Origin: Longimicrobiaceae bacterium
GTDB taxonomy: Bacteria > Gemmatimonadota > Gemmatimonadetes > Longimicrobiales > Longimicrobiaceae
Direction of reading: 5' to 3'
Length of the DNA stretch: 39,685 bases
NCBI GenBank assembly: GCA_035696245.1
Contig: DASRQW010000029.1
Coordinates: forward strand, 1-39,685
In this document: positions 1-39,685 of the stretch, piece by piece
Position numbering within the stretch: the first letter of the stretch is position 1
How the letters are laid out: every line of letters begins with the position of its first letter
The notes under the pieces: model-generated
What the model saw: only the letters and a program-made list of their open reading frames with translations
What the model was told of the DNA's origin: nothing
The model's database searches: none
Position numbers and translations under genes: made by a program

Positions 1-273
1 GCGGACGCGCCCGGAAGCCGCGCATCAGCCCATCCTCTGATCTGTACCGAAGCCGCGCATCCGCCGAGCCCATCGATCTTCCGCACCGTCCGCTTCAGAT
101 CGTCTGCCGCCTGCCTTCAGGACCTTGGATCGGGGGGATGACGTTCGCGACGCAAGCCTGCGCATCTACCGAATCCGTTGGCCGTCGGGGGTGCGGCGGC
201 GCGTTGTCCCGGCGAGCGGAGACGGGTATCTTGCGGCTCGTTTCCGTGAACCTCCGAACTCCGGGAGAGTGCC

Positions 274-552
274 GTGCCGCGTCCGCGGGACCAGATCGTC
301 GGGAACCTCGAAGCGCTGTATCGCGAGGCGTACGGCCACGCATCTGCGGCCGCAGACGCGGCGGAGATGCGCAAGCTGGACTTCGCGTTCCGGCGCGACC
401 AGCTGTACCTGGAGGCGATCCTGGACGTGCGCGACCTGCTGGGCTCGCTTCCCGCGCCGGCGCCCACGGGCGAGGCGAAGGCGGACAAGTCCGTGCTGGA
501 GCAGATCAACGACATCCGGCGGCTGACCACCAAGCTCCCGTTCGGCCTGTGA
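274..552 (+). CDS. Small conserved-looking protein of unknown function
   Basis: A 92-residue soluble protein that I do not recognise. It starts at a GTG preceded by GGGAG with about 8 nt spacing. It is mostly helical in appearance, with acidic and basic residues alternating and no membrane segment or Cys. Its TGA stop overlaps a GTG of the next frame (GTGA at 549-552), so it may be translationally coupled to the LD-carboxypeptidase downstream. That overlap and the clean ribosome site are the main reasons for calling it real. No function is proposed. Confidence 0.6.
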   Translation: MPRPRDQIVGNLEALYREAYGHASAAADAAEMRKLDFAFRRDQLYLEAILDVRDLLGSLPAPAPTGEAKADKSVLEQINDIRRLTTKLPFGL

Positions 553-587
553 CCGGCGAATCGCGTTCCGGAGATGTGGATCGGCCG

Positions 588-1532
588 ATGGTCCGCCCGC
601 CCGCGCTGCGGCCGGGTGCGCGCGTGTCGCTGGTCGCCCCCGCGGGCCCGCTCGCGGAAGGCGCGGTGGCTCGCGCGGCCGAGCGGGTGCGCGCGTGGGG
701 CTGGGAGCCGCTCGTGGGGCGCTTCGCCGAGCGCCGGACGGGCTACCTCGCCGGGACGGACGACGAGCGCGCGGCGGACCTGAACGACGCCCTGCGCTCG
801 CCGGACAACGACGCGATCTGGCTGCTGCGCGGCGGCTACGGCGTGATGCGCATCCTCCCCGACGTGGACTGGGACGCGATGGCGGCCCGCCCCCGTGCGC
901 TGATCGGCTTCAGCGACAACACCGCGCTGCACCTGGGAATGCAGCGGCGCGGGATCGTCTCCTTCCACGGCCCGCACCCGGCGGCCGCGGAGATGACGGA
1001 CTTCTCGGCTGCCGGTCTCCGGCGAGTGCTGACGGATGCGTCGCCGGCCGGCATCCTCCCCTTCCCTGGCGGCGACGCGGACCGCGCGGACACGCTGGCA
1101 CCTGGCGTGGCGGAGGGACGGCTCGTCGGCGGCAACCTCGCGCTCATCGCCGCGACGCTAGGGACGCCGTACGCCGTCGATGCGCGAGGGGCGATCCTGT
1201 TCCTGGAAGAGGTCGGCGAGGCGTCGTACCGGCTGGATCGGCTGCTCACCCAGCTTCAGCTTGCCGGCGTGTTCGACGAGGTCGCGGGCATCGCGCTCGG
1301 CGCCTTCACCGAGAGCCCGGACGTGGGCCACGGGGGCATCCCCACGCCGGAGGAGGTGCTGCGGGAACGGCTGGGAAGCCTCGGGGTGCCGGTGGCGCTC
1401 GGCTTTCCGTTCGGACACGTGGACGACAACCTGACGCTTCCGCTCGGCGTGCGGGCGCGTCTGGATGCGGACGCGGGGACGCTGGAAGTGCTGGAGGACG
1501 CGGTGGATGGGTGCCCCCTCCCGCTCGCTTAG
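588..1532 (+). CDS. LD-carboxypeptidase, peptidase family S66
   Basis: A 314-residue member of the S66 serine peptidases (LdcA/MccF group), which remove the terminal D-amino acid from L,D-linked muropeptide tetrapeptides in murein recycling or cleave microcin-like peptides. The family triad is visible: the nucleophile Ser109 in GFSDNT, Glu207/208 in FLEEVGE and His277 in FGHVDDN. No signal peptide is seen, so it should be cytoplasmic. The start is uncertain: the ATG at 588 gives the usual family N-terminus, but GTG at 549, which overlaps the upstream stop, is in frame and would add 13 residues. The last residues (CPLPLA and the stop) lie inside a dispersed palindromic repeat, so the natural C-terminus may have been replaced. 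Confidence 0.9.
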   Translation: MVRPPALRPGARVSLVAPAGPLAEGAVARAAERVRAWGWEPLVGRFAERRTGYLAGTDDERAADLNDALRSPDNDAIWLLRGGYGVMRILPDVDWDAMAARPRALIGFSDNTALHLGMQRRGIVSFHGPHPAAAEMTDFSAAGLRRVLTDASPAGILPFPGGDADRADTLAPGVAEGRLVGGNLALIAATLGTPYAVDARGAILFLEEVGEASYRLDRLLTQLQLAGVFDEVAGIALGAFTESPDVGHGGIPTPEEVLRERLGSLGVPVALGFPFGHVDDNLTLPLGVRARLDADAGTLEVLEDAVDGCPLPLA

Positions 1533-1572
1533 GCTCGCACCCTCCCCCACAAACTGCGTGGGAGAGGGTTGG
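1514..1572. repeat. Dispersed G/C palindromic repeat, copy 1
   Basis: This element carries the shared words CTCGCTTAGGCTCGCACCC and ACAAACTGCGTGGGAGAGG and can fold as CCTCCCCCAC/GTGGGAGAGG around an AAACTGC loop. It overlaps the 3' end of the S66 gene and could act as its transcription terminator. It closely matches the copy at 18394-18450, and its hairpin core matches the copy at 11783-11843. Confidence 0.75.
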
Positions 1573-1721
1573 CTTTTGTGAGGGCTGACGATGCCCGGCG
1601 TTTCGGGGGATGCGCATCTCACGTGCTTGGGACTCATCGCGATTCCGCAGCGTGCGGGGCGACGGATCGCATCGTCCGTAGGTTGTTTTGTGACTCTGAC
1701 TTGATGTGGACAGGGAGATAG

Positions 1722-2432
1722 ATGGCTGAGGCGAGGACGCGGTTTTCGGTGGGGCTGGAGCAGGGGCCGGACGGTGCGATGCTGGCGCACGGGCTCGACC
1801 TGCCGGGGTGCGCGGCGTTCGGGGACACGGCGGAGGATGCGGTTGCTGCGTTCGAGCACACGCTGCACGAGTGGCTGCGCTTCCTCGCATCCGCCGGCGA
1901 GCCGGTGCCGGGCGCGGGCGCGGAGCTGGAGATCGCGGTCGACGAGTGGATCTCGACGGACGCGGACGTGGCGGGCGGCGAGACGACGGCGTGCTTCGCG
2001 GCGGACCTGGCGGCGCTGTCGGCGGAAGAGATCGACCGCGGACTGCGGCTGCTGGGCGACTTGCGCGGACGGGTGCTGGCGCGAGTCCGTCGCCAACCGG
2101 CCGCGATCCTCGACGCGGAGAGCGAGGGCGGGTGGACGGCGCGCGGGATCCTGGAGGAGCTGGCGCGGGCGGGGTGGTGGACGCTGTCGCGGCTGGGCGC
2201 GTCGCCCATGGCGGAGGTGCCGGAAAGCACGCTGGGGCGGCTGGACACCTCGCTCGCGCTGGCGGTGCAGGTCTTCACGGCCATGCCGCCGGAGATGCGC
2301 GGCAACCGGCTGGAGCTGGAGGGCGAAGAATGGACGCCGCGCAAGGTGATGCGCCGGCTGCTTTGGCTGGAGTGGACGCTGGGCCGCGCGGCGGCGAGCG
2401 CCCTGGAACCCGTTACTGGGCAAGGCGGATGA
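1722..2432 (+). CDS. Unknown protein with HicB-like N-terminus and DinB-like C-terminus
   Basis: A 236-residue protein starting at an ATG 5 nt after GGGAG. The first 60 residues read like a HicB-type antitoxin fold (a short beta stretch, then LPGCAAFGDTAEDA and a helix). The C-terminal half is helical with a W-rich segment ending in a TPRKVMRRLLWLEWTLGR-like helix, reminiscent of DinB/YfiT four-helix proteins but without the His triad. Both resemblances are by eye. Its stop overlaps the start of the cobalamin adenosyltransferase gene (ATGA), so the two are probably co-translated. No toxin partner is adjacent, so a toxin-antitoxin role is unlikely. Confidence 0.65.
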   Translation: MAEARTRFSVGLEQGPDGAMLAHGLDLPGCAAFGDTAEDAVAAFEHTLHEWLRFLASAGEPVPGAGAELEIAVDEWISTDADVAGGETTACFAADLAALSAEEIDRGLRLLGDLRGRVLARVRRQPAAILDAESEGGWTARGILEELARAGWWTLSRLGASPMAEVPESTLGRLDTSLALAVQVFTAMPPEMRGNRLELEGEEWTPRKVMRRLLWLEWTLGRAAASALEPVTGQGG

Positions 2433-3001
2433 AGATCTACACCAAGACGGGCGACCGGGGCGAGACCGGCCTGTTCGGCGGGCAGCGCGTACCCAAGGAC
2501 CACGCGCGCGTGGAGGCGTACGGCGACGTGGACGAGCTGAACTCGCTCCTCGGCGTCACCTGCGCGCAGCTGGAGGCGGAGGGCGCGGGCGAGATCGTGG
2601 CGGGGCTGCGCGGGATCCAGGCGGAGCTGTTCACTGTCGGCGCCAACCTCGCCACCCCGCGCCCGGAAGACGGCGGCCGCGAGAACGCGCACATCCCCGC
2701 GCTGCGCGAGGGCGGCATCGAGGCCATGGAGCGCTGGATCGACGCGGCGGAGACGGAGATGGAGCCGCTGAAGAGCTTCATCCTCCCCGGCGGCACGGCG
2801 GCCGCGGCGTCGCTGCACCTGGCTCGCACCGTGTGCCGGCGGGCGGAGCGGCGCGTGGTGCACCTGTCGCACGAGGCGGCGGTGCCGGGCGAGATGGTGC
2901 GCTACCTCAACCGCCTCTCGGACCTGCTTTTCACGCTGGCGCGGCTGGCGAACCGGCGAGCGGGCGTGGGCGACGTGCCCTGGGTTCCGAACGCGCGGTA
3001 G
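2429..3001 (+). CDS. Cob(I)yrinic acid a,c-diamide adenosyltransferase, PduO type
   Basis: A 190-residue ATP:cob(I)alamin adenosyltransferase, which transfers the adenosyl group of ATP to Co(I) corrinoid to make adenosylcobalamin. The PduO/MMAB signature is complete: the N-terminal ATP loop TKTGDRGETGLFGG (residues 5-18), the DELNSLLG helix at about 38-45, FILPGGT, and the RRAERRVVHL helix carrying the family's ATP-binding arginines. The length is normal for the single-domain form. The start ATG overlaps the upstream stop by 4 nt. No B12-dependent mutase or cobalamin synthesis gene lies nearby, so it most likely serves salvage. Confidence 0.95.
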   Translation: MKIYTKTGDRGETGLFGGQRVPKDHARVEAYGDVDELNSLLGVTCAQLEAEGAGEIVAGLRGIQAELFTVGANLATPRPEDGGRENAHIPALREGGIEAMERWIDAAETEMEPLKSFILPGGTAAAASLHLARTVCRRAERRVVHLSHEAAVPGEMVRYLNRLSDLLFTLARLANRRAGVGDVPWVPNAR

Positions 3002-3079
3002 AACTTTCCCGAAGTCGCGTGTATCATTCGTTCATGGATGCAGGATCGTTCCCGGAACCCCAGAGCGGAGCACGGATAG

Positions 3080-3514
3080 ATGCCTTACGATGAACGGCTC
3101 GTAGCCCCCATGCGCCAGGAGCTGACCCGGCTTGGCGTGCGCGAGATGCGTACGGCGGACGAGGTGGACGAGGTGCTCGGGCAGGCGGACGGCACCACGC
3201 TGGTGGTGGTGAACTCGGTGTGCGGCTGCGCGGCGCGCAACGCCCGCCCGGCGGTGGCGCAGGCGCTCCAGAGCGAGGCGCTTCCGCAGAACATCACCAC
3301 GGTGTTCGCCGGCCAGGACCTGGAGGCCACGCAGAAGGCCCGCAGCTACTTCCACGGCTACGCGCCCTCGTCGCCGCAGATCGCGCTGATGAAGGACGGC
3401 GACGTGGCGTTCATGCTGGAGCGCCACCAGATCGAGGGGCGCACGGCCGACCAGATCGCCGCCGACCTCAAGGCCGCCTTCGAGCAGCACTGCCGCGCTG
3501 GCGCCGAGGCGTAA
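3080..3514 (+). CDS. Bacilliredoxin (BrxA/BrxB family)
   Basis: A 144-residue thioredoxin-fold protein of the YphP/YqiW family. These proteins remove bacillithiol from S-bacillithiolated proteins or act as general thiol-disulfide reductants. The diagnostic CGC motif is at Cys48-Gly49-Cys50 in VNSVCGCAAR, followed by the conserved FAGQD-like and HGYAPSSPQ stretches. Length is typical. It stands alone: a 78-nt gap separates it from the adenosyltransferase gene and a strong hairpin follows. Whether this organism makes bacillithiol cannot be told from the window. Confidence 0.93.
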   Translation: MPYDERLVAPMRQELTRLGVREMRTADEVDEVLGQADGTTLVVVNSVCGCAARNARPAVAQALQSEALPQNITTVFAGQDLEATQKARSYFHGYAPSSPQIALMKDGDVAFMLERHQIEGRTADQIAADLKAAFEQHCRAGAEA

Positions 3515-3545
3515 GCTTCGGACCGATTGGCGTAGGACGATAGAT

Positions 3546-3584
3546 GAGAGAGCGGGCGCCCCGGCGTCCGCTCTCTCTTCGTTT
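3546..3584 (+). terminator. Intrinsic terminator after the bacilliredoxin gene
   Basis: A 15-bp stem (3546-3560 with 3563-3577, one G-U pair, 2-nt gap at the tip) is followed by TTCGTTT. It lies 32 nt after the bacilliredoxin stop, which fits rho-independent termination. Confidence 0.7.
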
Positions 3585-3888
3585 CCCCCTGAACGGCGGG
3601 CTCACGCGGAGACGCGGAGTACGCGGAGAACGGCGGGACAGCGAGTTGTTCTCCGCGTCTTCGCGCCTCCGCGTGAGATCCGTTCTTGCCTGCCCTGGGT
3701 CATTCCCCTCGGACCGAGGATGGGGGAGACGGCGAGCGTGTGGACGGTTACGCGTCGCCGCATCTTCTTGTCTTCGGGTGCGGAGCGGTCCATATTCCCG
3801 TTTGTTTCCGTTCGTGCGCTCGTCCGAATCTTCCGGCGGACATCGAACGGCTCCGCGCCTTCCGCCACACCGCACAGGGATGCCCCCG
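3585..3888. other. Gene-free interval upstream of the first acyl-CoA synthetase
   Basis: This interval holds one copy of the 77-bp inverted repeat and then about 200 nt with no convincing ORF. The promoter of the acyl-CoA synthetase pair should lie here, but I see no clear -35/-10 pair. A continuous frame runs in from upstream of the synthetase, yet its residues are Arg/Ser-rich and look non-coding. Confidence 0.5.
3601..3677 (+). repeat. 77-bp inverted repeat, copy A
   Basis: It begins CTCACGCGGAGACGCGGAG and ends CTCCGCGTGAG, so the two ends are inverted copies. An internal GTTGTTCTCCGCG asymmetry sets the orientation. The copy at 24206-24282 has the same length and aligns best in the opposite orientation, sharing GAGAACAAC and GCCGTTCTCCGCG. 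Confidence 0.8.
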
Positions 3889-5745
3889 ATGGCGACCGCC
3901 TCGCAGACGCTCAAGCAGTCCCGCCTGGTCCCTCTGCGGCCGGTGGAGCGCGACACGATCCCCAAGATCTTCCTGGGCGGTGTGGACCGCTTCCGGCGGC
4001 CGGACGCGCTGGCGTACAAGACGGGCGGCGAGTGGAAGCCCATCGCGCACCGCGAGGTGGAGGAGCGGGTGACGCGGCTGGCGGCGGCGCTGGCGGCCAG
4101 CGGCATCGTTGCGGGCGACCGCGTGGCGATCCTCAGCGAGAACCGGCCGGAGTGGGCGATCACCGATTACGCGGTGACGGGCATGGGCGCCATCGACGTG
4201 CCCATCTACCCCACGCTGCCCGCGAACCAGATCGCCTACATCCTCAACGACTGCGGGGCGAAAGCCGTCTTCGTCTCAAACCGCACGCAGCTGGCGAAGA
4301 TCGCGGAGATCCGCGGCGAGCTGCCTGCGCTGGAGCAGGTCATCGCCTTCGAGGACCCAGGCTCGCTGCCCGGCGCGCAGAAGTTCGCGGACGTGCTGGA
4401 GGGCGGCCGACGGGCGATGGACGAAGGCCGCGCCGGCAGCTTCCGCGAGCGCGCGCAGCAGGTTCAGCGCGACGACGTGGCCACGCTCATCTACACGTCG
4501 GGCACCACGGGCAACCCCAAGGGCGTGATGCTCACGCACTGGAACCTGGCGTCGAACGTGGCCGCCAGCCAGCAGCACGACGTGCTCACGCCGGAGAAGG
4601 GCGACGTGGCGCTGTCGTTCCTGCCGCTGTCGCACGTGTACGAGCGGATGGTGAGCTACTGGTACTGGGACACGGGCATCGGCATCGCGTACGCGGAGAG
4701 CTTCGACAAGGTCGTCGACAACTTCGGCGAGGTGCGGCCGAGCGTGGCCGTCTCCGTCCCCCGCCTCTTCGAGAAGATCTACTCGCGCGTCACCGGCTCG
4801 CCCGGCCTGAAGGGCAAGATCGCGCACTGGGCCGTGCGCGTGGGCGGCCGCGTGGTGGACGAGCGCGTCGCCGGCCGCACGCCCGCAGGCGCGCTGGCGA
4901 TGCAGTACAAGCTGGCCGACAAGCTCGTCTTCTCCAAGCTGCGGGAGAGGACGGGCGGGAAGATGCGCGTCTTCATCTCCGGCGGCGCACCGCTCTCGCC
5001 GGACATCGCCAAGTTCTTCTTCGCCGCGGGCCTGCCCGTGTACGAGGGCTACGGGCTGACCGAGACGTCGCCCGTGATCGCGGTGAACGGCGCGAAGGCG
5101 TGGCGGCTGGGCACGGTGGGCCTCCCCATCCCGGGCGCGGAGGTCCGCATCGGCGACGACGGCGAGATCCTGTCGCGCGGCCCCAACATCATGAAGGGCT
5201 ACTGGAAGAACGATGCGGCCACGGCCGAGACCATTGACGCAGACGGCTGGTTCCACACGGGCGACGTCGGCGAGCTGGACGGCGACGGCTACCTGCGCAT
5301 CACCGACCGCATCAAGAACCTGATCGTCACCGCGGGCGGAAAGAACATCGCACCGCAGCCCATGGAGAACCTGGTCGCGCTCTCTCCGTACGTCGCGCAG
5401 GTGGTGATGATGGGCGACCGGCGCGCCTTCCCCAGCATGCTCATCGTCCCTGACTTCGAGGCGCTGCTGCCGTGGGCAGCGGCGCAGGGTATCGCCACGA
5501 CGGACCGGGCGGAGCTGGCGGCCGACCCGCGGGTGAACGCGCTGCTGGAGAAGGAGGCGCTGAGCCGCCTGGGCGAGTTCGCGCGCTACGAGCTGCCCAA
5601 GAAAATCGCGGTGATCCCGGAGGAGTTCAGCATCGACGCGGGGACGCTCACGCCCAAGCTGTCCATCCGCCGCAAAGCCGTGGAGGCGCAGTACAAGGAC
5701 CTGATCGAAGGCATGTACGAAGGGCACTCGGTCGAACGCGACTGA
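3889..5745 (+). CDS. Long-chain acyl-CoA synthetase, AMP-forming (paralogue 1)
   Basis: A 618-residue ANL-superfamily enzyme that activates fatty acids to acyl-CoA through an acyl-adenylate, on the cytoplasmic side of the membrane. Landmarks are the P-loop TSGTTGNPKG (203-212), the YGLTET motif (388-393), GWFHTGDVGE with DRIKNLIVTAGGKN, and a C-terminal Lys in GTLTPKL that fits the adenylation lysine. The arrangement, including the LSFLPLSHVYER stretch, is that of the FAA1/FadD15-like group. ATG 3889 is chosen because AGGGA lies 8 nt upstream; an in-frame ATG at 3880 has no spacing. It is followed after 90 nt by a close paralogue. Confidence 0.93.
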   Translation: MATASQTLKQSRLVPLRPVERDTIPKIFLGGVDRFRRPDALAYKTGGEWKPIAHREVEERVTRLAAALAASGIVAGDRVAILSENRPEWAITDYAVTGMGAIDVPIYPTLPANQIAYILNDCGAKAVFVSNRTQLAKIAEIRGELPALEQVIAFEDPGSLPGAQKFADVLEGGRRAMDEGRAGSFRERAQQVQRDDVATLIYTSGTTGNPKGVMLTHWNLASNVAASQQHDVLTPEKGDVALSFLPLSHVYERMVSYWYWDTGIGIAYAESFDKVVDNFGEVRPSVAVSVPRLFEKIYSRVTGSPGLKGKIAHWAVRVGGRVVDERVAGRTPAGALAMQYKLADKLVFSKLRERTGGKMRVFISGGAPLSPDIAKFFFAAGLPVYEGYGLTETSPVIAVNGAKAWRLGTVGLPIPGAEVRIGDDGEILSRGPNIMKGYWKNDAATAETIDADGWFHTGDVGELDGDGYLRITDRIKNLIVTAGGKNIAPQPMENLVALSPYVAQVVMMGDRRAFPSMLIVPDFEALLPWAAAQGIATTDRAELAADPRVNALLEKEALSRLGEFARYELPKKIAVIPEEFSIDAGTLTPKLSIRRKAVEAQYKDLIEGMYEGHSVERD

Positions 5746-5765
5746 ATCCCTTCTCGCCACACCGG

Positions 5766-5788
5766 GGGCGGCGTCCGCGCCGCCCCTT
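5766..5788 (+). terminator. Intercistronic hairpin between the acyl-CoA synthetase paralogues
   Basis: An 8-bp GGGCGGCG/CGCCGCCC stem with a TCCG loop is followed by CTT only. The poor T-tract suggests an attenuator or mRNA-stability element rather than a full stop. Confidence 0.35.
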
Positions 5789-5835
5789 GCCGCATCTTCC
5801 CCCCGCATCTCCCCGATCCCGCCCGCAGGAGGCCC

Positions 5836-7710
5836 ATGCCCGTCTCCACGCAACCGGCCCCGTCCGCATCCGTCCGCGCGACCGCTCCCGTGACTCCATT
5901 GCTGCCGGTGGAGCGCGACACGATCCCGAAGATCTTCGTGGGCGCGGTGGACCGCTTCGGGCGGGCGGAGGCGCTGCGCTTCCACCGCGACGGGCGGTGG
6001 CAGACGCTGTCGCACGCGGAGGCGGAGCGGCGCGTGGCGGCGATCGCGGCTTGGCTGGGCTCCATCGGCGTGCGCGCGGGCGACCGGGTCGCGATCGTCT
6101 CCGAGACGCGCGCGGAGTGGGCGCTGGCGGACTATGCGATCCTGGGGATGGGCGCGGTGGGCGTGCCCGTGTACCCCACGCTGCCGCCCAACCAGGTGCT
6201 CTACATCCTCCGCGACTCGGGCGCGCGCGCCGTTTTCGTCTCCACCGCGGAGCAAGCGGCGAAGGTCGCGGCGTTGCGCGGCGAGCTGCCGGAACTGGCC
6301 GAAGCGGTGGCGTTCGACGATCCGGAGGGCGCGGCAGGCATGCTGCGGCTGGAGGACGTGATCGAGGTGGGACAGCGGGAGATCGACGCAGGCCGGGCGG
6401 AGGATTTCCGCGCGATGGCGGCGCGCGCCAAGCCGGACGACCTGGCGACGCTCATCTACACGAGCGGGACGACGGGGCTGCCGAAGGGCGTGATGCTGAC
6501 GCACTTCAACATCGCATCGAACGTAGCGTCGTGCGCGCAGCAGAACGCCATGGAAGTGCGGGCGGACGACGTGGCGCTGTCGTTCCTGCCGCTGTCGCAC
6601 ATCTTCGAGCGGATGGCGGACTACTGGTTCTGGGACGCCGGCATCTGCATCGCCTACGCGCGCAGCATGGAGACGGTGATCGACGACTTCGCGGCGGTGC
6701 GGCCCACGGTCGCCGTCTCCGTCCCCCGCATGTTCGAGAAGGTGTACGCGAAGGTCACCGGCGCGCCGGGGCTGAAAGGCCGCATCGCGCGGTGGGCGGT
6801 GGCGGTGGGCGCGCGGGTGGTGGACGAGCGGATGACGGGGCGCGAGCCGGGCGGGACGCTGTCGATTCGATACCGGCTGGCGGACCAGCTGGTGTTCTCC
6901 AAGCTGCGGGCAAGGCTGGGCGGGAGGATGCGCATCTTTCGCTCCGGCAGCGCCCCGCTGGCGGCAGACATCGCGCGCTTCTTCTTCGCCGCGGGCGTGC
7001 CCGTGTACGAGGGCTACGGGCTTACGGAGACGTCGCCGGTGCTGACGGTGAACGTCCCCGAGGCGACGCGGCTGGGCACCGTGGGCCCCGCGATCCCCGG
7101 CGTGGAGCTGCGCATCGGCGACGGCGGCGAGATCCTGGCGCGCGGGCCCAACGTGATGCGCGGCTACTGGAACGACCCGCAGGCCACGGCGGACGCCATC
7201 GACCCGGACGGCTGGTTCCACACCGGCGACGTCGGGGAGATCGACGGCGACGGCTACCTGCGCATCACCGACCGCATCAAGAACCTGATCGTCACCGCCG
7301 GCGGCAAGAACGTGGCGCCGCAGCCGATGGAGAACGTGGCCGCGCTCTCACCCTTCGTCGCGCAGGTGGTGATGATCGGCGACCGGCGCGCCTTCCCCAG
7401 CATGCTCGTGGTCCCCGACTTCGAGAACCTGCGCCCGTGGGCCAAGTCGCAGGGCATCGCCGCGGCCGACGCGCAGACGCTCGTGCGCGACCCGCGCGTG
7501 CGCGAGCTGCTGGAGCGCGAGACGGTCGGCCGCCTGCACGGTTTCGCGCGCTACGAGCTGCCGAAGAAGATCACCCTCATCGCCGAAGAGTTCTCCATCG
7601 CCGACGGCCTCCTCACCCCCACGCTCAAGGTCAAGCGCCGCGCGGTCGAAGAGCGCTACCGGTCCGAGATCGAGGAGATGTACGCCGAGAGGTCACGTGA
7701 AGTAAGCTAG
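5836..7710 (+). CDS. Long-chain acyl-CoA synthetase, AMP-forming (paralogue 2)
   Basis: A 624-residue tandem paralogue of the preceding enzyme, alike over nearly its whole length: VERDTIPKIF near the N-terminus, the P-loop TSGTTGLPKG (209-218), YEGYGLTETSP, GWFHTGDVGEIDGDGY and the C-terminal LLTPTLKVKRRAVEERY. The same reaction is expected, perhaps with a different chain-length preference. AGGAGG lies only 3 nt before the ATG, which is tight but the best site available. It is the last gene before the AT-richer NACHT insert, and the two genes converge across a 57-nt gap. Confidence 0.93.
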   Translation: MPVSTQPAPSASVRATAPVTPLLPVERDTIPKIFVGAVDRFGRAEALRFHRDGRWQTLSHAEAERRVAAIAAWLGSIGVRAGDRVAIVSETRAEWALADYAILGMGAVGVPVYPTLPPNQVLYILRDSGARAVFVSTAEQAAKVAALRGELPELAEAVAFDDPEGAAGMLRLEDVIEVGQREIDAGRAEDFRAMAARAKPDDLATLIYTSGTTGLPKGVMLTHFNIASNVASCAQQNAMEVRADDVALSFLPLSHIFERMADYWFWDAGICIAYARSMETVIDDFAAVRPTVAVSVPRMFEKVYAKVTGAPGLKGRIARWAVAVGARVVDERMTGREPGGTLSIRYRLADQLVFSKLRARLGGRMRIFRSGSAPLAADIARFFFAAGVPVYEGYGLTETSPVLTVNVPEATRLGTVGPAIPGVELRIGDGGEILARGPNVMRGYWNDPQATADAIDPDGWFHTGDVGEIDGDGYLRITDRIKNLIVTAGGKNVAPQPMENVAALSPFVAQVVMIGDRRAFPSMLVVPDFENLRPWAKSQGIAAADAQTLVRDPRVRELLERETVGRLHGFARYELPKKITLIAEEFSIADGLLTPTLKVKRRAVEERYRSEIEEMYAERSREVS

Positions 7711-7767
7711 CACGGCGATAGCCCATCAAAGGTCTGTCGTCCGTTAGGGGGCCTCAACTAACAACGC

Positions 7768-10700
7768 TCATCTTCCTGAACCAGGCCGAGCGAAGTTGAT
7801 ATCTTGGGTCGCCCAGTTGACCGCCGTTGCAATCTGCTCTGCATTCCAGAGCAGAGGAAGGCGCTCATCGAGGGTAACCGCCCCTCCGTTCATCCGACTC
7901 TCAATTAAATTACCAAACGGCACCCCTCTCCACGCCGCTACTTCCCAGCAGCGTTGTGCTTCCCGCCGTACGTCTGGATTTTCGATTTCGTAGGCCAATA
8001 CCAGGAATAATCCATACAATTCCTCTCCACTCAAGTCACTACGGATGGGATGCGGCGACCTCCATTTCATCCCTCCTGCCCATGTGAGAATAACACCAAA
8101 ATGAGTAATCCCCCACAGACTATATTCACTGATGACTTGCTCCATTATTCGAAGGATACCGCGCATCACACCATCAAGGTAGCCGCTTCCGTGGACGGAG
8201 GATAACGCCCACAACGCAGCCAGTGCAGTGAGAGAAACCCTCCCGCTCCCGTAAGCCCTGTAATGTCGCTGTCTGCTAAAAGATCGTCCCCCTTGCCACC
8301 GGTTCATCTGCTCTGGCGTAATCTGACCACGGAGGCATGCATCATAAGCAGTGTTGAAATCACTCTGGCTAAGACGGACGATTTGTTGTTCATAGGTATT
8401 TGCTACCTGCTCAGAAAAATTCACAAAATGCTCTGCCGGACCAGAACTCGGGATGCCACTCTGAAGGTGCGGCCGCAATACCATTCCCATCGGTAAACCA
8501 ACTTCGAAACTAGCGATTATCATCTGATCATCATCAAGGGTGTTCGCTTCGAGTATCGCCTCTTTTAGACCAGCCGAGACTCCAGGCCGATTCTCGGGTG
8601 CAACCCAGATGAGACCCATGAGGATGTCCAAAATGAGTTTATTTTCCGATTCAACCTCACTATTCGCATTCGGCGTCAAGAACTCCGAGTTGGTAGCGAG
8701 TTGTGTGATTACGCGCTCCGCGGAGTACTTCGCAATGGCCCGTGTAGTGGGAGGGCTTGGTACCAAAAATTCCAAGCACCGAGCAGCGAAAGAAAGTAGG
8801 GACCAAGACTCTACGTCGGAATCTTTCTGGGTCTCAGCAAGCACTCTTGCCAGCAACCGATCCCCACCACCCTCGGCTTCGCTATTCTTGATTTGGAAAG
8901 CTAATTGAGAAACCATGTCCCACTCTCGCCGCGCTAGCTTGGGCAGCAATACTTCGGCTAAAGCATCAGCCGTCTCGTGAGTACGGTTCAAATACAGAGC
9001 CGCAAAGTATTCAAGAAATGTCCGGTGCGTAAATTGATACAGCTCAACTCCTTGTCCATTGCTCCCAGTATTGGTGAAGACCCATGCTCTTCCTCGACAG
9101 TACTCAACAAAATCGCGTGCATATGCTTCAGCCTCATCGCGATCCTCAAATCGCTTTGGGGCTAAGTAATCAACGGCCTTTAGAATCAGTTGATCCTCAG
9201 TGACTCCCGTTTGCAAAGTCTCGTTCGAGTAAATCCAATACGCCAAGTAGGCTAGGGGGGGCCTGAAGTCGGATTCGAATCGGAAACGGACCGGAATTTC
9301 ACGCTTCCGATCCCACTTATCGAACATCATTTCTGCGCATTTTCGATAAACGTCGGGACGATTGATCGGAATGTAATTCTCTGCTCGGTAAATAGTACAC
9401 ATCAAACCCAACATCAAGGGATTTGACCGCAGATCAGGGACCGAAGCACTCTCCGTCCAAAACGCCGTTATTTTTCTTCTCGCGTGCTCTGGGCGGGCTT
9501 CCTCCTCAAGCATAAACCATTTACTGACATATTCTTGCGCCTGAGCTTCGGTGAACGGCGCCAATTTGAATATTTCGAACGCACCCGGATCAAGGGGAGC
9601 TTGCTCGTATCCTACTTCCCTTGACGTCACAATGACCGGAGTAGCTGGGTACAGGTGACAGAACGACTCCACTTGAGCACTTACCTTCTGTCGCTGATTC
9701 GTCTCCAAAAGTTCATCGAGTCCATCGAAAATGACGATGGCGCGGCCATTAAGAAGCAGGTATTCAAACGCACCTGAGGGAGGATCTGTCTGGTAGGAGG
9801 AGCGTGCGTTCTCACTAATATATTGCAATATAGATAACTGGCGATTCGTCTTCTCAGCGACATACTCCCTGAGGACCACGAGGATCGGTGTTGGCGCCCG
9901 CTCCCCACAGGAAGTTGCGTCCGGAGCTTTCGATAAATTGAAGCACAGTTTAGTGGCGAGCGTGGACTTTCCTCCTCCGGGATTTCCCAGGATCACGGTC
10001 CGATGCATACGCCCCAGCATCTCCGGGATCCCGAGCGCCTCTACGACTCGCCCTTCCGGCTCTGTGGGTTCAACGAAACTAGGACTGACATAGAGGTCGT
10101 CCAATTTCACCTTTTGAGCCCCGCTGAGGTGGGGTGGGACAATAACACCATGGCGCGCATTCATCACATTACGAAATTTATCTTCGAACTGCAGAACTCC
10201 CTCCAAACTGGTTCGGGTCTCTCGACGGAGGGCAGTAATACTCTTACTAATCGCGCGTATCTCGTCGCGAAGGATATTTGTCCGCACCGCGTTCAGAGCA
10301 TCAACTGCCGCGAGGGAGCCTAATTCGACTTCAACTTTCAGTGCATACCGCACACCTTCAAGGATGGCGGTGAAAAGCTCGCCTGATGGTATCTTCTTAC
10401 GCTCCTCATCCAAGTGGAAATGTAGTTGTACAAGAAGGTCAAAACGAGTTCTCAGGTCGGCCATGTAGGCTTCCTCACTCATCCACTCTACGGCGAACAT
10501 CTGCCGAACAACTGACTCAACCTCCGGTGAAGATAGAAAGTCAACAATTTCTCTCGGCTGTCCGATGCTATCGAACTTCCTGGAGCGCGCGATTTGGGTA
10601 CACGCGGTCTGAAGTGACTGTGATGCCGTTCTATCCGGATTCTGTTCAAGTTTTTGTCTCGCGCGTACGACAGCCTGTTCGACACCAGGGTTTGTCTGAG

Positions 10701-10788
10701 CGTGAAGGGATTTCGCGACCCTGCCAATGACAGTGGTCAGCCCATTTGCGACTAGGCCTGTTGATATTGAAACAGTAATTGGATCCAT
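7768..10788 (-). CDS. NACHT-domain STAND NTPase, probable antiphage defence protein
   Basis: A 1006-residue protein built as a STAND/NLR-like ATPase. An N-terminal helical region (1-250) has no recognisable nuclease, TIR or protease motif. The NACHT module follows: Walker A GNPGGGKST (268-276), Walker B with the extra acidic residue FDGLDEL (354-360), sensor VIVTSR (385-390), the RSNPLMLGLM helix (about 454-463), and a winged-helix signature FTHRTFLEYFAA (586-597). The remaining 400 residues are helical without clear LRR or TPR repeats and would be the sensor. Bacterial NACHT proteins are known antiphage NLR relatives. The gene is much AT-richer than both neighbours with different codon use, which points to transfer. 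ATG start with AGGTG 8 nt upstream. No partner gene is adjacent. Confidence 0.9.
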   Translation of the reverse strand: MDPITVSISTGLVANGLTTVIGRVAKSLHAQTNPGVEQAVVRARQKLEQNPDRTASQSLQTACTQIARSRKFDSIGQPREIVDFLSSPEVESVVRQMFAVEWMSEEAYMADLRTRFDLLVQLHFHLDEERKKIPSGELFTAILEGVRYALKVEVELGSLAAVDALNAVRTNILRDEIRAISKSITALRRETRTSLEGVLQFEDKFRNVMNARHGVIVPPHLSGAQKVKLDDLYVSPSFVEPTEPEGRVVEALGIPEMLGRMHRTVILGNPGGGKSTLATKLCFNLSKAPDATSCGERAPTPILVVLREYVAEKTNRQLSILQYISENARSSYQTDPPSGAFEYLLLNGRAIVIFDGLDELLETNQRQKVSAQVESFCHLYPATPVIVTSREVGYEQAPLDPGAFEIFKLAPFTEAQAQEYVSKWFMLEEEARPEHARRKITAFWTESASVPDLRSNPLMLGLMCTIYRAENYIPINRPDVYRKCAEMMFDKWDRKREIPVRFRFESDFRPPLAYLAYWIYSNETLQTGVTEDQLILKAVDYLAPKRFEDRDEAEAYARDFVEYCRGRAWVFTNTGSNGQGVELYQFTHRTFLEYFAALYLNRTHETADALAEVLLPKLARREWDMVSQLAFQIKNSEAEGGGDRLLARVLAETQKDSDVESWSLLSFAARCLEFLVPSPPTTRAIAKYSAERVITQLATNSEFLTPNANSEVESENKLILDILMGLIWVAPENRPGVSAGLKEAILEANTLDDDQMIIASFEVGLPMGMVLRPHLQSGIPSSGPAEHFVNFSEQVANTYEQQIVRLSQSDFNTAYDACLRGQITPEQMNRWQGGRSFSRQRHYRAYGSGRVSLTALAALWALSSVHGSGYLDGVMRGILRIMEQVISEYSLWGITHFGVILTWAGGMKWRSPHPIRSDLSGEELYGLFLVLAYEIENPDVRREAQRCWEVAAWRGVPFGNLIESRMNGGAVTLDERLPLLWNAEQIATAVNWATQDINFARPGSGR

Positions 10789-10881
10789 AGTGATAGCACC
10801 TGTGTTGTGGCTAATAAGCGGGCAACCAAGCGGTTACCAGTGTGAACCACCGCGAAGCCAACGATGCGCAGCGGCGCGGAG

Positions 10882-11697
10882 TCACTTGCCTTTCTCGATG
10901 GCGTTGCGGGCCATGCGGTCCACGGTGCCGGGGGAGAGCAGCTTGAGCCACATCCCCAGCTTGGCGCGGCCGGTCATCACCACCTCGCGCTTGCGGCGCG
11001 CGGCGGCGTCCAGGGTGATGCGGGCGCACGTCTCCGCGGTCATCACCTCCGATTCGCGGACGGGGCTGTTGCCGTGGCCCAGCGGCTTGCCGTCGGCGCC
11101 GAACGCGCGCTCGCGGATCTCCGTGGCGACGAAGCCGGGGTGCACCATCGTCACCGTCACGCCCGTGCCGTCCAGCTCGATGCGTATGGAGTCGAAGAAG
11201 CCCGCCATGGCGTGCTTGCTGGCGGCGTAGCCGCTGCGGGTGGGCACGCCCGTCTTCGCCGTCAGGCTGCCGATGCCCACGATGCGGCCGCGGGTGCGCT
11301 TCAGGTGCGGCAGCACGTAGTGGGTGCAGAACAGGCTGCCCAGGTAGTTGATGCGCATGATGCGCTCGAACACGGACAGGTCGCTCACCTCGTCGAAGGG
11401 CGCCCACATGCCGATTCCCGCGTTGTTGATCAGCGTGTCCACGCGCCCGAATTCGTCCACCGCGCGCTGCACGAGGGCCGCGCACTGCGCCTGGTCACCC
11501 ACGTCGGTGGGGACGGCGATGGCGCGGCCGCCCATCATGCGGCACTCCTCGGCCACGGCTTCCAGCCGCTCCGGCTCGCGCGCGGCGAGCGCCAGCCACG
11601 CGCCCTGGCCCGCGAGCTGGTGCGCCATCTCGCGCCCGATGCCCGCGGACGCGCCCGTCAGCACGACTACGTTCTCGCGGAATGCGGCGGTGGTCAT
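10882..11697 (-). CDS. Short-chain dehydrogenase/reductase
   Basis: A 271-residue classical SDR using NAD(P). It has the cofactor loop TGASAGIG (14-21), NNAG (91-94), the catalytic Ser144, Tyr157 and Lys161 (YAASK), and a PGFVAT segment after the active site. A basic C-terminal tail (RRKREVVMTGRAKLGMWLKLL) with a weakly amphipathic end is typical of SDRs annotated as acting on lipid-like substrates, but the substrate cannot be read from the sequence. It is monocistronic: a NACHT gene begins 93 nt downstream of its stop and a long gene-free interval lies upstream. Confidence 0.9.
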   Translation of the reverse strand: MTTAAFRENVVVLTGASAGIGREMAHQLAGQGAWLALAAREPERLEAVAEECRMMGGRAIAVPTDVGDQAQCAALVQRAVDEFGRVDTLINNAGIGMWAPFDEVSDLSVFERIMRINYLGSLFCTHYVLPHLKRTRGRIVGIGSLTAKTGVPTRSGYAASKHAMAGFFDSIRIELDGTGVTVTMVHPGFVATEIRERAFGADGKPLGHGNSPVRESEVMTAETCARITLDAAARRKREVVMTGRAKLGMWLKLLSPGTVDRMARNAIEKGK

Positions 11698-12156
11698 GGC
11701 GGGCGGCTCCGGGTGCGAGTCACGGTAGATGAGGGGCGGACGATGATGCGCATCTTACGGTGTGACGCAGGGCGGGGGGAAGGGGCCCTCACCCGGCTCG
11801 TAAAACTCGCCTGCCCTCTCCCACAAACTGCGTGGGAGAGGGAACGGTGGTTTCGCGGCCGGCAGGGTGCGCGGGTCGAGTGTGCCTCCTCGCTGCGGTA
11901 GCGCTGGCGGGACTCGCGCTGCGCGCTGCGTGGGTGGGCGGCTCGAGGAAGCGCGTCGCACCGGCAAGGCTCACGGCTGCGAGTGCGCTGCTAACCCACG
12001 ACACTGCTTGGGCTTGTAGGGGTGCGATTCATCGCATCCGAGATGCTTACGAATGCGCAGACGTCCGCCTGCTCGGGCGCAACTCCACGACGAGACGACC
12101 GAAATCGACGCTACGCATCCGCGAACTCGTCACGCATCCGCGGATTCGCCCACGAG
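11698..12156. other. Gene-free interval with a dispersed palindrome
   Basis: About 460 nt without a credible gene. It contains copy 2 of the G/C palindrome (11783-11843) and a short imperfect palindrome GTGCGATTCATCGCAT near 12020. Open frames across it give Arg/Ser/Ala-rich products and no ribosome site. The promoter of the SDR gene should lie at its left end. Confidence 0.5.
11783..11843. repeat. Dispersed G/C palindromic repeat, copy 2
   Basis: It contains CTCTCCCACAAACTGCGTGG followed by GAGAGGG, a near-perfect hairpin with a short AAACTGC loop. The left arm carries GGGGCCCTCACCCGGCTCG. The hairpin core matches copy 1. Confidence 0.75.
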
Positions 12157-12158
12157 AA

Positions 12159-12189
12159 ACGGCCCCGCAATTTCAGCGGGGCCGTTTTT
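12159..12189 (-). terminator. Intrinsic terminator, possibly bidirectional, at the end of the catabolic cluster
   Basis: A perfect 10-bp stem ACGGCCCCGC/GCGGGGCCGT (12159-12168 with 12176-12185) has a 7-nt loop. On the minus strand it follows the last gene of the cluster by about 80 nt with a TTTC tail. On the plus strand the tail is TTTTT, which is the better terminator, but no plus-strand gene precedes it. Confidence 0.7.
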
Positions 12190-12268
12190 CGCATCGTCCA
12201 TTGCCATCAACAACAATCGAGATCATTCCGTCTGACGTGAATCGCCGGAAGGTGATCCGTCGGGGAAG

Positions 12269-13021
12269 CTACTTCGGCAGTAGGCTAGCGGCGCGGGCGG
12301 AGAGCGAGTCGAGGGCGGCGTAGGGTTCGGCGCGGCCTGTAGCGACGTCGTAGACGAAGGCGCGCTCGGGCCAGCGTTCCTGCGGCAGATCCGGGTCCGC
12401 GGACGGGACGAGGGCGAGTACGAGTATGCGGCCCGGCGCGAGCGGGGTGGCGGCGCGGACGACGTATGGCGGGGGGAGGACGCGGCGGAGGTTCGAGCCG
12501 TCCAGGCCGCTCACGTAGACCGTGCTGGAATCGGAGCCGGTGAGCAGGCCGTCGCCGTTCGTGTCGCGAAAGGTGACATGGTAGATGATCCAGGCCTGCG
12601 CGGAATCGGGGCCGGCGCCGGGGAGGCCGACGTCGTCCACGAACGCGGGCCTGTCGAGCAGGAGCCGTCCAGTGCCTCCTCCGGGTGGGAGGAAGATGAC
12701 GTTGACCACCGACTGGACACGCCCGCGGGAACTGTACGCATCCTCTTCCGCGTCGCCGCCCGCGCGGCGGACCTCGGTCATGCGCCACGCAGTGCCGGGG
12801 ATCGCCCGCGGCGCGTCGAAGCGCGCGGCACGGAGCGGCGCCGCATCTCCCGACGCCGGCTTAGCGCCGGACGTGCTCGCCGCGGGCCCAGCATCTCCCG
12901 AACCGGAGGTGGCGTACGAGACCACGCTCGCCACCGTCCCGACGACGAGCCCGGCCAGCACGAGCACGCCGATGGCGAGCCATACGGCCTTTGCCGCACG
13001 GTCGAGCGACGGGCGCGTCAC
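12269..13021 (-). CDS. Membrane-anchored protein of unknown function
   Basis: A 250-residue protein with one N-terminal transmembrane segment (about residues 11-38), an Ala/Gly/Ser-rich linker, and an extracytoplasmic domain of about 180 residues. That domain contains DTNGDGLLTGSD (153-164), which looks like an EF-hand/dockerin-type Ca-binding loop, and ends in a beta-rich region with PYVVRAATPL and YDVATGR, like a propeller-blade fragment. The GTG start overlaps the RidA stop (GTGA), so it is the coupled last gene of the catabolic cluster. I do not recognise the family, and its link to the pathway may only be positional. Confidence 0.75.
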   Translation of the reverse strand: MTRPSLDRAAKAVWLAIGVLVLAGLVVGTVASVVSYATSGSGDAGPAASTSGAKPASGDAAPLRAARFDAPRAIPGTAWRMTEVRRAGGDAEEDAYSSRGRVQSVVNVIFLPPGGGTGRLLLDRPAFVDDVGLPGAGPDSAQAWIIYHVTFRDTNGDGLLTGSDSSTVYVSGLDGSNLRRVLPPPYVVRAATPLAPGRILVLALVPSADPDLPQERWPERAFVYDVATGRAEPYAALDSLSARAASLLPK

Positions 13022-13425
13022 GGCACCACCGCCGTCGCCTCGATCTCCACCTTGGCGCGGGGCTCCAGCAGGCCCGCAACGACCACCACCGCCATCGCCG
13101 GAAAGTGCTTTCCGAAGACCTCGCGATACGCCGCGCCGATGCCGCGCCCGTCCGCCATGTAGGCCTCGCGGTCGGTGATGTACCACGTGAGGCGGACCAC
13201 GTGGCGCGGCTCCGCGCCGCCCGCGGCGAGCACGGCGGCCACGTTCCGTAGCGCCTGACCCACCTGCGCCGTGAAGTCGTCCGTCTCGAACTCTCCCGTC
13301 GCCGGGTTCCAGCCGATCTGGCCGGAGGCGAAGACCATCCGCCCGCTGGCGCCCACGCCGTCTGCGTAGCCTTTCGGGCGCGCCCAGCCTTCGGGATGCA
13401 GGATCTCCATCTCCCGTTCCGTCAC
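13018..13425 (-). CDS. RidA-family protein lacking the canonical arginine
   Basis: A 135-residue YjgF/YER057c/UK114-fold protein. Canonical RidA hydrolyses reactive enamine/imine intermediates as a trimer. The fold landmarks are here: VFASGQIGWNP (31-41), the QVGQALRNVAAVLAAGG helix and the C-terminal AKVEIEATAV strand. The residue normally Arg in the PAR motif is Met111 (PAM), so it should belong to an Rid subgroup without imine deaminase activity. Such genes are often found next to aromatic-CoA catabolism genes. GTG at 13425 is chosen because GGGAG lies 8 nt upstream and it overlaps the ligase stop; an ATG at 13410 is possible. Confidence 0.9.
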   Translation of the reverse strand: MTEREMEILHPEGWARPKGYADGVGASGRMVFASGQIGWNPATGEFETDDFTAQVGQALRNVAAVLAAGGAEPRHVVRLTWYITDREAYMADGRGIGAAYREVFGKHFPAMAVVVVAGLLEPRAKVEIEATAVVP

Positions 13426-15083
13426 GGCTGCTTCTCCCGCAGGCGGAAGCGCTGGAGCTTGCCGGTGGGAGTGCGCGGAAGCTCGCTCACGAACTCCACC
13501 TGCCGCGGGTACTTGTACGGCGCGATCTGCCCTTTCACCCAGTCCTGCAGCTCCTTCACCGTCGCCGCCGTCTCCTCCGTTCCGTCGCGCAATACGACGA
13601 ACGCCTTGACGACCTGGCCACGCTCCATGTCCGGCACGCCCACCACGCCGCACTCCAGCACCGCGGGGTGGTCTAGCAGCGCGTTCTCCACCTCGGGCCC
13701 GGCGATGTTGTAGCCGGACGAGATGATCATGTCGTCGCCGCGCGCCTGGTACCAGAAGTAGCCGTCCTCGTCCATGCGGTACGCGTCGCCGGTCAGGTTC
13801 CAGCCGTTCTGCACGTACGCGCGCTGCCGCTCCTCGTTGTCCAGGTAGCGGCACCCGGTGGGCCCCTGCACGGCCAGACGGCCGATGGTGCCCGGCGGCA
13901 CCTCGTTCCCGGCGTCGTCCACGATGCGCGCGCGGTAGCCCGGCACCGCGCGCCCGGTCGATCCGGGCCGGATGTCATCTCCCGAAGAGCTGATGAAGAT
14001 GTGCAGCATCTCCGTGGACCCGATGCCATCGATGATGCCCAGGCCGGTGGCGGCGCGCCACGCTTCGAAGGTCGCGGCGGGCAGCGGCTCGCCGGCAGAG
14101 ACGCACTTGCGCAGGCTGGAGAGGTCGTGTGCGGCGACCATGTCCACCATCGCCCGGTACGCGGTGGGCGCGGTGAAGACCACCGTCGCGCGGTGCCCGG
14201 CGATGCCCGCCACCAGGTTGGGCGGCGACGCGTTCTCCAGCAGCAGCGTGGCCGCGCCGATGCGCATGGGGAAGAGGAGGATGCCGCCCAGGCCGTACGT
14301 GAACGCGAGCGGCGGTGATCCGCAGAACAGGTCTTCGGGAGATGCGCGGAGCACGTGCGGCGGAAAGCAGTCGCAGCACGCCAGCACGTCGCGGTGGAAG
14401 TGCACGGTGCCCTTCGCCTGCCCCGTGGTGCCGGACGTGAAGGCGATGAGCGCTACGTCGTCCGCCGCGGTGTCCACGTTGTCGAACTCCGCCGGCTTCC
14501 CCGCTGCCATCGCCTCCAGCGACCCCTCTCCCCCGCCGCCGAACGCCGCGACGGTGCGCAGGACGGGAGATGCGGATCGCGCCGCGTCCAGCTCCTCCGT
14601 CAGTCGGTGATCGGTGAGCGCGATGCCGATCTGCGCCTTGTCGAGGATGGCGGAAAGCTCGCGGCGGCGCAGCAGCGGCATGGTCGCGACGGCGATGCCG
14701 CCCGCCTTGAGCACGGCGAACCAGCACGCAACCATCCACGGGTTGTTGGGCCCCCGCAGCAGCACGCGGTTGCCGGGCACGAGGCCCAGGTCGTCGCGCA
14801 GCACGTGGGCCACGCGGTTCGCCGTCTCCAGCAGCTCGCGGTACGACCACCGCCCGCCGGGGAAGACGAGCGCGGTCCGGTGGCCGCCCTCGCCCTGCGC
14901 CATGCGGTCCAGCAGCTCCGCCGCGCAGTTCAGGCGCGGCGGATACGACAGCTCTGGCAGGCCGGAGTAGTCCATCACCGGCCACTGATCTCGCGGCGGC
15001 AGGTGGTCGCGCGCGAAGGTGTCGAGGTGCGCGGTGGGCGCGGACGGGAGCATGATGGGATCGCTGGTGTGGAGGGGCGTCAC
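13422..15083 (-). CDS. Benzoate-CoA ligase family enzyme, likely 2-aminobenzoate-CoA ligase
   Basis: A 553-residue AMP-forming aryl/acyl-CoA ligase. It has the P-loop TSGTTGQAKG (216-225), the GSTEMLHIF motif, NLTGDAYRMDEDGYFWYQ, and the catalytic Lys542 in PTGKLQRF. The FHRDVLACCDCFPPHVL and PPLAFTYGLGGILLFP stretches resemble enzymes I recall as anthranilate-CoA ligases, which produce 2-aminobenzoyl-CoA from anthranilate, CoA and ATP. Neighbouring genes for a Rid protein, acyl-CoA dehydrogenase, crotonase and SDR support that pathway. The GTG start overlaps the preceding stop and has GGGAG 5 nt upstream. The general class is certain; the substrate is an inference. Confidence 0.9.
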   Translation of the reverse strand: MTPLHTSDPIMLPSAPTAHLDTFARDHLPPRDQWPVMDYSGLPELSYPPRLNCAAELLDRMAQGEGGHRTALVFPGGRWSYRELLETANRVAHVLRDDLGLVPGNRVLLRGPNNPWMVACWFAVLKAGGIAVATMPLLRRRELSAILDKAQIGIALTDHRLTEELDAARSASPVLRTVAAFGGGGEGSLEAMAAGKPAEFDNVDTAADDVALIAFTSGTTGQAKGTVHFHRDVLACCDCFPPHVLRASPEDLFCGSPPLAFTYGLGGILLFPMRIGAATLLLENASPPNLVAGIAGHRATVVFTAPTAYRAMVDMVAAHDLSSLRKCVSAGEPLPAATFEAWRAATGLGIIDGIGSTEMLHIFISSSGDDIRPGSTGRAVPGYRARIVDDAGNEVPPGTIGRLAVQGPTGCRYLDNEERQRAYVQNGWNLTGDAYRMDEDGYFWYQARGDDMIISSGYNIAGPEVENALLDHPAVLECGVVGVPDMERGQVVKAFVVLRDGTEETAATVKELQDWVKGQIAPYKYPRQVEFVSELPRTPTGKLQRFRLREKQP

Positions 15084-15574
15084 GGCGTCTCCCGTGTACG
15101 CGGCCCGTCGTCTCTCGCGCCGGGCTCCGCGGGTGATGTCCGGAGCGAATCCCTGGCGACGCCGAGCAGCTTCAGCAATGCCGTGACCTCACCCGCGTCC
15201 GCGGAGCGCAGCACGAAGCCCTGAGTCGCACGATCGCCGGTGAGCTCGTTCTCGAGGGCGCCAACGTGGCCCAGGTACGTGCCACCACGGTAGAACCTCG
15301 CCAATGCCGGGGGCGACGGCTCGGTGGCGAAGCGAACCTGGTTCCAGCCGGTGAGCCGCTCGTTGGCGAAACGCACCAGCGGCGCGATCTCGGCCGGGTC
15401 GCGCGTCTCGCGCACCACGCGGCGAACCGCTCCGCCGCCGATCACCTCCACGCGGTCCGCTCCCTCGATGCGCGAGAGCGTGATCGGCGGGCCGTCGAGA
15501 ACACGGTTGATCGCGATGAGCCCCAGCGAGAACACCACCGCGACGGCGAGCGTCCACCACGACCGCGCGGTCAC
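15080..15574 (-). CDS. Membrane-anchored protein of unknown function (paralogue of next upstream gene)
   Basis: A 164-residue protein with one N-terminal transmembrane segment (about residues 6-24) and a small extracytoplasmic domain. It is a diverged paralogue of the 158-residue protein encoded just upstream: both share a VIG-GG- strand, then RE-RDPAEIA/REPAEIA, a helix, a TxW stretch and a GGTYLG/GGTFKG strand near the middle. GTG start; the stop overlaps the CoA ligase start. The family is unknown to me. Its position inside an aromatic catabolism cluster suggests co-expression, not necessarily a catalytic role. Confidence 0.7.
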   Translation of the reverse strand: MTARSWWTLAVAVVFSLGLIAINRVLDGPPITLSRIEGADRVEVIGGGAVRRVVRETRDPAEIAPLVRFANERLTGWNQVRFATEPSPPALARFYRGGTYLGHVGALENELTGDRATQGFVLRSADAGEVTALLKLLGVARDSLRTSPAEPGARDDGPRTRETP

Positions 15575-15674
15575 GGCGTCATGGCGGGCTGGCGATGCCG
15601 AGCCTCCGCGTCACCCAGCGCCACGACACGAGCGAGCGGGCTTGCATCGCGAGCGGACGGTCGGGCAGACGACG

Positions 15675-16151
15675 TCAATGCTGCTGCGCGTCGGATGACG
15701 GGCGGCGGGCCTTCATCGCCTCGGGCGGGACGCGGAGGAGGCCGAGGATGCTGTCCACCTCCGGGCGCCCCGCCGGACGGGAGACGAAGGCGCCCTGCCG
15801 CACGGTCTCGAAGAAGTTGGGGCCCACGCCGAAGCTGCCCTTGAAGGTGCCGCCGTCGTACAGCTCGGCACGCACGCGGGGCACGGGCACGCCGTACCAG
15901 GGTGCCGTCCACGACGTCCGCCGCGCGTCCACGAACGAGAGCACGCGCGCGATCTCGGCTGGCTCGCGCACGTCGCGCAGCGTGTCCTTCCCGCCCGCGC
16001 CGATCACCAGCAGGCGGGTGACGCGCCCCACGGGCGGGAACGCCACCTCGGGCCCGCGCAGCAAGCGCGCGGCGGCCACGTTGCCCATCACCACCACCAG
16101 CAGCACGGCCAGCGCCCATCCGCCCAACCAGCCCCAGCGCGACTTCGTCAT
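15675..16151 (-). CDS. Membrane-anchored protein of unknown function
   Basis: A 158-residue protein starting at ATG with AGGAGGG upstream. A single transmembrane helix (about residues 9-28) is followed by a basic residue and a domain containing LLVIGAGGKDTLRDVREPAEIA and ELYDGGTFKGSFGVG. It ends in a hydrophilic tail. It looks like a duplicate of the neighbouring 164-residue protein (same order of motifs, limited identity). No enzymatic motif or conserved Cys/His set was seen. Confidence 0.72.
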   Translation of the reverse strand: MTKSRWGWLGGWALAVLLVVVMGNVAAARLLRGPEVAFPPVGRVTRLLVIGAGGKDTLRDVREPAEIARVLSFVDARRTSWTAPWYGVPVPRVRAELYDGGTFKGSFGVGPNFFETVRQGAFVSRPAGRPEVDSILGLLRVPPEAMKARRPSSDAQQH

Positions 16152-16224
16152 CGTCCCTCCTCTCGTCTCAACATCGGCGGGCGTTCTTCCGCCGCCGTTC
16201 GTCTCCCCTGCCCTCCTGCGAGCC

Positions 16225-17517
16225 TCACCCTCCAGCCCCAGCGTCCTCGCGCTCCGCGGCGGCGAGAAGCTGGCCGGCGATGACGAGCTTCTGCACCTCG
16301 GTGGTGCCTTCGTAGATGCGGAGCGCGCGGATCTCGCGGTACAGCTTCTCCACCGTGGCGCCGGAGACCACGCCGCGCCCGCCGAAGAGCTGCACGGCGG
16401 CGTCGATCACCTGCTGGGCGCTCTCGGTGGCGTGGAGCTTGGCCATGGCGGCCTCGCGGGTCACGCGCTCGGCGCCGGTGTCGCGCGTCCACGCGGCACG
16501 GTACACGAGCAACGCGCTGGTGTCCACCGCGAGCGCCATCTCGGCCAGCTTCGCCTGCGTGAGCTGGAAGTCGCTGAGCGGCTTGCCGAACGCCTGCCGC
16601 GTCCGCGTCCACCCGACCGCCTCATCGAGCGCCCGGCGCGCGAAGCCGAGAGCAGCCGCGCCGACGGTGGAGCGGAAGACGTCCAGCGTCCCCAGCGCGA
16701 CCTTCATCCCCGCGCCCTCGGCTCCGACCAGCGCGTCACGGTCTACGCGGCATCCGTCGAACCGCAGCGTGGCGAGGGGATGCGGGGCGATGACGTTTAT
16801 GCGATGCGTGACGGCCAGGCCGGGGTTGTCCGCGCCGACCACGAAGGCCGCGAACCCGCGCTCGCCTGCCTCGGGGAAGCGGCAGAAGACGACGTAGTGG
16901 TCCGCGATGCCGCCGTTGGAGATCCACGTCTTCTCGCCGTCGATCACGTAGCCGCCGTCCACCCGCCGCGCCGTGGTCCGCATCGCGGCGACGTCGCTGC
17001 CCGCGTCCGCCTCGGACAGCGCGAAGGCGGCGATGGCGTCGCCGCGCGCGACGGGCGGGAGGTAGCGCCGCTTCGCATCTTCCGACCCGAACAGCGAGAT
17101 GGGGCCCGTGCCGAGGCCCTGCATGGCGAAGGCGAAGTCCGCCAGCCCGTCCGCGTACGCCAGCGTCTCGCGCGCGAGGCAGAGGGAGCGCACCTCCAGC
17201 CGCTCGGTCGCGCCGCCGTACGCCGCGGGAACGGTGTAGCGCAGCCAGCCGGCATCGCCCAGGCGGCGGACGAGGGAGCGGCAGTGGGTGTCGACGGAGG
17301 CGGTGGAGGCCCCCTCCCCCAGCCCCTCCCCCAAAACTGCCTGGGGGAGGGGAGTCTGGTCCACGGCGGGGGAAGATTCCGGGCGTCGAGCGGGCGGGGC
17401 GGCTTCGGCAGACGGGTGGCCGGGGAGCTCGGCGGCGGTCCAGGCGGAGAGGCGGGCGGAGAGGGCGCGGTGGGCGTCGTCGAAGAAGGGCCAGGACAGG
17501 TAGGTGCGGTCTGGCAC
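16225..17517 (-). CDS. Acyl-CoA dehydrogenase carrying an in-frame palindromic repeat
   Basis: A 430-residue FAD-dependent acyl-CoA dehydrogenase that introduces a 2,3-double bond into acyl-CoA and passes electrons to ETF. Motifs include [18 protein letters not shown] (flavin/substrate signature), GEKTWISNG, the [12 protein letters not shown] helix, QLFGGRGV and the catalytic base Glu403 in IYEGTTE. The oddity is the N-terminal domain: about residues 40-75 form a Pro/Gly-rich insertion between the first helix and [11 protein letters not shown]. Of these, residues 55-70 ([16 protein letters not shown]) are encoded by a copy of the 45-nt dispersed palindrome. The GTG start is 2 nt after the crotonase stop. 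Confidence 0.93.
17310..17354. repeat. Dispersed G/C palindromic repeat, copy 3, inside a coding sequence
   Basis: These 45 nt are identical, in inverted orientation, to 37358-37402. The core CCCCTCCCCCA/TGGGGGAGGGG folds around AAACTGCC. It is read in frame by the acyl-CoA dehydrogenase gene on the minus strand without a stop codon. Confidence 0.9.
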
Positions 17518-17519
17518 GA

Positions 17520-18353
17520 TCAGGTGCCCTGGAAGACGGGCTTCTCCCTGGCCGCGAACGCGCGGAAGGCGCGGGCGAAGTCCTCGGTCTGCATGCAGAT
17601 GGCCTGCGCCTGCGCTTCGGCCTCGATCGCCTCGTCCACGCCCATCGACCACTCCTGGTGCAGGCAGCGCTTGGTGATACCGTGCGCGAACGTGGGGCCC
17701 GCGGCCAGCTCGGCGGCGAGGGAGAGCGCGTCGTCCAGCACCGCGTCCGGCTCGCAGATGCGGTTGAAGAAGCCCCAGCGCTCGGCCTCGTCGCCCATCA
17801 TCGTCCGCCCCGTGTACAGCAGCTCGCTCGCGCGACCCTGGCCGATGATGCGCGGCAGGATGGCGCACGCGCCCATGTCCGCGCCGGACAGGCCGACCTT
17901 GGTGAAGAGGAAGGCGACCTTGCTGCGGGCGGTGCCCAGCCGCAGGTCGCTCGACATCGCCACGATGGCGCCCGCGCCCACGCACACACCGTCGATGGCG
18001 GCCACGATGGGCTGGGGGCAGCCGCGCATGGCCTTCACTAGGTCGCCGGTCATGCGGGTGAAGGCGAGCAGGTCGTCCATCCGCCCCTCGTCCTTCATCT
18101 TCACGAGCGGACCGATGATGTCGTGTACGTCGCCGCCCGAGCAGAAGTTGCCGCCCGCCCCGGTCACGACCACGACCTTCACGTCCGTGGCGAACGAGAG
18201 CTGGCGGAAGTGGTCGCGCAGCTCGCCGTAGCTCTCGAAGGTGAGCGGGTTCTTGCGCTCCGGCCGGTCCAGCGTGACCACGCCCACCTTGCCGCTCACC
18301 CGCCAGCCGAAGTGCACGGGGCTCAGATCGGCGGCGGCGATGCGTGTGGTCAT
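17520..18353 (-). CDS. Enoyl-CoA hydratase/isomerase (crotonase family)
   Basis: A 277-residue crotonase-fold enzyme that hydrates or isomerises an enoyl-CoA. The oxyanion-hole motif [12 protein letters not shown] and the second loop [20 protein letters not shown] are clear. The positions usually occupied by the catalytic Glu pair read [11 protein letters not shown], so Asp may replace one Glu, as in ring-opening or hydrolase members of the family. The family-typical length and the ATG at 18353 give a conventional N-terminus. Two nt separate it from the acyl-CoA dehydrogenase gene. In aminobenzoyl-CoA clusters such enzymes act on the non-aromatic CoA intermediates. Confidence 0.92.
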
Positions 18354-18393
18354 GCGGCGGGGCTCCGGGGGATGTGCGCGACGGAGGGAGATG

Positions 18394-18450
18394 CCCCCTC
18401 CCGCTTCGCTTAGGCTCGCACCCTCCCCCGCAAGCGGGAGAGGGTTGGGG
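18394..18450. repeat. Dispersed G/C palindromic repeat, copy 4
   Basis: It shares CGCTTAGGCTCGCACCCTCC and GGGAGAGGGTTGG with copy 1, but its loop region is CGCAAGCG instead of ACAAACTGCG. It lies in the 229-nt gap between the SDR and crotonase genes and could make a hairpin that uncouples their expression. Confidence 0.75.
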
Positions 18451-18582
18451 GTTCGGTGCGTTTCGGACGGTGCGGGTGCAGACGGATGCATCGGGGTTAG
18501 TCCGCGAAGGCGGACTTTGCGCGGTCGTTGCCGCGGTTTCAACCGCCGGGCTTGGGCATCGACCTCGTCCGCGTCTCCCGCA

Positions 18583-19395
18583 TCACCCCGGCATCACTTC
18601 GCCGCCGGCGACGGCGAGGGCCTGGCCGGTGACGGCGCTGGCGGCGGGGCTGCACAGCCACGCGACGGCGGCGGCGACCTCTTCCGGCTCGATCAGCGTG
18701 CCGCGCGGGTTGATGCGCGTGAGCATCTTCAGCGCCTCGTCGCGCGTCTTGCCGAGGGCGGCGACCAGGCCGTCCATGGCGGCGCGGGCCATGTCGGTGT
18801 CCGTGTAGCCGGGGCAGACGGCGTTGACGGTGATGCCCAGCTTGGCCGTCTCCAGCGCCAGCGCGCGCGTGAGGCCGATCACGCCGTGCTTGGCCGCGCA
18901 GTACGCCGCCGTCTTCGGGTAGCCGCGCAATCCGGCGGTGGAGGCGACGTTGACGATGCGGCCGGCGCGCGCGGCCTCCATGGCCGGCAGCACCTGGCGC
19001 GTACAGAGATAAGTGCCGGTCAGGTTCACCGCCAGCATGCGGTCCCACTGCTCGCGCGGCATCTGGGCGAAGGGCGCGCTGTCCGCCTGGCCCGCGTTGT
19101 TCACCAGCACGTGCGGGTCGCCCAGCACCTCGCGCGCGGCGGCGAAGGCGCGCTCCACCGACGCCTCGTCGGCCACGTCGCACACCTGCGCGCGCGCCTC
19201 AACGCCCCAGCGCTCGCGCAGCGCCGCCGCGCCCGCGCTTACGCTCTCGCGCGTGCGGCCCATGAGCGTGACGTTCGCGCCCAGCCGCGCCAGCTCCTCC
19301 GCCACCGCCGCGCCGATGCCGCGCCCGCCGCCGGTGACCACCGCGTGCCGTCCGGCCAGGTAGCGTCCGTCGGAGGGAAGTGCCGCGTGGGGCAT
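18583..19395 (-). CDS. Short-chain dehydrogenase/reductase of the catabolic cluster
   Basis: A 270-residue classical SDR with TGGGRGIG (21-28), NNAG (99-102), Ser152, Tyr165 and Lys169, and the C-terminal [13 protein letters not shown] signature of FabG-like proteins. Oxidation of a 3-hydroxyacyl-CoA formed by the crotonase is the likely job. ATG 19395 is chosen because it precedes the conserved ADH-fold start by 18 residues; there is no strong ribosome site. It is the first gene of the minus-strand cluster that runs to 12269, though a repeat-bearing gap separates it from the crotonase. Confidence 0.92.
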
Positions 19396-19714
19396 GTCGC
19401 GTGGGTTCTCGGGAGATGTGGACCGGCGGGGTCGCCGCGAGCGCATCTTCCGTCTTCGGGAGATGAACGGCGGACGCGCGGCGGATGCGATTCTCGCACG
19501 CCCGGCGGCGAGCCGCAAGGCGGGAGACGAGTCGTCGGATGCGCATCCTCAGAAATCCCGCGCCCGGCGTCCGGCGGATGCGCGGCGTCGGGTGGGGCGA
19601 TGCCCCACGGCGGTCGCGGAGAGGTCCCGATCCCCGCGGTTTCCATCTCCCGGCAGCTTTGGTGAGCGTGGGAGGGTCCACGCGCGCCACGCCACCCAGC
19701 GACCGGAGGCCGCG
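19396..19714. other. Divergent intergenic region
   Basis: This is 319 nt between the SDR gene (minus) and a small membrane protein gene (plus). It has no credible gene. It contains three copies of the word CGGGAGATG or its complement (19410, 19457, 19644) and several GGATGCG words. Promoters for both flanking genes should be here but no clear hexamer pair stands out. Confidence 0.45.
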
Positions 19715-20104
19715 GTGAACGCCAACGAAGCCCCGCCCCGCCCGCCGGAGCGCGCCTGGACGGTGCTAGCCGGGTACGGCCGCCGCCCCGCACGGCTGGT
19801 GGTGACGCGCCAGGGCCGCACCGCGTGGATGCTCCGCACCGCCGCCGCGCTCGTGGCGTGGATCGGCGGGACGGCGGCGACGCTGGCGTTCACGTTCGAC
19901 CCGTTCGTGGCGTCGCTGCCGGGAATGCTGGGCGGGGCGTTCGCCTTCCGCACGTGGCGCGGGCGGTACGCGGTCCAGAGCTTCCGCGGCGAGTGCCCGG
20001 CGTGCGGCGCGGCGCTGCTCATCAAGCCGGGCGCCCGCATCGGCCTGCCGCACAAGCTGGTCTGCTACGCCTGCCACCACGAGCCGCACCTCGCGGCCGT
20101 CTAG
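19715..20104 (+). CDS. Small membrane protein with C-terminal zinc ribbon
   Basis: A 129-residue protein. GTG start with GGAGG 5 nt upstream. The N-terminal 35 residues are basic and soluble; two hydrophobic segments follow (about 42-60 and 64-80), then a C-terminal four-Cys knuckle, CPACG and CYACHH, 24 residues apart, which should bind zinc. I do not recognise a named family. The fold (two helices plus ribbon) is common in uncharacterised envelope proteins. Confidence 0.75.
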   Translation: MNANEAPPRPPERAWTVLAGYGRRPARLVVTRQGRTAWMLRTAAALVAWIGGTAATLAFTFDPFVASLPGMLGGAFAFRTWRGRYAVQSFRGECPACGAALLIKPGARIGLPHKLVCYACHHEPHLAAV

Positions 20105-20242
20105 CCCTACATCTACCGACCCGCCTCCGAACGTCCCGCCGACGCGGACGGACAGCACTCCTTCTACCGTCCCTCGAGCGTCGGCCCGACTCTCCGGCCG
20201 GACGGCTTCTCATCTACGAACCGCCCGTCGATCCGCGTCTGA

Positions 20243-21061
20243 CTACGCGAGGCTGGGCGCGGCGAACGATTGGAAGGCGGGGTCGTTCGCGGCGTGGGCA
20301 GGCATGCGCGGGTGCGTCTGCTCGCCCTGCGCGAGGACGCGGATGTTGTGGCGCACGTCGCGGCTCTCGCACGAGCGGATGGCGTACACGAGCGGGCCGG
20401 GGCAGAGCACGGCCTCGCCCAGCGCGACGGCTTCCAGGTCGCGCACGCCGATCACCCACTCCTGCTGCTCGGGGCCGAGCGGCGCCAGCTCGGTGGCGAG
20501 ACGCCAGGCCAGGTCGCGCGCGCCGCGCATGCCCACGCCCGCGAGCTTCAGCTCCAGCGCCTGCGCGCACGAGGTGAGCACGCGGAAGCCGGGCGACTCC
20601 TCGTCGATCTCGTGCTCCACGATGGGCGTGAGCGCGGCCAGGATGTCGTTGATGCGGTCGAAGTCGCCCCGCAGCCCAGCGAGCGCGGCGCCCGGGCAGG
20701 TGCGCGCGGCGGCGATGCCCAGGTCCAGGTCGATGTGGGCGTTCATGCCGATCATCAGGTGCTGGAGCACGATGTGGTCGTCGTCCGCCGCGGCGGCGAA
20801 GGCCTGCGCCCATGCGTGCGTGGGCCGGCCGCCGCGCGCGTGCGTGTCGTACGCGTCGAGGTAGCGGCAGGCGAACGTCACGTCGAGCCGCTCCATGCGC
20901 GGCCCGTCCTGGAAGCGGCCGGCGGCGATGCCGTCGCGGACGGCACGGGTGACGCGGCCGTACAGCGCGGCGAAGTAGCCCAGCCGGTCGCCCCGGCGCT
21001 CGCAGTCGTCCACGATCGCGTCCAGCCGCGCGATCACGCCGTCTATGGTGGTGGGCAGCAT
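20243..21061 (-). CDS. DUF5995 family protein
   Basis: A 272-residue all-helical protein. The segment RMERLDVTFACRYLDAYDTH (about residues 55-74) and HLMIGMNAHIDLDLGIAAA (about 101-119) match the hallmark stretches I recall for DUF5995, in which conserved His/Asp residues suggest a metal site; this is unproven. No signal peptide. It is transcribed towards the plus-strand zinc-ribbon gene, with a 138-nt gap. Function unknown. Confidence 0.8.
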   Translation of the reverse strand: MLPTTIDGVIARLDAIVDDCERRGDRLGYFAALYGRVTRAVRDGIAAGRFQDGPRMERLDVTFACRYLDAYDTHARGGRPTHAWAQAFAAAADDDHIVLQHLMIGMNAHIDLDLGIAAARTCPGAALAGLRGDFDRINDILAALTPIVEHEIDEESPGFRVLTSCAQALELKLAGVGMRGARDLAWRLATELAPLGPEQQEWVIGVRDLEAVALGEAVLCPGPLVYAIRSCESRDVRHNIRVLAQGEQTHPRMPAHAANDPAFQSFAAPSLA

Positions 21062-21096
21062 CGTCTCCCTCGGTTACGTGAAGGTGCTCGGGCGGC

Positions 21097-21948
21097 CTAC
21101 TTCTTCCGCTTCTTGTTCTTCTTCCGCGCCTGCTTCTCGGCCTTCTTCTTCCGCTTGGCCTTCTCCGCCTCGCGCGGGGAGGTGCGCTGCCACCCCGTCC
21201 CGCCCGACCCGAAGTCGTCCGCGCCGCCTGGCTCGCGCATCGGGAAGACCGGGAAGAGAGGACGGCGCGGAACCGTCCGCTCCTTGCGCAGCCCCATCGC
21301 GATCTCGATGTCCTCCAGGTCGCCGGTGACGACCGGGTCGATGCCGCGAGCCCCGTACACGGTCTCGATCAGGGGCATGGCCTCGGCTGCCCGCAGGTCC
21401 ATCAGGTGGCTGGCGACGATCGAGCTCACGACCACCTCGTTCGTCTCGTACAACTCCAGCTTGGCCGTGAGCGCGGCGACCACCTCGGCGCGCAGGTCGG
21501 GGTGGGCCCGCGCGATCTCGACCAGCGCGTCGCCCGCAGCGGCCTGCACGAAGTCGTCGTCCGCGATCCCATCGTCGAACAGCACCTGCCTGGCGGGCTC
21601 CAGCGCCGCGGCCCCGATGCGGCCCAGCGCCAGCGGGATCACCTCGGCCGGGTAGTCGCTCTCGTGGTAGCGCACCAGCGCGTCCAGCAGCACGGGAACG
21701 GCCTCGGGCGCGCCCAGCTCCCCCAGGATGCGCCACGCGTGGACGGGCCCCCAGAAGTCCGCGCCGCCGGTCTCCATCCCCTCGTCCTCGACGTCGCTCT
21801 CCGAGAAAAGCGCGTCGTCCACGGCCATCCGCAACAGCTCCGGCAGGTGCTCGCCCCCGATGCCCAGCGACTCGGCGGAACGCTCGGCGTCGTGCGCTCC
21901 GCCCAGCTCCAGCAGCGCGCTCACCGGCGGCGTGTAGCTCTGTTCCAT
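21097..21948 (-). CDS. DUF1186/HEAT-repeat-like protein with Lys-rich tail
   Basis: A 283-residue helical-repeat protein. A W-x-P-VHAWRILGELGAPEAVPVLLDAL stretch and successive EVIPLALGRIG, DALVEIARAH and SSIVASHLMDLRAAEAMPLI units look like HEAT/DUF1186 repeats. The last 25 residues are almost all Lys, Arg, Ala and Glu and probably bind nucleic acid or are disordered. Start ATG 21948 has AAGGGA upstream; the frame is open further upstream but without a usable site. It is divergent from the AI-2E transporter family gene, with a shared 146-nt control region. Confidence 0.75.
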   Translation of the reverse strand: MEQSYTPPVSALLELGGAHDAERSAESLGIGGEHLPELLRMAVDDALFSESDVEDEGMETGGADFWGPVHAWRILGELGAPEAVPVLLDALVRYHESDYPAEVIPLALGRIGAAALEPARQVLFDDGIADDDFVQAAAGDALVEIARAHPDLRAEVVAALTAKLELYETNEVVVSSIVASHLMDLRAAEAMPLIETVYGARGIDPVVTGDLEDIEIAMGLRKERTVPRRPLFPVFPMREPGGADDFGSGGTGWQRTSPREAEKAKRKKKAEKQARKKNKKRKK

Positions 21949-22094
21949 CGTCCCTTCCTCAACGAGTGTGATTTCGGTTGATGTGCGGCAGCGCCGCACC
22001 GCCCGGCCGGGCGCGCGATGCTGCGGCACGATATGTTCGTGGGCGAGGCACCGCACGGCTTTCGGCCGCCGTGCCCCCACCGCACAGGACACGC

Positions 22095-23309
22095 ATGAGC
22101 ATCGATCGCAACCGAGGCACCGGCGACGACGACGGTTTCGTCGACAAGCTGCGCGGCCCAGACTCCGTGCTTACGCCCGACGTGGATCCGCGGGCCGACG
22201 CGGAGCCCAACGCCCCCGGCGGGCCCGAGCCCGATACCGGCAAGCTGGGCGAGGCCATGCGCCGCAGCCCGCGCGTACGCAACATCGGCCTCACCATCCT
22301 GGTGGTGCTGGCGGTGTTCTACACGCTGTACTTCGCCCGCGGGTTCTTTCTGCCCGTGGTGTTCGCCATGCTCTTCAACTTCCTGCTCAGCCCGGCCATC
22401 CGCGCGCTGAACCGGCTGCGCATCCCCTCGCCGCTGGGCGCCGCGCTGGTCATGCTGGCGCTGCTGGGCGGGCTGGGGCTGGGCATCTGGCAGCTCGCCG
22501 ACCCGGTGCAGAGCTGGATCTCGCGCGGCCCGCAGAGCTTCACCAGCACGGTGACCAAGCTGCGCAAGCTGGGCCGCCCCGTGGCACAGGTGAGCCGCAC
22601 GGCCGACCAGGTGGAGAAGGCGACCAACGCCGTCGCCGGGCCCACGCGCACGCCCGAGGTGGTGGTGAAGGGCCCCAGCTTCGGCGAGCGCCTGTTCGGC
22701 ACCACGCAGACGCTGGTCACGTCGGCGCTCGAGGTCATCATCCTCCTCTACTTCCTGCTGGCGGCGGGCGACCTCTTCCTCCAGAAGCTCGTGGGCGTCC
22801 TGCCCAACCTGAACGACAAGAAGACGGCGGTGCGCATCGCGCGGCAGATGGAGGCGTCGGTATCCACGTACCTGCTCACGCTGGCGATGCTGAACACCGT
22901 GCTGGGCTGTGCCGTCGCGGCGGTCATGTGGGCGCTGGGAATGCCCAACCCGGTGCTGTGGGGCGTGCTGGCCGGGCTGCTGGAGTTCGTGCCGTACGTT
23001 GGCGCGGCGACCATGCTGGCGGTGCTCTCCATCGCCGGGCTGGCGACGTTCGACAAGGTGGGGCACGCGCTGCTGGTGCCCGCCTGCTACCTGCTCGTCA
23101 ACTTCGTGCAGGCGAACTTCCTGGCCCCCACCGTCATGGGCCGCCGCCTCACGCTGAACCCCGTCGCCATCCTCATCGGCCTGGCGCTGTGGTGGGAGAT
23201 GTGGGGCGTGGCCGGCGTCTTCATCGCCGTCCCCCTCCTGGCCACCTTCAAGATCTGCTGCGACCACATCGAGACCCTCGCCCCCGTCGGCGAGTTCCTC
23301 AGCAAGTAA
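22095..23309 (+). CDS. AI-2E transporter family (PerM-like) membrane protein
   Basis: A 404-residue polytopic inner-membrane protein of the UPF0118/AI-2E family (TqsA, PerM, YtvI). A charged N-terminal tail of about 60 residues is followed by hydrophobic segments at about 64-80, 83-99 and 113-134, a soluble helical middle section, then the conserved region LLEFVPYVGA (typical PYxG motif) and FLAPTVMGRRLTLNP near the C-terminus. Members export small molecules, and some act in Na+/H+ antiport; substrate unknown here. ATG 22095 has AGGA upstream. A perfect 34-bp palindrome follows 4 nt after the gene. Confidence 0.93.
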   Translation: MSIDRNRGTGDDDGFVDKLRGPDSVLTPDVDPRADAEPNAPGGPEPDTGKLGEAMRRSPRVRNIGLTILVVLAVFYTLYFARGFFLPVVFAMLFNFLLSPAIRALNRLRIPSPLGAALVMLALLGGLGLGIWQLADPVQSWISRGPQSFTSTVTKLRKLGRPVAQVSRTADQVEKATNAVAGPTRTPEVVVKGPSFGERLFGTTQTLVTSALEVIILLYFLLAAGDLFLQKLVGVLPNLNDKKTAVRIARQMEASVSTYLLTLAMLNTVLGCAVAAVMWALGMPNPVLWGVLAGLLEFVPYVGAATMLAVLSIAGLATFDKVGHALLVPACYLLVNFVQANFLAPTVMGRRLTLNPVAILIGLALWWEMWGVAGVFIAVPLLATFKICCDHIETLAPVGEFLSK

Positions 23310-23312
23310 CCC

Positions 23313-23346
23313 TGCGAGACGGGAGATGCGCATCTCCCGTCTCGCA
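23313..23346. terminator. Perfect 34-bp palindrome between convergent genes
   Basis: The arm TGCGAGACGGGAGATGC (23313-23329) is followed directly by its exact complement. It is made of two back-to-back copies of the CGGGAGATG word. It could act as a bidirectional terminator after the AI-2E family gene, though no T-tract follows. Confidence 0.6.
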
Positions 23347-23565
23347 TGAACCACCAGATCTCCGCCGTCCGAGATGTGGCGCCCTCAACCGCTTGGTGGG
23401 GGCGCACCTGCGTGCGCGCCCGTCTTCCGCAGCGAACCTCTCCGGCGACTTGCCGTGCTGCGGCAGCACTGGCCGACACGCAGGTCGGCCCCTACCGGTC
23501 CGCAGCGATGTTTGGCCTTCCCCGGCCTCGCATCGCCTCGGAGATACTGTCGTGGCGGGCTGGCG

Positions 23566-24141
23566 TCAACTGAGTCGGCTTGGCGGGAACGCGGGGTGGG
23601 AGCGGACGCGAGCGGCCTGTGCGAGGTGGCGCTGCTCGTGGGCGACCATCAGCTCCAGCGCCTCCGCGGCGGTGAAGCGGAGGATGCGCGCCACGGGCGA
23701 CGAGATCTTCACCTTTTGCGGATCGCGCCCGCGCGCCTGGACGATGAGGTCGCCGAGGGTTCGCTGCGAGGCGGCGAAAGCTTCCGCGGCACCTGCGGGT
23801 GCGGGCGCCGCATCCGGGCGGAAGCGCCGGGGCGCCTTCATCCGCGACTTGCCCTGCGGTCCGACGGCGCGGATGAACCAGCGCGCCAGCATGCGCGGCC
23901 GGTACTCGCCCTCCGGCGCGCCGGGCGGCGCAGCAGCGAGCGCGGACCGCAGCGGCGCGAAGTAGAGCTCGTTGGTGACGCGCAGGTGGTCCAGGCACTG
24001 GGCGATGCTCCAGGCGCCCTCCGCGGGCGGCCACGCGAGCTGCGCGTCCGTGAGCCCCGCAGCCAGCGCCTCCGCCTCGCGAGTCGCGGCGTCCGCATCC
24101 CGCTCCAGCCGGTCCAGCAGTTCCGCCGCGGTGATCCCCAT
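23566..24141 (-). CDS. DinB family protein
   Basis: A 191-residue four-helix-bundle protein of the DinB/YfiT superfamily. The metal-binding His triad is in place: His52 in CLDHLRVTN, and His168 and His172 in AHEQRHLAQ. WSIAQCLDHL is the usual signature. In Firmicutes and Actinobacteria relatives are thiol-dependent S-transferases (bacillithiol or mycothiol), so a link to the bacilliredoxin elsewhere in the window is possible but unproven. AGGAG lies 7 nt before the ATG, and the word CGGGAGATG overlaps that start codon. Confidence 0.9.
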   Translation of the reverse strand: MGITAAELLDRLERDADAATREAEALAAGLTDAQLAWPPAEGAWSIAQCLDHLRVTNELYFAPLRSALAAAPPGAPEGEYRPRMLARWFIRAVGPQGKSRMKAPRRFRPDAAPAPAGAAEAFAASQRTLGDLIVQARGRDPQKVKISSPVARILRFTAAEALELMVAHEQRHLAQAARVRSHPAFPPSRLS

Positions 24142-24205
24142 CTCCCGTCTCCTGTCCTGGTACGCTCGAGATCCCGATCCATCCGCTCGTGTTCGACCGA
24201 AGAAC

Positions 24206-24282
24206 CTCACGCGGAGACGCGGAGTCGCGGAGAACAACCCGCTTCTCTGCCGTTCTCCGCGCCCTCCGCGGCTCCGCGTGAG
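24206..24282 (-). repeat. 77-bp inverted repeat, copy B
   Basis: Same length and ends as the copy at 3601-3677 but in opposite orientation. The outer arms are CTCACGCGGAG/CTCCGCGTGAG, with differences concentrated in the middle. It lies between the DinB and cyclophilin genes, where it may serve as a terminator-like hairpin for the latter. Confidence 0.8.
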
Positions 24283-24328
24283 CCCGCCGTTCTGGATGGT
24301 GGAGGTGCAGCCCGCGCGACGGGAAAAG

Positions 24329-24973
24329 CTACCGCATCCGGGTGATGGAGAGGATGCGCACCGGGGTCCGCAGGCGCTCGCCCTCGGCGGGGAGGCCCTG
24401 GATGCGGCGCACCACGTCCATCCCGTCCTCCACCCGCCCGAACACCGCGTAGCCCTGGCCGTCCGGCGTCTCGTCGCGCCAGTCCAGGTACGGCTGGTCG
24501 CCGAGAACGACGAAGAACTCCGAGCGCGCGCTGTTGGGCGGTCCGAACCGCGCCATCGACACGGCCCCGTCCACGTGCTTCAGCCCCGTTTTCCTGGTGC
24601 TCTCCAGGGGGATGGGCGGCAGCAGGCGCGTGGAGTCGCCGTACCACTGCCCGCCCTGCACGATGCCCGTCGTCCCCTGGAACGGCACCGCAGGGTCCTT
24701 GCGGATGCGGTAGAAGGCCGCGCCCGCGTACCGCCCCTCGTCCACGTAGCGGAGGAAGTTCGCCGCGGTGACGGGTGCCTTGTCCGCCAGCACCTCCACC
24801 GTCACGTCGCCCAGGTCCGTGTGGATCCGCACGCGCGGGTGCGTCTGGCCCGACGCGGGCCCGCACGCCGCGAACGCCAGGACCAAAGCCGCCCCACGCA
24901 CCGCCGGCGCGAGAAAGCGTCCGGCGAGCGTCCTCGTCTCAAGTTCCTTCCGCGCTCCGGCCATCCGTGTCAT
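24329..24973 (-). CDS. Peptidyl-prolyl cis-trans isomerase, cyclophilin type, probable lipoprotein
   Basis: A 214-residue cyclophilin-fold isomerase that speeds proline isomerisation in protein folding. The N-terminus carries a signal with a possible lipobox ending at Cys37 (LAFAAC), so it should be exported. The catalytic domain has DLGDVTVEVLADKAPVTAANFL, AFYRIRKD, IVQGG, and SARSEFFVVLGDQPYLD. The usual Phe-x-R active-site stretch reads FYRI, which keeps the Arg. Start ATG overlaps the stop of the upstream lipoprotein gene by 4 nt, so the two are coupled. Confidence 0.9.
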   Translation of the reverse strand: MTRMAGARKELETRTLAGRFLAPAVRGAALVLAFAACGPASGQTHPRVRIHTDLGDVTVEVLADKAPVTAANFLRYVDEGRYAGAAFYRIRKDPAVPFQGTTGIVQGGQWYGDSTRLLPPIPLESTRKTGLKHVDGAVSMARFGPPNSARSEFFVVLGDQPYLDWRDETPDGQGYAVFGRVEDGMDVVRRIQGLPAEGERLRTPVRILSITRMR

Positions 24974-25410
24974 TCCGCCGCGAAGTGTGCGACCGCCAGC
25001 AGAAGCGCGACAGTCGCGACGACCAGGGCACCGACCACGATCCCGCCCGTCAGCGCGGCCGTGCGCCGGCCGTTCACCCGCTTCACGCGGTATCTATCGC
25101 GCACCACCACCCCGATGAGCTTGCCCGCGCCATCGGTGGACACAAGCCCCTCGGCGGTGCGCACCTCCGCCCCGCGCAGCCATGCCGTGTCGCCGCGCAT
25201 GTACGCGACCTTGCCGCGCACTTGGACGGCGTCCGGGGCGATCGCGCTGCCGTCGGCGGCGAACACCTGCAGCGGCGGCCCGTCGCGCCGGTTCACCTCC
25301 ACGTTCTCGCTGGGCATCGGCGCTCCTGGCCCGCCCAGCGCGTACGAATGGCACCCTGCCGAGAGCGCGACCAGCAGGATCGCGATGAAGCGCTGAAAGA
25401 TGGGCCGCAC
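24970..25410 (-). CDS. Probable lipoprotein with C-terminal membrane segment (paralogue A)
   Basis: A 146-residue protein. GTG 25410 (GGAGAG upstream) gives a proper signal: a basic start, hydrophobic run, and SAGC near residue 20. The middle carries DGPPLQVFAADGSAIAPDAVQVRGKVAYMRGDTAWLRGAEVRTAEG in pieces that recur in the next upstream gene. A second hydrophobic segment is at about 120-142. The paired protein has the same length and plan, so they arose by duplication. The role is unknown; the common beta-strand domain may be an SH3-like or PDZ-like small domain, by guess. It is coupled to the cyclophilin gene. Confidence 0.75.
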   Translation of the reverse strand: MRPIFQRFIAILLVALSAGCHSYALGGPGAPMPSENVEVNRRDGPPLQVFAADGSAIAPDAVQVRGKVAYMRGDTAWLRGAEVRTAEGLVSTDGAGKLIGVVVRDRYRVKRVNGRRTAALTGGIVVGALVVATVALLLAVAHFAAE

Positions 25411-25504
25411 GGAGCTCTCCGGAACGTAGATGGATGACGGACGACAGCACCCGCGGCGATTCCAGGACGCATCCCGATCCCGATCGCCGGCCCGGCTCGT
25501 CACG

Positions 25505-25945
25505 TCAGTCGACGCGGGTGGACAGGGCTGCGACCCACGCGGCGAAAGCAGCGGCGGCGGCCACGATCACCACGCCGCTCGCCAGCAGCAGCGTGCGCGT
25601 GGAGCTGACGCGCCGCACCCGCAGGCTCTGCATGGGCACCACCACGCCGAGCAGAGAGTCCGCCTCTGCGAGCGGCATCGCGCCGTCCAGCGAGCGCACC
25701 TGCGGGGCGCGGAGCCAAGCCGTGTCGCCGCGCAGATACGCAAGGCGCCCGCGCACCTCGATCGCGCCCGGCACGGCCTCGCTGCCGTCCGCATGCGCCA
25801 CACGGAGCGGCCGCCCATCGCGCGTGGCGATCACCACCCGATCGCGCGGCTGAATGCGGCTGGTGGAGCCCGGCACGTATGCGTGGCAGCCGGCCAAGCC
25901 CACGGACAGCAGCGCGGAGCAGGCCGAACGGAAGAGAAGCCGCAT
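25505..25945 (-). CDS. Probable lipoprotein with C-terminal membrane segment (paralogue B)
   Basis: A 146-residue paralogue of the previous protein. It has a clear lipobox (GLAGC, Cys20), then a domain sharing DGRPLRV-ADGS, VRGRLAYLRGDTAWLR and VRSLDG with paralogue A, and a C-terminal hydrophobic helix (about 118-140) preceded by a basic VRRVSSTR stretch. Both paralogues place a short globular domain between a lipid anchor and a transmembrane helix, an unusual double-anchored design. ATG 25945; 94 nt separate it from paralogue A. Confidence 0.75.
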   Translation of the reverse strand: MRLLFRSACSALLSVGLAGCHAYVPGSTSRIQPRDRVVIATRDGRPLRVAHADGSEAVPGAIEVRGRLAYLRGDTAWLRAPQVRSLDGAMPLAEADSLLGVVVPMQSLRVRRVSSTRTLLLASGVVIVAAAAAFAAWVAALSTRVD

Positions 25946-26126
25946 GATTGGATCGGTGGAGAGACGGGGACAAACAGAGAGAGGGTACTGGAACGCACTA
26001 CGACAGTGTATCCGCCCTTCCCGCCGGAATCCAGGGATGGGGCACTTCCACCGACGCATTCTCGATCGGTTGAGCTTTGACCTGATCTACGGAACCAGGC
26101 AGGCGCCGAACTCGCCGAAATAACGA
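25946..26126. other. Intergenic stretch upstream of the lipoprotein genes
   Basis: Together with the following hairpin and 98 nt, this makes a 309-nt gap between the lipoprotein pair and the end of the molybdenum hydroxylase operon. I see no gene. It is a little AT-richer than average and must carry the lipoprotein promoter, but no hexamer pair is convincing. Confidence 0.4.
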
Positions 26127-26156
26127 AGGGTTGTGCACCCTAGGATGCACAACCCT
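26127..26156 (-). terminator. Terminator of the molybdenum hydroxylase operon
   Basis: A perfect 11-bp stem AGGGTTGTGCA/TGCACAACCCT has an 8-nt loop. On the minus strand it is followed by TCGTTATTTC, and it lies about 100 nt after the last gene of the operon. Confidence 0.7.
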
Positions 26157-26254
26157 CCGGAACTGTGTACCCGTTTCCCCGAAGGGAGCGGGCTTCTGCT
26201 GACGAAAAGCTACCTCTGCCGCCCATAGAGGGCAAGCTAAGCACCCAGGATACC

Positions 26255-26638
26255 TCATCCACCAAAAGCATCCCGGGACCTCGCCGGGCGAGCCGGCTCC
26301 GCGGGTTGGATCCGCTCCAGGATGTCCGCCAGGTTGCCCGATGCGATGTCTCTCACGTCGACGTGATAGACTTCCTCGATCCGCCGAAAGTATGGCTCGT
26401 TGTCGTTTTCCCCGTGAAAGTCCCACAAGGAGGATTCGTCGGTGATGACACAGTCGTCGTAATCCAGCTCCAGCACCTCGCGAAAGAATCCGGCCGCCAG
26501 GTCTTCCAGCATGGAGATGCGGTCCCGCGAACCGAACCCCAGATCCGGGACCGCCCGCGAGGGCTGTGATGCAGAGATACCTCCCGGGCGCAGCCCATCC
26601 AAGATCGCCCGCAGCCACACGAACCCGCGTCCCGTCAC
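26255..26638 (-). CDS. Small acidic protein coupled to the molybdenum hydroxylase operon, unknown
   Basis: A 127-residue protein. GTG 26638 overlaps the FAD-subunit stop (GTGA), so it is the fourth co-translated gene of the operon; a GTG at 26653 is also in frame. The N-terminal 45 residues are basic and probably flexible. The rest is acidic and helical: FFREVLELDYDD, ITDESSLWDF, YFRRIEEVYHVDVRDIASGNLADILERI. The order of helices recalls acyl-carrier proteins, but the phosphopantetheine Asp-Ser-Leu site is absent (GENDNEPYF stands there). The resemblance is by eye and weak. I do not recognise it as a known Mo-hydroxylase maturation factor. Confidence 0.65.
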   Translation of the reverse strand: MTGRGFVWLRAILDGLRPGGISASQPSRAVPDLGFGSRDRISMLEDLAAGFFREVLELDYDDCVITDESSLWDFHGENDNEPYFRRIEEVYHVDVRDIASGNLADILERIQPAEPARPARSRDAFGG

Positions 26639-27456
26639 CCCGTCTCGCCCCACCAGCGGGCGAGGAGGTTCTGGGACACGCGGCGGCGGTACTCGGCGGT
26701 GGAGCGGACGTCGTCGATGGGGTGGATCTCGTCACCGAGGACGCGCTGCGCCTCCTCGATCGTCGCGCCGCCGGCGAGCGCGGCTTCGGTCTGCGGCAGC
26801 CGGACGACGGTGGCGGCCACGCTCCCCAGCGCGATCCGCGGCTGCGGTGCGCGCACGGCGGCCATCACCACTTTGCTGATGGCCTGCGCGGCGCGCGTCC
26901 CCACCTTCCGGAACCATTGCGCGCCGTCGATCCGCGGGATCTCAACCGCCACGATCAGCTCGTCCGGCCGCAGCACGGAGGCGCGGTAGCCGGTGTGGAA
27001 GCCCGTGAACGGCACTCGCCGCTCGCCGTCCGCGCTACGCAGCACGACCACCGCCTCGGCCGCCGCGAGCACGGGCAGGCTGTCGCCGGCGGGCGAGCCG
27101 TTGGCGATGTTGCCGCCCAGCGTGCCGCGGTTCTGGATCTGCACGCCGCCCACCTCGCGCGCCGCCGCCACGAGCATGGGGATGCGCGCCCACACCTCCG
27201 GGTGCGCGATGATCTGCGTGTAGCTGGCCGCCGCGCCGATGCGCAGCACGCCATCCACCGCCTCGATCCCCCGCAGCTCCTCCAGCCGCATCACGTCGAT
27301 GAAGCGGCGCGCGGGGTTGGTGCCGAAGTGGAGCGTCACGTACGTGTCGGTACAGCCTGCGAGCGGGGTGAGCGGCGCCGCGTCGCGCATCATCTCCAGC
27401 GCTTCGTCCAGCGTGCGCGGCTCCAGCAGGCTCAGGTCGGAGAGTGCCGTCCTCAT
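26635..27456 (-). CDS. FAD-binding subunit of a xanthine dehydrogenase-family molybdenum hydroxylase
   Basis: A 273-residue CoxM/XdhB-type subunit that passes electrons from the iron-sulfur centres to FAD. The FAD-binding stretches are clear: PLAGCTDTYV near residue 30, QNRGTLGGNIANGSPAGDSLPVL around 108-130, and FHTGYR with the C-terminal CO-dehydrogenase flavoprotein domain (KVGTRAAQAISKVVMAA). The length is typical. Its ATG overlaps the 2Fe-2S subunit stop (ATGA) and its stop overlaps the small protein's start. It works in a complex with the two upstream-encoded subunits. Confidence 0.93.
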   Translation of the reverse strand: MRTALSDLSLLEPRTLDEALEMMRDAAPLTPLAGCTDTYVTLHFGTNPARRFIDVMRLEELRGIEAVDGVLRIGAAASYTQIIAHPEVWARIPMLVAAAREVGGVQIQNRGTLGGNIANGSPAGDSLPVLAAAEAVVVLRSADGERRVPFTGFHTGYRASVLRPDELIVAVEIPRIDGAQWFRKVGTRAAQAISKVVMAAVRAPQPRIALGSVAATVVRLPQTEAALAGGATIEEAQRVLGDEIHPIDDVRSTAEYRRRVSQNLLARWWGETG

Positions 27457-27881
27457 GCGCCCGCCGCCTGCACGGAGCGGTAGATGGCCTCGTAGCCGGT
27501 GCACCGGCAGAGGTTGCCCGCCAGGCCCGTGCGCACCTGCTCCAGCGTGGGGTTGGGCCCCAGCGCCGCCGCCGCGAGGATCATCCCCGGCGTGCAGATG
27601 CCGCACTGCGCGCCGCCATGCTCCGCGAACGCCCGCTGCAGCGGATGCTCCCCGCCCAGCCCCTCGATGGTCGTCAGCTCCGCACCCGCCGCCTGGGCGA
27701 AGGGCACCAGGCAGGAGACGACGGGTTGCCCGTCCATCAGCACCGTGCAGGCGCCGCACTCGCCCTCGCCGCAGCCTTCCTTGGTGCCCGTGAGCCCGCA
27801 CTCCTCGCGCAGCACGTCCAGCAGCCGCTTCAGCGGGTGCGCGTCGACCTCCACCTCCATGCCGTTCAGCCTCAGACGCAT
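27453..27881 (-). CDS. 2Fe-2S subunit of the molybdenum hydroxylase
   Basis: A 142-residue CoxS/XdhC-type subunit with two [2Fe-2S] clusters. The plant-ferredoxin-like cluster uses Cys37, Cys42, Cys45 and Cys57 (CGEGECGAC). The second helical domain uses Cys93, Cys96, Cys125 and Cys127 (CGICTPGM, CRCTGY). All ligands are present. ATG 27881 lies inside the end of the large-subunit gene (10-nt overlap), which fits fixed stoichiometry by coupling. Confidence 0.95.
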   Translation of the reverse strand: MRLRLNGMEVEVDAHPLKRLLDVLREECGLTGTKEGCGEGECGACTVLMDGQPVVSCLVPFAQAAGAELTTIEGLGGEHPLQRAFAEHGGAQCGICTPGMILAAAALGPNPTLEQVRTGLAGNLCRCTGYEAIYRSVQAAGA

Positions 27882-30007
27882 GCGGCCTCCAGCAGCGGAG
27901 CGGCCATCACCTTCTCCGGCACGGCGGGGATCTCGCGCACGTCCAGGCCCAAGTGGCGGATGGCGTTCACCACCGCCGGCGCGGGGCCGTCGATGGGCAT
28001 CTCGCCCACGCCCTTGGCGCCGTACGGGCCGTGCTTGCCCGGGTTCTCCAGCACGACCACGTCCATGGGCGGCGTGTCCAGCGTGGTGGGGATGACGTAG
28101 TTGGTGAGCTGCGCGTTCAGCATCACGCCGCCGCGCATCACCACGTTCTCCATGAGCGCCCAGCCCAGGCCCTGGGCCGACCCGCCTTCGATCTGCCCCG
28201 CGACCAGCATGGGGTGGATGGCCTTCCCCACGTCCTCCACCGCGGTGAAGCCGATGGGGCGCACCTCGTACGTGTCGGGGTCCATCTCCACCTCGGCCAC
28301 GTTGCAGCCCCAGCCGTAGGTGGCGTACGCGTCGCCGCGGTACATGGCGTCGTCCCAGCGCACGTCGGTGGGCACCTCGTACTCCTTGGTCACGACCAGC
28401 GGCCCGCGCTCCGCGAACCACTCCGCCGGCGTGCGGTCGCCGATCGTCGCCCGCATCTCCTCCGCGCAGCGCTGGAGGATGCGGCCCACGACCATGCAGG
28501 TGCGCGATGCCACGGTAGGCCCGCTGTCCGGCACCTTGGACGTGTCCGGCAGCGCCGTCTCCACCGTCTCGTACGGCACGCCCAGCGCGTCGGCCACGAT
28601 CTGCGCGTGCATCGTCCGCGTCCCCTGGCCGATCTCGGAGCTGCCGACCAGGATGCGCACGCCGCCTGCCGTCGCCTCGAGCGAGGCTTTCGACGCCAGG
28701 TGCACCTCGCCGCTGCCGGTGAAGCCGGAGCCGTGGAAGAAGAGCGAGAGGCCGATGCCCTTCCCCGTCCCGCGCCATTCTTCGCGCTTGCGGTGGAAGT
28801 CCGTGCGCCGCACCGCCTCGGCCAGCGTCTCCAGCGCGCCGCAGTCCTCGTGCATCAGCTGGCCCGTCGCGGTCGTGTCGCCCGGCCGGAGCGCGTTGAT
28901 CTCGCGCAGGCGCACGGGGTCCATCTCCAGCGCCTCGGCGATGCGCTCCATGTGCACCTCCACCGCGAACTGCGTCTGCGGGGCGCCGAAGCCGCGGAAG
29001 GCGCCGTTGGGCGGCGTGTTCGTCATCACCGCCCGCCCGGAGATGCGCACGTGGTCGCAGCGGTACGGCCCGGCGGCGTGGATGGCGCCGCGGGAGAGGA
29101 CCACGGGGCTGAGCGTGACGTACGCGCCGCCGTCCATCAGCACGTCGATCTCCATCGCCGTCAGCCGCCCGTCCCTCGTCACGCCGGTCCTGTGGCGGAT
29201 GACGGAGGGATGGCGCTTCGTCGTCGCCACCATGTCCTCCACCCGGTCGTACACGATCTTCACCGGCCGCCCGGCCTTGAGGGCGAGCAGCGCGGCGTGG
29301 CCGGCCAGGATGGACGGGTACTCCTCCTTGCCGCCGAAGCCGCCCCCCGTCTCCGTCTGCACGATGCGGATCTTCTCGCCCGGCATCTCCAGCAGCACCT
29401 TCATGGCCTTGTGCACGTAGTACGGGCACTGCAGCGAGCCCATCAGCGTGATCCCGCCGTCCGGCTCGGGCACGGCGATCATCCCGTTGGTCTCGATGTA
29501 GACGTGCTCCTGGTGCCCCGTGCGGTACTCGCCCTCCACGACCACGTCCGCCTCCGCGAAGCCCGCCTCCAGGTCGCCCTTCTCGATCCCCAGCTTCTTG
29601 AGCACCACGGTGGACTCCAGCGGGTCCAGCACCGGCGCCTCCTCGTCGTACTCGATCACCACGCGCGCGGCCAGCAGCGCGTCGCGGTCCTCGTGGGCGA
29701 GAAGGAGGATGGGCTCGGCCGCGTGGTTCACCTGAGTCTCCACCAGGTACGGCTGGTCGTCCTCGATGAGCGCGACGACGTTGCGGCCCGGCACGTCGCG
29801 CCAGTCCACGACCGTGAACCCCGCCGTATCGAAGTCGAAGCGGATGGACCGGATGCGCCCCTTCGCCACGGTCGAGCGGACGGTGCGCCCGTACAGCATG
29901 CCCGGCAGCGCCAGGTCGTCCACGTAGCGCGCACTACCGTTCACCTTCTCCGCCCCGTCCTTGCGCGCGACGTTGCGGCCCACGGCCGCGTTCACGCCCG
30001 CCTCCAT
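27872..30007 (-). CDS. Molybdopterin-binding large subunit, xanthine dehydrogenase family
   Basis: A 711-residue catalytic subunit that hydroxylates a substrate carbon using water at a Mo-MCD centre. Family features are TETGGGFGGKEEYP (about residue 220), NGAFRGFGAPQ (cofactor/substrate loop), GSSEIGQGTRTMHAQI, and the catalytic Glu669 in AKGVGEMP. The AFRGFG motif fits the purine/N-heterocycle hydroxylase side of the family rather than CO dehydrogenase, whose active-site loop differs. The actual substrate cannot be deduced. It starts at ATG 30007; the open frame upstream is not coding. It leads a four-gene operon. No maturation factor or MoCo gene lies in the window. Confidence 0.93.
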   Translation of the reverse strand: MEAGVNAAVGRNVARKDGAEKVNGSARYVDDLALPGMLYGRTVRSTVAKGRIRSIRFDFDTAGFTVVDWRDVPGRNVVALIEDDQPYLVETQVNHAAEPILLLAHEDRDALLAARVVIEYDEEAPVLDPLESTVVLKKLGIEKGDLEAGFAEADVVVEGEYRTGHQEHVYIETNGMIAVPEPDGGITLMGSLQCPYYVHKAMKVLLEMPGEKIRIVQTETGGGFGGKEEYPSILAGHAALLALKAGRPVKIVYDRVEDMVATTKRHPSVIRHRTGVTRDGRLTAMEIDVLMDGGAYVTLSPVVLSRGAIHAAGPYRCDHVRISGRAVMTNTPPNGAFRGFGAPQTQFAVEVHMERIAEALEMDPVRLREINALRPGDTTATGQLMHEDCGALETLAEAVRRTDFHRKREEWRGTGKGIGLSLFFHGSGFTGSGEVHLASKASLEATAGGVRILVGSSEIGQGTRTMHAQIVADALGVPYETVETALPDTSKVPDSGPTVASRTCMVVGRILQRCAEEMRATIGDRTPAEWFAERGPLVVTKEYEVPTDVRWDDAMYRGDAYATYGWGCNVAEVEMDPDTYEVRPIGFTAVEDVGKAIHPMLVAGQIEGGSAQGLGWALMENVVMRGGVMLNAQLTNYVIPTTLDTPPMDVVVLENPGKHGPYGAKGVGEMPIDGPAPAVVNAIRHLGLDVREIPAVPEKVMAAPLLEAACV

Positions 30008-30442
30008 GGCGTTGGACGGCAGCAGGACGACGGCGCTTCGGGAGATGGACGGCGGACGGGCGGGTGGGGCACGCTTCACCTCGAGGGGGGATGGGTGTCT
30101 GCCGGGCACGGCGTGGCAGCCGCGCGGGGCGGAACGCCTGCCTACGCTATATACGCCGCCCGGGCGAAACCGCAATGCCCGGCGGGCGGGAACATGCTGC
30201 GCCGCACGGTGGCGAATGGGAGCGGACGGGAGATACGGCGCGGCGGAACATGCCCTTCGCACAGCGGATCGATGTCCCGCGCGCCGGCGGGGGCCGCAAA
30301 GCGGGGAACGGTGCGCCGTACGTGACACTTGCCCTGGGGCGCGGCGGGATGCATTCTCAGGGAGGGGAGCCTCCGCGCGGTCCTCGCGCGGCCCTTTTCC
30401 CCTCCCGGCATCCCCCTCCTCACTGACTGAGCGGCTACGAAA
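30008..30442. other. Divergent intergenic region upstream of the molybdenum hydroxylase operon
   Basis: This is 435 nt with no credible gene, between the molybdenum hydroxylase genes (minus) and an XRE regulator (plus), so it should hold both promoters. An AT-rich patch, CTATATA at about 30147, is the most promoter-like spot and could serve the minus-strand operon. The neighbouring regulator may act here, but no clear operator dyad was found. It has one CGGGAGATG word at 30039. Confidence 0.4.
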
Positions 30443-30868
30443 ATGGAACCGTCCGCGGAGTTCTGCACGCGACTGCGGCAGGCTATGGTGGGGCACGGCC
30501 TCACGCAGACCGAGCTGGCGCGCCGGCTGGACGTGCGCGACGCCACGGTCAGCGACTGGTTCAACCGCGGCACCCTGCCCAGCGGCAGCGTGATGCTGCG
30601 CCTTCCCACGGTGCTGGGGGTGGACGGCCACTGGCTGCTCACCGGCGCCAGCCGCGACTCGGCGCCCATCCCCGCCCAGCTCTCGGAAGAGGAGCGCGTG
30701 CGGCTGGAGGCCATGCTGGACTCGGCGCTGCGCATCGTGCGCAACGCGGGCGACGGCGGTGGCTACCTGCGCGTCAGGGAAGCAGGCCAAGGTGAGAAGC
30801 TCGCCCTGGAGGCGATCGATCTGCACCGCCGCTCCGGGCGGCAGCGGGCGGGCCGAAGCGGAAGCTGA
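30443..30868 (+). CDS. XRE-family helix-turn-helix regulator
   Basis: A 141-residue protein. Residues 8-60 form a Cro/C1-type HTH: TRLRQAMVGHGLTQTELARRLDVRDATVSDWFNRG, with the recognition helix around DATVSDWFNRG, followed by VLGVDGHWLLTG. The C-terminal 75 residues have a helix (EERVRLEAMLDSALRIVRNA) that could mediate dimerisation, and a basic Arg-rich tail. ATG 30443 has only a weak ribosome site. It is divergent from the molybdenum hydroxylase operon and may regulate it, but this is positional inference. A phage-like origin is possible, though no other phage gene is near. Confidence 0.85.
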   Translation: MEPSAEFCTRLRQAMVGHGLTQTELARRLDVRDATVSDWFNRGTLPSGSVMLRLPTVLGVDGHWLLTGASRDSAPIPAQLSEEERVRLEAMLDSALRIVRNAGDGGGYLRVREAGQGEKLALEAIDLHRRSGRQRAGRSGS

Positions 30869-31100
30869 GCGAGCGCATCTCGCGCAGCACCTCCGGCGGG
30901 AAGGCCGCGGCGGGCAGCCGCAGCGGCAACCCCGCTTCTCCCGCCCGGTCCGGGTCCACCACCAGCACGTCCCCCGCTCCCACTCGGGGGATTGCCCGCA
31001 ACTATCCATGACCTCGGCGTGCCGGCCCCTCCGGCGGCGGGCTCGCGCGGCACGTAGGCATCCAGCCCCGGCTCGACCTCGCGTGTAGTCGGTGGTGCCC
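30774..31100 (-). pseudogene. Possible decayed gene, coding-like in shifting frames
   Basis: On the minus strand, coding-like segments fall in different frames: GLEPRPVGTTDYTR (near 31090), then EVEPGLDAYVPREPA (near 31060), then VGAGDVLVVDPDRAGEAGLP and FPPEVLREMRSLSFRFG (30990-30850). Joined, they would read like one short protein broken by at least two frameshifts. The gene overlaps nothing else and converges on the XRE gene. The GDVLVVDPD stretch faintly recalls LexA/S24 repressor tails. It could equally be chance open reading in GC-rich DNA. Confidence 0.3.
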
Positions 31101-31504
31101 ACCGGCCGGGGCTCCAGCCCTTTCAGGGCCACTCCCCGGCCTTTCGTGCACCCGCAGCACGGCTCGCATGGGGGGCACGCGTGTGCGCGTTCTCCGGATT
31201 CGCGAGGGCGTGCGAAGGAACTTACCTCGGCAACTTTCCTCCCGACAAGACCAGCACACCAGGCGAGCCGCCTTGCCGCAGCCGTTCGCTCACGTCCGGG
31301 TCGCGTGGGCCCGCGCTCCGTCTTTCCGCTCGTCGAACGCGGCATTCGGCGGAGGTGCGGCGGCCCTCGCCGGACTCGTGGCGCCTGCCCGGCCGGACGA
31401 TGCCGCGGCGTGCGGGCCTGCCGGAGGGGCGGGTAAGCGGTTACGTTCACCGCGTTCCGGGCGATGGGCCCGGACGCGGACGAGACGACACCGGAGCGAG
31501 CGTG
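31101..31504. other. Gene-free interval
   Basis: About 400 nt with no convincing gene on either strand. Together with the possible pseudogene it makes a 636-nt gap after the XRE regulator. A frame is open into the following membrane protein gene, but the residues (Arg, Ser, Pro, Ala) look non-coding and the ribosome site sits at the downstream ATG. Confidence 0.4.
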
Positions 31505-32041
31505 ATGGATACGACGGAGACGGGTTCCGCGGCAGAGGCGAAGCGCAAGCGGCGAAACGTGATGCTGGTGATCGGCGCGGTGGTGGTGCTGGCGGCGGTC
31601 CCCGCCGTGTGCAGCGGCCTGGAGCAGGGGCGGAGCGAATACGAGACGTATGCGGACGCGCAGAGGGCGGGCGCCTTCGACCGCGGCGTGCTGCCCAAGC
31701 TGGTGCCGCCCTCCGCGCGCGGCATCTACGAGAAGCACGACCTGGACAACGGCCACCGCTGGGTCCGCTTCGTCTACGCACCGGCAGACGTGCCCGCGAT
31801 GACGGCGGGGCTGCGCCAGCTGGACACCGCGCAGGTGTCGCGGCTGCCGGTGGCCGGGCCCGGCTGGGCGAAGTGGTGGATGCTCAACGACGGCACCATG
31901 TCGTCCAAGCAGGGCAAGCATCTGCTCGTGTACGACACGGGCGACGGCTACCTGGCCCTCGACCCGCGCACCAGCGTCGCCTACTACTGGACCCGCGACA
32001 CTCCGGCCGTCACCGGCTCCACATCTCCCGCATCCCGTTGA
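31505..32041 (+). CDS. Single-pass membrane protein of unknown function
   Basis: A 178-residue protein with a basic cytoplasmic start (AKRKRRN), one transmembrane helix (about 19-38) and an outside domain of 140 residues. That domain has SEYETYADAQRAGAFDRGVLPKLVPPSARGIYEKHDLDNGHRWVRFVYAP, spread over the first half, in which ADAQRAGAFDRGWLP-like wording recalls the small YbbD/imm-like proteins found in many bacteria. ATG 31505 has GGAG 8 nt upstream; the adjacent GTG 31502 is also possible. The last residues (TSPASR) are encoded by a CATCTCCCG word. Function unknown. Confidence 0.75.
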   Translation: MDTTETGSAAEAKRKRRNVMLVIGAVVVLAAVPAVCSGLEQGRSEYETYADAQRAGAFDRGVLPKLVPPSARGIYEKHDLDNGHRWVRFVYAPADVPAMTAGLRQLDTAQVSRLPVAGPGWAKWWMLNDGTMSSKQGKHLLVYDTGDGYLALDPRTSVAYYWTRDTPAVTGSTSPASR

Positions 32042-32265
32042 GCCGTCGCGCCTGACGGAACGCGTGTCAGTCGGGAGATGCGGGGCTGATGATCGGCCGC
32101 GAGCCTGATCCGCCGAACGCGATCGGCCGAGGAGCAGCCGCGGATGCAGAGGATGGCGGCAGCCGCGCATCTCCCGAGAGTGCATCGGTAGAGGATTGGG
32201 TTCCGCGGCGCGGCGCGAATGGAGGCTGGCCCGGCGTTCGTCCCACCTTCCCCGGAGGGCTGCCC

Positions 32266-32973
32266 ATGATCGCCCAGGTCGACTCGCTGGTGCGCGTGAC
32301 GAGCACGCACGGGCTCACGCAGGGGACGGTGCTGTCGTGGATCGCGCTCGCCGTCTCGGCACTGGTGGGCCTGGCCGGCGGCTACCTGATGGCGTACGGG
32401 AAGAAGCGCGGCGAGAACCTGGCGACCAAGCACGACTTCGCCGAGCTGCTGCGCCAGGTGCAGCGGACCACCGAGACGGCGGAGAGCATCAAGACGGGCC
32501 TGTCGCGCGGCCTGTGGCTCTCGCAGTCCGAGTTCGAGTACCGCAAGCAGCAGCTGGCGGAGTTCTACGGGCCCATCTACGCCTCGCTGAAGCTGCACGA
32601 GGAGTTCTACGACCTGTGGCTGGACGGCCGGTTCCAGGAGATCAACGCCGCGATCGTGAAGCGGTTCCAGACCAACAACGAGGAGATGGTGAAGATCCTG
32701 GCGACCAAGGCCCACCTCATCGACGGGCCGGTGATGCCGGAGGTGTTCACGCGCTTCACCAGCAACACCATCCTCTGGAACCTGTACACCTCGCGGCCCA
32801 ACGCGCCGTACTATCCCGAGCACATCAAGAAGCTGCCCATCGCCGACTTCCCGGACGACTTCCGCGCGTACATCTACGGGAAGACCGAAGAGATCAAGCG
32901 CATCATCGACACCCTCCACCACCGCCACAGCACCGAAGCCGCGGACGTGATGACGGCGCCGGCATCTCCCTGA
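32266..32973 (+). CDS. Membrane-anchored coiled-coil protein of unknown function
   Basis: A 235-residue protein. ATG with GGAGG 7 nt upstream. One transmembrane helix (about 22-44) ends in YGKKRGEN, so the rest is cytoplasmic. Residues 50-90 are a likely coiled coil (ATKHDFAELLRQVQRTTETAESIKTGLSRG in the first part), followed by an aromatic helical domain with FYGPIYASLKLHEEFYDLW and a Tyr-rich PYYPEHIKKLP. The combination of signal anchor, HDFAELL and RKQQLAEFYGPIY is one I have seen in uncharacterised proteins but cannot name. It ends near the RiPP-like genes but 230 nt before the first. Confidence 0.75.
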   Translation: MIAQVDSLVRVTSTHGLTQGTVLSWIALAVSALVGLAGGYLMAYGKKRGENLATKHDFAELLRQVQRTTETAESIKTGLSRGLWLSQSEFEYRKQQLAEFYGPIYASLKLHEEFYDLWLDGRFQEINAAIVKRFQTNNEEMVKILATKAHLIDGPVMPEVFTRFTSNTILWNLYTSRPNAPYYPEHIKKLPIADFPDDFRAYIYGKTEEIKRIIDTLHHRHSTEAADVMTAPASP

Positions 32974-33202
32974 CGCCGCGCACTGATCCCGACGCGGAGT
33001 AGGGCAGTACCTGCTGGCGAGGGTGACTCGTGGGATGTGCGAAGCGAAGCGGCGGTCCCGATTCCGGGCCCGCCGCTCGTGTTTCCAGCGGCAACGACGT
33101 ACGGAGTCGATCCCGCCCGTATCGAGCCGCGCTCCGCAGAGGTTCCGGCTCATCGGCCGATGCGGAAACACGCGGAAGCGGTTGTTGCATAGGAGGGTGG
33201 GG

Positions 33203-33244
33203 ATGAATAGATTACGGCTCCTCCATCTACATTTGCCGCCTTAA
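33203..33244 (+). CDS. Possible 13-codon mini-ORF before the peptide cluster
   Basis: It has an AGGAGG ribosome site 5 nt before the ATG, encodes MNRLRLLHLHLPP and stops 13 nt before the first RiPP-like gene. The strong site makes translation plausible, as a leader peptide or a by-product. TTGTTG at 33182 followed by AT-rich sequence could instead mean this is the promoter of the peptide genes. Confidence 0.35.
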   Translation: MNRLRLLHLHLPP

Positions 33245-33257
33245 AAGGAGCAGCCCG

Positions 33258-33440
33258 ATGCGCCAGTATCGCCTGGATACGAACGAGCTGGAGGTCACGT
33301 CGTTCGACGTGTCGTACATCGCCATCTCGCAGGCGATCACGGTCATCGTCTCGGACCCGAACACGTGGGAGGACACGTGCATCAACATGTGCCCGACCGA
33401 CGACACCTGCACCAAGCTGGGCTGCACGCGGACCGCGTGA
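33258..33440 (+). CDS. RiPP-precursor-like peptide 1
   Basis: A 60-residue peptide. ATG preceded by AGGAG 7 nt upstream. The N-terminus RLDTNELEVTSFD matches the leader pattern KLxLNxxDLxVTSF of the two peptides that follow, of the kind I recall for pinensin-like lanthipeptide leaders. The C-terminal 20 residues contain DTCINMCPTDDTCTKLGC, with four Cys and several Thr, suited to lanthionine or disulfide formation. The middle is a hydrophobic stretch (ISQAITVIVS). No GG cleavage site. No modification enzyme is in the window. It could also be a leader-tagged peptide of unknown maturation. Confidence 0.75.
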   Translation: MRQYRLDTNELEVTSFDVSYIAISQAITVIVSDPNTWEDTCINMCPTDDTCTKLGCTRTA

Positions 33441-33491
33441 CCTGACGCCGTCGAGTCCCTTTCTCCCTTGCCCGCCAACCCGGAGCGCGCC

Positions 33492-33689
33492 ATGAGCAAG
33501 CTGAGCCTGAACGTCGCGGACCTGGCCATCACCTCGTTCGAGCCCGCAACGACCGCGTCCGCGGTCGCGGGTGGAACGATCCAGTCTGGCGGGGAGGACA
33601 CGCTGGACCAGGTGTGCTTCTGCATGACGTGGGTGAAGGAGGACTGCTTCGGCCCCACGGCCGGCTGCTCCACGTCCGACGCGGCGTAG
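33492..33689 (+). CDS. RiPP-precursor-like peptide 2
   Basis: A 65-residue peptide starting at ATG after GGAG (6 nt). Leader MSKLSLNVADLAITSFEP, then an Ala/Thr/Gly-rich spacer with AVAGG (possible double-Gly cleavage), then the Cys-rich end VCFCMTWVKEDCFGPTAGCST. Four Cys are spaced C-x-C-x7-C-x6-C. The end is nearly identical to that of peptide 3, and the 15 nt upstream of the start are also shared, so the two are recent duplicates. It would need a synthetase acting in trans. Confidence 0.78.
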   Translation: MSKLSLNVADLAITSFEPATTASAVAGGTIQSGGEDTLDQVCFCMTWVKEDCFGPTAGCSTSDAA

Positions 33690-33707
33690 GCGCCGGGAAC
33701 GCCGCGC

Positions 33708-33740
33708 GCCCGCCGCGCATCCCGAAGAGGCGCGGCGGGC
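33708..33740 (+). terminator. Intercistronic hairpin between peptide genes 2 and 3
   Basis: An 11-bp stem GCCCGCCGCGC/GCGCGGCGGGC has an 11-nt loop and no T-tract. It may stabilise the peptide 2 transcript or partly terminate it. Confidence 0.45.
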
Positions 33741-33817
33741 ACGATGCCGGGCTGCACGATACCGCGTGATCCGCCGCTGCCACTCCATCCCCTCACCCGC
33801 CGACCCGGAGCGCCGCC

Positions 33818-34042
33818 ATGAGCAAGCTGAAGCTGAACACCGCAGACCTCGCCGTCACCTCGTTCCAGCCCGCGCCGGGCACCGCGCAGGCCGCCGCCGC
33901 CGGGTCGATCGATTCTATTGCCGTCGCGCTCACCCCCATCCTCTACGCCGACACGGTCGACCAGATCTGCTTCTGCATGACCTGGGTCGCCGAGGACTGC
34001 TTCGGCCCCACCGCCGGCTGCTCCACGGACAACACGGCGTAG
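33818..34042 (+). CDS. RiPP-precursor-like peptide 3
   Basis: A 74-residue peptide, ATG with GGAG 7 nt upstream. Leader MSKLKLNTADLAVTSFQP, then a longer spacer (AAAAGSIDSIAVALTPILYAD) and the Cys-rich end ICFCMTWVAEDCFGPTAGCST with the same four-Cys spacing as peptide 2. The conserved end and variable spacer suggest the end is the functional core. It is the last member before a strong terminator, so the three peptide genes form one unit with no visible enzyme, transporter or immunity gene. Confidence 0.78.
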   Translation: MSKLKLNTADLAVTSFQPAPGTAQAAAAGSIDSIAVALTPILYADTVDQICFCMTWVAEDCFGPTAGCSTDNTA

Positions 34043-34119
34043 GCATTTCCCGGAGGCACGCACCACCGCCCCGCATCGGCAGAGACGCGGCGGCGAAGCG
34101 CGAGGCACATGCGAGACGA

Positions 34120-34156
34120 GACGAGGGGCCGGCGGCGCGCCGGCCCCTCGTCGTTC
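34120..34156 (+). terminator. Terminator of the peptide cluster
   Basis: A perfect 14-bp stem (34120-34133 with 34139-34152, GAGGGGCCGGC core) with a 5-nt loop is followed by GTTCTTG. It lies about 80 nt after peptide 3 and separates the cluster from the polymerase gene. Confidence 0.75.
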
Positions 34157-34332
34157 TTGCGTCATCCACCGACGTCTTCTGGATCAGAAGCCGATCTTCT
34201 CGCCGAACGCCGGACCGCATCTCCCGGTCCCGCCCGCCGCCGCGTCTCTTTCCCCCCGCACGCGTGAGTCCGTAGATTGGCAGCCGCCCCAAGCTCCGGG
34301 GCGCACCCGCACACACGCATGCCAGGACCGAC

Positions 34333-37158
34333 GTGGAAAAGCCCGAGAAGACCCGCCCCCGGCTGTACCTGATCGACGGCTACGCGCTGATCTACCGCGC
34401 CTTCTTCGCGCTCATCTCGCGGCCGCTCATCTCCTCGCGCGGCGAGAACACGTCTGCCGCGTGGGGCGTCACGCGCTTCCTGCTCAAGGTGATCGAGCAG
34501 CACGAGCCGGACTACCTGGGCGTGGTGTTCGACGCGGGCAGCAGCGACCGGCACATCATCTACCCCGAGTACAAGGCCACGCGCGAGAAGATGCCGACCG
34601 AGCTGGAGGCGTCCATCCCCCGCGTCCGCCAGATCATCGAGGCGTTCCGCATCCCCGTCCTGGAGCTGGCGGGCTACGAGGCCGACGACGTGATCGGCAC
34701 GCTGGCGGCCAAGGCGGTAGATGCGGGGCTGGAGACGGTGATCGTGAGCGGCGACAAGGACTTCTACCAGCTGATCCGCGACGGCGTGTGCCTGCTCAAC
34801 CCAGGCCGCGGCGGGCCGACGGCGGTGGAAGAGGAGTGGGTGGACACGCGCAACGCGCACGAGCGCCTGGGCGTGCAGCCCAACCACGTGGTGGACTACC
34901 TGGGCCTCATCGGCGACACCAGCGACAACGTGCCGGGCGTGAAGGGCATCGGCCCGAAGACGGCGATCCAGCTCATCGAGCAGTTCGGCGCCATCGAGGA
35001 GATCCTGGCGCGCACCGGCGAGATCAAGGGCAAGCGCGCCAAGGAGTCGCTGGAGGAGAACCGCGAGCTGGCGCTGCTCTCCAAGCGGCTGGTGACCATC
35101 CACACGGACCTGCCCGTCGAGCTGGACCTGATGGCGCTGGAGCGCGAGGAGCCGGACCGCGCCCGGCTCAAGGAGATCCTGCTGGAGCTGGAGTTCCACT
35201 CGCTGGTCCGCGACCACGCCGCGCCCACCGAGAAGGAGCCTTCCGCAGCCCGCGCCACCGACTACCGCCTGCTCCAGACGGTGGATGAGGTGCGCGAGAT
35301 GGTGGAGCGCGTGCGCCGCGCCGGCCGCATGTCGGTAGACACGGAGACCACGAGCGTCGATGCCATGCGCGCCGACCTGGTGGGCATCTCGGTCGCGCTG
35401 GAGAACGGGGCCGCGTACTACCTGCCCTTCGCGCACCGCCGCAAGGTCGAGGAGCCGCCGCAGGGCGAGCTGCTGGACGCGGACGCAGGCGAGGGCAGCA
35501 CGCCGCAGGGCGCCGAGGCCGACTGGGAGGCGGCCGAGGGCGAGATCGTGAACCTGCCCGAGCTGCTGTCCCGCGAGATGGAGCCGCTGGTCGCGCTGCT
35601 GGAGGACGAGTCGGTGGTGAAGATCGGGCAGAACCTCAAGTACGACTTCCTGGTCTTCCGGCGCGCGGGCGTGAACCTGCGCGGCATCGGGTTCGACACC
35701 ATGGTCGCCAGCTACCTGCTGGAGCCGGGCCGCCGCGAGCACGGGCTGGACTCGCTGGCGCTCCAGCACCTGGACCACCGCACCATCGCCTACGAGGACG
35801 TGGCCGGGAAGGGCAAGACGCAGATCCCGTTCGCGCACGTGGGGCTGGAGGCGGCGCGAGACTACGCCTGCGAGGACTCGGACATCGCGTGGTGCCTGGC
35901 GGAGCGGTTCGCGCCCGAGCTGGAGCGGCTGCGGCTGGTGGAGCTTTTCCGCACCGTCGAGATGCCGCTGGTGGAGGTGCTGGCCGAGATGGAGTGGAAC
36001 GGCATCCGCATCGACGAGCAGTTCTTCTACGAGATGGGCCGCCAGCTCCGCGGGCAGCTGGGCGTGGTCGAGGGGCAGATCTACGACGCGGCGGGCGGCG
36101 AGTTCAACATCGGGTCCAACCCGCAGCTGCGCGAGGTGCTGTTCACGCGCATGGGCCTGCCGGTGATCAAGCGCACCAAGACGGGCGCGTCCACCGACGT
36201 GGAGGTGCTCCAGGCGCTCGCCGCGCAGGGACACCATCTCCCGGAATTGCTGATGCAGTACCGGCAGATCGACAAGCTGCTGGGCACGTACGTGGACACG
36301 CTGCCCAAGACGGTGAACCCGGAGACGGGCCGCATCCACACGTCGTTCAACCAGACGGTGGCGGCCACCGGGCGCCTGGCGAGCAGCGACCCGAACCTCC
36401 AGAACATCCCCATCCGCACGGAGATGGGGGCCGAGATCCGGCGCGGCTTCATCCCCCGCGAGGGCTACCGCTTCGTCTCGGCAGACTATTCGCAGATCGA
36501 GCTCCGCATCCTCGCGCACTACTCCAAGGACCCGGCGTTCGTGGAAGCCTTCCGGGCGGGCGAGGACATCCACCGGCAGACGGCGGCGCTCATCTTCGGC
36601 GTCGCCGCGGCAGACGTGACGCGCGAGATGCGCGACCGGGCCAAGACGGTCAACTTCGCCATCATCTACGGCATCGGCGCGTTCTCGCTGGCGAACAAGC
36701 TGGGGATGCCGGTGAGCGAGGGGAAGGAGTTCATCGACGCCTACTTCGTACGCTTTCCCGGCGTGCGCGCGTACCTGGACGAGCAGATCGAGCTGGCGCG
36801 GAAGCAGGGCTACGTGGAGACGCTGACCGGGCGCCGCCGCTACATCCCCGAGATCACATCACGCAACTTCAACGTGCGCTCGTTCGGCGAGCGGGCGGCC
36901 ACCAACGCGCCCATCCAGGGCTCGTCTGCCGACCTGATCAAGATCGCCATGATCCAGATCCAGCACGATCTGGCCGCCAGCGGCAGCCGCTCCCGCATGC
37001 TCCTCCAGGTGCACGACGAACTCCTCTTCGAAACCCCCATCGGCGAGGAGGAGCAGACGCTGGAGATGGTGCGCTCGCGCATGGAATCCGCCGCCCAGCT
37101 CGAAGTCCCCCTCCGCGTGGAGACCGGCATCGGCGAGAACTGGCTGGAGTGCAAGTGA
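34333..37158 (+). CDS. polA: DNA polymerase I
   Basis: A 941-residue three-domain polymerase for Okazaki-fragment maturation and repair. Residues 1-290 form the 5'-3' nuclease (LYLIDGYALIYRAFFAL, KATREKMP, GYEADDVIGTLA, SGDKDFYQL). Residues 310-520 form the 3'-5' proofreading domain, which keeps all its acidic motifs: Asp336/Glu338 (DTET), Asp438 (NLKYDF) and Tyr511/Asp515 (YACED), so proofreading should be active. The polymerase motifs are A at Asp718 (DYSQIELR), B at Arg769-Lys771 (RAKTVNFAIIYG) and C at His894-Asp895 (QVHDE). GTG start with AGGA upstream. Confidence 0.98.
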   Translation: MEKPEKTRPRLYLIDGYALIYRAFFALISRPLISSRGENTSAAWGVTRFLLKVIEQHEPDYLGVVFDAGSSDRHIIYPEYKATREKMPTELEASIPRVRQIIEAFRIPVLELAGYEADDVIGTLAAKAVDAGLETVIVSGDKDFYQLIRDGVCLLNPGRGGPTAVEEEWVDTRNAHERLGVQPNHVVDYLGLIGDTSDNVPGVKGIGPKTAIQLIEQFGAIEEILARTGEIKGKRAKESLEENRELALLSKRLVTIHTDLPVELDLMALEREEPDRARLKEILLELEFHSLVRDHAAPTEKEPSAARATDYRLLQTVDEVREMVERVRRAGRMSVDTETTSVDAMRADLVGISVALENGAAYYLPFAHRRKVEEPPQGELLDADAGEGSTPQGAEADWEAAEGEIVNLPELLSREMEPLVALLEDESVVKIGQNLKYDFLVFRRAGVNLRGIGFDTMVASYLLEPGRREHGLDSLALQHLDHRTIAYEDVAGKGKTQIPFAHVGLEAARDYACEDSDIAWCLAERFAPELERLRLVELFRTVEMPLVEVLAEMEWNGIRIDEQFFYEMGRQLRGQLGVVEGQIYDAAGGEFNIGSNPQLREVLFTRMGLPVIKRTKTGASTDVEVLQALAAQGHHLPELLMQYRQIDKLLGTYVDTLPKTVNPETGRIHTSFNQTVAATGRLASSDPNLQNIPIRTEMGAEIRRGFIPREGYRFVSADYSQIELRILAHYSKDPAFVEAFRAGEDIHRQTAALIFGVAAADVTREMRDRAKTVNFAIIYGIGAFSLANKLGMPVSEGKEFIDAYFVRFPGVRAYLDEQIELARKQGYVETLTGRRRYIPEITSRNFNVRSFGERAATNAPIQGSSADLIKIAMIQIQHDLAASGSRSRMLLQVHDELLFETPIGEEEQTLEMVRSRMESAAQLEVPLRVETGIGENWLECK

Positions 37159-37613
37159 CCGCGTAACCCGAAGCTTCGGCCGCCGCGGTGAACCGTAGCC
37201 GGGGCCTGAAAGTTCGAGCCACGACGCGGGTTGGAAGTAATCCGTGAGACAACGTTCCAGCCGCACCGGTTGTCCTACCCGGAAGGGTGAACGACGAGGT
37301 CCCGCGTCCTGGTAGATGCCATGCCGCGCCCCGAATCCAAGCACCACCTGGAACAAGCTCCCCTCCCCCAGGCAGTTTTGGGGGAGGGGCTGGGGGAGGG
37401 GGCCCTCCGCGCATCATCCCCGCCCCAGCCGTGTAGAACCCGCTTCGGACGACGGACATCGCACCCCGATCCTTCCACACGGCGGCAGGTTCCGGCAGGC
37501 GATTTGCTCCCGCCCCCGGTAGCAGATGCGGCGGCCGGCAGGCGCGCCGTTCTTTCGCCGGTGCGCGGAGCGCGCTATCATAGACGCTCACATCCATCTG
37601 GCAGGAGGTCTTC
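37159..37613. other. Gene-free interval between polA and the kinase operon
   Basis: About 450 nt. It contains copy 5 of the G/C palindrome and a small CCGAAGCTTCGG palindrome just after polA. TATCAT at 37576, with a poor TTCTTT about 20 nt before it, is the best promoter candidate for the downstream leader ORF and kinase. No gene is recognisable. Confidence 0.45.
37358..37402. repeat. Dispersed G/C palindromic repeat, copy 5
   Basis: These 45 nt are the exact reverse complement of copy 3 at 17310-17354, which is coding. Here it is intergenic. The flanks of the two copies do not match except for a loose TTCCA/TCCA patch next to one end. Confidence 0.9.
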
Positions 37614-37658
37614 ATGGCCACATCACGCGGGCCGCGCCACGCCTCGTGCGCTCCATGA
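37614..37658 (+). CDS. 14-codon leader ORF coupled to the kinase gene
   Basis: The ATG has a perfect AGGAGG 6 nt upstream and encodes MATSRGPRHASCAP. The stop overlaps the kinase ATG (ATGA at 37655-37658). The kinase start itself has no ribosome site, so its translation probably depends on ribosomes finishing this leader. A sequencing frameshift joining the two frames is the main alternative. Confidence 0.45.
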   Translation: MATSRGPRHASCAP

Positions 37659-38602
37659 GCGACGCTCAGGAAAACGGCGCGACGCGCCACCTTCCCTTCG
37701 TCCTGGCCATCATCGGGGACTCGGGAAGCGGCAAGAGCACCGTCGCCAACGGAGTGCGCACCCTCATCGGGCCCGAGCGGGTGACCTCGCTGGAGCTGGA
37801 CGACTACCACCGGCACACGCGCGCCGAGCGGCTGGAGCTGGGGCTCACCGCGCTGAACCCGGCGGTGCACGACCTGGGGCTCATGCAGGAGCACCTGCAG
37901 CTCTTCCGGCGCGGGCGCCCCATCCGCAACCGGCGGTACGACCACACCGACGGCTCGTTCGCCCCCATCCGCACGCTCGACCCCAACGAGGTGGTGATCG
38001 CGCGCGGGCTGCTGGGCTTCCCCACCGACGAGCTTCGGGCCGCGTACGACCTGGCGGTCTTCCTGTACCCGGAGCCGGAGCTGCTCTTCCGCTGGAAGCT
38101 GCGGCGCGACGTGAAGACGCGCGGCTACTCCGAGGCCGAGGTGCTGAAGCACATCGCCCAGCACCTGCTGGACGCCAAGCAGTACGTGCTGCCGCAGGCC
38201 GAGCGCGCCGACCTGGTCGTCCGCTACGAAATCCCCGAGTGGGACGCGCCGGATTCGGACGTGCGAATGTCGCTGCTCCTGCGCCGCGCCGCCGCCGACG
38301 CGGTGCGCAACGACGGCGCCCTGGCCCGCTTCGGCGGCGCGCTGCGGCGGGAGGATGCGGACGGCGAGCTGGTGCTGCACCTGGAGCCGTCGCTGTCGGT
38401 GGACGACGTGCGCGGCTGGGCCCGCGACCTCTTCCCCGACACGCACGACGACGCGGCCGCCGGCATGTACGAGGACGAGACGGGAGATGCGATCCCCTCC
38501 GCCCCGCTGGCGTTCACGCAGGTGCTGATCGCCGACCTGACCCAGAAGCTGCGCCGGGTGGACGAGTCCGCTCCCCCCGCCACGGTCGAAGCGGTAGCCT
38601 GA
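37655..38602 (+). CDS. Uridine kinase/phosphoribulokinase-like P-loop kinase
   Basis: A 315-residue P-loop kinase. Walker A is GDSGSGKST (21-29); next come LELDDYHRHTRAERLELGLTALNPAVHDLG, read over residues 47-77 and typical of the uridine kinase/PRK fold, YDHTDGSFAP, and a Walker B-like EVVIARGLLGF. The LRRDVKTRGYSEAEVLKHI helix resembles the phosphoribulokinase lid. The C-terminal 110 residues are an extra domain not found in uridine kinase. The substrate is therefore unknown; no RuBisCO or Calvin-cycle gene is near. Start ATG overlaps the leader ORF stop and lacks its own ribosome site. Confidence 0.88.
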   Translation: MSDAQENGATRHLPFVLAIIGDSGSGKSTVANGVRTLIGPERVTSLELDDYHRHTRAERLELGLTALNPAVHDLGLMQEHLQLFRRGRPIRNRRYDHTDGSFAPIRTLDPNEVVIARGLLGFPTDELRAAYDLAVFLYPEPELLFRWKLRRDVKTRGYSEAEVLKHIAQHLLDAKQYVLPQAERADLVVRYEIPEWDAPDSDVRMSLLLRRAAADAVRNDGALARFGGALRREDADGELVLHLEPSLSVDDVRGWARDLFPDTHDDAAAGMYEDETGDAIPSAPLAFTQVLIADLTQKLRRVDESAPPATVEAVA

Positions 38603-38625
38603 CCTCCCCCGCGGCCGAGCACGAC

Positions 38626-38663
38626 CGAGCGCGCCCGCCCGTCCCGGCGGGCGCGCTCGCGTT
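38626..38663 (+). terminator. Intrinsic terminator after the kinase gene
   Basis: A perfect 14-bp stem CGAGCGCGCCCGCC/GGCGGGCGCGCTCG with a 6-nt loop is followed by CGTTT, 24 nt after the kinase stop. Confidence 0.7.
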
Positions 38664-38793
38664 TGCGGCCGGGCGCACGCATCCGCTTGCTCACGCGTAC
38701 GCGGGGAACTCCGCCCCGCCCGCACGGTACGCGCAGAGCCGCCGCGCTCCCGCGGCGTCCGCCTCACGGTCCAATCATCAGCAGCCGAGCCAA

Positions 38794-39414
38794 GTGTCCT
38801 TCCCCCCCACCCACATGCTCATCGGCGCGGGCACCGGCGACCTCGTCTCGGCCGCGGTGCCCGGGCCGAAGCGCTGGCACGTCTGGCTCGCCGCCGGCAT
38901 GCTGGGCGCGCTGCCCGACGTGGACATCGTCGTCGGCCTGGCAACGGGCCGCGGGGGCACGCTGCACGGCACCTTCACACACAGCATCACCGCCGCCGTG
39001 GTCGTCGCCCTCGCCGCGTGGTTCATGGGCGGATGGCGCTGGGGGCTGATCGCGGGCACCTCCTACGGGTCGCACCTCGTGGTGGACCTGCTGGACGCGC
39101 GCGGCCCCACCAACGTGGAGCTGCTGTGGCCCTTCGCGCACGCCGAATCGTACGCCATCGCCCCCGTCTTCCCCACGGTGCCCTTCGAGACGGGCGGCGG
39201 CGCCGTCCACGCCGCGCTGAGCCTGCTGGACCCGCACATCCTCAAGTTCCTGTTCTGGCAGACGTGCGTGGGCGCCGTGTTCGCCGCGTTCCTCTTCGCC
39301 GCCGGCTGGCTCGTCCGCCGCCTCCACCGCCCTCCGCCCCCGCTCCTCGCCGACGGTACGGAGGATCGGCGCGGGAGGGAGAGGCGGAAGCGGGGCGAGG
39401 TTCCGGCTCGGTGA
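38794..39414 (+). CDS. Metal-dependent hydrolase, YdjM/DUF457-like membrane protein
   Basis: A 206-residue polytopic membrane protein. Conserved His/Asp sites typical of this family are present: THMLIGAGTGD at the start, ALPDVDIVVG, HGTFTHSIT (the HRGFTHS motif) and GSHLVVDLLDARGP with LLWPF. Four or five hydrophobic segments cover residues 25-130 and 160-180, and the C-terminal 25 residues are charged. Family members are induced by DNA damage in some bacteria and may cleave phospholipid or other substrates. GTG 38794 is preferred over ATG 38815 because it keeps the conserved first His within the protein. The ribosome site is weak. Confidence 0.82.
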   Translation: MSFPPTHMLIGAGTGDLVSAAVPGPKRWHVWLAAGMLGALPDVDIVVGLATGRGGTLHGTFTHSITAAVVVALAAWFMGGWRWGLIAGTSYGSHLVVDLLDARGPTNVELLWPFAHAESYAIAPVFPTVPFETGGGAVHAALSLLDPHILKFLFWQTCVGAVFAAFLFAAGWLVRRLHRPPPPLLADGTEDRRGRERRKRGEVPAR

Positions 39415-39432
39415 GTTGATGGCGGTGGACGG

Positions 39433-39462
39433 CCCCAGCCCCAAAAACTGGCTGGGGGGGGA
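39433..39462. repeat. Dispersed G/C palindromic repeat, copy 6 (degenerate)
   Basis: CCCCAGCCCC, AAAAACTG and GCTGGGGGGGGA form the same hairpin plan as copies 3 and 5 with changed arms. It lies just after the YdjM-like gene. Confidence 0.6.
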
Positions 39463-39523
39463 GCCAATTCCACAGCGGCGGAGAAGATTACAGGCTAGCT
39501 AACCACTTGCTGCCGCAAGCAGT

Positions 39524-39552
39524 TCTCCCCTCTCCCGCTTGCGGGGGCAGGG
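39524..39552. repeat. Dispersed G/C palindromic repeat, copy 7 (variant loop)
   Basis: TCTCCCCTCTCCCGCTTGCG followed by GGGGCAGGG forms a hairpin whose loop GCTTGC matches the variant of copy 4 in the other orientation. It lies just beyond the transposase stop. Confidence 0.55.
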
Positions 39553-39557
39553 CTGTT

Positions 39558-39685
39558 TCATTCGAGGAAACTGAGGAGTGAGTGGATGTCGTGGGCAAAG
39601 GAACGGAAGGCTGCGGTGAGGGAGCGGAAGCCTTTGCGGCGGTAGAGGGTGAGGGCGATGTTGCGAAGGAGGGCGAGGTTCTGGG
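39558..39685 (-). CDS. C-terminal fragment of a transposase, ISAs1-like (runs off the window)
   Basis: The minus-strand frame ends at TCA 39558-39560 and has no stop to the window edge. It reads NLALLRNIALTLYRRKGFRS, then LTAAFRSFAHDIHSLLSFLE at the C-terminus. The NLALLRNIALTLYR helix is a signature of the C-terminus of ISAs1-family (DDE) transposases. Only 42 residues are visible, so the catalytic core lies beyond the edge and it is not known whether the element is intact. Two copies of the G/C palindrome lie just downstream of it. Confidence 0.6.
   Translation of the reverse strand, partial: QNLALLRNIALTLYRRKGFRSLTAAFRSFAHDIHSLLSFLE

Follow-up and report, generated by a model that had tools for sequence, protein, structure and literature searches.

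Three neighbouring small genes in the window, by which we mean the whole 39,685-nt stretch of Longimicrobiaceae DNA analysed here, are real genes. Their products are probably class I (LanB-type) lanthipeptide precursors that would be modified in trans. With less confidence, we also lean towards a broader interpretation in which the family runs a genome-wide class I system, one two-protein LanB and a LanC serving dispersed precursors that number from tens to over 150. Within this system a two-peptide pair with a fixed core and a drifting leader would have a dedicated, conserved function rather than form part of a chemical library. The locus contains the following features.

33258..33440, + strand: gene 1, an ORF with an AGGAG ribosome site directly 5', encoding a 60-aa precursor with core TWEDTCINMCPTDDTCTKLGCT.
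33492..33689, + strand: gene 2, an ORF encoding a 65-aa precursor with leader MSKLSLNVADLAITSF and core DTLDQVCFCMTWVKEDCFGPTAGCS, recognized by the leader HMM and with homologues in G127 and G131.
33705..33743, + strand: GC-rich hairpin between genes 2 and 3, an inverted repeat with 17 nt arms that are 88% complementary.
33818..34042, + strand: gene 3, an ORF encoding a 74-aa precursor with leader MSKLKLNTADLAVTSF and core DTVDQICFCMTWVAEDCFGPTAGCS, recognized by the leader HMM and by its repeats with gene 2.
34120..34152, + strand: perfect 15-bp hairpin 3' of gene 3, an inverted repeat without a clear T tract.
34333..37158, + strand: polA (DNA polymerase I) by ORF translation, a downstream neighbour outside the system that is also found 3' of the pair in G127.

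Genes 2 and 3, at 71% identity, align over a common core, CFCMTWVxEDCFGPTAGC (C-x-C-x7-C-x6-C), in agreement with an earlier note on this DNA that had described a near-identical Cys-rich end in two of the peptides. Their leader, core and upstream GGAG stretch are duplicated as direct repeats of 24, 60 and 95 nt with 85-88% identity, as the note had recognized for the 5' sequences, and gene 3 is a paralogue of gene 2 in which the spacer is longer. The core of gene 1 differs from that of genes 2 and 3 and is equally conserved; the pattern is that of a conserved gene 1-gene 2 pair with an additional copy of gene 2. The common leader proposed for all three, KLxLNxxDLxVTSF, can be retained only in part, as the fit of gene 1 (QYRLDTNELEVTSF) is loose and V is replaced by I in gene 2. 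A joint terminator had also been suggested, but the hairpin at 34120-34152 has no clear T tract and a second hairpin, at 33705-33743, separates genes 2 and 3. A promoter and terminator scan of the region found no sigma-70 promoter and no T-tract terminator, and left the 34120-34152 hairpin uncalled; this hairpin is a possible terminator and that at 33705-33743 a possible attenuator or terminator. Codon statistics led us to reject a 312-aa antisense ORF lying across the genes: its GC3 is 0.77, against 0.94-0.95 in the three gene frames.

The link between these genes and LanB enzymes comes from the leader. A leader HMM was built from only 15 leaders located near LanB genes in the own and related genomes, with the trio left out; the 15 were chosen by leader pattern and the HMM is therefore not blind to leader shape. 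When it was run over the 2103 ORF starts of the window, genes 3, 2 and 1 were the top three (21.9, 18.5 and 8.5 bits) and the best other start reached 6.0 bits, while none of 1000 composition shuffles per gene attained the score of that gene. Homology to the leaders of LanB-linked precursors is weak for gene 1 taken alone (8.5 bits), and its G127 orthologue scores 14.7 bits. With these scores above all other starts and homologues in two genera, the description of three small Cys-rich genes of one leader type is confirmed. The trio forms a divergent branch of the leader set of its genome: two of its members rank 63 and 69 of 75, gene 1 does not fall below E 0.05, and the GTVxGQ motif usual in the set is missing. 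None of the three peptides matched any model in Pfam or NCBIfam, including the pinensin leader model NF038180. Among other LanB-linked precursors, two (L096:6825-7397 and L102:11003-11242) have repeated CSxC / CTxC units, possibly forming many small rings.

No enzyme, transporter or protease was identified in the neighbourhood of the trio, and a search of its contig (C29) for LanB or LanC domains found none, in keeping with the earlier observation that a local modification enzyme is missing. Class I precursors usually, though not by strict requirement, adjoin their enzymes; since contig C29 carries no LanB or LanC domain, the trio would be modified in trans. The label of 'orphan cluster' used in the earlier note is nevertheless misleading, as the trio stands among about 75 leader-bearing genes of its own genome (G000). 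At E values up to 0.01 there are 75 leaders on 45 contigs, and only four of the 75 lie on LanB contigs. This assembly is in 561 pieces, but the dispersal is not mere fragmentation because three LanB loci cannot adjoin 45 contigs.

The profile searches of leader and core proposed in the note gave no match, and the search for enzymes in the rest of the genome revealed both LanB and LanC, so that the absence of any modifying enzyme, which would have spoken against the proposal, does not apply. The genome encodes three LanB loci (C234, C393 and C273), four LanC domains, a LanM (C15) and a class V-like HopA1/LanC set (C431). By Pfam, the C234 cassette consists of Lant_dehydr_N (LanB_N), Lant_dehydr_C (LanB_C) and LANC_like (LanC), with leader-bearing Cys-rich precursors inside it. 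Both zinc motifs, WCHG and CHG, are retained in its LanC, whose nearest matches are cyclase domains of the LanM type. Among solved structures, LanB_N has low similarity to 6ec7, a protein with a lantibiotic dehydratase domain that we take to be TbtB, the tRNA-Glu-dependent glutamylating enzyme in the synthesis of thiopeptides. For LanB_C the resemblance is to TsrE (7cww), a thiopeptide protein, and to the C-terminal portion of a lantibiotic dehydratase (5ehk). Since the cassette also has a LanC, thioethers are favoured over a thiopeptide. As for the other loci, the C273 region (L056:5575-20000) has a shorter LanB, two Lant_dehydr_C proteins and a pinensin-like precursor, with an apparent NRPS condensation domain nearby; C15 (L058:4237-7479) encodes a 1080 aa LanM-type synthetase with DUF4135 and a LanC domain; and C431 (L057:10624-12949) places a HopA1-family protein beside LanC, as class V lanthipeptide clusters do.

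The distribution of leaders in the family follows that of LanB. In 21 family genomes searched with a 14-sequence version of the leader HMM, the leader was present in all 10 that carry Lant_dehydr_N and absent from all 11 that lack it, with no exception (p = 2.8e-6, a value that ignores relatedness and so overstates the certainty). The zero count in the 11 LanB-free genomes also indicates that false leader matches are rare. The match holds within genus g8 (seven with, three without) and genus g4 (one with, one without). Leader numbers range from one to at least 150 per genome, the counts for G131, G132 and G135, at or near 150, being lower bounds. Genomes with C234-type enzymes (53-67% identity) carry from 11 to at least 150 leaders; in G124 and G134, whose only version of the enzyme is more distant, five and one leaders were counted. 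The full LanB_N, LanB_C and LanC cassette is found in most leader-rich genomes, in G131 across two contigs, while in G136 only LanB_N is seen before the contig ends; all three genomes that bear the pair have the C234-type cassette.

Another possibility is that the trio are RiPP precursors served by a different enzyme, namely the LanM (C15), the HopA1/LanC set (C431) or the other LanB types (C393, C273). All of these are encoded in the own genome, and LanM is also present in all three pair-bearing genomes. However, HopA1 is confined within the family to G000, G133 and G135, and a genome with at least 150 leaders (G132) lacks LanM while one without leaders (G130) has it. Neither distribution tracks the leader, although such tests cover the whole leader family and not the trio alone, and we consider this explanation unlikely. 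That class I modification would take place in trans is well supported by the genomics: leader homology, LanB co-occurrence and dispersal, together with homologues in two genera, all favour the proposal in the earlier note of RiPP precursors with a conserved core family modified in trans.

The gene 1-gene 2 pair is conserved beyond this genome. Homologues with the same core, the absence of which would have counted against the note's proposal, were found in two other Longimicrobiaceae genera (G127:C78 and G131:C56), and the order of the two genes is the same in three of three genera. In G127 the pair sits between a divergent S9-family peptidase and polA, the same locus being recorded as JAQBQD010000188.1 from a Gemmatimonadetes MAG; a scan of genome contigs for homologues returned one locus, the same as G127. 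The G131 pair adjoins an S9 peptidase that by sequence is apparently the same one. This peptidase (L035:4843-7392; L051:1623-4218) is transcribed divergently from the pair in two genera and is not beside the copy in the window; it is possibly a leader protease, or its position may be mere synteny. Beyond the known carriers, a phylum-wide search with the core yielded short, marginal hits and nothing more, and a plasmid search with one core sequence gave no match.

The core of gene 3 is 88% identical (22/25) to that of G127 gene 2 and the core of gene 1 is 86% identical (19/22) to that of its orthologue, while about half of the first 16 residues of the leaders differ between genomes, from which it follows that the product end is more constrained than the leader. 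Nucleotide changes in the core are mostly at codon position 3. These findings bear on whether the trio could be decayed or chance ORFs, remnants of duplicated leaders, as might be supposed from the weak leader score of gene 1 and a neighbourhood in which no function was identified. With cores near-identical in other genera, mostly third-position changes and the pair and its order kept in three genera, we regard this as very improbable. It is also conceivable that the trio are unmodified metal-binding Cys peptides or disulfide miniproteins, their N-terminal similarity being an old inherited segment. Each core has four Cys, and the core is more conserved than the leader, unlike most dispersed RiPP precursors. 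On the other hand, the leader is homologous to those of LanB-linked precursors and co-occurs strictly with LanB, the number of Cys varies (the second core Cys of G131 gene 2 is Ala, in a core that is extended), the core profile matched no solved structure and no signal peptide was seen by eye in the trio peptides. We hold such an identity to be decidedly unlikely.

For modification by the C234 enzymes in trans, we propose that the leader, KL-x-L-x3-DL-x-V-x-SF, would be bound by the two-protein LanB encoded on contig C234, away from the trio locus. LanB_N would then glutamylate and LanB_C eliminate, after which the LanC of the same cassette would join dehydrated Thr to Cys. The C-terminal cores of the trio contain conserved Ser/Thr and Cys; Thr and Cys are kept between genomes, with one T/S exchange at a predicted dehydration site, and this invariance suggests three tandem thioether rings per core. 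In genes 2 and 3 these would be T46-C51, T55-C61 and T65-C68 (gene 3 numbering), and in gene 1 T36-C41, T/S47-C51 and T52-C56. As genes 1 and 2 are adjacent in three genera and their cores are almost fixed, the products of the pair probably act together on a fixed partner. We infer the enzyme-substrate contact, the ring pattern and the paired action, as well as the export and function of the trio.

Large in-trans lanthipeptide repertoires are known chiefly from class II systems of marine cyanobacteria. The closest analogue is that of the prochlorosins and synechococsins (ProcA, SyncA; ProcM/SyncM), in which up to 83 scattered precursors per genome are served by LanM (PMC10783134). The likeness lies in many shared-leader precursors scattered away from one or few synthetases, as with the dispersed leaders described above. 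However, the prochlorosins have a class II LanM, a Nif11-type leader and variable cores, whereas in the present system the enzymes are a split LanB of class I and a LanC, the leader is short (KLxLxxxxLxVxSF), gave no match in Pfam or NCBIfam and is not followed by LanM, and the core of the pair is conserved. The scale is equal or larger, with 75 precursors in the own genome and at least 150 in two relatives. A conserved two-peptide core is unusual for a prochlorosin-type strategy.

A split LanB is known for pinensin and for SapT, the latter resembling our system in its two-protein LanB (PMC9011353, PMC7268733), and pinensin relatives have a LanC of LanM-like type (PMC7268733). The own genome likewise combines a split LanB with a LanM-like LanC, and leaders of related type are present. 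The pinensin-like character put forward in the earlier note therefore fits the system and its LanB-linked leader type, but the trio itself has another core, does not adjoin its enzymes and has no match to NF038180 (cut-off 24 bits). Seven of 22 own-genome peptides match this model at E up to 0.1, below the cut-off, and one G138 peptide passes; it is one of two tandem precursors (L052:7255-8193, G138:C9) that start almost identically but end differently. SapT is reportedly clustered with its enzymes and its core is unlike that of the trio. The two-component lantibiotics roseocin and rodencin also keep two different precursors together, as does the pair in G000, G127 and G131, although their enzymes are local to the clusters, unlike those of the trio. 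The consulted passages of the Longimicrobium terrae genome announcement mention lanthipeptide clusters and no such repertoire (PMC7291104). A search confined to a set of open-access papers returned no account of such an in-trans class I repertoire.

The more interesting facts are the size of the repertoire and the conserved core of the pair. If true, a class I counterpart of the cyanobacterial systems that matches or exceeds them in precursors per genome would offer a source of new cyclic peptides and a test bed for the tolerance of LanB for so many substrates, while the conserved pair would give a handle on what such peptides do. Most of these genes would escape enzyme-centred cluster finders.

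Two further observations concern the window. Positions 7768-10788 encode a 1006-aa protein with the P-loop GNPGGGKS that resembles a NACHT/STAND NTPase and is possibly a defence protein. In addition, a translated 14-residue stretch recurs inside the ORF at 16225-17985 (-) and near 37330-37400 (+); the former copy lies within an acyl-CoA dehydrogenase-like frame, and this dispersed repeat seems to enter coding sequence.
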